A stretch of DNA of 64,000 nt from Clostridia bacterium (GTDB lineage Bacteria; Bacillota; Clostridia; Christensenellales; Borkfalkiaceae): positions 1-64,000 of the forward strand of contig JAIDSX010000128.1 of the NCBI GenBank assembly GCA_029060985.1, read 5' to 3'. The notes below the pieces were generated by a model. It was given only the letters and a program-made list of their open reading frames with translations. It had not been told where the DNA came from and searched no databases. The position numbers were made by a program, and so were the translations under genes. Shown here piece after piece: positions 1-64,000 of the stretch; the stretch's first letter is position 1, and every line of letters begins with the position of its first letter.

Positions 1-77
1 TAATTTAAATATTTATATAAAAAAGTGCTAAAATTGTGAGTAATAAGGCTAATTATTCTGTTTTTACCATATGAGGA

Positions 78-3000
78 CTATTTCTTAGTAATTCTAACCC
101 CATATTCAAATTTTTTAAATTTGCATAAATTTTTGTTGTCCAGAAACATTAAAATTTCATTACTGATTTTATCATGACCCAATTTAATTTCTTTTTCTGT
201 TTTTAATTCAGAAAGATTGGGTTCGATTTCTATAAGTAAATCTATGTATTGATTTTTTGTTAAATCAGCATCATTTTTCCCAATAAAATTTAACTTATTC
301 TCATTTGATGTTTGAACGTTTTTAATTACTTTAAGAATTAAATTATAAGGACATTTATCTATAGGATTATTAAGCAAAATATCAAATGATTTTTCTATGG
401 TTTCAGACACATTAGGGATATAAGAAGAATTTTTAATTATTTTAGCTTTTATATCATCTTTTAATTCTTTGTTTAATATTAATGCGTCTATTGTATCATT
501 GCTAAAAATCGCATTGTCAATAGATTCTACAAATTCTGGATTTATAGTTAGCATTTTTACTATTGAGTTTGGCTTTTCATTTAAAGATTTGAAATTTTGT
601 TCATTGCTTTGAATAAGAGAGTTTTTAATTAAAGTAGCTAAAATAGCGTCTTCATTGATATCCGCAATTTCTAAATCAACATTAAACGATTTTGACAAAT
701 TATCAAAATCATTTAAAGACTTATACTTCACATCATTGCATAAGGCTATTATTAAATCCTTATCGGCTAATTGTTTTTTGCCGAACTCTTTCGAGTTTTT
801 AATAAGGAAATCAATAATACTATCCCAATTGAGTCCGTCTTTATCTGCTTGTATTATGTTCGCCCAATCAATTTTGATTTTGTCAGTTTGAAACATGTAT
901 TCCAAGTATCCGCTATTCGTACAGCTAAAATAATTATAGCATTCGGACTGTTTATCTATAAACTTCCTGCACAGTTCATCAGGTGTTTTATTAGAATTTA
1001 GTACTAACTCAATAGTTGACTGCGATTCGTAAGTTTGAGATTCAAAATCAATAATTATCTTTAAAATTTCTTGAAGTTTACCCGTTATAAAATTAACAAA
1101 ATTTTCATTCTTCAAATTTATCATAACTGTTAACGGGGTTTTATAATACTGCGATATGTCAACATGGTTTATAGAGCAAAAAATAAATTCTAGATTATTT
1201 GCATTTAATTCAAACAAATTATTTTCTATAAAATAATTTGCTACATCATAATTTTCTTCCTCGCAGTTAAGATATTTAATTTTTAATTTTAGTGTAGAAG
1301 ATAGGGCCTCAAATTTTTCTTTATTAACAACGCTTATTTCGTCTAAAATATTTTTGCAACTATTTAAAAATTCACTTATGCAATTTTTGTTGTTCAGGTT
1401 AATAATATCGTCATGTTTAAAGTTTTCAATGAAGTTTTTAATAATTCGACATTTAAAAATATCGCTGATTTCATTATTTGTTAGAATATCATAAGCAAAA
1501 TATTGATTAGTGGGAGTAAGGGCACTTACTAATACATTGGAATTATAATTGTTGCAGACAAAGTCTTTACAAAATGTTTTTACTATATTTTCTCTAGAAT
1601 TAAGGTATTTAATTAGGTTTTCACGTTTACAAAGTATACTGTCTTTTTTGTCTTTGTAAGATAATAGATAACTAACCAAACCGAAATTAAGAACAAATTT
1701 ATCCGAAAATCTTTCCGGCTGAATTTCCTGTATTACATTTAAAGGATTGTCAAGTCTATAGCCATATTCTAATATCCGCTTTGCTAAAACAGAACGCACA
1801 AAAGCACTATCGTTTGCAGTTAGTAAATCTTGGTCAGAATGGGCGATAAAATCTTTATAATCTTCCGCAACATATCCGTTCGACAAAAAGAAAGATTTTA
1901 ATTCATCGGACACAAACTTTTCATTTTCTTTGATATATTCTTGGATTGACAAATTTAATAGGTTTTTAAGCTGTTGTCTCTTTTTTGTTAATTCAGAATT
2001 AACCGCGGCAAGATTAATTGCCGCTTTTTCTTTTATCCTCTTCTCAAAATTAATTAATTTATCACCTAATTGTTCTTCCAAATATGCAACGGAACAACAA
2101 GAAGTAACAGTTATATTACCATAAGATCGCATATATAATTGTTGATCAAATTTCAAACCACCATTAATATTTTCAAAGGATTGAAGAGTATCAATATCAT
2201 CATAATTGTTATACGCGGTCCTAGCTTGTTTTGCATCGACAATAATACCTTTAAGAAAGCTTTTAAAAGTATCTAAGGTTTTTAAATTAATATCATTTGC
2301 AAGAACGAGTTTTTGCTCTAACGCTAATATTTCTTTTTTTAAAGTTTCAATTTGCTCATTTATTTTTACTTTCTTTTTTTCAAACAAACCTACTAATTCA
2401 CCATTATCAAACTGTAATTTAGCGTAATCAGCAGGGCGAAGGTTCTTGTATAGAATTAAAGAAAACAACTTAATGTTTTTATTTTCAGTATTTAATTCTT
2501 TAACATTAAGAATTTTATAATATGTCATATAATCATTTATTACATTTTTCAAAATTCTCATTTCTGTAATAAAATGTGAAACTTCGTAAATAAAAGATTC
2601 AGGCAACAACATATAATCAGGGCAGAGTTTTTTCATTTCGCTTTTTAAAAGGTCGCGAGCATTTGTAAAGCTTAATACGGGCACTAACGAAATTATGTAA
2701 TCAAAAAACTTTGCTCTATCATTTTCAGTTTTAAAAAGAGTATCTTTTACAGCGTAAATAAAAGTTACCTTTTGCTTAACTATTTTGCTATTATTTATCA
2801 AAAAGTTAAGTTCACGTAACTTTGAAAAAATATGTGTGTTGTCGAATCTATCTAAATCTTCAATGATTACTATATTTGTTTTTGTTTTTTTAAAGTAATA
2901 GAGTATTTCGTCTATAAAAGTATTTAAGACGGAGTAGTTGGAATTATCGCATATATCGGCTTCAATATCTTTAACCGAAATTTTATTAAGCTTATTGCTA

Positions 3001-3620
3001 TATAAGAGCATAAAAATTAACAACAGAACGCAACCAGCAGCAAATCCGAAGAAATAGTAAAAATTTGTACCGTCGGAATGGGGGAGTTTGTTAAGCCATT
3101 CTAAAACGCCGCAACAAACTAAACCGATAGTTGCGGTCATCATTAATGCTATTAAAAAAGATAGCCAGCAATGCCTGTTGTCTATTCGCTTTATTCTTGA
3201 GTGCGGAAGCTTTGATTTCTTTTCTTTAAAAAGAATCTGTTCTAGTATACTTTTTTCAATATCACAATTAATATCTTGAACGGGTGCAAATATTGTAGAC
3301 TCGCCTTGTGTTGAATTTCCCTTATTAGTTTCCTTATCAGATTGTTTATCGTCAGGTTCATCGTCTGGTGAATTAAAATTAGCCAACGAAATAGTTGTTA
3401 CTTTACGTCGTTCAAACCTACCCAATTTTTTATCTTTAAATGTTTTAATTAAACTACTTTTTCCTGCTCCATAAGTAGCAATAATACCTATATTGTAAAC
3501 ATTACTGGCTTTGACCTGTTGGTCCATTATATCTGCATAAACGCCATACTTTTTCTCATCACAAATAGGAGCTGTCGAAGTAAATTTTAGTTTTTCATCG
3601 TTTGTTAAATTCTCTGGCAT
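78..3620 (-). CDS. YobI-like large P-loop NTPase with two predicted TM segments
   Basis: 1180-aa ORF; Walker A-like GIIATYGAGKSSLIKTF, Walker B-like NIVIIEDLDRFD, hydrophobic stretches (SFLIALMMTATIGLVCCGVLEWL; FFGFAAGCVLLLIFMLLYS). Confidence 0.75.
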   Translation of the reverse strand: MPENLTNDEKLKFTSTAPICDEKKYGVYADIMDQQVKASNVYNIGIIATYGAGKSSLIKTFKDKKLGRFERRKVTTISLANFNSPDDEPDDKQSDKETNKGNSTQGESTIFAPVQDINCDIEKSILEQILFKEKKSKLPHSRIKRIDNRHCWLSFLIALMMTATIGLVCCGVLEWLNKLPHSDGTNFYYFFGFAAGCVLLLIFMLLYSNKLNKISVKDIEADICDNSNYSVLNTFIDEILYYFKKTKTNIVIIEDLDRFDNTHIFSKLRELNFLINNSKIVKQKVTFIYAVKDTLFKTENDRAKFFDYIISLVPVLSFTNARDLLKSEMKKLCPDYMLLPESFIYEVSHFITEMRILKNVINDYMTYYKILNVKELNTENKNIKLFSLILYKNLRPADYAKLQFDNGELVGLFEKKKVKINEQIETLKKEILALEQKLVLANDINLKTLDTFKSFLKGIIVDAKQARTAYNNYDDIDTLQSFENINGGLKFDQQLYMRSYGNITVTSCCSVAYLEEQLGDKLINFEKRIKEKAAINLAAVNSELTKKRQQLKNLLNLSIQEYIKENEKFVSDELKSFFLSNGYVAEDYKDFIAHSDQDLLTANDSAFVRSVLAKRILEYGYRLDNPLNVIQEIQPERFSDKFVLNFGLVSYLLSYKDKKDSILCKRENLIKYLNSRENIVKTFCKDFVCNNYNSNVLVSALTPTNQYFAYDILTNNEISDIFKCRIIKNFIENFKHDDIINLNNKNCISEFLNSCKNILDEISVVNKEKFEALSSTLKLKIKYLNCEEENYDVANYFIENNLFELNANNLEFIFCSINHVDISQYYKTPLTVMINLKNENFVNFITGKLQEILKIIIDFESQTYESQSTIELVLNSNKTPDELCRKFIDKQSECYNYFSCTNSGYLEYMFQTDKIKIDWANIIQADKDGLNWDSIIDFLIKNSKEFGKKQLADKDLIIALCNDVKYKSLNDFDNLSKSFNVDLEIADINEDAILATLIKNSLIQSNEQNFKSLNEKPNSIVKMLTINPEFVESIDNAIFSNDTIDALILNKELKDDIKAKIIKNSSYIPNVSETIEKSFDILLNNPIDKCPYNLILKVIKNVQTSNENKLNFIGKNDADLTKNQYIDLLIEIEPNLSELKTEKEIKLGHDKISNEILMFLDNKNLCKFKKFEYGVRITKK

Positions 3621-3818
3621 AAGTTCACCTTAAATATACTTTCTCTTATAATAATTATAATGCCATAATTTTCCAATTAAACAAATAGAAAATAAAATAA
3701 CAAAACATATAAACAATATTAAAACTGCGCTTTTAATTTAGGTAAATAGGTAGTTTTATTGCTCGATGCGTGTAAAAGAAATAAATAATAAAGTTAAAAA
3801 ATAGTAAAGACATTTAGT

Positions 3819-3852
3819 ACGGCGGAGAATTAAAGAACTCTCCGCCGTTTTT
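3819..3852 (+). terminator. Rho-independent terminator-like hairpin
   Basis: ACGGCGGAGA...TCTCCGCCGT followed by TTTTT. Confidence 0.55.
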
Positions 3853-3956
3853 ATATCGTTTTTAAAAAATCAAGAAGTAGGGTTTGTTGTTTGGGAGAAA
3901 GACGGGCGGTTAGTGTTTTAATTTTTATAAAAAAGTCGGTTAATTTCCCACTATGC

Positions 3957-4172
3957 CTAATGTCGAAAAAATGGATCCTGTACCCCCAAAAGTTCGTAAA
4001 GCGTTACATCATACAATTCAGAAAGCGCGATTAATTTCTCGTATTCGGGACGCGAAATGTCATTTTCCCAATCACTGATATTCGATTGATGGATATTCAG
4101 TTTTTCAGAAACTTGCTTTTGAGAAAGTCCGCTGCGCTTTCGCGCTTCCTTAAAAAATTTGCCGTATTGCAT
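3957..4172 (-). CDS. XRE-family HTH transcriptional regulator, candidate controller of the divergent RM-like operon
   Basis: 71 aa, HTH_3 pattern FFKEARKRSGLSQKQVSEKLNIHQSNISDWENDISRPEYEKLIALSELYDVTLYELLG. Confidence 0.85.
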   Translation of the reverse strand: MQYGKFFKEARKRSGLSQKQVSEKLNIHQSNISDWENDISRPEYEKLIALSELYDVTLYELLGVQDPFFRH

Positions 4173-4190
4173 ATTTTAATACTACTAAAA

Positions 4191-4228
4191 ATGTGCACAA
4201 CACATTGACAAAAATGTGCATAGCACAT
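4191..4228. promoter_or_regulatory. Two tandem palindromic operators ATGTGCACAACACAT (4191-4205) and ATGTGCATAGCACAT (4214-4228)
   Basis: Shared ATGTG-N5-CACAT palindrome, centres 23 bp apart, between divergent XRE gene and methylase operon. Confidence 0.75.
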
Positions 4229-4233
4229 ATAAT
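4205..4233 (+). promoter_or_regulatory. Promoter of the RM-like operon
   Basis: TTGACA (4205-4210), 17-nt spacer, TATAAT (4228-4233). Confidence 0.8.
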
Positions 4234-4260
4234 TAATTATATGCAAAGTGGAAAAAAGTT

Positions 4261-4911
4261 ATGACAACCAAAGAAAAACAGACAAAATCGAAGAGCCGAG
4301 TGCGCGATCATGGGGAAGTGTTCACGGCGGAAAGGGAAGTAAATGCAATGCTCGATCTTGTTAAAAACGAAACCGAGCGCATTGACAGCCGCTTTTTGGA
4401 ACCCGCATGCGGCAACGGCAATTTCCTTATAAAAATCCTCGAACGCAAGTTGAACGTCGTGGACGGCGCATACAAGCGCAGTCAGTGGGATTGGGAAATC
4501 CACGCAATGGTGGCGGTGTCAAGCTTGTATGGCGTGGAGCTTTTACAGGATAACGTAACCGAATGCCAAAACCGCCTTTTTGACTACTTTAAACAAAGAT
4601 ATAAAACGCTGTACAAAACCAAAATTTCAAACCGCTACCTAGAAAACGTTTTGTACATCTTTCGAAAGAATATTGTTTGCGGAGATGCGCTTACGCTATT
4701 GCAGACAGACGGCACGCCGATAGTTTTCAGTGAATGGGGCTTTGCGGGGAGCAAAGTTACCCGAAGAGATTTTACTATGAGCAACCTTTTGGAGAGCAGC
4801 CAAAAGCAGTCGCAGGATACGCTGTTTGATATGCAGCCCGAAGAAAAATTACCTGTACCCGTAAGGCAATATCCTGCCGTAAGTTACCTGGAGATAAAAA
4901 ATTATGCTTAA
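4261..4911 (+). CDS. N6-adenine methylase-like protein with SAM motif I but no NPPY motif
   Basis: 216 aa; [16 protein letters not shown] motif I; no (D/N)PP(Y/F) seen. Confidence 0.75.
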
Positions 4912-6451
4912 ACGAGATTATAATCCCGATGTATTGAGTTGTCTTGCAAACTTATCTAATGACGAAGTATTTACTCCGCCTGAGCTTGCAAACGCAATGC
5001 TTGATACGCTTCCCAAAGGGATATGGCAGGACGAGAACGCAACCTTTTTGGATCCATGCTGTAAGTCGGGCGTGTTTTTAAGGGAAATTGCAAAGCGGCT
5101 CATTATCGGGTTAAAGAACAAAATCCCCGACGAACAACAACGTATAGATCATATCTTTTCAAAACAGCTCTACGGAATTTCCATAACTGAAATGACGGGT
5201 ATGCTTTCGCGGCGCAGCGTGTATTGCAGTAAACACGCAAACGGAAAGTATTCGGTTTGTACCAAGTTTACGGATGAAAGCGGAAATATTATTTTTAACG
5301 AAATTAAGCACACTTTCAAAAACGGCAGATGCGAGTTTTGCGGCGCGGCGGAGACCGAATACGGCGAAAAAATAAGAATGAATTTAGAGAGCCACGCCTA
5401 TCAGTTTATACACACTCTAACCCCCACGGAGATTTTCAATATGAAATTTGACGTAATAATCGGTAACCCGCCCTATCAACTTTCGGACGGCGGTAATGCT
5501 GCAAGCGCAAAATCGATTTATCATTTATTTGTAACGCAGGCGAAAAAGTTAAAACCGCGTTATTTGGTAATGGTTATACCGGCGCGGTGGTACAGCAATG
5601 GAAAAGGTAAGGGTATCAATGAATTTAGAAATTCAATGCTCGATGACACAAGTATAGAATTTTTAGTTGATTATAAAAATTCAGAAGATTGCTTTCCTGG
5701 CGTAAACATTGCTGGTGGCGTCTGCTATTTTTTATGGAATAGAGATTACAATGGCAAATGTAATGTCGTTAATATGGAACAGGGGAAATTATTAAACCAC
5801 ATGGATAGATTTTTAAACGAATATCCTGTCTTGGTTAGAGATAATATTGCATTGCAAATTATACGAAAAATTTTTCAACTTAAAGGAGAAACATTAGATA
5901 AGTATTGTAAGCAGTATAGCTATTTTACTATACGGAGCTATGAGAGAGGGACTAAGAATAAAGAACAATTTGACGATGTTATTTTAATGTCAAGCAACGG
6001 GATAGGGTTTTATCCGTTTAATAAGGTGGTCGATAAGGATAATATTTTATCGAAATATAAAGTCGTTATTACTTATGCAATGTCAGGTGGTAATAAGCCG
6101 ACATTAAATGGCGATTATCAAGTTGTGTCATCATTACAGATTTTAAGTCCAGATGAGGTTTGCACCGAAACATATTTAATTTTGAATACTTTTGATAACT
6201 ATAATCTTGCAACAAATTTTAGCGTTTACGTAAAGACTAAATTTTTAAGATTTTTGCTTTTGCAAGCACTTACGTCTATACATATAACGAAAGATAGCTT
6301 TTGCTTTGTCCCTATGCAAGATTTTACGGAAGACTCAGAAATATGCTGGGGACAATCAGTAAGCGATATTGACAATAAACTCTATAAAAAGTATAATTTA
6401 TCGCAAGAAGAAATTGATTTTATAGAGTCTATGATTAGACCAATGGAGTGA
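4904..6451 (+). CDS. Eco57I-type DNA adenine methylase-like protein
   Basis: 515 aa; motif [15 protein letters not shown]; divergent motif [16 protein letters not shown]; Cys-rich insert ending CEFCG; overlaps upstream ORF by 8 nt. Confidence 0.8.
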
Positions 6452-7164
6452 GTGTGAATAAAGAAGATTACATACAAAATGAAAATAAAATTAAATATTT
6501 AATAAAGTTTGTTCATAGGGAACACGTTGATTATTTGCTTCATAAAGGTTTATTTATGAATCAAGTGAATTATTATGTTAATCCCAGAAAAAAAGAAGAC
6601 GGTCAATATGATTGTTGGGAAAGTTTATCTTCAAGTGAGTTAAAACTCTATAAAAATAGAAATAGACCTATTTGGTGTTGTACAGCTATTTTAATAGACG
6701 AAGTAAAAGGTGGGGTAATTAAACTAGATAAAAGGCTACTAAGTGATTTTTTCAAAGATAAGATAGAAGATGGACGGTTGGTTTTGATTGATTTTAAATC
6801 CTTTATAGATAAAATTTATTTATATCCAGATGAATACACAATGAATTTTGGACGAGTAAATTATTATATGCATCCAAAACAAATTGGTGAAAGATTTTTC
6901 AGCGATGACTGGTCGGATAGTATTTTTTTAAAATTATCTAAATACAGTTATCAAAAAGAATTTCGTGTTGCAATAAATAGAGCTTGTGAAATTAAAACCG
7001 AAAAAAGAAAGGTTTTTAGATTTTTTGAAATTGATGCAGTAACATCATATGAACCCTATGAATATGCGTTGCCCGATTTGCAATCAATAAGTAAAACGTT
7101 TACGACAAAAGAAATATATGACGACATTGATAAAGATTATTTTTGCTTAAACATACAAAACTGA
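6448..7164 (+). CDS. Uncharacterised protein, weakly DUF2971-like by eye
   Basis: 238 aa, GTG start overlapping the stop of the upstream methylase; [24 protein letters not shown]...[11 protein letters not shown]. Confidence 0.55.
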
Positions 7165-7248
7165 ACAAAAGTTGAATAAAATCGAAACGAACATTGTATT
7201 TTTACCCTATTTTAAAGTGTCATAATATAAGAAAAAAAGGAGAGAAAT

Positions 7249-7428
7249 ATGATGAATTTATTTGAACAATTGGCTATAGGTAAGGCTAAAAAACAATATG
7301 TGCATTATATTGTGGACTGTATTACTATAAGAAATTCATACGAGAATATTCAGTTGCATACTCTGGTTGAAAATATGTCGGTTATGGAAACAAGCCGCAC
7401 AATAGTCAACGCATTAAGGATTTGGTAA
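7249..7428 (+). CDS. Small ORF (59 aa) directly upstream of the GIY-YIG/helicase gene
   Basis: AGGAG then ATGATG start; MMNLFEQLAIGKAKKQYVHYIVDCITIRNSYENIQLHTLVENMSVMETSRTIVNALRIW; below ORF-track length cutoff. Confidence 0.5.
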   Translation: MMNLFEQLAIGKAKKQYVHYIVDCITIRNSYENIQLHTLVENMSVMETSRTIVNALRIW

Positions 7429-7433
7429 ACAAT

Positions 7434-9911
7434 ATGCCGCAAGATTTTTTTCCGAACAGACCGCAAAGCGCGCCTAAAATTTACGCTTACAGCGATACGC
7501 GATTCCCGAATATGCTCAAAGTGGGCTACACCACAAAAAGCGTAGAGGAGCGCGTTGCTGATCAGTACCCTGTGCTTACGCCAGAGCGGTCTTATAAAAT
7601 TGAACATACCGAAACTGCCATGAAGAACGACGGCACGACCTTTATGGATCATGAAGTCCACGATGTGCTAAAAAAGAAGGGCTTTTATAATCCCAGTGGC
7701 GAGTGGTTTAAATGTACGGTTGCAGATGTACAAGCGGCAATATATGCCGTTAAATCTGGAAAAGCCAATATAGAAAACCGTAATCAAACTTTTGCTATGC
7801 GCCCCGAACAGAGAGAAGCGGTACAGAAAACGGCGGATTACTTTTTGGAATATATGACCGATGAAAACGGTAAGCCACCGCACTTTTTGTGGAATTGTAA
7901 AATGCGTTTCGGCAAGACCTTTGCAGCTTATCAGCTTGCTAAAAAGTTGAGCTTTACAAAAATTTTGGTGCTTACCTTCAAGCCCGCCGTGCAGAGTGCA
8001 TGGGAAGAAGATTTGCGCTCTCACGTAGATTTTGAGGGTTGGCAGTTTATTGCCCGAAATGGACTTACATACGAGCAGATTGACCATGACAAGCCGTTTG
8101 TTTGCTTTGCTTCCTTCCAGGACTTTTTGGGAAAAAACAAGGCGGGCGGTATCAAACTGAAAAACGAATGGGCGCATACCGTTTTGTGGGATATGGTTGT
8201 GTTCGACGAATACCATTACGGCGCATGGCGCGAAAATGCAAAAGAGCTTTTCGAGGCGGAGGACGACAAGGAATCAAAAGCCGAGGACGGCGGTCAGGAG
8301 TTCTTTAACGAAGACTACATGCCCATATCCACGAGATCGTATCTGTACTTATCGGGAACGCCTTTCCGCGCTATATCTTCGGGTGAATTTATCGAGGAAC
8401 AAATCTACAACTGGACGTATTCGGACGAGCAGCGCGAAAAGCTTAACTGGGACATGTCCTTGGGGCAAAACCCGTATGCAAGCCTTCCGCGAATGGTTTT
8501 ATTAACCTATCAGTTACCCGAAAGCATAACGCATATAGCGTCGGGCGGAGAGTTTGACGAATTCGATTTGAATGTGTTCTTTTCCGCCGAAGGCGAGGGA
8601 GAATTTGCGCGGTTCAAGTACGAGGACGAAGTGCAAAAGTGGCTGGATTTAATTCGTGGTAACTATCTTGAAACGACTATCGACAACTTGCGGTTGGGTG
8701 CAAAAAAGCCGCCCCTGCCCTTTAGCAACGGACAGCTTTTGAATTTGCTTTCACATACGCTTTGGTTCTTGCCGAGCGTTTCGGCGTGTTACGCAATGCG
8801 TAATCTTTTGGCTCAAAAGCAGAACAAGTTTTACCACGATTACAACGTGGTCGTTTGCGCGGGCGCGCAGGCAGGTATCGGGTTAAACGCATTACCGCCC
8901 GTAAAGCAGGCAATGGAAGATCCGTTGTCTTCAAAGTCTATCACGCTTTCGTGCGGCAAGCTGACTACGGGTGTTACCGTGAAGCCGTGGACAGGAATGT
9001 TTATGCTACGCAATTTGACAAGTCCCGAAACGTATTTTCAGGCGGCGTTCCGCGTGCAGTCGCCGTGGACGGTTAAAAGCGAAACTAACCTGAACGAGGA
9101 AGAGATAATTAAGCTGGAGTGTTACGTTTTTGACTTTGCACCCGAACGTGCGTTGAAGCAGATTGCCGATTATTCCTGCCGATTGAACGTGGATGAGGTC
9201 AACCCCGAAAGAAAGGTCGCCGAGTTTATCAAGTTTTTGCCCGTGCTTGCTTACGACGGAAGTTCTATGAAGCAGATCGACGCGGCGGGTATTCTAGACA
9301 TTGCTATGAGCGGAACGACGGCAACGCTACTTGCAAGGCGGTGGGAGTCGGCTTTGCTTGTCAACGTGGATAATTTTACGCTTGCACGGCTTATGGCTAA
9401 CGAGCAGGCGATGAACGCGCTTATGAGTATCGAGGGGTTCCGTTCGCTCAATAATGATTTGGAAACGATTATAAACAAGTCGGAAAAGATTAAAAAGGCA
9501 AAAGAAAAGGCGAACAGCGAAGAGTTGACTCCCAAAGAGAGGAAGGAACTTTCCGACGACGAGAAAGAGTACAAGTCCAAGCGAAAAATTATTCAGGAAA
9601 AGCTAATTAAGTTTGCAACGCGTGTGCCGGTGTTTATGTACTTGACCGACTACCGCGAACAGACATTAAAGGAAGTTATTACGCAATTGGAGCCGGGGTT
9701 ATTTAAAAAGGTTACGGGCTTGGACGTGAAAGACTTTGAGTTGTTGTGCAGTTTAAATCTCTTTAACGCACCCTTAATGAACGACGCCGTGTTTAAGTTT
9801 AAGCGTTACGAGGATAGTTCCTTGTCTTATACGGGCATTAATCGTCATAGCACCGACACCGTCGTCGGTGGATTTGATACGGTGATTTTGAATAACAGCG
9901 AAAGTGCATGA
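7434..9911 (+). CDS. GIY-YIG (T5orf172-like) nuclease domain fused to DEAD/DEAH (SF2) helicase; putative restriction component
   Basis: KIYAYSDTRFPNMLKVGYTTKSVEERV GIY-YIG-like; NCKMRFGKTFAAYQLAKKL Walker A; VVFDEYHYGAW motif II; SGTPFRA motif III. ORF track starts at TTG 7422; ATG at 7434 preferred, with AAGGA upstream. Confidence 0.8.
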   Translation: MPQDFFPNRPQSAPKIYAYSDTRFPNMLKVGYTTKSVEERVADQYPVLTPERSYKIEHTETAMKNDGTTFMDHEVHDVLKKKGFYNPSGEWFKCTVADVQAAIYAVKSGKANIENRNQTFAMRPEQREAVQKTADYFLEYMTDENGKPPHFLWNCKMRFGKTFAAYQLAKKLSFTKILVLTFKPAVQSAWEEDLRSHVDFEGWQFIARNGLTYEQIDHDKPFVCFASFQDFLGKNKAGGIKLKNEWAHTVLWDMVVFDEYHYGAWRENAKELFEAEDDKESKAEDGGQEFFNEDYMPISTRSYLYLSGTPFRAISSGEFIEEQIYNWTYSDEQREKLNWDMSLGQNPYASLPRMVLLTYQLPESITHIASGGEFDEFDLNVFFSAEGEGEFARFKYEDEVQKWLDLIRGNYLETTIDNLRLGAKKPPLPFSNGQLLNLLSHTLWFLPSVSACYAMRNLLAQKQNKFYHDYNVVVCAGAQAGIGLNALPPVKQAMEDPLSSKSITLSCGKLTTGVTVKPWTGMFMLRNLTSPETYFQAAFRVQSPWTVKSETNLNEEEIIKLECYVFDFAPERALKQIADYSCRLNVDEVNPERKVAEFIKFLPVLAYDGSSMKQIDAAGILDIAMSGTTATLLARRWESALLVNVDNFTLARLMANEQAMNALMSIEGFRSLNNDLETIINKSEKIKKAKEKANSEELTPKERKELSDDEKEYKSKRKIIQEKLIKFATRVPVFMYLTDYREQTLKEVITQLEPGLFKKVTGLDVKDFELLCSLNLFNAPLMNDAVFKFKRYEDSSLSYTGINRHSTDTVVGGFDTVILNNSESA

Positions 9912-9918
9912 GGTGGTA

Positions 9919-10014
9919 ATGTTTAAATTTTGTAATGACGATTCCGAAGATAAAGAAGACGTCTGGGTAAAAAAGTTAGATTTTTACGATTTAATGGATG
10001 AGTTTGCATTTTAA
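9919..10014 (+). CDS. Possible 31-aa acidic microprotein
   Basis: GAGGTGG then ATG: MFKFCNDDSEDKEDVWVKKLDFYDLMDEFAF; 7 nt after the restriction gene stop. Confidence 0.35.
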   Translation: MFKFCNDDSEDKEDVWVKKLDFYDLMDEFAF

Positions 10015-10151
10015 AAAGAGCTAAATGATTCTTTCCTTTAATGAAAAATGATAATCATTTAATAGGGAGTATTAAGCAAACACAAATTAATAAGTCCACC
10101 TTATTCAAAGTAAATTTAAAAAGGTCCGCACTTTTTATGCGAGCCTTTTTA

Positions 10152-10799
10152 TTATTCTATTTCTTTTAATAATTCGGCAAAAGGTATCTCAGGGGAATTA
10201 TCAATTATGGTTTGAAAATTTAAAGATTTAATTAACTCTCTGCTTCGTTCACCTTCATGATATGGTTTGCCGGCAAGTCGAAAAAGTTTTTTCATTTTGC
10301 TCTTGCCGCTTTTTCCGGAAGGTATTTTAGTATCTTTAGGTAATTTCAAAAATTTTAATACGTTTTCTAAATCGGTAAGTAAAACATCTTCGATATCATA
10401 GCTTGCTGCTAAATCTACGACATTGGTTCCATATAAAAGCAACTCATCTTTTAATCGTTTCCAATCTCCTTCATTAAATTTGCTGACATCTCTATTGGGG
10501 GAATCAGTATCATAACATAAGAAAACTTTCCATTGTGTTTTGTGCTTTCTATAGCAATTATTTTTAAACCATTCTCCTTGATTAGTAATTTGCGTAATGG
10601 TGCCGACATTATTTAGCTTAATCGATAAGTAATTATTTGATGTTTTTACTTCATAAAATTCCTGAAAAGTTTCTTCATCTGTTTCTTTAGAAATATTAAA
10701 ATTATTTTTGTTTGAAAGATTTAACAAGAACTCTTCATAAAAAACAAGTTCAGTTGCACCTTCTAGGATTAGAGCAATTCCTTTAGTATAACTTTTCAT
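10152..10799 (-). CDS. TOPRIM-like protein, partner of the upstream AAA ATPase
   Basis: 215 aa; ALILEGATELVFYEEFL and VFLCYDTDSPNRD (Glu and DxD pattern of TOPRIM). Confidence 0.6.
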   Translation of the reverse strand: MKSYTKGIALILEGATELVFYEEFLLNLSNKNNFNISKETDEETFQEFYEVKTSNNYLSIKLNNVGTITQITNQGEWFKNNCYRKHKTQWKVFLCYDTDSPNRDVSKFNEGDWKRLKDELLLYGTNVVDLAASYDIEDVLLTDLENVLKFLKLPKDTKIPSGKSGKSKMKKLFRLAGKPYHEGERSRELIKSLNFQTIIDNSPEIPFAELLKEIE

Positions 10800-10802
10800 A
10801 GA

Positions 10803-12137
10803 TTAATCCTCAAGGAATTTATTCAACCTATTAATTGAAGCGCTTTCGCCAGATAATAATTCGAAAATGAAATTTCCTACTGACAACCCTTCACTTTGTG
10901 CTGCGGCAATCAATTTATTATATTTTGACGGTGCAATTTTTTTAAATAATGCGACCCCCTCCGGATTAGGGATTCCAATATAATATTGCTCAGGTTTTAA
11001 ATACTGGATTAAATTTGGAGAATGGCTGGTAAATATTAAAGGAGTATAATCCATTGACTCATCTAATGATTCTAAAAGATTTTTTAATAATCTAGGATGA
11101 AGACTTGTTTCTAATTCTTCTATACCCATAAGGGAAGATGCGTTGCCTGAAATTATAGCGTTAGCCAAAATCCAAAATGTACGCTGAGTACCAGCAGACA
11201 TTCTATTAATGTTTATAGGTTGATTATAAAAATCGCTTTTAATTAATAGTTTATAATATTCATCTCTCAATTTAAAAGGAGGTTCATCGCCATCTTCATT
11301 AGTATTTGTTTCTTCGTTATTAGTTTCACTATTTGATATAACTAGTTTTTTAATTTTTACATTTGATAATGTGCTTGATTCAATAACGATGTCGCTAAAA
11401 TCAGGGAATAATGTTTTAATTGAATCTACAAAAAGTTCATACTTTTCAGGACTTTGACTTTTCAAAGCAAATAAAGCTTTGGGAATATCATTATGATCTA
11501 AAGATTCATAAAGAGAATCATCATTTGACATATATTCAATAGGCATAGGAATAAAACTTTCCTCATTGCTTATTGAAGAACAAAGTTTAAATGTCAAATT
11601 TTTAATGTTATCAATAATATCTTTATAATCTATTGCAGATTCATTGCCTATGAAATCTATTAATAACTGAGTATCATCGATTGCTAATTCTTGTGAATAG
11701 AAAGTTTTTTTACTCTTGCGAATTTTCTTTTCGCTTCGATCAATAAGACATGAATATTTTGAATTATCATTTTCCTTAACCTTTAACCACTCATTTGTAA
11801 TTTTACAACCTGAATTGTTGTCTTTATACCAGGAAAAAGAGTATCCATATGTTGCGCAAGAATACAAGCTCTTTTCAGATTGGGTTTCAAATTCTATTTC
11901 AAAAATAAAGTCTCGTGAATCAAGACAAGGGTTTAAAGGGATTCCTTTGATATATCCCATAAGTCTTTTTCTCAATTTTGGACTTTGATAAATAAATTCT
12001 AATCCAAAACTTAAAGCTTCTAAAAGGTTAGATTTTCCAAAATTATTAATAGCTATAATTGCGGTTGATTTATTTAAATTAATTGTAGTTTTTGGTAAAT
12101 TTTTAAAACCACCCACAGTAAAAGATTTAATTCTCAT
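10803..12137 (-). CDS. OLD-like/ABC-type AAA ATPase
   Basis: 444 aa; AIIAINNFGKSNLLEALSFG, NRMSAGTQRTFWILANAI, LMGIEELETSLHPRLLKNLL, IFTSHSPNLIQYL. Confidence 0.8.
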   Translation of the reverse strand: MRIKSFTVGGFKNLPKTTINLNKSTAIIAINNFGKSNLLEALSFGLEFIYQSPKLRKRLMGYIKGIPLNPCLDSRDFIFEIEFETQSEKSLYSCATYGYSFSWYKDNNSGCKITNEWLKVKENDNSKYSCLIDRSEKKIRKSKKTFYSQELAIDDTQLLIDFIGNESAIDYKDIIDNIKNLTFKLCSSISNEESFIPMPIEYMSNDDSLYESLDHNDIPKALFALKSQSPEKYELFVDSIKTLFPDFSDIVIESSTLSNVKIKKLVISNSETNNEETNTNEDGDEPPFKLRDEYYKLLIKSDFYNQPININRMSAGTQRTFWILANAIISGNASSLMGIEELETSLHPRLLKNLLESLDESMDYTPLIFTSHSPNLIQYLKPEQYYIGIPNPEGVALFKKIAPSKYNKLIAAAQSEGLSVGNFIFELLSGESASINRLNKFLED

Positions 12138-12171
12138 TACTATTACCTCGTTAAAATAAGATTCAATTATT

Positions 12172-12200
12172 ATTATAAACTATTTTTGAAGTAAATTCAA
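12172..12200 (-). promoter_or_regulatory. Promoter for AAA-TOPRIM pair
   Basis: Minus strand TTGAAT-17 nt-TATAAT. Confidence 0.55.
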
Positions 12201-12435
12201 CTGATTTTTTGAATTTTGTATTAAAAAATTGTCGAATTTGTTCTTTTCTCATTCTAAACTAACAATATTTTACTATTTTGAATAAAAAGTTACATTAAGA
12301 AATTTGCATGTTGTAAGCTAGTTTATATGCGAATTGAACCATAAAAATTAGCTTAATTTTATGAAAAAATTTGGGAAGTTTTGGGAAGTTGCTGATTTTA
12401 AGGATTTCGTAACAAACGTAAAAGGTTGATTTTTG

Positions 12436-12468
12436 GGCATTTTTACGCCGTTTTCGGCTAAAAATGCC
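12436..12468 (+). terminator. Orphan terminator-like hairpin
   Basis: GGCATTTTTA-C-GCCG-TTTT-CGGC-TAAAAATGCC then TTGTTTTTTAT, with no + strand gene upstream. Confidence 0.55.
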
Positions 12469-12559
12469 TTGTTTTTTATGGTTTTTGCTGAGGTCAATTT
12501 TTGACGCATATGCCTTAAAATATCATTGGGAAACTCAATCTCAAAATAAAGCGGTATTC

Positions 12560-12588
12560 TTGACTAACCCGTTATATAGTGATAAAAT
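12560..12588 (+). promoter_or_regulatory. Promoter
   Basis: TTGACT-17 nt-TAAAAT upstream of 12621 CDS. Confidence 0.5.
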
Positions 12589-12620
12589 TATTTTAGTATG
12601 AAAAAGCCGCCAAGGAGCGT

Positions 12621-15038
12621 TTGATGAAAAAGAAGTTTATAAGTTTTATTTTAGTGGTCATTACAACGATTGCCTGCGTCTTTGGGATTTCTGGCTGTAA
12701 GACGGGAGAGGCAGGCGATCCGCTTGATTCTTCCAATGATCTTTCTAATGATTCATCTAACGATCCTTCAAATGATTCCACTTCATTAAAAGCTACGGTG
12801 TTGGGAATAGGCGGCGGAGGAATGCTTCACAGTCCGTCGATCAGTCCGTTTGATGAAAAAACAATGATGGTGATACCGGATATGGGAGGAATTTACGTAT
12901 CCCATAATACGGGGGTGGACTGGACGAGAAAAAATCTGCAAGGACTTGTACAAAAATCATACTTTGATCCCAACAGGGAAGGGGTAGTATATGTAGGCGG
13001 CTCCGGATTATACAGAAGTACGGATAACGGGGATACCTTTCAGCTGATATTCCCGAAGGAAGAAGAAATTATTGAAAGAAGAAACTCAGATGAAACGATG
13101 ATGCAATACTTATTTACAAGCGGAAATTATCCGACTTATAAACAAGTAAAAGACATCTTGGTAAATCCGAATGATTCCGATAATATTTTCGTACTCACGT
13201 TTTACGGAAAAGACGGAACTGTATTTGAAAGCAAGAACAACGGAGAAAGTTTTCAGGAAATATTCTCTTACACTAAGAAAACTTACCAGGGCAATCTTTG
13301 GCTATCTTATAATGCGTTATCGTATCAGAAAGAAACGGATACGTTGTATTATTCTACGGACGAAGGCGTATTTCAATTCGATAGGAATGAAGGTAAATGT
13401 AACGAAGTATATCACAGTGAATTGGGAATCGTCAATATGGATTATTTTCAGGAAAACGGCACAACGTATTTCACTGTGATAGAAAAGACGACGGGGCTTG
13501 AAAAATTTGATACGAAAGTATTTTATACAACGGATTTTACGTCGGAGCATACGGTGGATATCAGCAGCAAGATCGTAACGGGATTGCAAGACACGTTTGA
13601 CGCAAACGGATATACGGGCGTCACGTACAAATGGAAATTCGAATATATTGCGGCGGATTCACTAAACAATATTTACGTAACGCAAAATTCGTACTCCGAT
13701 AATTCAAAGTATCTGTATTACATAGCGGGGATCATCCGTTTTAACGGAGAAAGCAGTAAATGGTTATACGGAAATCCGTATAAAAATCACTCAACCGACG
13801 CTTTGGCGGGGAAGGGGTGGATCGACGGAAACATTTCAGCTTACGGGATTGCATTGAGCAAGACAGCGAAAAACGCGATACTTTATACGACCTTGTGCGG
13901 CGTATACTATTCGCCGGACAGCGAGTATTTTTATCAAAGATATTGCCATACGGTAAAGGATGGAAATGTCACAAAATATTATACAAACGGGATCGATGAA
14001 CAGACGACTTACGGCGTAAGAGTAAATCCGTTCAATAAGGAAAACCTATTGCTATTAAATACAGATTTGGGATTGATCAGAAGCGAAGACGGCGGGGCGA
14101 CTTGGACAAGAGCGCTGACGGGGGTCAAATCGGCATGGACGAACACCGTATACGACGCCGAATTCGATCAAAGAAGGGAGAACGTCGTGTATTCCGTATG
14201 GTCGGGAAGACACGATATGCCCTATTCCCCCGGCAACGAAACGGACGGCAGAGCGGGCGGCTTTGCAATATCAAACGACGCGGGAAAGACGTGGAACAGC
14301 GACTATTCTACGGGATTACCGGAAACTGCGATCCCCGTAAAAATGAGTATCGTTTATCCGCAGAACAGGGAAGACGACTTGACGATATACGTCGCAACGA
14401 TGAATCACGGATTTTACGTAAGCTACGATACCGGCAAACACTTTACGGAAATCAACGACGGGATAGAGAGTGTCAGTTATAAAGAGGGCGAACGGTACCA
14501 ATATATTTTGGCGGAAGATATCGAGGCGAAGGACGACAGAGTATTCGGCTGTACGGCGAGAAGCACGTATAACGGGGGAGTACAGGCGGGAGAAGTATTC
14601 GAGCTGAAAAATAACAGATGGGAAAAAATCGAATTGCCCCAAGACGTACAAACGCCGAGAGATATCTATTATCATGACGGAACGCTATACGTATCGGCAA
14701 CGGTAGTGAGAACGTGGTCTCCCCACAACGGAGTGGACTACGGCAGCGTGGGCGGCGGACTTTATGCCTGCAAGGACGGACAGGTAAATCAAATTTTCGA
14801 TAAAAATATTTCCGTCACGGGCGTACAGATCGATTCGAAGGGGGTCATGTACGTAAGCGATACCAACGGAAATATTTACCGCAAAGCAGAGGGCGGCGAT
14901 TACGTAAAAATTTACGGCAACTATCACAGTATCAGTAAGGGCGTACAGTTAGAAAGCGATAACGTGCTCTATTTGCCGACTATGGGCGGCGGCTTGTTAA
15001 AATTAGAGGGGTTAGAAAGTCTTCAAGAAAAAAACTAA
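12621..15038 (+). CDS. Secreted lipoprotein with BNR/sortilin-like (VPS10-type) beta-propeller repeats
   Basis: Lipobox-like VFGISGC; SND/SSND-rich linker; repeated GLYRSTDNGDTF, GLIRSEDGGATW, AISNDAGKTW, YVSYDTGKHF motifs. Confidence 0.8.
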   Translation: MMKKKFISFILVVITTIACVFGISGCKTGEAGDPLDSSNDLSNDSSNDPSNDSTSLKATVLGIGGGGMLHSPSISPFDEKTMMVIPDMGGIYVSHNTGVDWTRKNLQGLVQKSYFDPNREGVVYVGGSGLYRSTDNGDTFQLIFPKEEEIIERRNSDETMMQYLFTSGNYPTYKQVKDILVNPNDSDNIFVLTFYGKDGTVFESKNNGESFQEIFSYTKKTYQGNLWLSYNALSYQKETDTLYYSTDEGVFQFDRNEGKCNEVYHSELGIVNMDYFQENGTTYFTVIEKTTGLEKFDTKVFYTTDFTSEHTVDISSKIVTGLQDTFDANGYTGVTYKWKFEYIAADSLNNIYVTQNSYSDNSKYLYYIAGIIRFNGESSKWLYGNPYKNHSTDALAGKGWIDGNISAYGIALSKTAKNAILYTTLCGVYYSPDSEYFYQRYCHTVKDGNVTKYYTNGIDEQTTYGVRVNPFNKENLLLLNTDLGLIRSEDGGATWTRALTGVKSAWTNTVYDAEFDQRRENVVYSVWSGRHDMPYSPGNETDGRAGGFAISNDAGKTWNSDYSTGLPETAIPVKMSIVYPQNREDDLTIYVATMNHGFYVSYDTGKHFTEINDGIESVSYKEGERYQYILAEDIEAKDDRVFGCTARSTYNGGVQAGEVFELKNNRWEKIELPQDVQTPRDIYYHDGTLYVSATVVRTWSPHNGVDYGSVGGGLYACKDGQVNQIFDKNISVTGVQIDSKGVMYVSDTNGNIYRKAEGGDYVKIYGNYHSISKGVQLESDNVLYLPTMGGGLLKLEGLESLQEKN

Positions 15039-15050
15039 ACAGTAACATTA

Positions 15051-15081
15051 AAAAGCGCACCCGATCATCGGGTGCGCTTTT
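15051..15081. terminator. Bidirectional terminator
   Basis: AAAAGCGCACCCGATcatCGGGTGCGCTTTT between convergent genes. Confidence 0.85.
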
Positions 15082-15099
15082 TAATGTTTTTTACGTTTC

Positions 15100-18000
15100 T
15101 TATTTTAAGATATCCTTTAACGTCTTCATGAGTTTTTCGATTTCGATCGGCTTTGTCGTAAACCCGTTCATTCCGGCATCCAACGCCGCCTTCCTGTCCT
15201 CTTCGAAGGCATTCGCCGTCATTGCCACGATCGGCGTCGCCGCCTTTACGGGATCGATGAACGACCGAATGGCTTTCGTTGCATCGTAGCCGTTCATGAG
15301 CGGCATCTGAACGTCCATAAGGATCAGATCATACGTGCCTGCGGGCATCTTTATCATTTGGTCTACGGCAACGGTTCCGTCGTTCGCCGTATCGACGACG
15401 AAGCCCGCGTCCTCCAAAATGGACTGCGCGATCTCTTGATTGAGCTCGTTGTCTTCCACCAAAAGAAGCTTCTTTCCGTCAAAGCGAATTTCCGTCTTCT
15501 CCGTTTCGTCCGCGCTTTTCAGCGCCAGCTGCGGGGCGGGCTCTTCGGCAACGCGGAAATTAAACAGTATGGTAAACTCCGACCCCTTGTCTACTTCGCT
15601 CTCCACCGTGATTGTGCCGCCCATCAGATCCACGATGTTTTTGGTGATGGCAAGCCCCAAACCCGTTCCCTGAATGCCGCTTACGGTAGAGGTGTGTTCC
15701 CGCTCGAAGGGCTCGAACACGTGCTGCAAAAATTCGGGACTCATGCCGATACCCGTATCTTTGACCTTGAACTCGTACGAGGCATAGCCCTCCGACTCTT
15801 CGGCTTTCTGAGTAACGCGAACGCTGACCATGCCCTCCGGTTTGGTATATTTAATGGCATTACTCAGAACATTCAAAAGCACCTGATTTAATCGGAGCTT
15901 ATCGCAAACGACTCTCTCGTTCGTCACGTTCTCGGTATCGATGTGGAATTGAAGCCGTTTTGTCCGCACGTCTGCCTGAACGATGGTATTCAAGTCGTGT
16001 ACGATTTGAAGGAGATTTTCCTCCTTTTCTTCGAGCTTGACCTTGCCGCTCTCGATACGGCTCATATCCAAAACGTCGTTGATAAGGCTTAAAAGGTGAT
16101 TGCCCGCAGTCATGATTTTGCTTAAATAATCGCGTAATATAACCTTATTGTCAAGACGGTTCGCCGCCAAAGAGGTAAATCCGATGATGGCGTTCATCGG
16201 CGTGCGGATATCGTGGGACATATTGCTGAGGAAGGTGGTCTTCGCTTTGTTGGCGTATTGCGCCTGCGCGAGCGCCTCCGACAGAGCGTTCTTCTGCTCC
16301 TGCTCCTTGCGGATCATTTCGTCGATATTGCGGAATCCCAAGAGGATAAAGCCGCCGTGCTCCTCTTCGGTATTTGCAATTCTGATAAACGTGTACTGTA
16401 AGTGATGGATCTCGCCGTTATCCTCGATACGGTAGCTGCCCTGATATTCGTCGTCTGCGCTCAGCTTGTCTTTTACGGTGTCCAGTGAAAGAGCCTGCGT
16501 CAGATCGTCTCTGTCGTCGGGATGAACGCGGGTTTGAATATAATTTTCGAGGATCGCGGTGTAGTTATACTCTTCCGCCGATCCTTTTTTCAAGCCCTCG
16601 GCAACAAACCCCTCCAATTTAAGGATTCGGGCAGTGCCGTTTTTTTCATCGACGGAATACACGTTTACGTAGTCACGGCTCAGCGCTTCGACGATGGAAA
16701 GCTGTTCGCCCAGTTTCTTGTTTGACTGCTCCGTTGTAAGCAGCAGCTTTCTGTTCCAACGCCCTCTTAAATAGAGCACGAGGATGACGAATGCGACCAA
16801 TACGAGCACGACGACGACTGCGATGATGATTCCGGGATTTTCTTTTAAGTACTGCCCGAAGCTCCAATCGCCGATCGTAAAGGAGGTATAATTCGAAGCA
16901 AGCTGATTGAGCGTATCGTCGGACATCTGCTTGATACATTTATTCAGAATCGTAATCAGCTCGTGATCGGTATTTTCGCTGATCCGCATACTGAAATTCG
17001 TGCTCATACCGTTGAGCATACTGTAATACAGGGAATCGGTGTGTTCGCGGTTTACGAATAACTGCGCGGTATAGGCGTACACGTATGCGGCGTCCGCATC
17101 TTTATCGAGCACGGCGCGCATGGCTTCTTCTCCCGTTGCGTACGGAGGCAGAACGGTGTATGCGCCCAAGTACTGTTCAATCAATTCCCTGCCCTGGGAA
17201 TCCGCTACGGCGACGGTCTTGATATTTCCCTTAAAATCCTGTCTTGTGACTCTTACCATGCCGGCGGTCATATAACTGTCCGTATTAAAGGTATGGGGGA
17301 CGTTGCCCTCTTTCGTGTCGGAAACGCCCGTACTGTCAAGGATCACGTTGACCCCTTCGGCGTTGGGAGCTGCGAGCACGTAAGGCAGTTCGGCGATCTC
17401 CATTCTCCTGGCGGCGAGCTTCATGACCTCGGCAAAATAATCGGGCATAATGCCTTTGAGCTGCCCGTCCTCCGTATAGCAATAGGGGGCTCTGTCGCCG
17501 AGCGCGGTCACGGTAATGGCTTTCTCGCCCGAAACTACCTGACGGATATATTCCTTCTCGCGCTCGGTAAATTTCAGTTCGGAGGAATGAGCGGGACCGT
17601 AATACTTATAAAAGAGTTCGTTTTTCCAGTCGCCCTCGTTTTCGTCCATCTGTTTGATTGCGTAGTTGATTTCTTTCAGAAGCTCGGTATCTTCCTTTCT
17701 GACGACGGCGTAAAAGTCGTCGCTCCCGATGATATCGAGCGTCTTTTCATTGGCGGGTTTTCTTAAATCGCTGGTAACGATCGCGTCGATGTGACCGGGA
17801 TCGGTGGAGTCTTTTTGTAGAGCGGCTTCAAGGTCTTCGGTTTTGGTGAAATTTACTTTGTTAACGGTAAATCCCTTTTCGGTTGCAAATTTATCCAACT
17901 CGCTCTCTTTGTTGTTATTCAAAAGACCGATCGTCATGCCGGTGTAGCCATTGTAGTTTTCCGGCGTAAACCGCTCGTCGTCGCCCCGAACGGACAGGAC

Positions 18001-18453
18001 GGTATTTTTTCTGCCGATGGGAAGGGAGAAGGCGACTTGCGTTTCCCTCGTCGTATCCCAACTGACGGAAGTCACCACGTCGAACTCTTTATTGTCCAGC
18101 TTCGCGCTTACGGTATCCCAATCCCAGTTGATTTCGTATCCCGTATACTCAAAATTGAGGTGTGAATATTCGGAAACGAGATTCAAAAATTCGATGCCGT
18201 ATCCCGACAGCCTGCCTTGCTCGTCCTTCATATGATAGCCTTCGAAGTTGAAAACGCAGGCCTTGTAGGTGCGTTTGTCGGACTGTCCGTCATCGGCAGA
18301 TGCCGTTCTCAAATTGAAAATAAGGAAATTGGACAACGCGAGAAAAAGGCACGTTAATAGTGCCAATAATATTTTCACCTTTGTCAAGCGTGCGTTGGCT
18401 CTTTTCATGATCTGCATAGAAGTCTCCTTTGTTCTTCTTGTAGAGCGGTACAA
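15100..18453 (-). CDS. Hybrid sensor histidine kinase/response regulator with two periplasmic SBP_bac_3-like domains
   Basis: Extracellular solute-binding-like repeats, TM, FLSNMSHDIRTPMNAIIGF H-box, HATPase GTGLGLAI, C-terminal receiver LLLVEDNELNQEIA...DLILMDVQMP; start possibly later (MQIMKRA). Confidence 0.88.
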   Translation of the reverse strand: MYRSTRRTKETSMQIMKRANARLTKVKILLALLTCLFLALSNFLIFNLRTASADDGQSDKRTYKACVFNFEGYHMKDEQGRLSGYGIEFLNLVSEYSHLNFEYTGYEINWDWDTVSAKLDNKEFDVVTSVSWDTTRETQVAFSLPIGRKNTVLSVRGDDERFTPENYNGYTGMTIGLLNNNKESELDKFATEKGFTVNKVNFTKTEDLEAALQKDSTDPGHIDAIVTSDLRKPANEKTLDIIGSDDFYAVVRKEDTELLKEINYAIKQMDENEGDWKNELFYKYYGPAHSSELKFTEREKEYIRQVVSGEKAITVTALGDRAPYCYTEDGQLKGIMPDYFAEVMKLAARRMEIAELPYVLAAPNAEGVNVILDSTGVSDTKEGNVPHTFNTDSYMTAGMVRVTRQDFKGNIKTVAVADSQGRELIEQYLGAYTVLPPYATGEEAMRAVLDKDADAAYVYAYTAQLFVNREHTDSLYYSMLNGMSTNFSMRISENTDHELITILNKCIKQMSDDTLNQLASNYTSFTIGDWSFGQYLKENPGIIIAVVVVLVLVAFVILVLYLRGRWNRKLLLTTEQSNKKLGEQLSIVEALSRDYVNVYSVDEKNGTARILKLEGFVAEGLKKGSAEEYNYTAILENYIQTRVHPDDRDDLTQALSLDTVKDKLSADDEYQGSYRIEDNGEIHHLQYTFIRIANTEEEHGGFILLGFRNIDEMIRKEQEQKNALSEALAQAQYANKAKTTFLSNMSHDIRTPMNAIIGFTSLAANRLDNKVILRDYLSKIMTAGNHLLSLINDVLDMSRIESGKVKLEEKEENLLQIVHDLNTIVQADVRTKRLQFHIDTENVTNERVVCDKLRLNQVLLNVLSNAIKYTKPEGMVSVRVTQKAEESEGYASYEFKVKDTGIGMSPEFLQHVFEPFEREHTSTVSGIQGTGLGLAITKNIVDLMGGTITVESEVDKGSEFTILFNFRVAEEPAPQLALKSADETEKTEIRFDGKKLLLVEDNELNQEIAQSILEDAGFVVDTANDGTVAVDQMIKMPAGTYDLILMDVQMPLMNGYDATKAIRSFIDPVKAATPIVAMTANAFEEDRKAALDAGMNGFTTKPIEIEKLMKTLKDILK

Positions 18454-18505
18454 AATAAACAGCGTGGCTTTACGCCACGTTTCATTGATCGATTTTCTTT
18501 TTTGC

Positions 18506-18880
18506 TCAATCCAGAGCGGAAATGCTTTCCACCGTCAAGCGGTAAACGCTCTCCAAATCGGGCATGAGTGCAGTGACGTTAAGACTTCCGCCCCGGAGCA
18601 CTTCGGTGACGGCGGCCGCCTTTTCGTAGAGCGCGGTGAAGCCGAGATTCTGCGCAACGCCTTTCAGCGTATGCGCGGCGCGGAACGCCTCCTCCTGTGC
18701 ACCGCGGGCAAGCGCGTCTTTCAAGGCGTCAAAGCTGCCGTCCGCGGGGAATTTGCGCACGAAACGAAGCACGCGCTCCTCCGTTATCAAACGGCTCATC
18801 GTATCGGCGTAATTTCCGCCGATTTGCTTGTAAAACGTTTCCGTGTTCATGGGGCTACCGTCCTTTATGAATTTCCTCAT
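18506..18880 (-). CDS. Histidine phosphotransfer (HPt) domain protein
   Basis: 124 aa; AFRAAHTLKGVAQNLGF. Confidence 0.85.
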   Translation of the reverse strand: MRKFIKDGSPMNTETFYKQIGGNYADTMSRLITEERVLRFVRKFPADGSFDALKDALARGAQEEAFRAAHTLKGVAQNLGFTALYEKAAAVTEVLRGGSLNVTALMPDLESVYRLTVESISALD

Positions 18881-20421
18881 TCGCCTCTTGACGCGTCTTC
18901 TTCCGAAGTGTAAATTTTTCCGATCGCGCTTTCGAATTCGTATTTGTCCGTAGCGGTGCTTCGGCTGTACTGCGTCATGATCACGATACGGCTACGGCAA
19001 GGCTTCCCTTGAATATTCAGCGTGCAGTTGAGACTGACCTTAGGATTTTCGCTCGTCGCCGAAGAGATCAGTTCGAAGAGTTTTTTCAGCGTTTCTTCTC
19101 CGAAACAGGCGATCATTTTCGCGTCGTTCAAGGGGTCGGTTACCGTATCGCCCACGCCGAGTTTTTCTTCGCCGCCCGAGAGGAAGGAAATCATCGCGGG
19201 ATCGCGGTAAACCTCGAAAAGGATTTCACGCGAATCGGACGCGATAAAGCGGTATTTCTCGCGCTCGCGCTCCAACAAGTCCAGAGTGCGCCGCGAAACG
19301 CGTATCCCGCTGCGGGAGATCGCTTCGCGCGTATTGCGTTCCAGATCCTTACGGGTGCTTCCGCTCAAAGAGCTTACGCGCAGATCGTTGCGGATCCTGT
19401 CCGCCGACCATTGCAAAACTTTGAGGAGAACGGGATTGAATGCGCCGCATTTGCCGCTTAAAATCATCTCGATTGCCTGATCGTGCGGAATCCCTTCCTT
19501 ATGGGAATCCGAGCTCGTCAGTTCGTCGTACACGTCGGCAAGCCCTACGACCTGCGCGGAAATGGGGATCTCGTCGCCTTTGAGTCCGTCGGGATAGCCG
19601 CTTCCGTCGTAGCGTTCGTGGTGGGAACGGCAAATTTCCCGCGATACTTTCAGGAGCGGCTCGCTCTGCGGGAAGGGGATCTCGTGCAACATTTTTTCGC
19701 CGTATTCGGTGTGCTTTTTCAACAGCTCCTCTTCTTTGGGCGTGAGCTTTTCGTGTTTCATGACGATATTGTCGTCCACCGCGATTTTTCCGATATCGTG
19801 GAGAGAAGACGCCGTCGCGATCAAAGAAATTTCCTGCGGCGTCAGAGGATAATGATCGGTCATCTTCATGAGATTCTGCAAGAGGATCTCCGTCATGGTA
19901 TACACGTGCAAAACGTGCAGACCGCTCTCACCGTTTCTCAGCTCCACGATATTGCTGAGAATATTGATAAGAAGGGATTGATCCTTCTGCTTTTCGTAAA
20001 TCTGTTCTTCCACAAGCCCGATTAGATTTTTCTGCTTGGAATAGAGCATGATCGCATTCTGCACGCGGCGGTGTACGACCATTGCGTCGAAGGGGCGTTG
20101 GATATAGTCGGTTGCGCCCAGCTCGTAGGCTCTGCCGATATACGAAGACCCGCTCTCCGCGGAAATCATGATGACGGGGATATTCTGGATCCACTTATAG
20201 CTGTTCATCATGGCTAAGACTTCCAGCCCGTCCATTTTCGGCATGACGATATCGAGGAGTACCAAAGAGAGCTCCACGCTGTGACTGCGCAAAACGTTGA
20301 CCGCCTCTATCCCGTCGCACGCCTCCATGATCTCGAACTCCTCGCCGAGCATATCCGCAAGAATGGCGCGGTTCATCTCCGAATCGTCTACGATTAAAAT
20401 TTTCTGCTTGCTTTTGTTCAT
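18877..20421 (-). CDS. Response regulator with HD-GYP domain
   Basis: Receiver ILIVDDSEMNRAIL...LVLLDIVMPKMDG; HD-GYP LHDIGKIAV...SHHERYDGSGYPDGLKGDEIPISAQVVGLADVYDEL. Confidence 0.9.
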   Translation of the reverse strand: MNKSKQKILIVDDSEMNRAILADMLGEEFEIMEACDGIEAVNVLRSHSVELSLVLLDIVMPKMDGLEVLAMMNSYKWIQNIPVIMISAESGSSYIGRAYELGATDYIQRPFDAMVVHRRVQNAIMLYSKQKNLIGLVEEQIYEKQKDQSLLINILSNIVELRNGESGLHVLHVYTMTEILLQNLMKMTDHYPLTPQEISLIATASSLHDIGKIAVDDNIVMKHEKLTPKEEELLKKHTEYGEKMLHEIPFPQSEPLLKVSREICRSHHERYDGSGYPDGLKGDEIPISAQVVGLADVYDELTSSDSHKEGIPHDQAIEMILSGKCGAFNPVLLKVLQWSADRIRNDLRVSSLSGSTRKDLERNTREAISRSGIRVSRRTLDLLEREREKYRFIASDSREILFEVYRDPAMISFLSGGEEKLGVGDTVTDPLNDAKMIACFGEETLKKLFELISSATSENPKVSLNCTLNIQGKPCRSRIVIMTQYSRSTATDKYEFESAIGKIYTSEEDASRGE

Positions 20422-20643
20422 GCCATACTCCGTCTTTCGTATAAATCGAATATAAATGTTTTCACGTTCGATTATATAATATATCCGATCAAATATATCA
20501 TATCACTTATCGGGCGAAAAATCCAGCGAATCCCGAGGAAAAATTTTCGGAAATTTCAGGAAGTTCTTACTTATTTTTTTAGTTTATGAAAAATATGTCC
20601 GATTACGGTTGCAATTTATTTTAGGCGCTGTTATAATAAACGT

Positions 20644-22143
20644 ATGCTGACGGACGCATTTTTAAGGCTGCGCGACAGTAGAGCGGTAAAGCTCATTCGG
20701 GCGTTTATCCGTTCCCCCTGGTATCTTGCGGTCAACGTATTGCTCATGGTTATCGCCGAGCTGTTCTCTTTGGAACTGCCCGTCTTTTATATTTATTTCC
20801 TTTTTATCGTCGTCATTTTTTTGTTTGACGAGGACCTCTTGGGCGTTATGGTCCTGTTCCCCTGTCATTATTTGTCGATTTCCGCGGTGAACAATCCCGG
20901 GAAGAACGCGGAAACGCTGTTCTCCGATCCGTCGCGCATGACGCAGCTCGTGATTTTGATTTGCGTTTACGGCGTGCTGTTTACGGCGCGGCTCATATCC
21001 ATGTTGCTCTTGGGCGGGAAGAGAAAGTCGCCCGAGCTTTTGTTCGGCTTTTTGTTTTTCGCAGTGGCGCTCGTCGCGGGCGGGGCGTTCAGCGGACATT
21101 GGGGAAGCAGAACGGTTACGTTCGGCTTGGTGGAGATAGCGTCCCTTGCCGCCATTTATTTCTTCTTCCGTTATGCGGTCAACTGGAAGAACGTACCCAA
21201 GCACTACGGAATGATGCTCTTCCTTGCGCTCGGCGTAGGGGTGGCGGCTCAGATCGTCGGAATGTATTTCTTGCCGGGCGCGATCGTGGATTCCTCCGTT
21301 CAGCGGGGTCAATTCTATACGGGCTGGGGAATCTACAATAACGTTGGCTGCATTATGGCAATGTGTATGCCCGCGCCCTTCTATTTTGCGATAAAGCGCA
21401 AAGAGGGCTGGATATTTTCGCTCACGGGAATTGCGTTTTATCTTGCGGTGCTCCTGTCGCAGAGCCGCAACGCGATGCTGTTCGGCACGGTGATTTTCGC
21501 TATCTGCGTCGTGATTGTTCTTATCAGAGCGAAGGGCTGGGAGCGCTGGAAGAATCTGATCGCGTTCGGCGCGTTCGCGCTCGTAGGCTTGATTGCGGGG
21601 CTCGTGTTCCGCGAACGGATCGAAAATTTGTACGGCGCGATCAACGAAGCCGGCTTTAACGACGCGGCGCGCTTCGTTACCTACGAAGCCTGCTGGAAAA
21701 GATTTTTGGAAGCGCCCTGGTTCGGCTCGGGATTTTATTATACGCCCGGCACCGTGTTGCAGCCGGACACGGATATGTGGACGACGCTGGACAACGCAAC
21801 CGAGGTCAAGGGCTTCCTGCCGCCCCGCGCGCATAACACGCTCTTCCAGCTGCTTGCGTCGGGCGGAATATTCATGTTGCTTGCCTATCTCGTACACCGC
21901 GTTGAGACGGGGATTCTCTTTTTCCGCCATCCCACGACGGAAAAGACCTTTATTTCCGTGTGCGTCCTTGCCCTGCTTTTGACGAGCCTTCTCGATTGCC
22001 ATCTCTTCAACTTCGGACCCGGTCTTGTGTATTCCACGCTCCTTGCCTTTGCCGAGGGCGACAATCTGATGCGGGACAAGCGGAGTAAGTTTACCTTAAA
22101 CGATTTTAAGAATTTGAAAATCAGACGGAAAAAGAAAGAGTAA
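20644..22143 (+). CDS. O-antigen ligase-like polytopic membrane protein
   Basis: 499 aa, many TMs, SQSRNAML...RAHNTLFQLLASGGI pattern; TTGCAA-17-TATAAT promoter upstream. Confidence 0.75.
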   Translation: MLTDAFLRLRDSRAVKLIRAFIRSPWYLAVNVLLMVIAELFSLELPVFYIYFLFIVVIFLFDEDLLGVMVLFPCHYLSISAVNNPGKNAETLFSDPSRMTQLVILICVYGVLFTARLISMLLLGGKRKSPELLFGFLFFAVALVAGGAFSGHWGSRTVTFGLVEIASLAAIYFFFRYAVNWKNVPKHYGMMLFLALGVGVAAQIVGMYFLPGAIVDSSVQRGQFYTGWGIYNNVGCIMAMCMPAPFYFAIKRKEGWIFSLTGIAFYLAVLLSQSRNAMLFGTVIFAICVVIVLIRAKGWERWKNLIAFGAFALVGLIAGLVFRERIENLYGAINEAGFNDAARFVTYEACWKRFLEAPWFGSGFYYTPGTVLQPDTDMWTTLDNATEVKGFLPPRAHNTLFQLLASGGIFMLLAYLVHRVETGILFFRHPTTEKTFISVCVLALLLTSLLDCHLFNFGPGLVYSTLLAFAEGDNLMRDKRSKFTLNDFKNLKIRRKKKE

Positions 22144-22170
22144 AAAAATTTAAGAGAAATATACAAACGG

Positions 22171-22202
22171 AAACCCCCCGAAGCAACGCCTCGGAGGGTT
22201 TC
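22171..22202 (+). terminator. Rho-independent terminator-like hairpin
   Basis: AAACCCCCCGA...TCGGAGGGTTT. Confidence 0.6.
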
Positions 22203-22361
22203 CATATGATAAGGGGGAAAATTATGAGCAAATCAATTTGTGATACTATTATAGTCCGCCCGCATAAAATCCGCAAATAATTTATAAAAATTTTTCGAAA
22301 AATTTTTTTCTATTGAAAACTTTACAAAACTTGATATATTTTTTCAACCGAATGTTCATTT

Positions 22362-22874
22362 TTACAAAAATCGACAGATAAAGCACCCGAACACGACGGT
22401 CAAAAAGTTTGCGAGCAAAGCGATTATAACGGGCTTAAAAAGTTTTTTATATTTTACGTTTGCAAAGTACACTGCGGAGATATAAAAGACCGTCTCACTC
22501 GACCCGTACGAGACGCACGCGCACCGCCCGATAAAGCTGTCCGCGCCGTAGGTGGAGAGGATATCGCTTAAAAGCGCGGTCGAGCCGCTGCCCGAAAAGG
22601 GCTTGATAAGAACGAGCTTTGCGATTTCCGGCGGGATTCCCAAAAAGCGGAAGGCGGGGGCGAGGAAGGAAGTGATCATATTCGAGAGCCCGCTTTTTTC
22701 GAAGAGCTCGGAGAGCATGAGGATCGCCGCGATATACGGAAAGAGGGAGAACGCGAGGGGGAGCGCTTCCTTTACGCCCGCAGTGAACGAATCGTACAGC
22801 TTGACCTTTTTGACGAGCGCGAATATAAAGACCGCAAGAAAGAGGACGGGAATGACGAGTGCAAAATATTTCAT
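22362..22874 (-). CDS. spmB: Spore maturation protein B
   Basis: Nucleoside-recognition (Gate) type membrane protein, KPFSGSGSTALLSDILSTYGADSFIGRCACVSYGSSETVFYI; pairs with spmA. Confidence 0.88.
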   Translation of the reverse strand: MKYFALVIPVLFLAVFIFALVKKVKLYDSFTAGVKEALPLAFSLFPYIAAILMLSELFEKSGLSNMITSFLAPAFRFLGIPPEIAKLVLIKPFSGSGSTALLSDILSTYGADSFIGRCACVSYGSSETVFYISAVYFANVKYKKLFKPVIIALLANFLTVVFGCFICRFL

Positions 22875-23437
22875 TTCTTTTTCCTCTTCCGTTTCGAGGT
22901 GAGTACCACGAGAAGCGCGCCAAGTAGCGTGGAGAGGATTGTCGAGAGCAGAGTGGGCAAAATAATATCGGCGGGAGAGGCGGAGCCGTACGAGGCGCGG
23001 AGCGCAATGACTGTCGTCGGAATAAGTTGCAAGCTTGTGGCATTTAACACGAAGAGCATATCGGCGGCGTAGCGGTTTTTCGCGGCGTAGAATTTTTCCA
23101 CCGCTTTTATACCGAGGGGCGTGGGCGCGCCGGGGAGTCCCAAAAAGTTTGCGGTCAAGTTGGAGGTCGCAAGATAAAGAGCCTCTTTATCGTCCGAGCG
23201 GAAGAGGCGTTTCGAAAGCGGGTAAAAAAGGCGGGTGAGCTTTTGGGAGAGCCCGCTGTCCTTCATGACGTGAAAGAAGGCGAGCCACACGCAGTACACG
23301 GCAATGAGCGATACGGAGACGGTTACCGCCTTCTGCCCGCCCGAAAGGAGCGCGCTTAAAAATTCGTCGGGATTTAATACAAGGCACAGCCCCGCCGAGG
23401 CGAGAAATACGAGCGTAAAAACGGCGTTCATATCCAA
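22871..23437 (-). CDS. spmA: Spore maturation protein A
   Basis: SNLTANFLGLPGAPTPLGIKA; overlaps spmB by 4 nt. Confidence 0.88.
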   Translation of the reverse strand: MDMNAVFTLVFLASAGLCLVLNPDEFLSALLSGGQKAVTVSVSLIAVYCVWLAFFHVMKDSGLSQKLTRLFYPLSKRLFRSDDKEALYLATSNLTANFLGLPGAPTPLGIKAVEKFYAAKNRYAADMLFVLNATSLQLIPTTVIALRASYGSASPADIILPTLLSTILSTLLGALLVVLTSKRKRKKK

Positions 23438-23534
23438 TCATATGAGTCTGCTTGTCCCCATTATTCCGATTATTTTATTTGACAAGAAAAAACGCGAATG
23501 GTACAATAATCAAAACGGTTTTACGGGGTGGTTT

Positions 23535-24092
23535 ATGCATGATCTCGGCTCGAAAGTATTAAAAACGGAGCGGCTTACTCTGCGCCCTTTTCGGGAGAGC
23601 GACGCTCGGGCAATGTTTGAAAATTGGGCGAGCGATCCCGAGGTGACGAAGTACTTAACCTGGACGCCGCACGAAAACGTAGAAGTGACGCGCGCACGTT
23701 GCGCCTTTTGCGAAGAGGAGAGCAAAAAGCCGAACGTGTATCATTGGGCGATCGAGTACAAGGGCGAGCTCATCGGCGATATCGAATTCGGCGAAATCGG
23801 TTGGACGGAGACGGGAAACGTCGGTTATTGCATGGCAAAAAAGCATTGGGGCAAGGGACTGATGACGGAAGCGTTTCGGGAAGTCATTCGCTTTGCGTTC
23901 GAAGAAGTCGGGCTTCACCGTATTGAGGGAATGCACGCCGCCGTCAATATCGGCTCGTCGCGGGTCATGGAAAAATGCGGGCTCAAATACGAGGGGACAA
24001 AGAGGGACGGATTCCGTTTGCCTTCCTCGGGCGAATGGGTAGATATCGTCGTGCGCGGAATTCTCAGAGAAGATTATTTCGCAAGAAAATGA
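23535..24092 (+). CDS. GNAT-family N-acetyltransferase (RimJ/RimL-like)
   Basis: LKTERLTLRPFRESDARAMFENWASDPEVTKYLTW...NIGSSRVMEKCGLKYEGT; ATG 23535 preferred over ORF-track start 23304. Confidence 0.85.
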   Translation: MHDLGSKVLKTERLTLRPFRESDARAMFENWASDPEVTKYLTWTPHENVEVTRARCAFCEEESKKPNVYHWAIEYKGELIGDIEFGEIGWTETGNVGYCMAKKHWGKGLMTEAFREVIRFAFEEVGLHRIEGMHAAVNIGSSRVMEKCGLKYEGTKRDGFRLPSSGEWVDIVVRGILREDYFARK

Positions 24093-24120
24093 ATTTACTT
24101 TTTTGAAGGAATGCGGTATA

Positions 24121-26076
24121 ATGCAAAATATGGAAAAGAAAAAATATTACATCACAACTCCTATTTATTATCCCAGCGGGAACTGGCATATCGGGCACTG
24201 CTATACGACGGTCATCTGCGACGCGCTCGCGCGCTTTCATAAGATGCTCGGCGAGGAGGTGTTCTTTCTCACGGGTACGGACGAGCACGGGCAGAAGGTC
24301 GAAAAAGAGGCGGCAAAGCGCGGCATCACGCCCTTGCAGTTTATCGATCCGCTCGTTGCGGAGCTCAAAGATATGTGGCGGCTTCTCAATATTTCCTACG
24401 ACCGCTTCATCCGCACGACCGATCAAGACCACGAAAAGTGCGTGCAGAAAATTTACCAAAAGCTCTATGAGAGCGGCGACATCTATAAGTCGGAATACAG
24501 CGGCTACTACTGTACGCCCTGCGAGAGTATGTGGACGGAGGCGCAGCTCGTAAACGGCAAGTGCCCCGACTGCGGCAGAGAAGTGACCCTTCAAAAGGAG
24601 GAGAGCTACTTCTTCCGCCTCTCCAAATACGCGCCGCGCATTCTCAAACTCTACGAGGACAACCCCGAATTTTTACAGCCCAAATCGCGCATCAACGAAA
24701 TGGTGAACAACTTCTTGAAGCCGGGGCTTCAAGACTTGTGCGTATCCCGCACGACGGTAAAGTGGGGCGTGCCTCTTCCCTTCGATAAGAAGCACTGCGC
24801 GTACGTGTGGATCGACGCGCTCGCAAACTATATCTCCGCGCTCGGGTATCTGAGCGAGGACGATACGCTCTTCAAGAAGTTTTGGGAAGCCGATCTGCAC
24901 ATGGTCGGCAAAGAGATCGTGCGCTTCCACGCCATCATCTGGCCTGCGATTTTAATGGCGTTAGGACTCCCCGTTCCCAAACAGATCTACGGTCACGGGT
25001 GGCTGCTTATAGGCGGCGACAAGCTCTCTAAGAGCAAGCAGGACGCAGTTAAGTGTGAGCTTACCGACCCGTACGAGCTTGTAAAACGCTACGGCTCGGA
25101 CGCGGTGCGTTATTTCCTTTTGCGCGAAATTCCCTTCGGGAGCGACGGCGAATACACGAACGAAAAACTGCTTACCCGTATCAACTCTGATTTGGCAAAC
25201 GATTTGGGAAACCTCGTCTCCCGCACCACGGCGATGATCGGGCAGTACTTCGGCGGCGTGCTTCCCAAGCACGGCAAAGCCGAGGGAGTGGACGGCGAGC
25301 TCGTCGCTATGGCGGAAGGTGCGTTTGGGAAAGTGAAGCGCGCAATGGAAAAGCTCAACGCGCCCGAAGCACTTGCGGAAATCTTCGCGGTCGTATCGCG
25401 TGCGAATAAGTATATCGACGAGACGACCCCTTGGATTCTTGCGAAGGACGAGAGTAAGCGCGAACGCCTCGGCACGGTGCTGTATAACTTAGCGGAAACC
25501 GTTCGCATTTGCGCGATTTTGTTAAAGCCCTTCCTGACGGGGGCGGCGGAAAAAATCTTAAAAAGCCTCGGCTATTCCGCGGACGCGGGTTTCGACGAGC
25601 TCAAATTCGGCGGACTGAAAGCGGGCGCGAAAATAGAAAAGCTCCCGCCCATCTTCCCCAGAATCGATATCAAGAAAGAGCTTGCGGAAGTCGAAAAGCT
25701 TGTAAAATCCAAAAAAGCGGAAAAGCCCAAGACGGAGGAAAAGAAGTTGGAAGAAATTACGATTGACGACTTTGCAAAGGTCGAGCTCAAAGTGGGCGAA
25801 GTGATCGCGTGCGAGCGCGTGGAAAATTCCGATAAGCTCCTGCACGAAACGGTCAAGATCGGCGAAGAGGTCCGCTCCGTTGTTTCGGGCATTGCGAAAT
25901 ATTATACGCCCGAAGAGATGGTGGGGAAGAAGGTCGTGATCGTCACAAACCTCAAACCCGTCAAGCTCCGCGGCGTACTGTCCGAGGGCATGATTCTGTG
26001 TGCCGAGGATAAAAACGGCAACCTTGCGCTTATCACGCCCGAAAAGGCAATGGAAAGCGGCGGAAGCGTGAGATGA
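24121..26076 (+). CDS. metG: Methionyl-tRNA synthetase with C-terminal tRNA-binding domain
   Basis: ITTPIYYPSGNWHIGHCYTT, KLSKSKQDAV, C-terminal Trbp111-like domain. Confidence 0.97.
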   Translation: MQNMEKKKYYITTPIYYPSGNWHIGHCYTTVICDALARFHKMLGEEVFFLTGTDEHGQKVEKEAAKRGITPLQFIDPLVAELKDMWRLLNISYDRFIRTTDQDHEKCVQKIYQKLYESGDIYKSEYSGYYCTPCESMWTEAQLVNGKCPDCGREVTLQKEESYFFRLSKYAPRILKLYEDNPEFLQPKSRINEMVNNFLKPGLQDLCVSRTTVKWGVPLPFDKKHCAYVWIDALANYISALGYLSEDDTLFKKFWEADLHMVGKEIVRFHAIIWPAILMALGLPVPKQIYGHGWLLIGGDKLSKSKQDAVKCELTDPYELVKRYGSDAVRYFLLREIPFGSDGEYTNEKLLTRINSDLANDLGNLVSRTTAMIGQYFGGVLPKHGKAEGVDGELVAMAEGAFGKVKRAMEKLNAPEALAEIFAVVSRANKYIDETTPWILAKDESKRERLGTVLYNLAETVRICAILLKPFLTGAAEKILKSLGYSADAGFDELKFGGLKAGAKIEKLPPIFPRIDIKKELAEVEKLVKSKKAEKPKTEEKKLEEITIDDFAKVELKVGEVIACERVENSDKLLHETVKIGEEVRSVVSGIAKYYTPEEMVGKKVVIVTNLKPVKLRGVLSEGMILCAEDKNGNLALITPEKAMESGGSVR

Positions 26077-26831
26077 TAGACGTACACGCGCACTTCGCGG
26101 AAGAGGGCTATACCTTTCCCGAGGAGTGGAATAAAATTCAAAGCGCGAATGTTGCCCGCGTGATCCTTGCGGGGGACAACGTCAAGCACACCCGTATGCA
26201 CCGCGATTTTTGCAAGGAGCACGAGGGTGCGTTCTTTACGGCGGGCGTGCACCCCTCCGAAACGGACGGCTTCGGCAAAGAAACGCTCGAAGAGCTGAAA
26301 GCGCTCTGCGAAGAAAAGAAGTGCGTGGCGGTCGGCGAGATCGGGCTCGACTATCACTACGAGGATACGGATAAAGAAAAACAGCGCAAGGCGTTCGAAG
26401 AACAGCTTGCGCTTGCTTTCGAAGAGGGCTTGCCCGTGCAAATCCACTCGCGCGACGCGTGCGCCGATACGCTTGCAATCTTAAAGAACTGCGAACAGTA
26501 TTCGAAACACGGAATTTTGTTGCACTGCTATTCCTACGGCAAGGAGAATTTGGAGAGCTTTTTGCGCTTCGGCGCGTACTTCTCGTTCGGCGGCGTCAGT
26601 TGCTTTAAGAACGCGAAAAAGGTATGGGAGAGCGTGGAAATTTGCCCCTTCGATAAAATCCTTTCCGAAACGGACAGCCCCTATTTAAGCCCCTTCCGCG
26701 GCGAAAAGAATACGCCCGCGAATATCCCCGTCATCGTGAGTCGGCTTGCGGAGATAAAGGGCGTAGAGAGAGAAATGCTTGCGGCGCAAATCGAACAAAA
26801 CGCCGAAAGACTGTTTCCGAAAATAAAATAA
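26073..26831 (+). CDS. TatD-family hydrolase
   Basis: MIDVHAHFAEEGY...GEIGLDYHYEDTDKEKQ...ILSETDSPYLSP. Confidence 0.95.
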   Translation: MIDVHAHFAEEGYTFPEEWNKIQSANVARVILAGDNVKHTRMHRDFCKEHEGAFFTAGVHPSETDGFGKETLEELKALCEEKKCVAVGEIGLDYHYEDTDKEKQRKAFEEQLALAFEEGLPVQIHSRDACADTLAILKNCEQYSKHGILLHCYSYGKENLESFLRFGAYFSFGGVSCFKNAKKVWESVEICPFDKILSETDSPYLSPFRGEKNTPANIPVIVSRLAEIKGVEREMLAAQIEQNAERLFPKIK

Positions 26832-26952
26832 AAAGTCGGAGAACCGCTATCGCCCGAAGGCGAAAAGCGGTCCTCTTGTTCTTTTGTATGAAAAGCGTTC
26901 TGCCTTTCTGATATCAGTATGTGCATTTGCGCGAAAATAATTGAGGAAAATC

Positions 26953-27786
26953 ATGGAAGATATTCTCTATAAACACGGCTTCGGTTTTAAGAAGAAGTTC
27001 GGGCAGAATTTTTTAAGCGATACGAATTTATTGCGCGCGATCGTTGCGGATGCGGGCGTTACCGAAAATAGCACGGTGCTCGAAATCGGTACGGGCGCGG
27101 GGGCTTTGACCCGCGCGCTTGCGGAAAAGGCGAAGCGCGTCGTATCCTATGAAATCGATAGGGACTTAAAGCCCGTCCTCGAAGAGAGCCTTGCGGGGCT
27201 TGATAACGTGGAGGTCGTGTTCCGCGATTTCGAGCGGGAGAATCTTACAAAGCTCGAAGAGGAGTTTGAAGAATATTCGGTCGTGGCGAATCTTCCGTAC
27301 TATATCACAACTCCGCTCATCATGCGCTTTGCGGAGGAGGCGAAAAAGTGTCAAAGTCTCACCGTCATGGTGCAGGAGGAGGTCGCGTTTCGGCTTGCCG
27401 CCAAAGAAAATACCGCGGACTACGGCGCGATTACGGCGGCGCTTGCACAGAGGGGAGAGGTAAGCGTTTTAAGAAAAGTGCCGCGGAATCTGTTCACGCC
27501 CCGTCCCAACGTGGATTCGGCGGTCGTGAAGGTGGACTTTACGAAGGGCGGTTTTGAAGTGAAGAGCGCAAAGGCGTATAAAGCCGCGGTGCGTTGCGCT
27601 TTTTTGAGTAGAAGAAAGACGCTTGAAAATAATCTTGTGAACGCCTTCCGTCTGACCCGCGATACTGCGAAAGAGATATTGAAGGCGGCGGAAATCGAAG
27701 AGGGCGCGCGCGGCGAAACGCTTCCGCCCAAAACCCTCGGCACGCTTTCGGATATCTTGTTCGAAAAGGGAATCGTAAAGGAATAA
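26953..27786 (+). CDS. rsmA: 16S rRNA dimethyladenosine transferase (KsgA)
   Basis: KKKFGQNFLSD...LEIGTGAGALTRAL...NLPYYITTPLIM. Confidence 0.95.
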   Translation: MEDILYKHGFGFKKKFGQNFLSDTNLLRAIVADAGVTENSTVLEIGTGAGALTRALAEKAKRVVSYEIDRDLKPVLEESLAGLDNVEVVFRDFERENLTKLEEEFEEYSVVANLPYYITTPLIMRFAEEAKKCQSLTVMVQEEVAFRLAAKENTADYGAITAALAQRGEVSVLRKVPRNLFTPRPNVDSAVVKVDFTKGGFEVKSAKAYKAAVRCAFLSRRKTLENNLVNAFRLTRDTAKEILKAAEIEEGARGETLPPKTLGTLSDILFEKGIVKE

Positions 27787-27795
27787 AATTAAATT

Positions 27796-28584
27796 ATGAA
27801 AAAGAGATGGATTATTTTAATAAGCAATATTTTATCGCTTATGTTGCTATTGATTTGTTTGAGCGGATGCAAATGGTTGCATAACGATGAGATGGGAAAG
27901 TATGACGACCCGTGGAAGTATAAACAACAAAAAGGTGGGTTTTATTACTATGTTGATAAGTGGGATTTCGGAGAGGATGCAGCAGTCATTCTCGGCTTGG
28001 TTTCCGAGATGAAAGAGCGTGAAGAATTGGTGATTCCCGAAGCGTTGGGGGGATATCCGGTTAGACAAATAGGAGCTTCTCATTCGACGGGGCTTGGTAC
28101 CGGTCCGACATATTATTATGGGATTAGGGCAAAAAACACTGAAAAAATCGTTATAAATCATGATTGTTATTTGGCGGATTTTGGAATCAAACAATTTGAA
28201 GGGGATATCATCGTAAATGCAAATGTTACTATAGCGGGTAATATGTATCGATGGTATGAATCTTCAGAAAAGAAGGAAGATGGGAAATATTATGCGGCAA
28301 ACAATATTCAAATAAATGTTGAACTTGAAAAATATTACCGTTTTGAGTTATTTTGTTATGAACAGGCGAACAATGTAAGCTATGAGGCTATGGGTGGAAA
28401 TTTAAAAACATTTTATACCATTGTAAAAGACGGGTGCTATTTAAATCTTCCGCATGATCCCGTAAGAGAAGGATATAATTTTGGGGGTTGGTTTAAGGAC
28501 GAGGAATGCTTAAAGGAATGGAATTTCGAAGAGGATATTGTTGAAGAAGATATAACGTTATATGCAAAATGGATCGAAGTATAA
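27796..28584 (+). CDS. Lipoprotein with C-terminal Listeria-Bacteroides (InlB B-type) repeat
   Basis: Lipobox CLSGC; EGYNFGGWFKDEECLKEWNFEEDIVEEDITLYAKW. Confidence 0.8.
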   Translation: MKKRWIILISNILSLMLLLICLSGCKWLHNDEMGKYDDPWKYKQQKGGFYYYVDKWDFGEDAAVILGLVSEMKEREELVIPEALGGYPVRQIGASHSTGLGTGPTYYYGIRAKNTEKIVINHDCYLADFGIKQFEGDIIVNANVTIAGNMYRWYESSEKKEDGKYYAANNIQINVELEKYYRFELFCYEQANNVSYEAMGGNLKTFYTIVKDGCYLNLPHDPVREGYNFGGWFKDEECLKEWNFEEDIVEEDITLYAKWIEV

Positions 28585-28620
28585 AAACCGCGCCCGTTCT
28601 ACGGAACGGGCGCGGTTTTT
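28584..28620 (+). terminator. Rho-independent terminator
   Basis: AAAACCGCGCCCGTTctacGGAACGGGCGCGGTTTTT. Confidence 0.85.
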
Positions 28621-28762
28621 ATCTTATGTTTTTGTTCGCGCCGCGGGACCCTGCGGCGCTTGCGTCGAAAAATGCAGAGCGAGAATTGATTTCGAGCGGT
28701 AGCATTTTTACGACTTTAGCACTCACGGAAATTTCTTGCCTAGCAAGAAATTTCGTGAACAG

Positions 28763-29210
28763 TTACGCTATCAAAGATTTCCAGCTTTTTTCAAAGCCCT
28801 CTTCGGCGTGAAGAAGCTCTTCCGCAAGGTCTTTGATTTCGTGGTCGGGGTAATTCTCGCTCATCTGACCGAGGCTGGTTTTGAGCGCGGTAATGCCCAT
28901 GACCGTTCCCTGCACCATCATTTCCGCAATGTGCGCGCGGGAGTCGTCCTTCATCGTGTTTACTTTAATGCTCGTCCACATCATTGCCTTTTTGATAGGA
29001 CCGGGGTTTTTGAGTTCCACGTTCTTATTCTTTGCGAGGATCGCGGCCTTCGAGCTGATTCTTTCGTATTCCTCGTGCTGTTTCAAAAGTTCTTCCTTGA
29101 CTGCGGTGTCGTCTACTTCGGGCAAGATATCCGAAATGGACTGCAATGCAAGCTGGCAGTTTCTGTGAACTTCCGCAAGCACTTCTTCGCTTTTTTTCAT
29201 TTCTTCCATA
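28763..29210 (-). CDS. Uncharacterised helical protein (ferritin-like bundle by eye)
   Basis: MEEMKKSEEVLAEVHRNCQLALQSISDILPEV...; strong SD upstream. Confidence 0.6.
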
Positions 29211-29275
29211 ATTGATCTCCTTGATTTCAGTATGAAACGAAAATGAAAATGTATGCAAATGAGGTGCAAAACCGC

Positions 29276-29304
29276 TTGACTTTTTTTTTATGCTGTGATA
29301 AATT
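29276..29304 (+). promoter_or_regulatory. Promoter for rplU-rpmA
   Basis: TTGACT-17 nt-TAAATT. Confidence 0.55.
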
Positions 29305-29396
29305 AGTTAAGCCGCTAAGAACGGGCAACAAGAAAAGTATTCCCGAAAGGGGATCGCCTAAGCAGCTTGCGAGACCGAAAGGAGGTAAAATCACGA

Positions 29397-29702
29397 ATGT
29401 ACGCAATCATCGAAAACGGCGGAAAACAGTATAAGGTTTCCGAGGGCGACGTTCTCAAAGTGGAAAAGCTCCCCGCGGAAGTAGGCGCGGAAGTCACCTT
29501 TAACGTCGTTATGGTTTGTGGCGACAAGGGCGTGAAGGTCGGAGACGACGTCAAGAACGCCAAGGTTACGGCAAAAGTGGAAGCGCAGGATAAGTTCAAA
29601 AAGATCATTGTATTCAAATACAAGCCTAAGAAGAACGAGCGCAAGAAGCAAGGTCACCGTCAACCGTTTACCGCGGTAAAGATCGAAAAGATTACTCTTT
29701 GA
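29397..29702 (+). CDS. rplU: 50S ribosomal protein L21
   Basis: [25 protein letters not shown]...[32 protein letters not shown] upstream. Confidence 0.97.
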
Positions 29703-29749
29703 CCGCACGGGGCGTAATCGCCCAAAACTAAGAATAAGGAGATGATATT

Positions 29750-30016
29750 ATGATTTTTCTCGGTTTATTCGCTCATAAAAAGGGAACGGGCTCCTCTCAC
29801 AACGGAAGAGACAGTAATGCAAAACGCCTCGGCGTAAAGCGTCAGGACGGGCAAGCCGTTCTCGCGGGTAGCATTCTCGTCCGCCAGAGAGGCACGAAGA
29901 TCCACCCCGGTAATAACGTCGGCATCGGCGGAGACGATACGCTCTTCGCACTCAAAGACGGCGTGGTAAAATACGAGCGCTTGGGAAAGGACAAAAAACA
30001 AGTCAGCGTTTATTAA
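29750..30016 (+). CDS. rpmA: 50S ribosomal protein L27 with N-terminal extension
   Basis: [54 protein letters not shown]. Confidence 0.97.
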
Positions 30017-30026
30017 AAATGAACAT

Positions 30027-30059
30027 AAAACAGCCGCCCTTCACGGGCGGCTGTTTTTA
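30027..30059 (+). terminator. Rho-independent terminator
   Basis: AAACAGCCGCCCttcaCGGGCGGCTGTTTTT. Confidence 0.85.
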
Positions 30060-30068
30060 TTTGTTTGT

Positions 30069-31412
30069 TTAATTCGATTTTGTTTCTTCTTCCGTCGTTG
30101 CTTGTTGTTCCTCTTCCGTTTTCGTCTTCGGATCGGGCAGCTTTTTGGCAAGCGCCTTGTGGGTGATCGTGACTGCGAGTAAGAACACGGAGAACACGAA
30201 CGGCATTACGGGGCCGCCGGCAAGCCGCAAATCGGACATTCCTTTCAATCCCGAAATGTTGTGCGCAAATTCTACGGTGAGCACGCTCAGTACGAGATAC
30301 ACCGCCGCGACGATCACGAGCGCGATCGAAATCCCGAGCGGGAAGGAAGTGCGGTTTTCCGAAAAGTTGACGACGATTTTCATCAGTACGATGAACGCCA
30401 GCACGATCAGTGCGATTTGTACGATCTGGGCGAAGACGGCGAGCACGTACGTTGCAACGAAGTCCGCGGGTGCGACCGAATTGAACTGCAACGCGAAGAC
30501 GCGATTCATATGGTAGAAACCGAGATGGTAGGTATGCCGCCAATAATCGGTCACGGTGTATTTTGCCTGTGCCGAGCTTGCCGTTCCCGCAATGATACCG
30601 AGAATCAAAATGCCTGCGAGCGACAGAACGCAATCGACGATATTTTGTTTATTCTTGACTCCCAATCCTGCTTCCGCCGTTTTCAGAACGAGGGAGGTGA
30701 TGATCGCAATGCAGGAGAGCGCCATTCCCCACTCAGTTGCCGAGCTGAGTTCTCCGTAGGCACTTTCCGTAGATACGGAGTGAATGCAGTCGAAGAAGGT
30801 CGCGCCGAGCAGGAACGTGAACACCGCCGCTACGGCGAATTTGTAATAGCGGACGTTCGGGTTTTTGAAGTGCAAGCCGAATTTGACGATCGAAATAAGG
30901 GAGAGGGCGACGACGCTTCCGAGCGTGCCTGCCGCAACCAGGGTGGTAAGCACGAGGGGCACAATATACGACGTTATCGTATAGCCGGAATTGCCTCCCG
31001 AAAGCACGTTCCCGAGCTCGGAATACGCTCTTCCGAAGTAGTGCCAGATCATATAGGTCTCGGTTTGCGACGAGCCTCCGCGGACTTTCTGCGTCGTGCC
31101 GAGGAAAAAGACGAAGATAAGCGAGAAAAATACCGCCGCCATCATCAAAATGCCGCTTGCAAGGTTTAACGACTTTTTGGATTTTTCGCGCCGCTCCTCC
31201 TTGGAGAGCTTGGGCTTGCCTTGCACCGCGGCGGCGGACGGAACAGGGATTGCCTCGGGCAATTTCGCACCGCAGTCGGGACAGAAATTTTCGCCCGCTG
31301 CGCACTCTTTTTTGCAATCGGGGCATATAATGGTTTGATTTACTTTGTTTCCGCACTTTTTGCAGAAAACCGCATGATCAGGATTTTCCGTTTTACAAAA
31401 TGGACAAATCAT
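30069..31412 (-). CDS. Zinc-ribbon domain-containing membrane protein
   Basis: Two N-terminal zinc ribbons (CPFCKTENPDHAVFCKKCG; CPDCKKECAAGENFCPDCG) and multiple TMs. Confidence 0.75.
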   Translation of the reverse strand: MICPFCKTENPDHAVFCKKCGNKVNQTIICPDCKKECAAGENFCPDCGAKLPEAIPVPSAAAVQGKPKLSKEERREKSKKSLNLASGILMMAAVFFSLIFVFFLGTTQKVRGGSSQTETYMIWHYFGRAYSELGNVLSGGNSGYTITSYIVPLVLTTLVAAGTLGSVVALSLISIVKFGLHFKNPNVRYYKFAVAAVFTFLLGATFFDCIHSVSTESAYGELSSATEWGMALSCIAIITSLVLKTAEAGLGVKNKQNIVDCVLSLAGILILGIIAGTASSAQAKYTVTDYWRHTYHLGFYHMNRVFALQFNSVAPADFVATYVLAVFAQIVQIALIVLAFIVLMKIVVNFSENRTSFPLGISIALVIVAAVYLVLSVLTVEFAHNISGLKGMSDLRLAGGPVMPFVFSVFLLAVTITHKALAKKLPDPKTKTEEEQQATTEEETKSN

Positions 31413-31579
31413 ATCATTCCTCCTTACGGAACTATTATATAATTACGGAACTATTATATAACGGAATAAAGAAAATAGCAAGACTTTTATCAAAAGAAAA
31501 CTTTTTTGAAAAAATTTGCGAATTAAAAGAAAATCGCTTGATTTCTTCCCGTGAATATGCTATATTATTCAAGCAAGTC

Positions 31580-31655
31580 GGAAGTTTAGCTCAGCTGGGA
31601 GAGCATCTGCCTTACAAGCAGAGGGTCATAGGTTCGATCCCTATAACTTCCACCA
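31580..31655 (+). tRNA. tRNA-Val (anticodon TAC), CCA encoded
   Basis: GGAAGTT...CTTACAA anticodon loop...AACTTCCACCA; TTCGATCC T-loop. Confidence 0.95.
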
Positions 31656-31679
31656 ATAATAGTGCGGATAGTTTTTTAT

Positions 31680-31754
31680 GCGGGAATAGCTCAGTGGTAG
31701 AGCGTCACCTTGCCAAGGTGAATGTCGCGGGTTCGAGTCTCGTTTCCCGCTCCA
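31680..31754 (+). tRNA. tRNA-Gly (anticodon GCC)
   Basis: GCGGGAATAGCTCAGTGG...CACCTTGCCAAGGTG...CCCGCTCCA. Confidence 0.95.
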
Positions 31755-31780
31755 ATCATAAACTAACGCACTATTTTTTT

Positions 31781-31855
31781 GGCGCCATAGCCAAGTGGTA
31801 AGGCGTGGGTCTGCAAAACCCTGATTCCCCGGTTCAAATCCGGGTGGCGCCTCCA
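31781..31855 (+). tRNA. tRNA-Cys (anticodon GCA)
   Basis: GGCGCCATAGCCAAGTGG...GGGTCTGCAAAACCC...GGCGCCTCCA. Confidence 0.95.
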
Positions 31856-31879
31856 TCGTCGAAACGCGACGAATTTCGT

Positions 31880-31909
31880 AACACCCCGACAGAAATCTGT
31901 CGGGGTGTT
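31880..31909 (+). terminator. Terminator-like hairpin after tRNA cluster
   Basis: AACACCCCGACAGaaatCTGTCGGGGTGTT, then GCTTT. Confidence 0.65.
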
Positions 31910-31989
31910 GCTTTAACGTCGGTTTCTCCTCTTCCCCCAAAAATACTGCGTCTTTTTTGGGGAGATGCTGTTGTATTGTCGAATTAAGT

Positions 31990-32112
31990 ATGAAGCCCCG
32001 CCGACAAAAGTCGGCGGGGCTTCGCTTTATAAACAATAAAGAAGCGATGCCCCCGTGCATGGGAACCCAACTCCGATATGCACATCTCGGTCGGGTCAAA
32101 AACATCGCTTCC
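31990..32112 (-). ncRNA. Candidate structured small RNA (unassigned family)
   Basis: 9-bp closing stem (32041-32049/32103-32111), internal stem-loops, possible pseudoknot, distal GC hairpin 31992-32023, consensus promoter on the minus strand. Confidence 0.5.
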
Positions 32113-32118
32113 ACTTAT

Positions 32119-32146
32119 ATTATACAGCAAAATAAGAAAATGTCAA
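32119..32146 (-). promoter_or_regulatory. Promoter of candidate small RNA
   Basis: Minus strand TTGACA (32146-32141)-16 nt-TATAAT (32124-32119). Confidence 0.7.
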
Positions 32147-32189
32147 CCTTAAAGCAATGTTGTCGATTTTATTTTTTTGTGAAAACCGT

Positions 32190-32218
32190 TTGACAACAAC
32201 TTAAAAACGAATTATAAT
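32190..32218 (+). promoter_or_regulatory. Promoter for T-box-pheST
   Basis: TTGACA (32190-32195)-17 nt-TATAAT (32213-32218). Confidence 0.75.
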
Positions 32219-32224
32219 AAAACA

Positions 32225-32470
32225 AAAGGCAATGATGCGGAAGAGACGGATAGATATGTTTCTTTTCAGAGAGGAGAGCCCGCGGCTGAAAGACTCTTCA
32301 AAGAACAAAATCCGGTATTCCCCCGCGAGCCGCCCGCCGAAAAGAACTTTAAGCGGAGCCGTATCTCTTACGTGACAGAGGAAACGAGGCGCATTTTATG
32401 ATGCGCGAAAACAGGTGGTACCGCGGAAATTTTCGCCCTGTGCATTTTGCATAGGGCTTTATTTTATAGT
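32225..32470 (+). promoter_or_regulatory. T-box leader, probably tRNA-Phe responsive
   Basis: Conserved AGGTGGTACCGCGG followed by terminator CCCTGTGCATTTTGCATAGGGCTTTATTTTA, immediately upstream of pheS. Confidence 0.9.
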
Positions 32471-32483
32471 CAAGGAGAAAGTT

Positions 32484-33518
32484 ATGGACGACGAGAAAGA
32501 GTTAGACGAAGTCCTCAAAGAGGCAATTAAGGAAGCGGAAGAGGCGGAGTCGAGCCGCGTTCTTTACGAAAAGAAAATGCGCTTTTTGGGGCGCATGGGA
32601 ATCGTGATGAACTTTATGAAGCGCATGAAGGACGTGCCGCCCGAAAAGCGCCCTTCCTTCGGCAAGAAGGTCAACGCGATCCGCGACAAGCTCGAAGCGG
32701 AATTCGCCGCGTTCGAGGAGAAGCTGAAAAAGCGCGAGCTCGAAAAGAAAATCGCGGAGGAGAACGTTGACGTCACGATGCCCGGCAAGCGCAGAAAGGC
32801 GGGCGCGCTGCACCCCGTCTCTCTCGTAAAGGCGGAGCTTATCGATATCTTTGCGGGCATGGGCTTTGAGATTTTCGAAGGACCTGAAATTGAGACGGAC
32901 TACTACAACTTTACCGCGCTCAACACGCCCGAGGATCACCCCGCCCGCGATATGCAGGACACCTTCTATCTGAACGATAAATTCCTTTTGCGCACGCAGA
33001 CGAGCGCGGGGCAAATCAGGCTCATGGAGAAGAAACAGCCGCCCATTAAAATGCTATCCCCCGGCCGCGTGTTCCGTTCGGACGACGACGCGACGCACTC
33101 GCCCATGTTCCACCAGATGGAAGGGCTCGTCGTGGACGAAAATATTACTTTGTGCGACTTGAAAGGAATGCTCGACGAGTTCGCCCGCGTCATGTTCTCC
33201 AAGACGAGTAAGACCCGTCTGCGCCCCTCGTACTTCCCGTTTACCGAGCCCTCCGTCGAGGTGGACGTCTCCTGTGCGGCGTGCGGCGGGAAGGGCTGTT
33301 CTCTGTGCAAGGGCACGGGCTGGATCGAGGTTTTGGGCGCGGGCATGGTCAACAGGCGCGTTCTGGAAAACTGCGGAATAGACCCCGATAAGTATTCGGG
33401 CTTTGCCTTCGGCATGGGCGTGGAGCGTATCGCCATGCTCAAATACGGAATCAACAATATCAAACTGCTCACGGAAAACGACCTGCGCTTCTTAGGTCAG
33501 TTCAAGGAGGAAAACTAA
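32484..33518 (+). CDS. pheS: Phenylalanyl-tRNA synthetase alpha subunit
   Basis: [37 protein letters not shown]...[14 protein letters not shown]. Confidence 0.97.
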
Positions 33519-33519
33519 A

Positions 33520-35904
33520 ATGATAGCGCCTTTCAGTTGGTTAAAGGAATACGTAGATATTAAAGTCACCGCAGAGGAGTTACAGGAAAAACTCTTCTCC
33601 TGCGGGTTTGAGGTTGAGGAGCTTACCTATCTCGGTGCGGGCATTGAGAACGTCGTCACGGGAAAAATCCTCTCGACCGAGAAGCACCCCGACGCAGACC
33701 GTTTGACGGTGTGCAAGGTGGACTGCGGCGCGCACGGCGAAAAGCAGATCGTGACTGCGGCAACGAATATCTTCGCGGGGGCAATCGTGCCCATCGCGCT
33801 CGATAACTCCACCGTCAAGCACGAGGGCGGGATTCAAAAAATCAAGACGGGAAAATTGCGCGGCGTGACCTCGGAGGGTATGTTCTGTTCGGGCGAGGAG
33901 CTTGGGATCAACAACGATTTCTACGAGGGTGCGGAGGTCAACGGCATTCTCATTCTCGATAACGACACGCCCCTCGGCGTGGATATCCGCCCCGTGGTCG
34001 GTATCGACGATTATCTTTTCGATATTGCGATCACGGCAAACCGTCCCGACTGCCAGTGCATTTTCGGCATTGCGCGCGAAGTGGCGGCGGCCCTCAAAGC
34101 GCCGCTCAAAGCGCCCGATTGCACCTATAAGACCGTGCCCACGGATAAGAAGATCACGGTCGAAGTCAAAGAGCCCGCGCTCTGCCCGCGCTATATGGGG
34201 CATTACGTTGAGGGGGTAAAAATCGGCGTATCGCCCCGTGCGCTTCGCCGCCGTTTAGCCCTGTGCGGCTTGCGCTCCGTTTCGAATATCGTCGATATCA
34301 CGAACTACGTTCTGCTCGAAATGGGACAGCCCATGCACGCCTTCGACTATAACTATTTGAAGGGCGGCAAAATCATCGTGCGCCGCGCGAAGAACGGCGA
34401 AAAAATCACCACTCTCGACGAGCATGAATTTACGCTGAACGAATCCAACCTGCTTATCGCCGACGGCGAAAGAGGGGTCGCGCTTGCGGGCGTGATGGGG
34501 GGCTTGAACAGCGAAATCAAAGAGGACACCCAGGCGGTGTTCTTCGAGGCGGCGAAGTTCGCCCGCGACAGCGTCAGAAAAACGTCGCGCTCCTTAGGGC
34601 TTCGCAGCGACTCTTCGGCGCGCTTTGAAAAGGGCGTGGACGCTTACACGACCGCAATCGCGCTCGACAGGGCGTTGCACCTTGTCGAAGAGCTCGGCGC
34701 GGGCAAGGTCACTTCTTACCGCACCGATTCCATGAAGGAGAAGCTCAGCCCTAAGACAATTAAGACGGAGTACGCAAAGTTGAACGCTCTTCTCGGAATC
34801 GAAGTTCCCGAAAAGGAAGTAAACGAAATTCTTAATCGTCTCGGCTTTACCGTAAAGCAATCGGGCAAAACGCTCAGTGCGGAAGTTCCGCTCTGGCGCG
34901 AAGACGTGGACGGCTATCCCGATTTAGCGGAAGAGGTTATCCGTATGTACGGCTACGAGCATATCGAGCCGACCTTCCTTGAAAAAGCGAAGGTGACGCG
35001 CGGGGGCTACACGGCGGAGCAAAAGCAGGAGCTTGCGATCAAAAACGCGCTCAAAGAAGAGGGCTTCTATGAGGCGTGCAACTACTCCTTCTATTCTCCC
35101 AAGTCGTTCAACCTGTTCCGTTTGAGCGAGGACGCGCCCGAACGCAGGGCGGTCAAAATCCTCAATCCCATCGGCGAGGACTTGTCCGTGATGAGGACCT
35201 TCCTTGCGCCGTCCATGCTCGACAACGTGGTAAGAAACGTTCGCCGCGGCAACACGGAAGGGCGGCTCTTCGAGCTTGCAAAAGTGTACGTTGCAGACGA
35301 GCTCCCGCTCAAAGAGCTTCCCCAAGAAAAGACCCGCCTCGTCATGGCGGAGTGGGGCGGCGGCTTCTTCGATTTGAAGGGCGCGATAGAAGGGGTTGCC
35401 GAGGCAATGGGCTTTACCCTGAAATTTGAAAAGGAGGCGCAGCCCTTCCTGCACCCCGGAATCTCCGCGGCGATCCTCTTAGGCGAGAAAAAGATCGGCT
35501 GGATCGGCGAGCTCCATCCTTCGATTTGCGAAGAGCTTGCGCTCGAAAAAGCGCCCTTCCTTCTCGAACTCGACTTTGAAGCGCTTCCCGCAAAGAAGCC
35601 TTTACGCGTAGAGCCTCTGCCCGCCTTCCCCGATATCACGCGCGACATTGCGTTCACGGTCGAGGAGAGCGTGACCTGCGCGCAGGCGGAGGAGTGTATT
35701 CTCCACGCCGTAAAGGCTGTCAAGAAAGCGGAGCTCTTCGACGTATACCGCGGACTACAGGTTGGCAAGAACAAAAAGAGCATGGCGTTCCGTTTGACCT
35801 TTGCTTCGGAAGCGGATAAGGCGGTTTCGCCCGAAACGGTGGACGGCTATTTTAAGAAGATACTCGGCGCGCTCAAAGCAAAGCTCGGCGCGGAATTAAG
35901 ATAA
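33520..35904 (+). CDS. pheT: Phenylalanyl-tRNA synthetase beta subunit
   Basis: 794 aa; N-terminal tRNA-binding domain, B3/B4 and B5 domains, C-terminal FDX-ACB. Confidence 0.97.
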   Translation: MIAPFSWLKEYVDIKVTAEELQEKLFSCGFEVEELTYLGAGIENVVTGKILSTEKHPDADRLTVCKVDCGAHGEKQIVTAATNIFAGAIVPIALDNSTVKHEGGIQKIKTGKLRGVTSEGMFCSGEELGINNDFYEGAEVNGILILDNDTPLGVDIRPVVGIDDYLFDIAITANRPDCQCIFGIAREVAAALKAPLKAPDCTYKTVPTDKKITVEVKEPALCPRYMGHYVEGVKIGVSPRALRRRLALCGLRSVSNIVDITNYVLLEMGQPMHAFDYNYLKGGKIIVRRAKNGEKITTLDEHEFTLNESNLLIADGERGVALAGVMGGLNSEIKEDTQAVFFEAAKFARDSVRKTSRSLGLRSDSSARFEKGVDAYTTAIALDRALHLVEELGAGKVTSYRTDSMKEKLSPKTIKTEYAKLNALLGIEVPEKEVNEILNRLGFTVKQSGKTLSAEVPLWREDVDGYPDLAEEVIRMYGYEHIEPTFLEKAKVTRGGYTAEQKQELAIKNALKEEGFYEACNYSFYSPKSFNLFRLSEDAPERRAVKILNPIGEDLSVMRTFLAPSMLDNVVRNVRRGNTEGRLFELAKVYVADELPLKELPQEKTRLVMAEWGGGFFDLKGAIEGVAEAMGFTLKFEKEAQPFLHPGISAAILLGEKKIGWIGELHPSICEELALEKAPFLLELDFEALPAKKPLRVEPLPAFPDITRDIAFTVEESVTCAQAEECILHAVKAVKKAELFDVYRGLQVGKNKKSMAFRLTFASEADKAVSPETVDGYFKKILGALKAKLGAELR

Positions 35905-35906
35905 GA

Positions 35907-36992
35907 ATGATCTATCTCGATTATGCGGCAACCACTCCCGTAGACGGGGAAGTGTTAGACGCAATGATGCCATATCTCAAAGACGATTTCGGAAACCCCG
36001 ATTCCACGCACGCCGCGGGACGGTCGGCGGCGCGCGCCGTCAGCGAGGCGCGGGCGAAGGTCGCGGAAGCGCTCGGCGTAAATCCCCTCGAAGTGTACTT
36101 CACCTCGGGCGGGACGGAGGCGGACAACTGGGCGGTAAGGTGTTTGGGTACGGGCAGAGCCGCCGTCTCTGCCGTGGAGCACGCGGCGGTTTTGGAAGGA
36201 GCGAAGCTCCGCGAAGAGGGCTTCGATCTGATTCCCGTGAGCGCGGGCGGTTTGATTACGCCCGAAGCGGTGTGCTCCGCGCTCAAACCCGATACGGGGC
36301 TCGTGTGCGTAATGGCGGCGAACAACGAAACGGGAACGGTAGAGCCGCTTAAAGAAATTTCCGAAATCTGCAAGGAAAGGGGAATCGTATTATTTTCCGA
36401 CTGCGTGCAGGCTTCTCTTCTCGATTTGAGGGAACTCACGGGGCTGTGCGGCGCAGTCGCGCTTTCCGGGCATAAGATATACGCGCCCAAGGGCACGGGC
36501 GCGCTCGTCGTGAAAAAGGGCGTAAAACTTCGTCCCTTGATTGCGGGCGGAGAACAGGAACGCGCTTTAAGGGGCGGCACGCTGAACGTTGCGGGAATCG
36601 TCGGCTTTGCGGTTGCGCTTGAAAGGGCGCAGAGAGAGCGACAAAGATACGCGGCGCATTGTAAGACCTTGCGCGACTTGTTCGAGGATAAAGTAAAAGC
36701 GGCGTTCGGCGATAGGGTAAGGATGGACGGCGAAAACCGCCTTCCGAATATTTCGCACTTGACCTTTGTAAGCGCGCCCGACGCGCTGCTTGCAAAGCTG
36801 GATTTAGCGGGGCTGTGCGTTTCGGGCGGGGCGGCTTGTTCGAGCCACTCGGCGCTACCCTCGCACGTCATGCTTGCCATGGGCAGGAGCGAAAAGGAAG
36901 CCAAACACGGCGTTCGGTTTTCCTTCGGAAAGGAGACGACGGAAGAAGAGATACTACAAGCAGTTAAAATTTTAACAGAATGTATTAAGTAA
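35907..36992 (+). CDS. Cysteine desulfurase (NifS/IscS family)
   Basis: MIYLDYAATTPVDGEVLDAMMPYL...SGHKIYAPKGTGALVVKKG...GGAACSSHSALPSHVM. Confidence 0.93.
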   Translation: MIYLDYAATTPVDGEVLDAMMPYLKDDFGNPDSTHAAGRSAARAVSEARAKVAEALGVNPLEVYFTSGGTEADNWAVRCLGTGRAAVSAVEHAAVLEGAKLREEGFDLIPVSAGGLITPEAVCSALKPDTGLVCVMAANNETGTVEPLKEISEICKERGIVLFSDCVQASLLDLRELTGLCGAVALSGHKIYAPKGTGALVVKKGVKLRPLIAGGEQERALRGGTLNVAGIVGFAVALERAQRERQRYAAHCKTLRDLFEDKVKAAFGDRVRMDGENRLPNISHLTFVSAPDALLAKLDLAGLCVSGGAACSSHSALPSHVMLAMGRSEKEAKHGVRFSFGKETTEEEILQAVKILTECIK

Positions 36993-37002
36993 TAAAAGAA
37001 GC

Positions 37003-37026
37003 CCCGCGCGGTGCGCGGGTTTTTTT
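37003..37026 (+). terminator. Rho-independent terminator
   Basis: CCCGCGCggtGCGCGGGTTTTTTT. Confidence 0.85.
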
Positions 37027-37218
37027 ATAATGTTAGTCTGTGATATTTGCAAATATGAATGACAAAGGAACGGGTAAAAAAACTTTTATAAATTCGACAA
37101 AATATATTTGTCGTCGAGTGCGTTCGACGGCAAATTTTTCTTCTAAAAGGGACTTTGTCCGCATAGAGTAAAGTGCGATGGGGACGACCTGTCAAAAACG
37201 AATTTAAGAGGTGTGGAT

Positions 37219-37992
37219 ATGGATGACGAAATCGATTACGCCGAAATGTTGGAAATTCCGGTGGAAACGGTGACGGTAAAAAGGAGAGAAAGCAAAAAAC
37301 CCCGTCACGAAGCACAGAACGGCGATCTGAGCGAACAGCTCGTTGCCGAAGTGAACGAGCGCATGGAAGAGGGCCCCGTAGAAGAGATTGCGCCCGAAGC
37401 CGAAGAGCCCGATCCGAACTTTGCCGAGAGCAAACAGATCGAGCGCAGCGAAAAGCCCGTTAAAGCAAAAAAGTCCTGGATAAAGAAGCTCCTTATAGGA
37501 GAGCTTGCGGCGGTCGTGGGACTCTGCGCCGTGATCTTCTTTACGAATATCTTTATGGTGGACAGCGCGATCAATACCTTCGTGCGCGGGCTCTTTCAGG
37601 GCGACACGACGCAGGCGGATACGCGGGAGTATTCCGACTTCAAGCTGACTCCCGTCGTCAACAATAGCGTAGACGCGGCAATGACCGTTTCCGATACCGG
37701 CGTTATGTCCTTTACGGCAAAATGCAGCGTATACTCTCCCGCAACCGGCACGGTGAGCAAAGTGAACGGCTCTAAGGAGACGGGCTATACCGTAGAGGTA
37801 AAGCACTCCGACAACTTCTCCACGATCATCAGCGGGCTCGATACCGTATACCTTGCGGAAGGGGATAAGGTCATGAACACGCTCCCCATCGGCTACACGG
37901 ACGGCGACGGCGCGGTCAACGTGATGATGTATTCGGGCGATACGCTTCTGAACTGTTACAGCGCGGAAAATAACAAGCTCGCTTGGATCTAA
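37219..37992 (+). CDS. spoIVFA: SpoIVFA-like membrane protein with degenerate M23-type domain
   Basis: Single TM, C-terminal SPATGTVSKV...GYTVEVKHSDNFSTIISGL; directly upstream of spoIVFB-like gene. Confidence 0.7.
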   Translation: MDDEIDYAEMLEIPVETVTVKRRESKKPRHEAQNGDLSEQLVAEVNERMEEGPVEEIAPEAEEPDPNFAESKQIERSEKPVKAKKSWIKKLLIGELAAVVGLCAVIFFTNIFMVDSAINTFVRGLFQGDTTQADTREYSDFKLTPVVNNSVDAAMTVSDTGVMSFTAKCSVYSPATGTVSKVNGSKETGYTVEVKHSDNFSTIISGLDTVYLAEGDKVMNTLPIGYTDGDGAVNVMMYSGDTLLNCYSAENNKLAWI

Positions 37993-37993
37993 A

Positions 37994-38896
37994 ATGCGCT
38001 TTTTCAAGAGCATTCGGAAAAAGAAGGGAAACGCGCCTCATAAAAGGGGCGTTTCTTTTACGGGAAGGCTATCCGTTCACCCGCTGTTTTTCCTCGTGGG
38101 AATCCTGTCGGCGTTTACGGGCGGCCTTCTTACTTTTATAAGCGCGTGCCTCGCCGCGATCGAACACGAGTGCGCCCACGCGTTTGCGGCGCGTCGGTAC
38201 GGATTCCGCCTCGATAAAATCGTGCTCATGCCCTACGGCGCGGTCGTATCGGGCGATCTTGCGGGACTCACTCCAAAAGAGGAGCTGTTCGTAGCCGTAG
38301 CCGGTCCGCTTGCAAACCTTTTAACGGCGATAGGCTTTGCCGCGCTCTGGTGGTTTTTTCCCGATACCTACCCCTTTACCGAGGCGGCGGCCTCCGTTTC
38401 CTTCTCCCTCTTTTTTGTGAATCTTTTGCCCGCCTATCCCTTGGACGGCGGCAGGATCTTGAAGATCGCGTTTCGGCCGCTCTTCAAAAAGCGCACCATG
38501 CTTGCCCTCAGATGCGTGACCTTTTTGACTGCGTTCTCGATTTTGGGTTACTTTATATACACCTGCTTTTCCGTTCCAAACTTCTCCGCGCTCATCTTTG
38601 CGGTGCTCCTTGTGGCGGGCGCGTTCGGCGGGGGGAAGTACGCAAGGCTGCGCTTCTCGCACAAAAAGAGCTTTGCCCGCGGCGTGGAGGAAAAGCGCGT
38701 TGCGATCTCCGCCGCGTGCGCCTTAAAGGAGGGGCTGCGCTTCCTGCGCGACGATAAGTTTATCGTGTTCGTGCTTTACGACGGGGAGGAGTTTTTGGGC
38801 GAGCTTTCCGAAACGGAATTTATCGGCGCGCTCGAAAAATTCGACTTTCAAACGCCGCTGAGAAATTGTTTATCGGAATTTACGAAAGGGTCTTGA
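37994..38896 (+). CDS. spoIVFB: M50 site-2 protease, SpoIVFB-like
   Basis: AAIEHECAHAFAARRYGF (HExxH), NLLPAYPLDGGRILK. Confidence 0.88.
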   Translation: MRFFKSIRKKKGNAPHKRGVSFTGRLSVHPLFFLVGILSAFTGGLLTFISACLAAIEHECAHAFAARRYGFRLDKIVLMPYGAVVSGDLAGLTPKEELFVAVAGPLANLLTAIGFAALWWFFPDTYPFTEAAASVSFSLFFVNLLPAYPLDGGRILKIAFRPLFKKRTMLALRCVTFLTAFSILGYFIYTCFSVPNFSALIFAVLLVAGAFGGGKYARLRFSHKKSFARGVEEKRVAISAACALKEGLRFLRDDKFIVFVLYDGEEFLGELSETEFIGALEKFDFQTPLRNCLSEFTKGS

Positions 38897-38953
38897 AAAA
38901 TGTCGTTCGTTATGTTAAAATAACCAACGAGACTTTTGCGGAGACCTTAACGC

Positions 38954-40447
38954 ATGAAGAAGGAATGGTTTTTCGACCGCTTCTGCGGCGAGCAAATCGT
39001 AGCTTACGCCGAGGGCGGGATATTAAAGGACGCCGCCGTCGAGAACGAAAAAAGCGGAAACGAACTCGGTAATATTTATAAAGGCAAAGTAAAAAACGTC
39101 GTCGAGGGTATGCAGGCGGCGTTCGTGGACTGCGGCATGGGGCGCAACTGCTACCTGCCCTTGAACGAGCGCGCGGCGATCATTTCACGCTACGACGGCG
39201 GGGAGGTTTTAACGCCTTCCGCCCCCTTAAAAGAGGGGGACGAAATTTTGGTGCAGGTCGTAAAGCCCGCCCGCGGCAGCAAGGGCGCGAAGGTCACGCG
39301 CGATCTTTCCTTTGTGGGCAAGTCGCTCATCTATCTTCCCAACAGCCGCTTTTTGGGGATTTCGAGAAAGCTCCTCGACGAGGAGCTTCGCGCTACGCTC
39401 TTGAAGGAAGTCGGAAAATTGATCGACGGAGACGAGGGCTACATCGTAAGGACTGCGGCGAAGGACGCTACAAAGCGCCGCTTAAAGACGGAGGCGGAAT
39501 ACCTCAAACGCATTTACCGCTTGACCTTGGAGACCGCCGCCTCGTCGCCCGTAGGCGCGTGCGTATACCGCGAATACGACCTTCCCTTGAAGATCATGCG
39601 CGATTCCCTCGGCGGGGAGGTCAACCGCATTTACGTTGGCGACAGGGAGCTGTACGAGCGCGTTATGCGCCTTGCGAAGATCCGTCCCGACCTCGACGAA
39701 AAGAAGGTCGAGCTCTACACGGGCGAGCGGCAGCTCTTTACAAAGTTCGATCTTTCGGAGCAGTTCTATAATCTGACCGTGCCGCGCGCCGACCTCGAAA
39801 ACGGGGGATACCTCGTCATCGAGCGCACGGAGGCGATGACGGTCATCGACGTGAATACGGGCAGTTTTACGGGCAAGGACGATCTGGAAACGACGGTGTT
39901 CGAAACCAATCTTTTGGCGGCGCGGGAGATCGCAAGGCTCGTGCGGCTTCGCAATATCGGCGGGATCATCGCCGTCGACTTTATCGATATGCAGGACGAG
40001 GCGCACCGCACGGCTGTCGAGGAGGAGCTTCAAAGGGTACTTAGCGAAGATAAGGCAAAGACCCGCGTGTATCCCATGAGCGATTTGTGCGTCACGCTGT
40101 TTACGCGTAAGCGCACGCACAACGACCTTCTTGCGTTTCTGTTAAAGTCCTGCCCGCACTGCAAGGGCGGCTACGTTCTTTCGGATACCTTCATGGAAAT
40201 GCGGATAAGAAGCGGCATTATGGATTGCTTTGCCGAGGGCTACGGCGCGGCGATCGTGGAGCTCAACCGCGGGCTGCTGCAAAAGATTTTGCACGACGGG
40301 GTGTTCACGCAGGAGATCAAGGGCAGGTGGAAGGACAAGCGCGTTTACTGCATTCCGCATTCCACCTGGGACGAGGAGAAGTTCACCGTCCGCGGCGATA
40401 ACGCAACGATCCTCACCCTTCCCGACGACGCACAAATTTTATATTGA
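38954..40447 (+). CDS. rng: Ribonuclease E/G family protein
   Basis: GNIYKGKVKNVVEGMQAAFVDCGMGRNCYLPL...VIDVNTGSFTGK...GGIIAVDFIDM...CPHCKGGYV. Confidence 0.93.
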   Translation: MKKEWFFDRFCGEQIVAYAEGGILKDAAVENEKSGNELGNIYKGKVKNVVEGMQAAFVDCGMGRNCYLPLNERAAIISRYDGGEVLTPSAPLKEGDEILVQVVKPARGSKGAKVTRDLSFVGKSLIYLPNSRFLGISRKLLDEELRATLLKEVGKLIDGDEGYIVRTAAKDATKRRLKTEAEYLKRIYRLTLETAASSPVGACVYREYDLPLKIMRDSLGGEVNRIYVGDRELYERVMRLAKIRPDLDEKKVELYTGERQLFTKFDLSEQFYNLTVPRADLENGGYLVIERTEAMTVIDVNTGSFTGKDDLETTVFETNLLAAREIARLVRLRNIGGIIAVDFIDMQDEAHRTAVEEELQRVLSEDKAKTRVYPMSDLCVTLFTRKRTHNDLLAFLLKSCPHCKGGYVLSDTFMEMRIRSGIMDCFAEGYGAAIVELNRGLLQKILHDGVFTQEIKGRWKDKRVYCIPHSTWDEEKFTVRGDNATILTLPDDAQILY

Positions 40448-40536
40448 TATTTTCCGCTCTGAATACTTGACAGGGCGGATTTCTTTTGCTATAATCTAAA
40501 ACAAGTGTTTTAGAACGATTCGAAAGGGGGAATAAA

Positions 40537-41115
40537 ATGCCGCCGAAAGCGAAATTCACGAGAGAGGAAATCGTAGACGCCGCGTTTGAAATGGTGCGGC
40601 GGGACGGAATCGAAATATTGACCGCAAGGTCGCTGGGCGCTGCGCTCAAAAGCTCCGCGCGTCCCGTCTTCACCGTGTTCAGGAGCATGGAGGAGGTGCA
40701 GGCGGAAGTCATGAAAAAGGCGAAGCGTTTATACGAGAGCTACGAGGACGAGGACATGAAGGGCGCGAACGCGTTCAAGGGCTCGGGCACGGGCTATATC
40801 CGCTTTGCCTCGGACGAGCCCAAGCTCTTTCAGCTTCTCTTTATGAAGGAGAAGAGCGAAGTGCCCAGTCCCGAAATGGTCTTGGAGCAAATCGACGATT
40901 ACAGCGAGAAGATATTAGAAACCGTAGAGAAGCAGTACGGGCTCAGCCGCGAGGCGGCGGCGCGGGTGTATCTGCACCTGTGGCTGTACTCGCACGGCAT
41001 CGCCGTTGCGATCGCAACGAAAATATGTACCTTTACAAAAGAACAAATCGACTTCATGCTTTTGGAGGTCGGTGCGGGAATCATTCGGAAAATCAAGCAG
41101 GAGGAGAGCAAATGA
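40537..41115 (+). CDS. TetR-family transcriptional regulator
   Basis: FTREEIVDAAFEMVRRDGIEILTARSLGAALKSSARPVFTVFRSMEEVQ. Confidence 0.85.
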   Translation: MPPKAKFTREEIVDAAFEMVRRDGIEILTARSLGAALKSSARPVFTVFRSMEEVQAEVMKKAKRLYESYEDEDMKGANAFKGSGTGYIRFASDEPKLFQLLFMKEKSEVPSPEMVLEQIDDYSEKILETVEKQYGLSREAAARVYLHLWLYSHGIAVAIATKICTFTKEQIDFMLLEVGAGIIRKIKQEESK

Positions 41116-41801
41116 TAAAAGCGGAAAATATCGTAAAATCTTATACGAACGGAAAGACGGTCACCGAGGTATTGAAGGGCGTCTCCCTTGAAATCGACGG
41201 GGGACTGTGCGTGATCTTGGGCGCGAGCGGGTCGGGGAAGTCAACCCTTCTTTCCGTGCTTTCGGGACTCGAAGCGCCCGACAGCGGCAAGGTGTTCTGC
41301 GCGGGCGAGGAGATTACCGCCATGACGGACAAACAGCGCACCGATTTCAGAAGAAGAAAGGTTGCCTTCGTCTTTCAGCAGTATTTCCTTTTGCCGCACC
41401 TGACGGTGGAAAAGAACGTAAAGCTCGGCGCGGACCTTGCGGGCAATAAAGACTACGAAGGCTTTATCGACGCAGTAGAGCTGGGCGACAAGAAAAAGAA
41501 ATTTCCCGCGGAGCTTTCGGGCGGGGAGCAGCAGCGCGTATCCATTGCGCGTGCGCTTGCAAAAAATCCCGAAGTGCTCTTTTTGGACGAGCCGACGGGC
41601 GCGCTCGACGAAAAGACGGGGCGTGCTGTCGTGGACTATATCTGCCGTCTGCAAAAGGAGAAGGGCTTCACGGCGGTCATGGTCACGCACAACACAAACC
41701 TTGCGGAGATCGCCGATACCGTCATCAAAATGAACAGCGGGGAGATTGCCGAAATCTACAAGAACGGCGCGAAGAAGAGCGCGTACGAGATAGGGTGGTA
41801 A
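41112..41801 (+). CDS. ABC transporter ATP-binding protein
   Basis: [18 protein letters not shown]...[32 protein letters not shown]. Confidence 0.95.
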
Positions 41802-41802
41802 T

Positions 41803-42930
41803 ATGATTGTCGGAATCAAAGACGGACTCAAACTGTTCGGGGTCGCGATCGTTTGCGCTTGCGCGGTATTCGTTTGCACCTTCTTTCTCAATTACTATCT
41901 CGACTGTCTTGCGCTTGAAGATATCCCCGCGGAGAGCGTTCAGCTCTATAATGCGCAGCAGCTTTCGGCAAAGCTCACCTGCCTTATCACGGGCGGCGTG
42001 CTCGCCGTGATCGCGGTGTTCCTCGTCGCCTTCTATACCGGGCTGTTTATCGAGGAGCGCAGTAAGATTATCGGCGCGCTCAAAGCAATGGGCTATCCGA
42101 ACGGAACGATCGCGCTCCGCTTTTGGGTGTTCGGGCTGAGCGTGCTTTTAGGGACGGCGGTCGGGCACGGCTTAGGCTATGCGCTTGCGCCCACCATCTA
42201 TTCGTCCATGAGCGACGGGTTTTTGGAGGTGCCCCTTCACTATCATATAGAGCTTACGGCGGGGCTTGTGATCGCGCCCACCGTGGTGTTTTCCTTCGTC
42301 GCGGTGCTGTGCGCCTATTTGAAGCTGCGCGTTCCCGTCATGCAGCTTTTAAGGGGCAAGGCGGAAAAAGCCAAGACGGGAAAGGCAAAGGATAACGAAC
42401 GCTCCTTCCTGTGGGAAATGTTTTTCCGCACGCCTACGGCGCATAAGGCGCTTGCCTTCTTCGTCGCGCTTGCGGGCTTCTGCTTCGCCACCATGATGCA
42501 GATGAGCTGGTCGATGACGGAGCTCAACGATACCGTTACGATGGGAGTCGTCATGCTCGTCATCGGGGTCGTGCTTTCGGCTACGACCTTCCTGCTCGCC
42601 ATGACCTCTTTAACGCGCGGCAACGCCAAAACAGTTTCTCTTATGAAGGCGTACGGCTATAACTTTTGGGAGTACGGCAACGCGGTGTTCGGGGGCTTCC
42701 GCCTGTTCGCCTATATCGGCTTTGCGGTGGGGACAGGTTATCAGTACGGACTTCTTCGCCTCATGGTAGACCTCGTGTTCAATAACGTGGAAAATATGCC
42801 CGAATACTCCTTTAACGTCCCTTGCTTTTTTATAACGCTTGCCAGCTTTATCGTCGTGTACGAGCTTGCGGTGCTCTACTTCAATTACAGAATCGGAAAG
42901 GAGAACGTCAGAAAATACGTTTCGGAATGA
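41803..42930 (+). CDS. FtsX-like ABC transporter permease
   Basis: Multi-TM; EERSKIIGALKAMGYPNGTIALRFW; adjacent to ATPase. Confidence 0.85.
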   Translation: MIVGIKDGLKLFGVAIVCACAVFVCTFFLNYYLDCLALEDIPAESVQLYNAQQLSAKLTCLITGGVLAVIAVFLVAFYTGLFIEERSKIIGALKAMGYPNGTIALRFWVFGLSVLLGTAVGHGLGYALAPTIYSSMSDGFLEVPLHYHIELTAGLVIAPTVVFSFVAVLCAYLKLRVPVMQLLRGKAEKAKTGKAKDNERSFLWEMFFRTPTAHKALAFFVALAGFCFATMMQMSWSMTELNDTVTMGVVMLVIGVVLSATTFLLAMTSLTRGNAKTVSLMKAYGYNFWEYGNAVFGGFRLFAYIGFAVGTGYQYGLLRLMVDLVFNNVENMPEYSFNVPCFFITLASFIVVYELAVLYFNYRIGKENVRKYVSE

Positions 42931-42965
42931 TTGACGAAAAGTGCATTTCGGGATATAATGGAGCT

Positions 42966-43145
42966 ATGTTACCCAGCGATCCCTATATGCTGCTTTCCGC
43001 TTTGAATATGAAGCTCCGCGACGGCGATTCTTCTCTCGAAGAGCTCTGCGATAGCGAGGACGCCTCTTTGGAAGAGGTCGTCGAAAAGCTGTCGTCCATA
43101 GGCTATATCTACAACAAAGAACAGAGAAAGTTTATAAGTGTATAG
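42966..43145 (+). CDS. DUF4250-like small protein
   Basis: MLPSDPYMLLSALNMKLRDGDSSLEELCDSEDASLEEVVEKLSSIGYIYNKEQRKFISV. Confidence 0.75.
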   Translation: MLPSDPYMLLSALNMKLRDGDSSLEELCDSEDASLEEVVEKLSSIGYIYNKEQRKFISV

Positions 43146-43180
43146 TTATCCACAGTCAAAATGTTGATAAGTGGATAACT
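43144..43180. promoter_or_regulatory. Inverted pair of DnaA-box-like sites
   Basis: TTATCCACA (43146-43154) and TTATCCACT on the minus strand (43178-43170); 10-bp inverted repeat AGTTATCCAC/GTGGATAACT followed by T tract. Confidence 0.45.
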
Positions 43181-43200
43181 TTTTTATTGAGGTTTTCAAA

Positions 43201-43404
43201 ATGTCACAATCCGATTTAATGAAATTCTTCTCCCGCTACGATTCTGAGGTGACGGAGGCGGACTTTACGCCCGAAGAAATCGAGGAGTATCTCGCCTACG
43301 CGGAGGGCGAAGAAAAACCGCTCTCCCCGGAGGAGTGGAAAAAGAAATATTTCGATTTCTACGACGACGTGAAAGATAAATCTTTGAAAAAGCAGGACTG
43401 GTAA
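43201..43404 (+). CDS. Small acidic hypothetical protein
   Basis: MSQSDLMKFFSRYDSEVTEADFTPEEIEEYLAYAEGEEKPLSPEEWKKKYFDFYDDVKDKSLKKQDW. Confidence 0.6.
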   Translation: MSQSDLMKFFSRYDSEVTEADFTPEEIEEYLAYAEGEEKPLSPEEWKKKYFDFYDDVKDKSLKKQDW

Positions 43405-44100
43405 ATGAAGTACCGCCATATTATTTTCGACGCAGACCATACGCTTATCGACTTTAACGAGGACGAGAGAAGAGCGTTCCGCGCGGCGTTCAAAGGAACG
43501 CCGATGGAGAGCGAAGAGATCATCGAAGCTATGTGGAAGTTCTCCTATGAGAATTGGTCGGAGCTTGGTTTGAACAACGTAAACAATCCCGATATCCGCA
43601 AGAAGTATCACGCACTCTACTACGTACATATCCACGCCCTGTTCGAACACGCAAAAAAAGAATACGATCTTGAAAACGCGGACGAAGCGGAAAAGATATT
43701 TTATCGCGTTCTCTGTTCGCCTTCGCACCCGCGCGAGGGGGCGTTTGAAACGGTGAAGGAGCTTGCAAAGAGGTACGCGGTCAGCATTGCCACGAACGGA
43801 CTTTCCGAAATGCAGCACGCCCGCTTAAAAGATTTTATGCCATACCTTGACAGGCTGTTTATTTCGGAGGAGATGAACGCCATTAAGCCGTCGCGGGAGT
43901 TCGGGAATATCATGCTCAACGAGCTTGGAGCAAATGCAGAGGAATGCCTTTTTATAGGAGACTCTCTGACTTCGGATATCGCGCTTGCAAACAAGCTTAA
44001 AATGGACTGCGTTTGGTACGACCCCGAAGGACGGTCGCTCCCCGAAGGGTATTCCGTCGTAAAAAAAATCAGCTCGCTGAGCGAGCTGATTAACCTTTAA
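43405..44100 (+). CDS. HAD-family hydrolase (YjjG-like)
   Basis: IIFDADHTLIDFNEDERRAF...ATNGLSEMQHARLKD...FIGDSLTSDIALANKLKMDCVWYDPEG. Confidence 0.9.
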   Translation: MKYRHIIFDADHTLIDFNEDERRAFRAAFKGTPMESEEIIEAMWKFSYENWSELGLNNVNNPDIRKKYHALYYVHIHALFEHAKKEYDLENADEAEKIFYRVLCSPSHPREGAFETVKELAKRYAVSIATNGLSEMQHARLKDFMPYLDRLFISEEMNAIKPSREFGNIMLNELGANAEECLFIGDSLTSDIALANKLKMDCVWYDPEGRSLPEGYSVVKKISSLSELINL

Positions 44101-44306
44101 GATACGTATTTCGTGGGGCGGAAGGCGATAAGCCAATACAAAAGCCACAATGCGGCAACGCCCGTAAGGGATAGGAGCGAACGGTAGATGACCGTATTCC
44201 CCGCACAGAAGAACAGCAGTAGGTTAAAGTTCGTAAGCGCGAGCACCGAAGCGCACAAGCCGAAGAAAATCAAAACAGCGGAGCAAATCCAAGTCGTCAG
44301 TTTCAT
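44097..44306 (-). CDS. Small membrane protein
   Basis: 69 aa with two hydrophobic segments. Confidence 0.5.
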   Translation of the reverse strand: MKLTTWICSAVLIFFGLCASVLALTNFNLLLFFCAGNTVIYRSLLSLTGVAALWLLYWLIAFRPTKYVS

Positions 44307-44338
44307 ACGGGCAGTATGCGCCGATTATGAAGAATCAT

Positions 44339-44596
44339 TCAAAGAATATTTTCAAGTTGCAATTTATCAAAGGTGATTTGTTCGATAAAGTCGTCGGGGC
44401 GGAACGCAACGTGGTTGAATTTCGCGTAGTTGAAGATATGCGTTTTTAAGAGCACGGGGGTCGGCACGTCGAGCTCGACGCAGATATCCGAAAGATAGGT
44501 AAAAAAGTCCGAGTAGGAGAATTTCTCCTCGCTCTCGTACACGAATTGTTTTTGAATGTGTTCGTCTTTCAGAACCTTTGCCCAGATGCGAAACAT
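44339..44596 (-). CDS. Hypothetical protein
   Basis: 85-aa ORF beginning MFRIWAKVLKDEHIQKQFVYESEEKFSYSDFF. Confidence 0.6.
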   Translation of the reverse strand: MFRIWAKVLKDEHIQKQFVYESEEKFSYSDFFTYLSDICVELDVPTPVLLKTHIFNYAKFNHVAFRPDDFIEQITFDKLQLENIL

Positions 44597-44677
44597 ATTG
44601 TCAGTATAGCATACGCAAGCAAAAAAATCAATATGTTTGAAAAATCGGGGAAAAATTATAAAAAGCTATCAAGAGGG

Positions 44678-44706
44678 TTGACAATCTGAAAAAAAAGGGG
44701 TATAAT
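44678..44706 (+). promoter_or_regulatory. Promoter for greA-lysS
   Basis: TTGACA-17 nt-TATAAT. Confidence 0.75.
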
Positions 44707-44796
44707 CCCAATATCGAGCGTTGCCGTGATTTCCCGTACGGGAAGTCACGGTCGTCTTTATTAAAAAACGCGTGAAGGCGCGAAAAGAGGAGCAAT

Positions 44797-45264
44797 ATGG
44801 CAGACAAGTTTTTTATGACCAAAGAGGGTTTGGACGCCGCAAAGAAACAGCTTGATTATTTGACAAGGGTAAAGCGTGCGGAAATCGTGGAGCGCATTCA
44901 GGAGGCGCGCAGTCACGGCGACCTTTCCGAAAACGCGGAATACGACGCGGCGCGCAACGAGCAGGCGGCGAACGAGGGAGAGATTGCCGAGCTCGAATAT
45001 AAGATCCGCAACGCGGAAATCATCGAGGAGAACGACGATAAATCGCTCGTGCATATCGGTTCGGTGGTAACCGTATACGACGAAGACCTCGAAGAGGAGA
45101 CCGTCTACACGATTATGGGCACGACTGAGGCGGACGCAATGCGCGGCATTATCTCCAACGAGTCCCCCGTGGGAGTTGCTTTGTTGCATCACAAAAAGGG
45201 CGACGTCGTCTCCGTAAAAGCGCCCGACGGCGAATATAAATTGAAGATTCTCAAAATCAGTTAA
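44797..45264 (+). CDS. greA: Transcription elongation factor GreA
   Basis: MTKEGLDAAKKQLDYL...RSHGDLSENAEYDAARNEQ. Confidence 0.96.
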   Translation: MADKFFMTKEGLDAAKKQLDYLTRVKRAEIVERIQEARSHGDLSENAEYDAARNEQAANEGEIAELEYKIRNAEIIEENDDKSLVHIGSVVTVYDEDLEEETVYTIMGTTEADAMRGIISNESPVGVALLHHKKGDVVSVKAPDGEYKLKILKIS

Positions 45265-45296
45265 GTACGCAGCGAAAGCAGGCGAGAGGTTTTTTT

Positions 45297-46790
45297 ATGG
45301 AAGAAAACGAAAATTTCGAGGCGGAGGAGCGGGCGCTCCATGAGCAGGCGCTCATTCGCCGCGAAAAATTAAAGAAGTTACAGTCCGAAGGGAACGACCC
45401 CTACCAAAAGACGAAGTACAAGGTGACCGCACAGTCCGCGCTTTTGAAGGGAGACTTCGAGGCGTGGGAAGGCAAGACCGTCTCTATCGCGGGAAGATTG
45501 ATGTCCCGCCGCGTGATGGGCAAGGCTTCCTTTTCGCATATCGCCGACCGCGAGGGACAGATCCAAGTTTATATCACCCGCCAGGACGTGGGCGAGGACG
45601 TCTACGCCGCCTATAAAAAGGACTACGATATCGGCGATATCGTGGGGATTGTAGGCTTCGTGTTCAAAACGCAGACGGGGGAGGTGACCGTTCACGCAAC
45701 GCATCTTGAAATGCTCTCGAAATCGCTTCTGCCTTTGCCCGAAAAGCATAACGGCTTGCAGAATATGGATATGAAGTACCGTCTTCGCCATATCGACCTC
45801 ATCATGAACGAGGACGTGAGAAAGACCTTCTTCCGCCGCGCAGAAATTATAAAAAGCATTCGTAACTATCTCGATTCGCACGGGTTTATCGAGGCGGACA
45901 CGCCCATTCTTCTCCCGCTCGAAATCGGAGCGGACGCGCGCCCCTTCAAGACGCACCACAACGCGCTCGATCTCGATATGTATTTGAGAATCGAGACGGA
46001 GCTGTACTTAAAGCGTTTGATCGTGGGCGGCTTTGAAAAGGTCTACGAAATGGGAAGAATCTTCCGCAACGAGGGAATGGATTCTTCGCACAACCCCGAA
46101 TTTACGACCGTCGAGGTGTACGCGGCGTACGTCGATTATTTAAGCGTGATGGACTTCGTCGAGGACTTATATAAGACCGTCGCGCTCGAAACCTTGGGCA
46201 CGACCAAGTTCACCTATCAGGGGCACGAGCTCGACTTCGGCACGTGGAAGCGCATGACCATGACGGAGGCGGTCAAGCAATATTCGGGCGTGGATTTTGA
46301 TAAAATTTCTTCCGCCGAAGAGGCGCAGAGGATCGCAAAGGAAAAGGGCGTGGAAATAGAAGAGGGGAAGACCTCGAAGGGACATATCCTCGCCGCGTTC
46401 TTCGACGCGTTCGTCGAGGACAAGCTGATCGACCCTACCTTTATCTACGACTATCCCGTGGAGATTTCCCCGCTTGCAAAGCGCAAGCCCTCCGACCCTA
46501 CGATGACGGAGCGGTTCGAATATTTCGTCATGGGCATGGAGCTTGGCAACGCCTTCTCCGAACTCAACGATCCCGTCGATCAGAGAAAGCGCATGGAGGA
46601 GCAAGCCCAAAAGAAGCGCCAGAAAGGTGCGAACGCGGAAGTGGACGAGGACTTTTTGGACGCGCTCGAACACGGTATGCCCCCCACGGGCGGGCTTGGC
46701 TTCGGTGTCGACCGCCTCATCATGCTCTTAACGGACAGCCCGTCCATTCGCGACGTGTTGCTGTTCCCCACCATGAAGCCTAAGAAATAA
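45297..46790 (+). CDS. lysS: Lysyl-tRNA synthetase (class II)
   Basis: YRLRHIDLIMNEDVRKTF...RIETELYLKRLIVGGFEKVYEMGRIFRNEGMD...GFGVDRLIMLLTDSPSIRDVLLFP. Confidence 0.97.
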   Translation: MEENENFEAEERALHEQALIRREKLKKLQSEGNDPYQKTKYKVTAQSALLKGDFEAWEGKTVSIAGRLMSRRVMGKASFSHIADREGQIQVYITRQDVGEDVYAAYKKDYDIGDIVGIVGFVFKTQTGEVTVHATHLEMLSKSLLPLPEKHNGLQNMDMKYRLRHIDLIMNEDVRKTFFRRAEIIKSIRNYLDSHGFIEADTPILLPLEIGADARPFKTHHNALDLDMYLRIETELYLKRLIVGGFEKVYEMGRIFRNEGMDSSHNPEFTTVEVYAAYVDYLSVMDFVEDLYKTVALETLGTTKFTYQGHELDFGTWKRMTMTEAVKQYSGVDFDKISSAEEAQRIAKEKGVEIEEGKTSKGHILAAFFDAFVEDKLIDPTFIYDYPVEISPLAKRKPSDPTMTERFEYFVMGMELGNAFSELNDPVDQRKRMEEQAQKKRQKGANAEVDEDFLDALEHGMPPTGGLGFGVDRLIMLLTDSPSIRDVLLFPTMKPKK

Positions 46791-46813
46791 GACACCTTAT
46801 ACAGAGGACTACT

Positions 46814-47731
46814 ATGGACGCACGGATCACCAAACAACGGCTTGCGAATATGCTCACGTACGATTGGCTGAAAATCCTCGGAACGATCGCCCTTGCGGCG
46901 GTGGTTTTCTGCGTCTTTTTTATGATGATCGCCACCCGCGCGACGGTCGGGCAGACCTATTATATCTACGTTTACAGCGGCTTGACGGTGGGCGGGGACT
47001 TTAACGGACTCAAAGACGATTTGAAAAACAAGAGCGTGTTTTCCTACGATATCCTCGATTTGGGAAGCGAGTCGTTTAACAACAGCGGCGTTTACGGGAG
47101 TACCGCATTCTCGGCGCGGCGTTCGGCGGGCGAGGGGCGCGTCATGTTCGTAAGCGACGACCGCACGACGGACGAAAACGGCAAAGAGTTCTCCACCCTT
47201 TTGAGCTTTATCGATAACGAAGGCACTTCTGCGGAGAGCTTTGCGCTCTTCCTCGACCCGCAGGTATTTTTGAACGACTGCGAAAAATATCTCCAAAAGT
47301 TCTTCGGCGAAAATCTTTCGGGAGAGCTGAACAGGGAACAGGCGCGCAGTACCTTTATGGAGCGCAACGGAAAGGACAAGCGTTTCCGCTCCGCGGCGAA
47401 AAAGGAAGCGGGCGTAAAGCAGGAAGAAGCAAGACTTGAAAAACTCAAAAAGGACTTTCTTACGGTAAGGGAAGCCGTCGATACGGAATCGCTCGGCTTT
47501 GTGAAATATACGGGCTTCGGGGAGAAGGAGCACGTCATCGGGTTTTCCATGGAATCGCTTCACCTTACAAAGCTGGTGTATTACACCGAAAAGGACGAGG
47601 ACAGGGAAGTCGTAACGAACAGCAAAATTGCGCTCTGCATTTTCAACAATAAGGAGCGGGAGGGCGACCTCAAATACGAAACGGTGAATTTTCTTGCCTA
47701 TCTTTTAGAGAAGTACGGGGCGGTAGAATGA
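46814..47731 (+). CDS. Hypothetical single-pass membrane protein
   Basis: 305 aa, N-terminal TM. Confidence 0.65.
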   Translation: MDARITKQRLANMLTYDWLKILGTIALAAVVFCVFFMMIATRATVGQTYYIYVYSGLTVGGDFNGLKDDLKNKSVFSYDILDLGSESFNNSGVYGSTAFSARRSAGEGRVMFVSDDRTTDENGKEFSTLLSFIDNEGTSAESFALFLDPQVFLNDCEKYLQKFFGENLSGELNREQARSTFMERNGKDKRFRSAAKKEAGVKQEEARLEKLKKDFLTVREAVDTESLGFVKYTGFGEKEHVIGFSMESLHLTKLVYYTEKDEDREVVTNSKIALCIFNNKEREGDLKYETVNFLAYLLEKYGAVE

Positions 47732-48963
47732 CCCGCGGAAAGATCGCAAAAATGCTTTCAGGGCAGAAAAAGCATATTTCTTTTCATACCCCCGGTCACA
47801 AGAGGAGAGGCGCGGATATTACCGAGCTCAGCTATTCCGACAATCTGTTTTCCCCGCACGGCGTCATTAAAGAGGCGGAAGAGGAAATCGCGGAACGGCT
47901 CGGTGCGTACCGCACCTTTTTTTTGACGGACGGAAGCACCGCGGGCGTACACGCCATGCTCTTTGCGCTCAAAGAGAGGGGAGTCAAGCGCGTTGCGCTC
48001 TCGCCCTATTCCCACCCCAGCGTGAAAGGCGGGTGCAAGCTGTTGGGACTTGAATGTGTGTTCATTCCCGTTTCGGTGAAGGACGGCATTCCCTTACAGC
48101 CTACAAAAGAAGAAATTGAAAACACGCTTCAAAACGCGGACGCGCTTTTATTGACTTCGCCCGACTACTACGGATTCTTTCCCCCGCTATCCTTTGCAAG
48201 GGGGCTGACGGAACGGGAGAAAAAACCGCTCGTCATAGACGGCGCGCACGGAAGTCATCTTTACGGAACGGAGTACTATGCGGGGTGCTACGCCGATCTG
48301 TGGGTGGACGGCGCGCACAAGTCTCTGCCCGCGCTCACGCAGGGGGCGGCGGTCAGCGCAAAGAGCGAAGAATGGGCGGGCGCGCTCGAAGAGGGCGTTC
48401 GGCTCTTTCATACCTCGTCGCCATCCTATCCCATTCTTGCAAGCGTGGAAGAGGCGTTTTTGTATCCGCGTAACCTTGAAATCGAGAGGGCGGCGGAGGA
48501 GTTCAAGAAAAGCGTCGGCGCGGCCCCTAACGAGGACTGGACGAAGGTTTTAATTCGCTACGGCAGGAACGCGGGCGCGGTCGAGGGGTATTTAGAGGCG
48601 CGCGGCGTATATCCCGAGTTCAACGACGGAAACTATATTCTGTTCTACCTATCCCCCTGCACGAAGAGCGGGGAGCTCAAAAAACTAAGAAAACTCTTAA
48701 AGAAGTGTCCCGCGCCCGAAGAGGGAAACGGGGAGTCCCGTATATCGGAAACCGCTCAAAGCGGCGGAGCATTTGAATACGTTCCTCTTTCGGAATCGGT
48801 CGGCAGAGTCTGCGCCGAGGAAGCGGGGATATTTCCGCCCTCTCTGCCCGTTGTAAGAAAAGGGGAGCGAATCACGAAAGAGGCGGTCAGCCGTCTTGAA
48901 AGCGCGGTACACGCGTTCGGGCTCAAAGAAGGAAAAATCGCGGTCTACACGGAAAGAAAATGA
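47728..48963 (+). CDS. Orn/Lys/Arg decarboxylase-family PLP enzyme
   Basis: HISFHTPGHKRRGADITELSYSDNLFSPHGVI...DGAHGSHLYG...DGAHKSLPALTQGA. Confidence 0.88.
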   Translation: MTRGKIAKMLSGQKKHISFHTPGHKRRGADITELSYSDNLFSPHGVIKEAEEEIAERLGAYRTFFLTDGSTAGVHAMLFALKERGVKRVALSPYSHPSVKGGCKLLGLECVFIPVSVKDGIPLQPTKEEIENTLQNADALLLTSPDYYGFFPPLSFARGLTEREKKPLVIDGAHGSHLYGTEYYAGCYADLWVDGAHKSLPALTQGAAVSAKSEEWAGALEEGVRLFHTSSPSYPILASVEEAFLYPRNLEIERAAEEFKKSVGAAPNEDWTKVLIRYGRNAGAVEGYLEARGVYPEFNDGNYILFYLSPCTKSGELKKLRKLLKKCPAPEEGNGESRISETAQSGGAFEYVPLSESVGRVCAEEAGIFPPSLPVVRKGERITKEAVSRLESAVHAFGLKEGKIAVYTERK

Positions 48964-49883
48964 TCACGCTATTGCATTCGACAAACGCATATCTTGCCAT
49001 GAAGAGGGACGTATCTCCCTCGACTTTGATCGTGTTTCCGGACGCGAAGTATCTGCGCACGCTCTTAAAGGAGTGCGCCAAGGCATTCTTCGGCGAGGAC
49101 GATAAAAGACGGTGCGCGCTCATCGAAGAGGAGACCTTTTCCGACTGTATCATTTTGCCCAAGGCGGGGAATAAGCTCACCGTCGAGGACGCGTCGTATA
49201 TCGTGGACGAGAGCCTTCTCCACCCTGTGGAGGAGGAGAAAAAGCTCTTCGTGTTAGACGCGTTCGACACGGCTTCCGTGCTCGTGCAAAATAAACTGCT
49301 TAAAATTTTGGAAGAACCGCCCCAAGGGGTTTACTTTCTTTTGGGCACGTCGAGCGAGGGGGCGGTGCTTCCCACGGTGCTCTCCCGCATGAGAAAGCTG
49401 ACCGTACCCCCCTTTGCGGAAGAGGCGGTGCTTTCCGCATTAGACCGCAACCACGCGGGGGAAGAGGGGCTTTCCCGCGCCGCGGCGGCTTCGGGCGGGG
49501 TGTATTCCCTTGCGGAGGAGCTTTTATTCGGCGGGGACAATTTCCGCATCGCGGAGCGGCTCTTCGAGGGAGAAGGGCTTGAAACGCTCAGCCGCGAGGT
49601 GGAAAAGATCAAGGACAGAGGCGCGCTCTTTGCGGCGCTTTCGCTGACGGCGCGGGACTTACTGTTCTACCGCACGGGGCAGGAGCGTTTCGCTTCGTTA
49701 AAGGGCGAAAACTTAAAAAGACTTGCAAGGAGCTATCCCGAAGGCGCGCTGCTTGCGGCGGCGCGGCATATCCAAAATGCGCGGCGGGAAGTCGAGTTCA
49801 ACGCTTCCCTGCGCCAGGCATTCTATACTTTGGGACTTAACATTCAAGAGGAGAAAACGAAATGGCAAAAGTTGTCGCAGTAA
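48960..49883 (+). CDS. holB: DNA polymerase III delta' subunit-like
   Basis: VLDAFDTASVLVQNKLLKILEEPPQGVYFLLGTSSEGAVLPTVLSRM; upstream of ricT. Confidence 0.8.
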   Translation: MITLLHSTNAYLAMKRDVSPSTLIVFPDAKYLRTLLKECAKAFFGEDDKRRCALIEEETFSDCIILPKAGNKLTVEDASYIVDESLLHPVEEEKKLFVLDAFDTASVLVQNKLLKILEEPPQGVYFLLGTSSEGAVLPTVLSRMRKLTVPPFAEEAVLSALDRNHAGEEGLSRAAAASGGVYSLAEELLFGGDNFRIAERLFEGEGLETLSREVEKIKDRGALFAALSLTARDLLFYRTGQERFASLKGENLKRLARSYPEGALLAAARHIQNARREVEFNASLRQAFYTLGLNIQEEKTKWQKLSQ

Positions 49884-50716
49884 AATTCAGACATGGGGAC
49901 AAACCCTATTATTTCAGCGCGGGCAAATTGAGCCCGCAAAAGGGGCAGGGCGTCATTGTAGAGACCGCAAAGGGGAACGAGTACGCCGTCGTCGAAGAGG
50001 GCGAGAAGGAGGTGGACGATAAGGAGATCGTTTCACCCTTAAAGCCGATCGTCCGCATTGCAACGGAGAAGGACGAGGCTTCGCGCAAAGCCAACGAGGA
50101 GCGCCGCCCCGAGGCATTGAAAATCTGCAAGCAGAAGATAAACGAGCACAAATTGAACATGAAGCTCGTGGACTGCGAATTTAACTTCGACGGGAGCAAG
50201 GTCGTGTTCTACTTTTCGGCGGAGGGAAGGGTGGACTTTCGCGAGCTCGTCAAGGATTTGGCTTCCACCTTCCACACCCGTATCGAATTGAGACAGATCG
50301 GCGCGCGCGACGAAACGCAGCTTTTGGGCGGGATCGCACCCTGCGGAAGAGACGTGTGCTGTGCAAGCTGTATGCCCGAATTCCGCCGCGTGAGCATTAA
50401 GATGGCGAAGAATCAGGGGCTTTCGTTGAATCCCGGTAAAGTGAGCGGGCTGTGCGGAAGACTGATGTGCTGTCTTTCCTACGAGAACGACTACTACGCC
50501 GAGGCGTACAAGAAGACGCCCAAGATCGGCGCGACGGTCACAACGCCCGAGGGCAAGGGCACGGTCGTCACCGTGAATATGCTGAAAATGGAAGTGCGCG
50601 TCAAAATCGAAAAGGACGGAGGCAACTTCGTCTACCGCGATTTCCCCGTCGATAAGGTGGGATTTAAGAGAAGCGTTGAGAAAGAGGACGAAAACGATAA
50701 TTCGGACGAAGAATAA
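49862..50716 (+). CDS. ricT: PSP1-domain protein RicT (YaaT)
   Basis: KFRHGDKPYYFSAG...ELVKDLASTFHTRIELRQIGARDETQLLGGIAPCGRDVCCASCMPEFRRVSIKMAKNQGLSLNPGKVSGLCGRLMCCLSYE. Confidence 0.93.
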   Translation: MAKVVAVKFRHGDKPYYFSAGKLSPQKGQGVIVETAKGNEYAVVEEGEKEVDDKEIVSPLKPIVRIATEKDEASRKANEERRPEALKICKQKINEHKLNMKLVDCEFNFDGSKVVFYFSAEGRVDFRELVKDLASTFHTRIELRQIGARDETQLLGGIAPCGRDVCCASCMPEFRRVSIKMAKNQGLSLNPGKVSGLCGRLMCCLSYENDYYAEAYKKTPKIGATVTTPEGKGTVVTVNMLKMEVRVKIEKDGGNFVYRDFPVDKVGFKRSVEKEDENDNSDEE

Positions 50717-50793
50717 AAAAGTTGGTAAAAAGTCTTTACTAACCCGAATGTTTGTGATATAATATAAATACTTTATAGACGGAGGTTTCACCG

Positions 50794-50964
50794 ATGGCAC
50801 ATAAAATTACCGAAGAGTGCGTATCCTGCGGCGCTTGCGCGGATACCTGCCCCGTAAATGCGATCGCTCCCGGCGACGCGACTTACGTCGTAGATCCCGA
50901 CACCTGCATCGACTGCGGCGCTTGTGAAGACGGTTGCCCTGTGGGTGCAATTACAGCTGAGTAA
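50794..50964 (+). CDS. 2[4Fe-4S] ferredoxin (56 aa)
   Basis: MAHKITEECVSCGACADTCPVNAIAPGDATYVVDPDTCIDCGACEDGCPVGAITAE; SD GGAGG; missed by the ORF track. Confidence 0.93.
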   Translation: MAHKITEECVSCGACADTCPVNAIAPGDATYVVDPDTCIDCGACEDGCPVGAITAE

Positions 50965-50971
50965 GCAAATT

Positions 50972-51005
50972 AAAAAAAGCGCGGAGAAGTTTCCGCGCTT
51001 TTTTT
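50972..51005 (+). terminator. Rho-independent terminator
   Basis: AAAAAAAGCGCGGAgaagtTTCCGCGCTTTTTTT. Confidence 0.85.
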
Positions 51006-51146
51006 ATGCGCGCTTCCTCTAAGCGTCGCAATACTACGTCAAGCTCCGCTTTTCTTCGGGTCACTTACGTCTTAGTAAGTTCCCCTTGAAAATGCTCGCT
51101 TTCCTTGTCTTGCTCGCTTATAGAAAGCGCACGTTGCCTTTTGTTT

Positions 51147-51812
51147 ATGAAATCAATCGACTACCTCACCCAACAATATAAAATCATACAGGACGATTCG
51201 CTGTACCGCTTCACCTCCGATTCCATTCTTTTAAGCCGCTTCGTCACGGCGCAAAAGGGGGAAACGGTTGCCGACTTCTGCGCGGGCGGCGGGGTCGTCG
51301 GGCTGAACTTTTTCGCCGAGAACACGGGCATTACTTCCGTGACCTTTTTCGAGGCGCAAAAAGAGCTTGCTTTGCTCTCAGAAGAATCGATTTCTCTGAA
51401 CAGGCTCAACGATACCATGAAGGTCGAGAACGTGCGCTTGCAGGAAATTCCCGCGGAGTATACCGAGAAGTTTTCTTTAATTCTCTGCAACCCGCCCTTC
51501 GAGAGCGCGGGCTTTGAAAATGCAGACCCCAAAAAAGCAATTTGCAAAAAGGAGCTTACCCTGTCCTTGGAGGAGCTTGTTTTAAGCGCGAAGCGCTGTT
51601 TGAAATTCGGCGGAAGATTCGTTCTCTGTCACCGTGCCGACCGCGCGGCGGAGGTGTTGTATACCTTGCACGCGGCGGGATTAGAGCCCAAGAAAGTGCA
51701 GTTCGTCACGGGAAAAGCGGGGCGCGAGCCGTACCTCGTTTTAGTGAGCGCGAAGAAGGGCGCAAAGGCGGGCGTAAGAGTTTTAAGCGAAAAAGTAAAC
51801 GAAGGAGTTTGA
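51147..51812 (+). CDS. tRNA1(Val) (adenine-N6)-methyltransferase-like
   Basis: DYLTQQYKIIQDDSLYRFTSDSILLSRF...FCAGGGVVGLNF...LILCNPPFESAG. Confidence 0.85.
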   Translation: MKSIDYLTQQYKIIQDDSLYRFTSDSILLSRFVTAQKGETVADFCAGGGVVGLNFFAENTGITSVTFFEAQKELALLSEESISLNRLNDTMKVENVRLQEIPAEYTEKFSLILCNPPFESAGFENADPKKAICKKELTLSLEELVLSAKRCLKFGGRFVLCHRADRAAEVLYTLHAAGLEPKKVQFVTGKAGREPYLVLVSAKKGAKAGVRVLSEKVNEGV

Positions 51813-51813
51813 T

Positions 51814-52617
51814 ATGATCTATTTTGCGGCGACGCCGATCGGAAACTTAAAGGATATCACGCTGCGGGTTTTGGAGACGCTCAAAGAGGCGGACGCGATT
51901 TTCTGCGAGGACACCCGCCATACCTTAAAGCTGCTTTCCGCTTACGATATCAAAAAGCCGCTGTACGCCTGTCATAAATTCAACGAGAGCGAGGCGGCGG
52001 AAAAGATCGTCGCGCTCTCGAAAGAGGGAAAGAACGTCGTAATCGTGTCCGACGCAGGTATGCCCGTTATCTCCGACCCCGGCGCGGTCGTTGCGAAAAA
52101 GCTCCAGGAGGCGGGAGAAAAGTTCACGGTGCTCCCCGGCGCGTGCGCCTTCGTAAGCGCGCTTGCGCTCGCGGCATTCCCAAGCGAGAAGTTCACCTTT
52201 TTGGGCTTTCTGCCCGATAAGACGGGGGAGAGAAGGCGCGTTCTCGAACAGTATAAAGAGGCGCGCGAAACGCTTATCTTCCACGCCGCTCCGCAGGACG
52301 TGGACGCGTATATCAAAGTCATGTACGAGGTATTCGGCTCCCGTTCCGCCTGCGCCGTGCGCGAAATCACGAAGATCCACGAAGAGGTTTTGTATTTCGA
52401 TTTGAAGGACGGCTTAAAAGGCGAAAAGCGCGGGGAGTTTGTGCTTCTTGTCGAAGGCGCGGCGGAAAAAGAAAACCCCCTCAACGCGTTGAGCGTAAGG
52501 GAGCATTTGCAAAAATATTTGAGCGAGGGTATGGACAAAAAGGAAGCGATCAAACTTGTTTCCCGCGAAAGGGGCGTTCCCAGGAACGAGGTCTATCAAG
52601 AGGCGATCGATTTATGA
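51814..52617 (+). CDS. rsmI: 16S rRNA (cytidine1402-2'-O)-methyltransferase
   Basis: IYFAATPIGNLKDITLRVLETLKEADAIFCEDTRHTLKLL...SDAGMPVISDPG. Confidence 0.96.
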   Translation: MIYFAATPIGNLKDITLRVLETLKEADAIFCEDTRHTLKLLSAYDIKKPLYACHKFNESEAAEKIVALSKEGKNVVIVSDAGMPVISDPGAVVAKKLQEAGEKFTVLPGACAFVSALALAAFPSEKFTFLGFLPDKTGERRRVLEQYKEARETLIFHAAPQDVDAYIKVMYEVFGSRSACAVREITKIHEEVLYFDLKDGLKGEKRGEFVLLVEGAAEKENPLNALSVREHLQKYLSEGMDKKEAIKLVSRERGVPRNEVYQEAIDL

Positions 52618-53397
52618 CCTTTTTCCTTTTTTGCGAAAGACCCGTTTAATGGACTTGACTTCCTCATAAATAGCTTTGAGCGAATCCGTGATTTCCGCGC
52701 CGTTATCGGCAGTGAACGCGAACACCGTTCTCAAAGTCGTAATCTGGATTCCCGCTTCGGTATCGAGGCGGATCATTTTTTCATAGGGGATCGCATATTC
52801 GAAGCGGTCGGTCACGATCACCGCGCCGCGGGAGAGCAAATAGCAGTGCGCGCAGGGATTCCCCTGGCGGTATTTTTTGGTATCGTTGTAAAATATGATC
52901 TGCGTTATGATGAGCGCCGCCACGACGACTGCGCTGATGATCCCGAAGAGCATCCAGTCGAGATTACTGATGAAGTGGGTGCAGAAGGAGAGCGCAATCA
53001 AAATCAGCGCGGCGATCACGACCGACGGAATCAAGTACTGCGTCGTGTAGCGGTCGTGCAGGGAGACCGTTCCCGTTGCCGAGCACATGGTTTTTCCGAG
53101 CGAATCGCCGTACATGATTGCAATGTAATCGTCGTCGTACAGCGTATCGTCGCAAATGGGCACGACGAATTTCCAAATTTCGGAAAGAGGTGAGCCCCCG
53201 ACCTTTACAGTCTCCAAAAGCTCCCGCGCCTTGGGGAATTTTACCGCTTCGTTGTCCTCGCTTACAAACACGAACGAAGGAACGCCTTCCCCGTCCGCCT
53301 CGCGCGCGATGAGATATTCTTTCGATTCGTAAGTGAAATTGAGTCTTGAAATTTCTCCCAAAACGAGAGATTTCGTAAACGCTTCCAATGAAATCAT
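52612..53397 (-). CDS. Hypothetical membrane protein (YcxB-like C-terminal part by eye)
   Basis: Starts MISLEAFTKSLVLGEISRLNFTYESKEYLIAREADGEGVPSF; two TMs in the C-terminal half. Confidence 0.6.
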   Translation of the reverse strand: MISLEAFTKSLVLGEISRLNFTYESKEYLIAREADGEGVPSFVFVSEDNEAVKFPKARELLETVKVGGSPLSEIWKFVVPICDDTLYDDDYIAIMYGDSLGKTMCSATGTVSLHDRYTTQYLIPSVVIAALILIALSFCTHFISNLDWMLFGIISAVVVAALIITQIIFYNDTKKYRQGNPCAHCYLLSRGAVIVTDRFEYAIPYEKMIRLDTEAGIQITTLRTVFAFTADNGAEITDSLKAIYEEVKSIKRVFRKKGKRS

Positions 53398-53504
53398 ATA
53401 CCGTATTTTACCACAACCGTTTGAATCTGTCAACGCTACGAAGGGTAAAAGAAGTTGCAAGAATTTGTAAAGCGTGGTATAATGCCTTTTCGGAGGATTA
53501 AACA

Positions 53505-54362
53505 ATGAAGTTGATCGAGAACGCCCGTTTCGGTGAGGAACGCGCGCTGTATGCAAGTCGGGATTTGATTTTGAAGAACGTCTCCTTCGACGGGGAAGAG
53601 GACGGGGAGAGCGCGCTCAAAGAGAGCCGCAATATCGAGGCGGAAAAGTGCTTTTGTAATCTCCGCTATCCCTTTTGGCATATCAATCAATTAAAAATAG
53701 CTGATACCCAAATGACTTCGCTCTGCCGCGCCGCGCTTTGGTATTCGGAGGATATTCTCATCAAGAATACTAAAATGCACGGGATTAAGGCGCTTAGAGA
53801 ATGCAAACGAATCGGCATATACGACAGCGATATTATCTCCCCCGAGTTCGGCTGGTTTAACGACAATGTCACGATGGAGAACACGGCCTGTGAGAGCGAA
53901 TATTTTATGATGCGTTCGCGCAATCTTAATTTTAAGAAAGTGAGTTTGAAGGGGAAGTATTCCTTCCAATATATCGAGAACGCGACCTTCGAAAACTGCA
54001 CCTTCGATACGAAGGACGCCTTTTGGCATTCCAAAAATACGACCGTGAAGAACTCTCTCGTGAAGGGGGAATACCTCGGCTGGTATGCGGAAAATCTCAC
54101 CTTTATCGACTGCGTCATTACAGGCACGCAGCCCCTCTGCTACTGCAAGGGCTTAAAGCTTATCAACTGTAAAATGCTCGACGCGGACTTGTGCTTTGAA
54201 AAGTCGGAGACGGAAGCGGAAATTACCACCCCCGTTTTGAGCATTAAAAATCCCTATAAGGGTAAGATTTACGTTCCCGAAGTGGGCGAAATTACCCGCG
54301 ACGATCCCGCTTCTACGGGCGAAATTATTTTGACCGCGCCCTCGAAACGGCAGGCGGGGTGA
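53505..54362 (+). CDS. DUF3737-family protein (right-handed beta-helix-like)
   Basis: ENARFGEERALYASRDLILKNVSFDGEEDGESALKESRNIEAEKCFCNLRYPFWHI. Confidence 0.85.
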   Translation: MKLIENARFGEERALYASRDLILKNVSFDGEEDGESALKESRNIEAEKCFCNLRYPFWHINQLKIADTQMTSLCRAALWYSEDILIKNTKMHGIKALRECKRIGIYDSDIISPEFGWFNDNVTMENTACESEYFMMRSRNLNFKKVSLKGKYSFQYIENATFENCTFDTKDAFWHSKNTTVKNSLVKGEYLGWYAENLTFIDCVITGTQPLCYCKGLKLINCKMLDADLCFEKSETEAEITTPVLSIKNPYKGKIYVPEVGEITRDDPASTGEIILTAPSKRQAG

Positions 54363-54498
54363 TAAAAAAAGGCGGTTTTTGACGGGAAATACCGTGAAAT
54401 AGGACATCTTTTGTAAAAAATATCGGAAAACGATTGATTTTTCACGGAAAGTATATTATAATTTGATAGAATCCTAAATCGTGTAGGAGTATAACGTT

Positions 54499-57411
54499 AT
54501 GACAAAAATAAAAAAATCGGCTTTGGCATTCGGCACGGCTTGCGCGCTTGCGCTTACGGGCGGATTTGCGGCATTAAAAGTTCTTCCCGCAGCTGCGGAC
54601 GATCCTGTCACCCGCAGACATTACGGCGAGAATCTTGCGACGGACAATCTCGCAGTCGCATTTTACGACGAGCTCGTTAAAATGACCAAGACGAGCACGA
54701 GCACAGAGGGTGAGACGGAAACGACTGTTCCGAGCGAATTCCAACAGGGGAAAGAACACAAGGCAACAGACGCGGCATTTACCGAAACTGTGTTGCAGGC
54801 TTATTACGAAACGGGCGATACAAGCCTTGTAAAAGCGTTCGGCGCGGCGCTCGATTGCTTCCGTTACGACTACGTCGAGCTTTTCTATGTCAACTTCGAC
54901 GCGCTTAACTTTACCGTAACTAAAACGGAGAAAGAAGACGATTCGGGAGATGTTGAGCACGGCGTTACGATCGGTAAGCAGAAATATCTCTTAGCGGAGA
55001 ACGTTGCGGAAAAAATCACCGCGTACGAAAATAAGGTCAAAGAGTATACGGATTCCGTAACTGCGACTTCGACGGCGGAGAAAGTAAAGTCCGTTAGCGA
55101 GGCGCTTGGCGAAAAACTCACTTACGGATACGGCGGTTTTGCAGGTACTGCTTATTCGATCGTAGACGGAACTGCAAACAGCGAGGGCGCGGCGCGCGCG
55201 TTCAAGGCGGTCATGGAATCCCTCGGCGAAACGTGCGAGCTCGTCTCCGGTTACTACGTTCAGAACGGCGTCATCAAGGCTTGGACTTGGAACTACGTAA
55301 AAGACGGCAGCAATTGGTACGCAGTGGACGTTGCGGCAAACCTCGTCACAAAGTCCCAAAAGTACGTAAACCTTGCGGGCGCGGAATTTAACCTCGACCA
55401 CTACGAAGAAAAAGTCGTTTCGTTATCGAAATATGAATTACAATATCCCAAGCTTACCACGGGCACGCTTTCCGTAGACACGGGCGCGCTTGAAATCGAA
55501 GTTGAGGAAAACGTATCCTATGGGGAAGGGGAAGAAGCTAAAACCGCGACTGCTGCCTTCTCTTATAAAGAAAAAGAACTTGATAATCTTAGAATCAAAG
55601 TAAACGGTGAATGGCAGACGATCACTGCATATATGGCAGAAGCCAATAAAGCTCCCGAAGAGGGCGGCGAAGCCGTTGAAAACGTAAAAATCGACGAAAA
55701 TGAACAAAAGGTTTACTTCTTCGAATTAACAAAAAGTGAATTTGAACTTGCAGAAGCTGACGCTTCGGGCAAGAGAATTATTCCTCTTGCAAATACCGGC
55801 AGTACCGGTAGCGATACGAGCATTACGATTGCATATGCAGAAGTGCTTAAACAAATTGATGGAACGACAATCGGAATCGATTGTACGGTCGAAACGCTTA
55901 ACGGCGAGAAAGTCGAGGGTGTATCTTTTGAAATAAAGAATGTAAATTTCAACGATACTACCAACACCGTTTCGTTTGATTTTACGCCGAGCAAAGAGCC
56001 GAAGCATAACCCGCTCCGTTATATCTTCACGCCCACCAATCTTGCGGCAACGAAAACTGTAACGAAAGAGCCCGAAGAAGAAGGCGGCACACCCACCACG
56101 GAGACGGTTGCCGATACGGATACCGTTTTGAAGTCTTATTCCTATGTATACAGCTATGATAAGGTTGTAGCCGAAAAGGTATACGGCGGAAGCGATATTT
56201 CTTCGGATATCGTCGTAAAACCTTCTCTTGCATTCAACAACGAGCTTTCGCTTAACGGCTGGACCTACGGCGACAATAAGCCCATGGACGAAAGCATGAA
56301 GTCTTCGCTCACGCTCGCCGTCACGAAGCCCGCTTCGGACGATCAAGCCAAGATCGAAGCGGCGGCACAAAAGATTTATACGGAAGAAAACGCCATTAAA
56401 ACGAACGGCGTCGTGTCCTACAACGTCGGTTTAACTTTGGACGGGCAAGCGGTCAGCATTCCCGAAAATTCCTACGTAAAACTTGCGCTCCCTTATCCTG
56501 CGGATTATATCACGACCGGCGGTGTGGATACTGGCGTCGTGTTTAAGGTATTGCAGTTCAAGCGCGGCGCAGACGGCGCGATCGATTACGACAACGCTAC
56601 GGTGGTGGACGCCGTTGCAACGCGGCAGGGAATTATCGCCGCAGTGAACGGACTCGACGCCTTCGCGGTAATCGCGCTCGATAATACGAAAGTCGGAGAC
56701 GCCGCAAACGAAAAAGCGATCCTTACGCAGACTTCGGGCGTAGGCGGCACGGTTACGACGGACAGCAAAAAGCCCGTCAATACGCTCAAAGAAGGCGAAG
56801 AGATTACCTATACGTTAACGTATGATGCTGAAAAATATAATGTCGGCTATGCGACGGTCGACGGAGTAGATATCACGGCTAAAATCATGGATAATAAAGT
56901 TACCGTCAAGTACACCGACCTTGTAACGGGACCGGAAGGAAGTGAAGTTGGCGTTCTGAACAATGTTTTGCAGGTGGTATTCGTGAGAACAGACGCGACC
57001 GAGCATGATATCGAAGTTGTAAAGGGCTTTACGGAAAATACGGTCGGTAAACAGCTTGATACGACGAACTATACTTCCGGTGAAATCAGTGGAATTACAA
57101 GCATCACCTATCCTACGGGCTCTGTCGTGATCGGGCCGAACACGTCTTCCGGTGAACTTCCTCCGCCTGTTGTTAACGATCCGACCGATGTCGATACGGC
57201 AAGCTCGAAAATGGCAATGATCATCATTCTCAGCGTTGTCGGCGGACTTGTTTTGATCGGCGTGATCGCAATTATCTACTGCGGCGCGATCAGACCCAAG
57301 ATTTTAAGAGAGCGCGAAGAGGAAGCGGAAAGAATCGCCGCACAGCGTGAAAGAAGAGCAAACAGAAATAAAATGAGATCGGGCTCTTCCTACAATCCCA
57401 GAACGAAATAA
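54499..57411 (+). CDS. Large secreted/cell-surface protein with degenerate transglutaminase-like domain and C-terminal TM anchor
   Basis: Signal peptide; DGTANSEGAARAFKAVMESLGETCELVSGYY...AWTWNYVKDGSNWYAVDVA; C-terminal TM plus basic tail. Confidence 0.7.
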   Translation: MTKIKKSALAFGTACALALTGGFAALKVLPAAADDPVTRRHYGENLATDNLAVAFYDELVKMTKTSTSTEGETETTVPSEFQQGKEHKATDAAFTETVLQAYYETGDTSLVKAFGAALDCFRYDYVELFYVNFDALNFTVTKTEKEDDSGDVEHGVTIGKQKYLLAENVAEKITAYENKVKEYTDSVTATSTAEKVKSVSEALGEKLTYGYGGFAGTAYSIVDGTANSEGAARAFKAVMESLGETCELVSGYYVQNGVIKAWTWNYVKDGSNWYAVDVAANLVTKSQKYVNLAGAEFNLDHYEEKVVSLSKYELQYPKLTTGTLSVDTGALEIEVEENVSYGEGEEAKTATAAFSYKEKELDNLRIKVNGEWQTITAYMAEANKAPEEGGEAVENVKIDENEQKVYFFELTKSEFELAEADASGKRIIPLANTGSTGSDTSITIAYAEVLKQIDGTTIGIDCTVETLNGEKVEGVSFEIKNVNFNDTTNTVSFDFTPSKEPKHNPLRYIFTPTNLAATKTVTKEPEEEGGTPTTETVADTDTVLKSYSYVYSYDKVVAEKVYGGSDISSDIVVKPSLAFNNELSLNGWTYGDNKPMDESMKSSLTLAVTKPASDDQAKIEAAAQKIYTEENAIKTNGVVSYNVGLTLDGQAVSIPENSYVKLALPYPADYITTGGVDTGVVFKVLQFKRGADGAIDYDNATVVDAVATRQGIIAAVNGLDAFAVIALDNTKVGDAANEKAILTQTSGVGGTVTTDSKKPVNTLKEGEEITYTLTYDAEKYNVGYATVDGVDITAKIMDNKVTVKYTDLVTGPEGSEVGVLNNVLQVVFVRTDATEHDIEVVKGFTENTVGKQLDTTNYTSGEISGITSITYPTGSVVIGPNTSSGELPPPVVNDPTDVDTASSKMAMIIILSVVGGLVLIGVIAIIYCGAIRPKILREREEEAERIAAQRERRANRNKMRSGSSYNPRTK

Positions 57412-57420
57412 TCGAAATTA

Positions 57421-57447
57421 AAAAACCCGCCCTTCGGCGGGTTTTTT
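57421..57447. terminator. Rho-independent terminator
   Basis: AAAAACCCGCCcttcGGCGGGTTTTTT. Confidence 0.85.
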
Positions 57448-57457
57448 GTTTATTAAA

Positions 57458-57970
57458 TTATTCGATATCGATTTGGCAGCACTTCATAACGTTAAGCGCG
57501 GAAAGGTGGTTTTCCTTCGTCGTGCCCGCGCAGGCGGAAGCGCTTACGGCAACCCTTGCCGTTGGGCAGTACGCCTTTACGAGCAGCGCGTTCGAGACCA
57601 CGCAGATGTCCGTGCAGATTCCCGCAAAAAGGATTTCGTCGTATTTGCCGTCGCGGGCGTATTCGCCGAGCGCAACGCTTGCAAACGCGTCCTTTTCAAA
57701 GATTTTCGCGCCCGCAATATAAATTCCGTCGGCAAGCTCCGCGCCCTTCGTTCCCCGAATGCAGTGGGGGATAGGAAGGCGTTTTCCTTCCTGCGTTTCC
57801 AAATAATTGTCGCCGTGTAAGTCCTTGGTGTAAACGATCTCGGTATTTCTTTCCCGCTCGCGCCCGACGAGCGCACGGACGGCAACGGCGGCTTCTTCTC
57901 CGCCCTCCGCTTTGAGCGAGCCGTTTACGAAGTCGTTCTGCATATCCACGACTACAAGCAGTCTTTTCAT
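57458..57970 (-). CDS. Cysteine hydrolase/nicotinamidase-like
   Basis: LLVVVDMQNDFVNGSL...EILFAGICTDICVVSNALLVKAY. Confidence 0.88.
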   Translation of the reverse strand: MKRLLVVVDMQNDFVNGSLKAEGGEEAAVAVRALVGRERERNTEIVYTKDLHGDNYLETQEGKRLPIPHCIRGTKGAELADGIYIAGAKIFEKDAFASVALGEYARDGKYDEILFAGICTDICVVSNALLVKAYCPTARVAVSASACAGTTKENHLSALNVMKCCQIDIE

Positions 57971-58572
57971 ACGACAAACTTTTTAATTTCTTTCACGGCA
58001 AGGTTTGCGATATAGCGGCAGCCCCTGTGCGTGGGGTGAACGCCGTCCGCCGCGAATTTTTCGGGCGAAATGTCCTGCGTAAGTCCGCGGAAAATTTCGT
58101 CCATAGGGATAAGCGGGATTTTGCCGTCTGCGATTTCGCGAATGATTTTATTGAAGGCGTCCACGTAGGGACGGAAGTTCTTTTTGCTCGCAACGTCCAA
58201 AAGAAAGGATTCGATCAGGATGAGCTTTGCGCCCGTGCCCTGAATGGTTTCCACGAGCTTTTTATAGTTCGTGCGGAATTGCTCCTCGGTCGTAACTTCT
58301 CCGCCGTCCATTCTGCGCCATACATCGTTGATACCCGCTAAAAGCACCACTAAATCGGGCTTTTCCGCAACGACGTCTTTTTCGATTCTCTGCAAAAGCT
58401 CGGTGGTGCGTTCGCCGCCGATTCCCTTGTTCAGAATCAGCAATTCCTTTTCGGGATACAGAAGCCGCAATTTATTTGCGGCAAACAAAACGAATCCTTT
58501 TCCGAGATCGTTCGGATTCTCCCTGTCGCGTTCGGCGTCCGTGATCGAATCGCCGAAAAATATAATTTTCAT
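57967..58572 (-). CDS. SGNH/GDSL hydrolase
   Basis: IIFFGDSITDAER...LVVLLAGINDVWR...DGVHPTHRG. Confidence 0.92.
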   Translation of the reverse strand: MKIIFFGDSITDAERDRENPNDLGKGFVLFAANKLRLLYPEKELLILNKGIGGERTTELLQRIEKDVVAEKPDLVVLLAGINDVWRRMDGGEVTTEEQFRTNYKKLVETIQGTGAKLILIESFLLDVASKKNFRPYVDAFNKIIREIADGKIPLIPMDEIFRGLTQDISPEKFAADGVHPTHRGCRYIANLAVKEIKKFVV

Positions 58573-58592
58573 TTCTTTCCCCCAAGCGGCGT

Positions 58593-59126
58593 TTATTTTA
58601 CGCCGAAATGATTTTTATAGTTCTGAATGCACTTTGCAATGATTTCCACCGCCTCGTCGCGGTGCGCAATTTCCTTGACCGCCGTCTTCTTGTGTTCGAG
58701 CGATTTATATACTTCGAAGAAGTGCATCATTTCGTCGAAGATATGCTTCGGCAGTTCGTGAATATCGTAGTAGCCGTTGTATGTAGGGTCCTTGTGCGGG
58801 ATCGCGATAATTTTTTCGTCGAGCGCTCCGCCGTCGATCATCTTTATGACTCCCACGGGATAGCAGCCTACGAGCGTCATGGGATAGATCGTTTCGTTGC
58901 AGAGAACGAGTACGTCCAAGGGGTCGCCGTCGTCCGCAAGCGTTTTGGGGATAAATCCGTAGTTCGCGGGATACACCGTAGAGGTGTAGAGCACCCGATC
59001 GAGCTTTAACAGCCCCGTTTCCTTATCGAGCTCGTATTTCGCCTTGCAGCCCTTCGGGATTTCAATGAGGGATTCAAAAGAATTGGGTTTAATTCTTTTT
59101 TCGTCAATATCGTGCCAAATATTCAT
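58593..59126 (-). CDS. ppa: Inorganic diphosphatase
   Basis: VYPANYGFIPKTLADDGDPLDVLVL. Confidence 0.95.
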   Translation of the reverse strand: MNIWHDIDEKRIKPNSFESLIEIPKGCKAKYELDKETGLLKLDRVLYTSTVYPANYGFIPKTLADDGDPLDVLVLCNETIYPMTLVGCYPVGVIKMIDGGALDEKIIAIPHKDPTYNGYYDIHELPKHIFDEMMHFFEVYKSLEHKKTAVKEIAHRDEAVEIIAKCIQNYKNHFGVK

Positions 59127-59279
59127 TTTATGGACCTCTTTTTTCATTTTAACATATTTTGTCCATATCCGCAATACGCGCGGAAAAAATTTTTAAGAAA
59201 AATTTTGCGTTTCCGCTCGAATATTACTTTGACAACCGCGTAATTTTATGATATAGTGTTATTGCTTTTGATTGAGCTT

Positions 59280-59370
59280 GCAGAAGTACCCAAGAGGCTC
59301 AAGGGGCTCCCCTGCTAAGGGAGTAGCACTGTTAAAGGTGGCACGAGTTCGAATCTCGTCTTCTGCGCCA
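59280..59370 (+). tRNA. tRNA-Ser (anticodon GCT)
   Basis: GCAGAAG...CTCCCCTGCTAAGGGAG, long variable arm, TTCGAAT T-loop, CTTCTGCGCCA. Confidence 0.95.
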
Positions 59371-59416
59371 CGGAAAGGCGGGCAAATGCCCGCCTTTTCT
59401 CGTGGCGCAGAAGACG
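59357..59416. repeat. 16-bp perfect inverted repeat spanning the tRNA-Ser 3' end and flanking a 10-bp hairpin
   Basis: CGTCTTCTGCGCCACG (59357-59372) / CGTGGCGCAGAAGACG (59401-59416), inner AAAGGCGGGCaaatGCCCGCCTTT. Confidence 0.9.
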
Positions 59417-59574
59417 GACGACCTTGTGAGTTATCACGAGGTCGCGCGACGAGCGTACAACAGTTTGTTAGGTTCGAGCGAATTGCTGTTAGCGAGGAAG
59501 CTCCCGAGCGAAGCGAAGGGAATCTCGTCCGCATTCGAGCAGTACCCGCGAGGATGCGAAAAAATTCCAACAAA

Positions 59575-59602
59575 AAAACCGCACCCATCGGGTGCGGTTT
59601 TC
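59575..59602. terminator. Rho-independent terminator
   Basis: AAAACCGCACCCatcGGGTGCGGTTTT. Confidence 0.8.
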
Positions 59603-59612
59603 AATACTTAAT

Positions 59613-60548
59613 TTACGCTTTGTTCTGGGAGCCGAGCACGTTGATGATCTTGTGCTTGACCATCTCTTTCATGTTCACTCTTGCGTCGCCGAGGTATTGA
59701 CGAGGATCGAAGTGGTCGGGGTGCTCGACGAAGTGCTTTCTGATCGCCGCCGTGAACGCTACGCGAAGGTCGGAGTCGATATTGATCTTGCAGACGGCAA
59801 GTTTCGCAGCTTTGCGAAGCTCGCTTTCGGGAATGCCGATCGCGTTGGGCATAGAGCCGCCGAATTGGTTAATGATCGCAACCTGATCCTGTGGAACGCT
59901 CGACGCGCCGTGAAGAACGATGGGGAAGCCGGGAAGGCGCTTTCCGATCTCTTCGAGAATGTCGATACGGAGTTTGGGATCCTGACCGGGTTTGAATTTA
60001 TAAGCGCCGTGGCTCGTGCCGATTGCGATCGCAAGGGAGTCGATGCCCGTCTTGGAGGTGAATTCTTCCACTTCGTCGGGAGAGGTGAACTGCGCGTCGC
60101 TTGCCGCGACCTTCACGTCGTCCTCGATACCCGCGAGCTTACCGAGCTCCGCTTCAACGACCACGCCGTGCGCGTGCGCGTATTCCACGACCTTTTTCGT
60201 GATAGCGATATTCTCGTCCCAAGGCTTCGAGGAAGCGTCGATCATGACGGAAGTGAAGCCGCCGTCGATGCTCGCCTTGCAGATTTCGAAATCCGCGCCG
60301 TGGTCGAGGTGCATAGCGATGGGAATATCCGTCGTCTCGGCAGCCGCTTCCACGAGGTGTTTGAGGTACACGGGATTCGCGTACTTTCTCGCGCCAGCGG
60401 AGACCTGCAAAATGACGGGCGACTTGCATTCGTTCGCCGCTTCCACGATCGCCTGGATCATCTCCATATTGTTCACGTTGAACGCGCCGACTGCATAGCC
60501 GCCTTCGTATGCGTCTTTGAACATTTTTTTGGTTGTTACTAAGGGCAT
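59613..60548 (-). CDS. fba: Class II fructose-1,6-bisphosphate aldolase
   Basis: AYEGGYAVGAFNVNNMEMIQAIVEAA...HLDHGADFEICKASIDGGFTSVMIDAS. Confidence 0.97.
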   Translation of the reverse strand: MPLVTTKKMFKDAYEGGYAVGAFNVNNMEMIQAIVEAANECKSPVILQVSAGARKYANPVYLKHLVEAAAETTDIPIAMHLDHGADFEICKASIDGGFTSVMIDASSKPWDENIAITKKVVEYAHAHGVVVEAELGKLAGIEDDVKVAASDAQFTSPDEVEEFTSKTGIDSLAIAIGTSHGAYKFKPGQDPKLRIDILEEIGKRLPGFPIVLHGASSVPQDQVAIINQFGGSMPNAIGIPESELRKAAKLAVCKINIDSDLRVAFTAAIRKHFVEHPDHFDPRQYLGDARVNMKEMVKHKIINVLGSQNKA

Positions 60549-60644
60549 AAAAAATTCCTCCGAATTTATTTTTTCCTATTATAAAACGAAAATTGGAAAA
60601 AATCAAGCGGTTTGGGAAAAAGAGGAAAAAAATTTGAAAAAGCA

Positions 60645-60673
60645 TTGACGAACGGTATAAAGCGTGTTATAAT
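60645..60673 (+). promoter_or_regulatory. Promoter for gap
   Basis: TTGACG-17 nt-TATAAT. Confidence 0.75.
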
Positions 60674-60733
60674 ATTTTGCGGTAAAAGGCTCCGAAGAGA
60701 GCCAAAAAAGAATTTATCGGAGGATTTATTCAC

Positions 60734-61762
60734 ATGGCAAAAGAAGTAAAAGTTGCAATCAACGGATTCGGTCGTATCGGTCGTCTTGCGTTCAGGCAGA
60801 TGTTCAAAGCGGAGGGCTATAAGATCGTTGCGATCAACGATTTGACTTCCCCCTCGATGCTTGCGCACCTTCTCAAATACGACTCTGCGCAAGGCAGATA
60901 CGCGCTCGCGGACAAGGTCTCCGCAGACGACGAGAAGAGAACGCTCACCGTTGACGGCGAAACCATTAAAATTTACGAAGAGAAAGACGCTGCAAACCTT
61001 CCCTGGGGCGAGCTTAAAGTAGACGTCGTGCTCGAATGCACGGGCTTCTACTGCTCCAAAGAGAAGAGCGAAGCGCACATCAAAGCAGGCGCAAAGAAAG
61101 TCGTTATCTCCGCTCCCGCAGGCAAGGACCTTCCCACGATCGTATTCGGCGTAAACGAAAAGACGCTTACGAAGAACGATACCGTTATCTCCGCGGCTTC
61201 CTGCACGACGAACTGCCTTGCTCCTATGGCGAACGCGCTCAACAACGCATATCCCGTCGTTTCGGGTATCATGACCACCGTTCACGCTTACACGGGCGAC
61301 CAGATGGTTCTCGACGGCCCTCACCGCAAAGGCGATCTCCGCCGTGCGCGCGCTGCCGCTGTGAACATCGTTCCCAACTCCACGGGCGCTGCTAAGGCGA
61401 TCGGTCTCGTTATCCCCGCGCTCAACGGCAAGTTGATCGGCTCCGCGCAACGCGTTCCCGTTCCCACCGGCTCGACGACGCTTCTCGTTGCAGTCGTTAA
61501 GGGCAAGGACGTTACGAAGGAAAGCATCAACGCCGCAATGAAGGCTGCTTCTTCCGCTTCCTTCGGCTATACCGAAGAGCCGCTCGTATCGAGCGATATT
61601 ATCGGTATCACCTACGGCTCGCTGTTCGACGCTACGCAGACCATGGTTGCGAAGATCGACGACGACACCTATCAGGTACAGGTCGTTTCTTGGTACGACA
61701 ACGAGAACTCCTACACCTCGCAGATGGTTCGTACGATCAAGTACTTCGCAGAACTCAAATAA
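60734..61762 (+). CDS. gap: Glyceraldehyde-3-phosphate dehydrogenase
   Basis: [19 protein letters not shown]...[18 protein letters not shown]. Confidence 0.98.
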
Positions 61763-61771
61763 GTTACAGGT

Positions 61772-61804
61772 TAAAAAGACCCGTCCGTTGGACGGGTCTT
61801 TTTT
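61772..61804 (+). terminator. Rho-independent terminator
   Basis: AAAAAGACCCGTCCgttGGACGGGTCTTTTTT. Confidence 0.85.
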
Positions 61805-61835
61805 CGTGCTCGCTTATAAAAAGCGGAAATAATCA

Positions 61836-62144
61836 ATGGAAGGCGGTCAGTTTTATTTTACTTACAAAACGCATACAATAAAAAATATGAGATTGTTTTC
61901 GGAAATCGGGAAAGTGTTCGGAGGGGAGGAGGATTCCTCCCGCGTGCAGTATACCGTGCTCGACGGCGGGGGCGGGTATTTTCAGAACGTGAAAAAAATT
62001 CTTGAATTTTCCGACAACGCGATCGTTTTTTCGGGCAGGCGCGGCGCGGTGCGGATAGAGGGCGAAAAGCTCTCTCTCGGCAAATATTATTTGGGCGACG
62101 CCGTCGTGTACGGCAAAATTTTGAGGGTATCGAGATGCGATTGA
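61836..62144 (+). CDS. yqfC: YqfC-like sporulation protein
   Basis: KILEFSDNAIVFSGRRGAVRIEGEKLSLGKYYLGDAVVYGKILRV; upstream of yqfD; start could be 61887. Confidence 0.75.
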   Translation: MEGGQFYFTYKTHTIKNMRLFSEIGKVFGGEEDSSRVQYTVLDGGGGYFQNVKKILEFSDNAIVFSGRRGAVRIEGEKLSLGKYYLGDAVVYGKILRVSRCD

Positions 62145-63019
62145 ATTTTCCGTTCGGCAAGCAGGAATTTTTCGTGGAATCTTTGAGCGTCTATCGCGTG
62201 GTAGACAAGCTGGCAAGAGCGGGGATCGAGGTGCTCTCCTTCCGTGCCGAGTCAAAAAACAGTGCGGTTTTTACGGTAAACGGAAAAGATACGAAAAAAG
62301 TTTTTGCAATTTTGCGCAGTTCGTGTTATAATATTAAAAAGGTGCGCCCGAAGGGACTTTCAAAGGTCGTGGAAAAAATCGTAAAGTCCGCGGGACTCTT
62401 GGCGGGAGTAGTGCTCTTTACGCTTTCCGTACTCTTCTTTCAGGCGCGGGTTTTGGATATCCGCGTGGTGGGAAGCGGGGCTTATTATAGAGAAGAGGTT
62501 TTGCGCATTTTAAGCGAAAACGGCGTTAAGAAGTTTTCCGCGCTTCCCAAGGACTGCGCTCATATTACCGCAAACATTATTTCGCTTCCGCGCGTGAGTT
62601 TTTGCACGGTGGGCAAGGACGGTGGAATCGTCACGGTCACGGTGGAGGTGACGGACGACGACAAAACGCTTTCAAGCGAGCCGCTCTTATCTCCCGCAAC
62701 GGGAGTGGTGGAAGAGCTCGTCGTCGTGCGCGGCACGCCTATGGTGCAGGTGGGCGACAGCGTGGGCGAGGGCGACGAAGTCGTAAAGAATGAAATCTAC
62801 TTCGGCGAAGAGCAAGAGGAGTCGAGCAGGGTGATCGTGATCGCCCGTGTCGTCGTGGCGGTGCCGTTCGCAAAGGAATACGCAGGCAGCGAGGAGAATG
62901 CGCTGTTGAGCGCGGCGCTCGAATTCGGGCAGACGCGCGATATACATACAACGAAAACGGGGGAGGGCTTTCTCGTAGAGGGCGTGGCGCTCATTGCAAA
63001 ATCGCTCAACCTCGGATAG
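62135..63019 (+). CDS. yqfD: YqfD-like sporulation protein
   Basis: LARAGIEVLSFRAESKNSAVFTV...VLDIRVVGSGAYYREEVLRILSENGVKKF; position between yqfC and phoH. Confidence 0.85.
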   Translation: MRLNFPFGKQEFFVESLSVYRVVDKLARAGIEVLSFRAESKNSAVFTVNGKDTKKVFAILRSSCYNIKKVRPKGLSKVVEKIVKSAGLLAGVVLFTLSVLFFQARVLDIRVVGSGAYYREEVLRILSENGVKKFSALPKDCAHITANIISLPRVSFCTVGKDGGIVTVTVEVTDDDKTLSSEPLLSPATGVVEELVVVRGTPMVQVGDSVGEGDEVVKNEIYFGEEQEESSRVIVIARVVVAVPFAKEYAGSEENALLSAALEFGQTRDIHTTKTGEGFLVEGVALIAKSLNLG

Positions 63020-63023
63020 GAGA

Positions 63024-64000
63024 ATTCATACGGATAAAATTATTACGGTAGACACGGGCACGCTCGAAAGGCTTCAAAAGGTGCTCGGCGCGTTCGACGA
63101 AAATTTGCAGATCGTATCGCGTGAGCTTTCGCTGAACGCCCGCGTGGACGGTACGAAGATCGTACTCGAAGGAGAAGAGGAAAACGCTTTGATCGGCGGG
63201 GAAGTCATAAAGAGCCTCGTCGATATCGTATCGGCGGGAGAGTTCATCGATAAGAACAGCTTGATGTACTGTATCGAGCTGGCGCGGGAAGGCAGGGCGA
63301 AGGAGATCGCGGGCGTGATGCAGGGCGTCGTGCTCGTCACCTCGCACGGTAAGCAGATCAAGTGCAAGACGGTCGGGCAGAAGAATTACGTTTCCGCAAT
63401 TAAGAAGAACACGATCGTATTCGGCGTGGGACCTGCGGGCACGGGCAAGACGTACCTTGCGGTGTGCCAGGCGGTGAACGCGTTCAAGAGCAAAGAGGTC
63501 GAAAAAATCATCTTAACGCGCCCCGCGGTGGAGGCGGGCGAAAAGCTCGGATTTCTCCCCGGAGATTTACAGACGAAGGTCGATCCTTATCTGCGCCCCC
63601 TGTACGACGCTTTGGGCGAGCTCTTCGGTTTCGAGACCTATCAAAAGCTCATGGAGAAGGGCACGATCGAGGTTGCGCCGCTCGCGTATATGCGCGGAAG
63701 AACGCTTTCGAACGCGTTCGTCATTTTGGACGAGGCGCAGAACGCCACGCGCGAACAGATGAAAATGTTTTTGACCCGTCTCGGCGACGGGAGCAAAATG
63801 GTCGTGACGGGCGATTTAACGCAGACCGACTTACCCGAGGGCAAGTCGAGCGGCTTGAAGCAGGCGGTCACGATATTAAAAGGAATCGACGAAATTGCGA
63901 TTTGCGCATTCTCCGAAAAGGACGTGGTGCGCCATCCGCTCGTCGGTAAAATCGTAAAGGCGTACGAAAAAGAAAATACCTCAAAGAGCAAAGGAGGAAA
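63024..64000 (+). CDS. phoH: PhoH-family P-loop ATPase, truncated by window end; start codon uncertain
   Basis: IHTDKIITVDTGTLERLQKVLG...NTIVFGVGPAGTGKTYLAVCQAV...LDEAQNATREQMKMFLTRLGDGSKMVVTGDLTQTDLP. Confidence 0.9.
   Translation, partial: MHTDKIITVDTGTLERLQKVLGAFDENLQIVSRELSLNARVDGTKIVLEGEEENALIGGEVIKSLVDIVSAGEFIDKNSLMYCIELAREGRAKEIAGVMQGVVLVTSHGKQIKCKTVGQKNYVSAIKKNTIVFGVGPAGTGKTYLAVCQAVNAFKSKEVEKIILTRPAVEAGEKLGFLPGDLQTKVDPYLRPLYDALGELFGFETYQKLMEKGTIEVAPLAYMRGRTLSNAFVILDEAQNATREQMKMFLTRLGDGSKMVVTGDLTQTDLPEGKSSGLKQAVTILKGIDEIAICAFSEKDVVRHPLVGKIVKAYEKENTSKSKGG

What the first reader, a model, noticed from the sequence alone, without database searches (positions are those of the whole stretch)
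31985..32146. Candidate structured small RNA with its own consensus promoter and pseudoknot
Seen on the minus strand: TTGACA-16-TATAAT, then a transcript from ~32112 reading GGAAGCGAUGUUUUUGACCCGACCGAGAUGUGCAUAUCGGAGUUGGGUUCCCAUGCACGGGGGCAUCGCUUC. It has a 9-bp closing stem, an internal GACCCGAC/GUUGGGUUC stem and a CCGA/UCGG hairpin. The loop of that hairpin (GUGCAU) is exactly complementary to downstream AUGCAC, giving a potential pseudoknot. A 14-bp GC hairpin (31992-32023) lies just 3'. No ORF explains it, and it is not a tRNA, T-box, tmRNA or SRP motif that I recognise. Inference: a conserved regulatory RNA between a tRNA cluster and the divergent pheST T-box.
Basis: partly seen in the sequence, partly recalled or inferred. 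Interest (0 to 1): 0.7.

Follow-up and report, generated by a model that had tools for sequence, protein, structure and literature searches.

The report
Orphan RNA antidote from phage toxins
A gut Clostridia chromosome carries a small, tightly folded RNA that elsewhere sits tail to tail with a toxin-like gene of bacterial viruses, and the RNA is exchanged together with that protein's active half, so it most likely is the antidote to the toxin, kept here without the toxin.

Summary
At 32112-32034 (-) there is a roughly 79-nt RNA gene with a perfect sigma-70 promoter and a closing stem that runs into a U-run. No Rfam family matches. Ten distinct homologues fold alike. 16 of 29 pairs change on both sides, including 4 of the 6 loop-loop pairs (GUGCAU/AUGCAC); no shuffle scores as high. 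The loops sit on two hairpins of a three-way junction (a kissing pair).

The interpretation changes. It is not a conserved regulatory RNA: only 5 of 103 congeners have it. In the nearest sibling the tRNA-Cys/pheS locus lacks it; the window carries a ~280-bp insert. In phages and one genome contig it lies tail to tail with a head-region toxin-like gene with an LPD3 C-terminal domain. In a related phage the same locus carries a PBECR1 (predicted RNase) domain and a different RNA. DNA homology stops after the toxin N-terminus and resumes at the RNA's +1, with the promoter kept. A third allele has a third RNA.

Best reading: these RNAs are cognate antitoxin (immunity) RNAs of phage polymorphic toxins, and the window copy is an orphan. 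RNA-protein inhibition is inferred, not shown. LPD3 is not proven to be an RNase.

The parts
32119..32146 (-). sigma-70 promoter TTGACA-16-TATAAT
   Evidence: 12/12 consensus; all ten homologues have >=10/12 at the same place
32034..32112 (-). the RNA (about 79 nt including the U-run)
   Evidence: CM hits to 10 loci at E<1e-20; covariation
32103..32111 (-). P1 5' strand (GAAGCGAUG), pairs with 32041-32049
   Evidence: 7 of 9 pairs with changes on both sides
32041..32049 (-). P1 3' strand (CAUCGCUUC), followed by U-run 32034-32040: likely intrinsic terminator
32090..32097 (-). P2 5' strand, pairs with 32064-32071
   Evidence: six inner pairs well kept, the two outer ones weak
32087..32089 (-). 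invariant internal-loop strand CGA (opposite GGA at 32072-32074)
   Evidence: invariant in all ten homologues
32084..32086 (-). P3 5' strand GAU, pairs with AUC 32075-32077
   Evidence: GAU/AUC, GGC/GCC, GGU/ACC, GAC/GUC, GCG/CGC across homologues
32078..32083 (-). P3 loop GUGCAU (kissing partner 1)
   Evidence: 4 of 6 loop-loop pairs with compensatory change, 90% of cells paired
32055..32060 (-). P4 loop AUGCAC (kissing partner 2), closed by CCC 32061-32063 / GGG 32052-32054
   Evidence: P4 closing pair CG to UA in one homologue
31992..32023 (.). 14-bp GC hairpin 3' of the RNA, possible two-way terminator of the insert
   Evidence: exact inverted repeat; no U-run follows it on the RNA strand
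31856..32158 (.). region that carries the insert between the tRNA-Cys 3' end and the retained 3' half of the tRNA terminator
   Evidence: alignment with sibling G063, which has about 26-50 bp here

Best explanation
The RNA is an antitoxin (immunity) RNA of a phage polymorphic-toxin system, present here as an orphan. In the parent phages a late-region protein has a short N-terminus (MFNEEEHPRDNNGKFTD...) and an exchangeable C-terminal domain: LPD3 for this RNA, PBECR1 (a predicted RNase) for other RNAs. Tail to tail with it, from its own sigma-70 promoter, the phage makes a three-way-junction RNA whose two hairpin loops pair. In a lysogen the late genes are silent and the RNA is made, so the lysogen should be protected against toxin carried in by new virions or leaking from induction. 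I infer that the folded RNA binds and blocks its cognate toxin domain, because a new toxin domain comes with a new RNA while the promoter is kept. The copy in the window came in with an insert at the 3' end of tRNA-Cys and was kept without a toxin. Shown: RNA structure, promoter conservation, linkage to the toxin-like gene, joint exchange, orphan insert. Inferred: transcription, toxicity, packaging, direct RNA-protein inhibition, benefit to the present host.
For: Covariation over ten homologues including the loop-loop pairs. Convergent LPD3 gene (PF18798 at 4.6e-11, 6.2e-9, 1.9e-12) in phi-L101/L060, phi-L114/L115 and L223; LPD3 3' remnants TLYDIKPISQQ* in L210 and LDPFNK in L046. Natural exchange: phage L228 (= phi-L101) and L229 share capsid protein (89%), toxin N-terminus (79%) and next gene (72%); DNA homology stops at L228:3107 and resumes at 3632, the RNA +1 being 3635. 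L229 has PBECR1 (2.3e-13) and an unrelated RNA behind a near-identical promoter. That second RNA has a homologue in L377: 6 compensatory changes, no broken pair among 24. Third allele in G081 (L380): PBECR1 at 9.5e-14, third RNA, 32 of 34 promoter bases as in L218. A protein with a similar N-terminus but a Zeta_toxin domain (L373) has no antisense promoter of 9/12 or better at its 3' end. Orphans keep promoter and structure although LPD3 was not found in the genus genomes that carry them.
Against: No transcript, toxicity or binding data. LPD3 was not linked to a BECR fold: profile comparison probability 0.4%, AF2 pLDDT 60, no significant Foldseek match. Joint exchange could partly reflect physical linkage. 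Few independent lineages: 3 LPD3 modules plus 2 remnants, 3 PBECR1 modules, some with broken frames (L115, L377). L210 has lost the 6-bp loop pairing. LPD3 domains inside giant polyvalent proteins have no such RNA.
Confidence: 0.66

Rival explanations
1. Antisense (type I-like) antitoxin: the convergent RNA pairs with the 3' untranslated part of the toxin mRNA and silences it; the structure only speeds kissing contact.
For: Convergent genes overlapping at 3' ends, as in Bacillus type I modules (own knowledge); kissing loops help antisense pairing; RNA and toxin stop overlap by a few bases.
Against: Antisense action needs no new RNA when only the toxin domain changes; orphans keep the folded structure while loop sequences differ between loci; toxins are soluble proteins of ~180 aa, not small hydrophobic peptides.
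Confidence: 0.13
2. Ring-forming structural RNA like phi29 pRNA: the complementary loops pair between molecules and the multimer serves phage assembly or packaging.
For: Three-way junction with two complementary, covarying loops, which is the pRNA design (PMC12670572); gene in the head region; whether the kissing is within or between molecules is not settled.
Against: Transcribed against the late operon from a sigma-70 promoter; exchanged together with a toxin domain rather than with motor genes; promoter-intact copies in chromosomes without phage; no Rfam match to Phage_pRNA.
Confidence: 0.08
3. Trans-acting phage or prophage regulatory RNA (superinfection control, host mRNA target) whose place next to the toxin gene is incidental.
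For: Own promoter, prophage association, one copy next to an integrase in L218.
Against: Next to LPD3 in three intact and two decayed contexts; unrelated RNAs take the same position beside PBECR1; no exposed conserved seed, since the loops vary and pair with each other.
Confidence: 0.1

Closest known systems
Type III toxin-antitoxin systems (ToxIN, CptIN, TenpIN; review PMC5086642)
   Same: A folded small RNA with pseudoknot-type pairing neutralises a protein; the toxin is an RNase (predicted here for PBECR1).
   Different: Here: single copy rather than tandem repeats, own promoter, convergent with and 3' of the toxin rather than upstream in one operon, toxin of LPD3 or PBECR1 type, encoded among phage head genes, RNA type changes with the toxin domain, orphan RNAs in chromosomes.
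MuF and other phage polymorphic toxins (PMC5576092); polyvalent-protein domains LPD3 and PBECR1 (PMC5512222)
   Same: Phage head-region proteins with constant N-terminus and exchangeable C-terminal toxin domain, with an adjacent immunity element.
   Different: Described or proposed immunity elements are small proteins encoded downstream; here the adjacent element is a structured RNA on the other strand.
phi29 packaging RNA (Rfam Phage_pRNA; PMC12670572)
   Same: Three-way junction with two complementary covarying loops in a phage RNA.
   Different: No Rfam match; 6-nt loops fully paired; linked to a toxin-like gene; orphan chromosomal copies.
GOLLD and ROOL RNAs (PMC12286853)
   Same: Phage- or prophage-borne RNAs of unknown function, often near tRNA genes, with covarying kissing loops.
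   Different: Hundreds of nucleotides long and cage-forming; this one is about 80 nt and linked to a toxin-like gene.

Membership tests
Any Rfam 15 family | bit score at or above the gathering cut-off | tested here: not met
   window, phi-L101, L034; RNA types 2 and 3
Type III toxin-antitoxin | tandem array of RNA repeats upstream of the toxin, separated by a terminator, one promoter | tested here: not met
   single RNA, convergent, own promoter; definition from PMC5086642
Type III toxin-antitoxin | RNA binds toxin protein and blocks its active site | not testable with these tools
   inferred from joint exchange only
Type III toxin-antitoxin | toxin is an endoribonuclease of the ToxN kind | tested here: inconclusive
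   PBECR1 is a predicted RNase family; LPD3 of unknown function; no PDB relative by sequence; Foldseek not significant
Phage polymorphic toxin | constant N-terminus with exchangeable C-terminal toxin domains in a phage structural region | tested here: met
   MFNEEEHPRDN[ND]GKFTDK with LPD3 or PBECR1, and a similar HPRDNDGKFTD start with Zeta_toxin
Phage polymorphic toxin | adjacent cognate immunity element exchanged with the toxin domain | tested here: met
   an element is exchanged with the domain, and it is an RNA; homology breaks at toxin N-terminus and RNA +1; that it confers immunity is not tested
Type I toxin-antitoxin | antisense RNA pairing with the mRNA of a small hydrophobic toxin | tested here: inconclusive
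   convergent 3' overlap fits; toxin is a soluble ~180-aa protein; pairing not testable
Phage pRNA | match to the Phage_pRNA model, linked packaging motor genes | tested here: not met
   no RF00044 match at E<=10; exchange unit is a toxin domain

The most novel reading that the evidence does not exclude
Phage polymorphic toxins can use RNA instead of protein as immunity element: a set of unrelated small RNAs of one architecture (three-way junction, kissing loops, P1 as terminator), each specific for one virion RNase-type domain. Bacteria such as the window's host keep orphan copies as a ready-made defence against phages that inject the toxin.
Probability: 0.5. Interest if true: 0.88.

Novelty: new variant of a known kind. 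Interest (0 to 1): 0.8.

Why it matters
Immunity to phage polymorphic toxins has been sought as small downstream proteins. A structured RNA on the other strand would be overlooked by every ORF-based survey, and could explain phage toxins that seem to lack an immunity gene. It gives a testable function to a new RNA class and to LPD3, a domain of unknown function, and a possible example of bacteria keeping a phage's own RNA antidote as anti-phage defence. The natural domain-plus-RNA exchange makes specificity directly testable.

Tried and rejected
Known Rfam RNA: rejected. Coding peptide: ATG not conserved, U-run indels break the frame. Vertically conserved genus sRNA: 5 of 103 genomes. Close copy in sequenced phages or plasmids: none. 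Sub-threshold CM hits in the order and class (E 0.01-1): those inspected lack the core. 15-nt BLAST matches GATGTTTTTGACCCG in many congeners: nearly all inside one protein-coding gene, not homologues. RNA near LPD3 domains of giant polyvalent proteins: none. LPD3 as BECR fold by profile comparison, AF2 and Foldseek: not shown. Type-2 RNA orphans in the genus: none found, but without a positive control. A first pair count on the type-2 RNA used a mis-registered structure; redone. K-turn assignment of the CGA/GGA loop considered by hand and not supported by the pair register.

Full report
1. The observation. The 72-nt core folds better than every one of 200 shuffles (z -3.2). The closing stem runs straight into a U-run, so P1 can serve as terminator. 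The 14-bp hairpin at 31992-32023 is exact. Rfam 15 gives no match at gathering score in the window except tRNAs, and no credible sub-threshold match to this RNA in the window or in homologues. The pheS T-box is present at 32223-32443 (+), slightly below its cut-off.

2. Homologues and covariation. BLAST in relatives gave one clear copy. A two-sequence covariance model found three more copies in the genus and one in another family. Pattern scans with a model of six sequences found two phage lineages in IMG/VR and more genome contigs. Over ten distinct sequences, 93% of cells pair and 16 of 29 pairs have changes on both sides (shuffled mean 8.9, 0 of 500); sliding the partner by 1-3 columns leaves 34-49% paired. 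The loop-loop helix alone: 4 of 6 pairs with compensatory change, 11 such cells against 3.6 expected. Examples are GUGCAU/AUGCAC, GUGCCC/GGGCAC, GCGUCC/GGACGC and GUGCCU/AGGCAC. One homologue (L210) has lost most of this pairing. The structure is a three-way junction: P1; P2 - invariant CGA/GGA internal loop - P3; short P4. The 6-nt loops of P3 and P4 are complementary. All ten copies have a promoter of at least 10/12 at the same distance.

3. It is mobile. Only 5 of 103 genomes of the genus carry it. The nearest sibling (G063) has the same tRNA-Val-Gly-Cys / T-box-pheS locus without it. The window has about 280 extra bases that start at the 3' end of tRNA-Cys and rejoin inside the tRNA terminator. 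In L218 the RNA lies in an element with a tyrosine recombinase (PF00589 and related) next to tRNA-Leu. In G014 and G115 it lies convergent to tRNA-Gly.

4. What it lies next to in phages. In both phage lineages (L101/L060 and L114/L115), and in genome contig L223, the RNA is tail to tail with a protein whose C-terminal domain is LPD3 (PF18798). In L210 and L046 only the 3' end of that gene is left, still convergent with the RNA. In the L101 phage the genes around it are capsid and head genes (Phage_min_cap2), so the toxin-like protein is a late-region product. Its N-terminus (HPRDNNGKFTD) resembles that of phage proteins that carry other effector domains: Zeta_toxin in L373, and large multidomain proteins.

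5. The key test: exchange. Phage L229 is a close relative of L228 (phi-L101): capsid protein 89%, toxin N-terminus 79%, next gene 72% identical. Its toxin C-terminus is PBECR1 (2.3e-13), a predicted phage RNase family (PMC5512222), and its RNA is unrelated. DNA homology ends at L228:3107 inside the toxin gene and resumes at 3632; the RNA starts at 3635. The unit exchanged is therefore the toxin domain plus the whole RNA, with the promoter kept. The second RNA has a homologue beside a 75%-identical PBECR1 domain in L377, with 6 compensatory changes and no broken pair among 24, again a three-way junction with loops that can pair (ACGC/GUGU and ACGC/GCGU). A third PBECR1 allele in genome G081 (L380) has a third RNA behind nearly the same promoter, with loops CCGC/GCGG. 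About 3% of 160-nt windows of these loci contain a promoter of 10/12 or better, true ones included, so finding one in the convergent position at every one of these modules is not chance. The Zeta_toxin protein L373 has none.

6. Mechanism. Shown: structure, promoter, linkage, joint exchange, orphan insert. Inferred: the RNA is made in the lysogen while late genes are off, and binds and blocks the cognate toxin domain. Joint exchange argues for specificity to the protein domain. An antisense RNA to the mRNA tail would not need to change with the toxin domain, although exchange by linkage cannot be excluded. Orphans with intact promoter and structure, in carriers where a search of relatives found no LPD3, argue for action in trans, for example against incoming phages. 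Whether the loops pair within one RNA or between RNAs is open; with pairing between molecules the RNA would resemble phi29 pRNA (PMC12670572).

7. Comparison and novelty. It works like a type III antitoxin but fails the defining genetic layout (tandem repeats upstream of the toxin; PMC5086642). The protein side fits phage polymorphic toxins (PMC5576092), where immunity has been sought as small proteins. Eight literature searches in the held open-access library found no RNA immunity for such toxins; this covers only part of the literature. I rate it a new variant of a known kind, with a fair chance that it is a new class.

8. Limits. LPD3 could not be tied to an RNase fold. No expression data. 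Few independent modules, several in metagenomic contigs, two with broken frames.

Noticed in passing
window 32223-32443 (+): T-box leader before pheS scores 85.1 bits, just below Rfam's cut-off of 93, so a default annotation would miss it.
   Followed up: no
window 32190-32218 (+): Second perfect TTGACA-17-TATAAT promoter, divergent from the RNA promoter, presumably for the pheS T-box leader.
   Followed up: no
window 31874-31974: Two further hairpins (14-bp AACACCCCGACAGA repeat, and CCCCAAAAA...TTTTTGGGG) in the insert, perhaps replacement terminators for the tRNA operon whose own terminator was split.
   Followed up: partly
L002 1177-1677: BrnT/BrnA-like toxin-antitoxin genes directly 3' of the RNA in G014, absent at the same place in G115 (L031).
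   Followed up: no
L218 6450-8000: The element with integrase and orphan RNA also carries an AAA_15-type ATPase gene and an unknown 272-aa gene, like a defence island.
   Followed up: no
L373 2501-3496: Phage protein with a similar HPRDNDGKFTD N-terminus and a Zeta_toxin kinase domain, followed by a small ORF that may be a protein immunity gene.
   Followed up: partly
L380 1850-1950: Third RNA type followed by a separate GC hairpin with U-run, as the window RNA is followed by its own GC hairpin.
   Followed up: no
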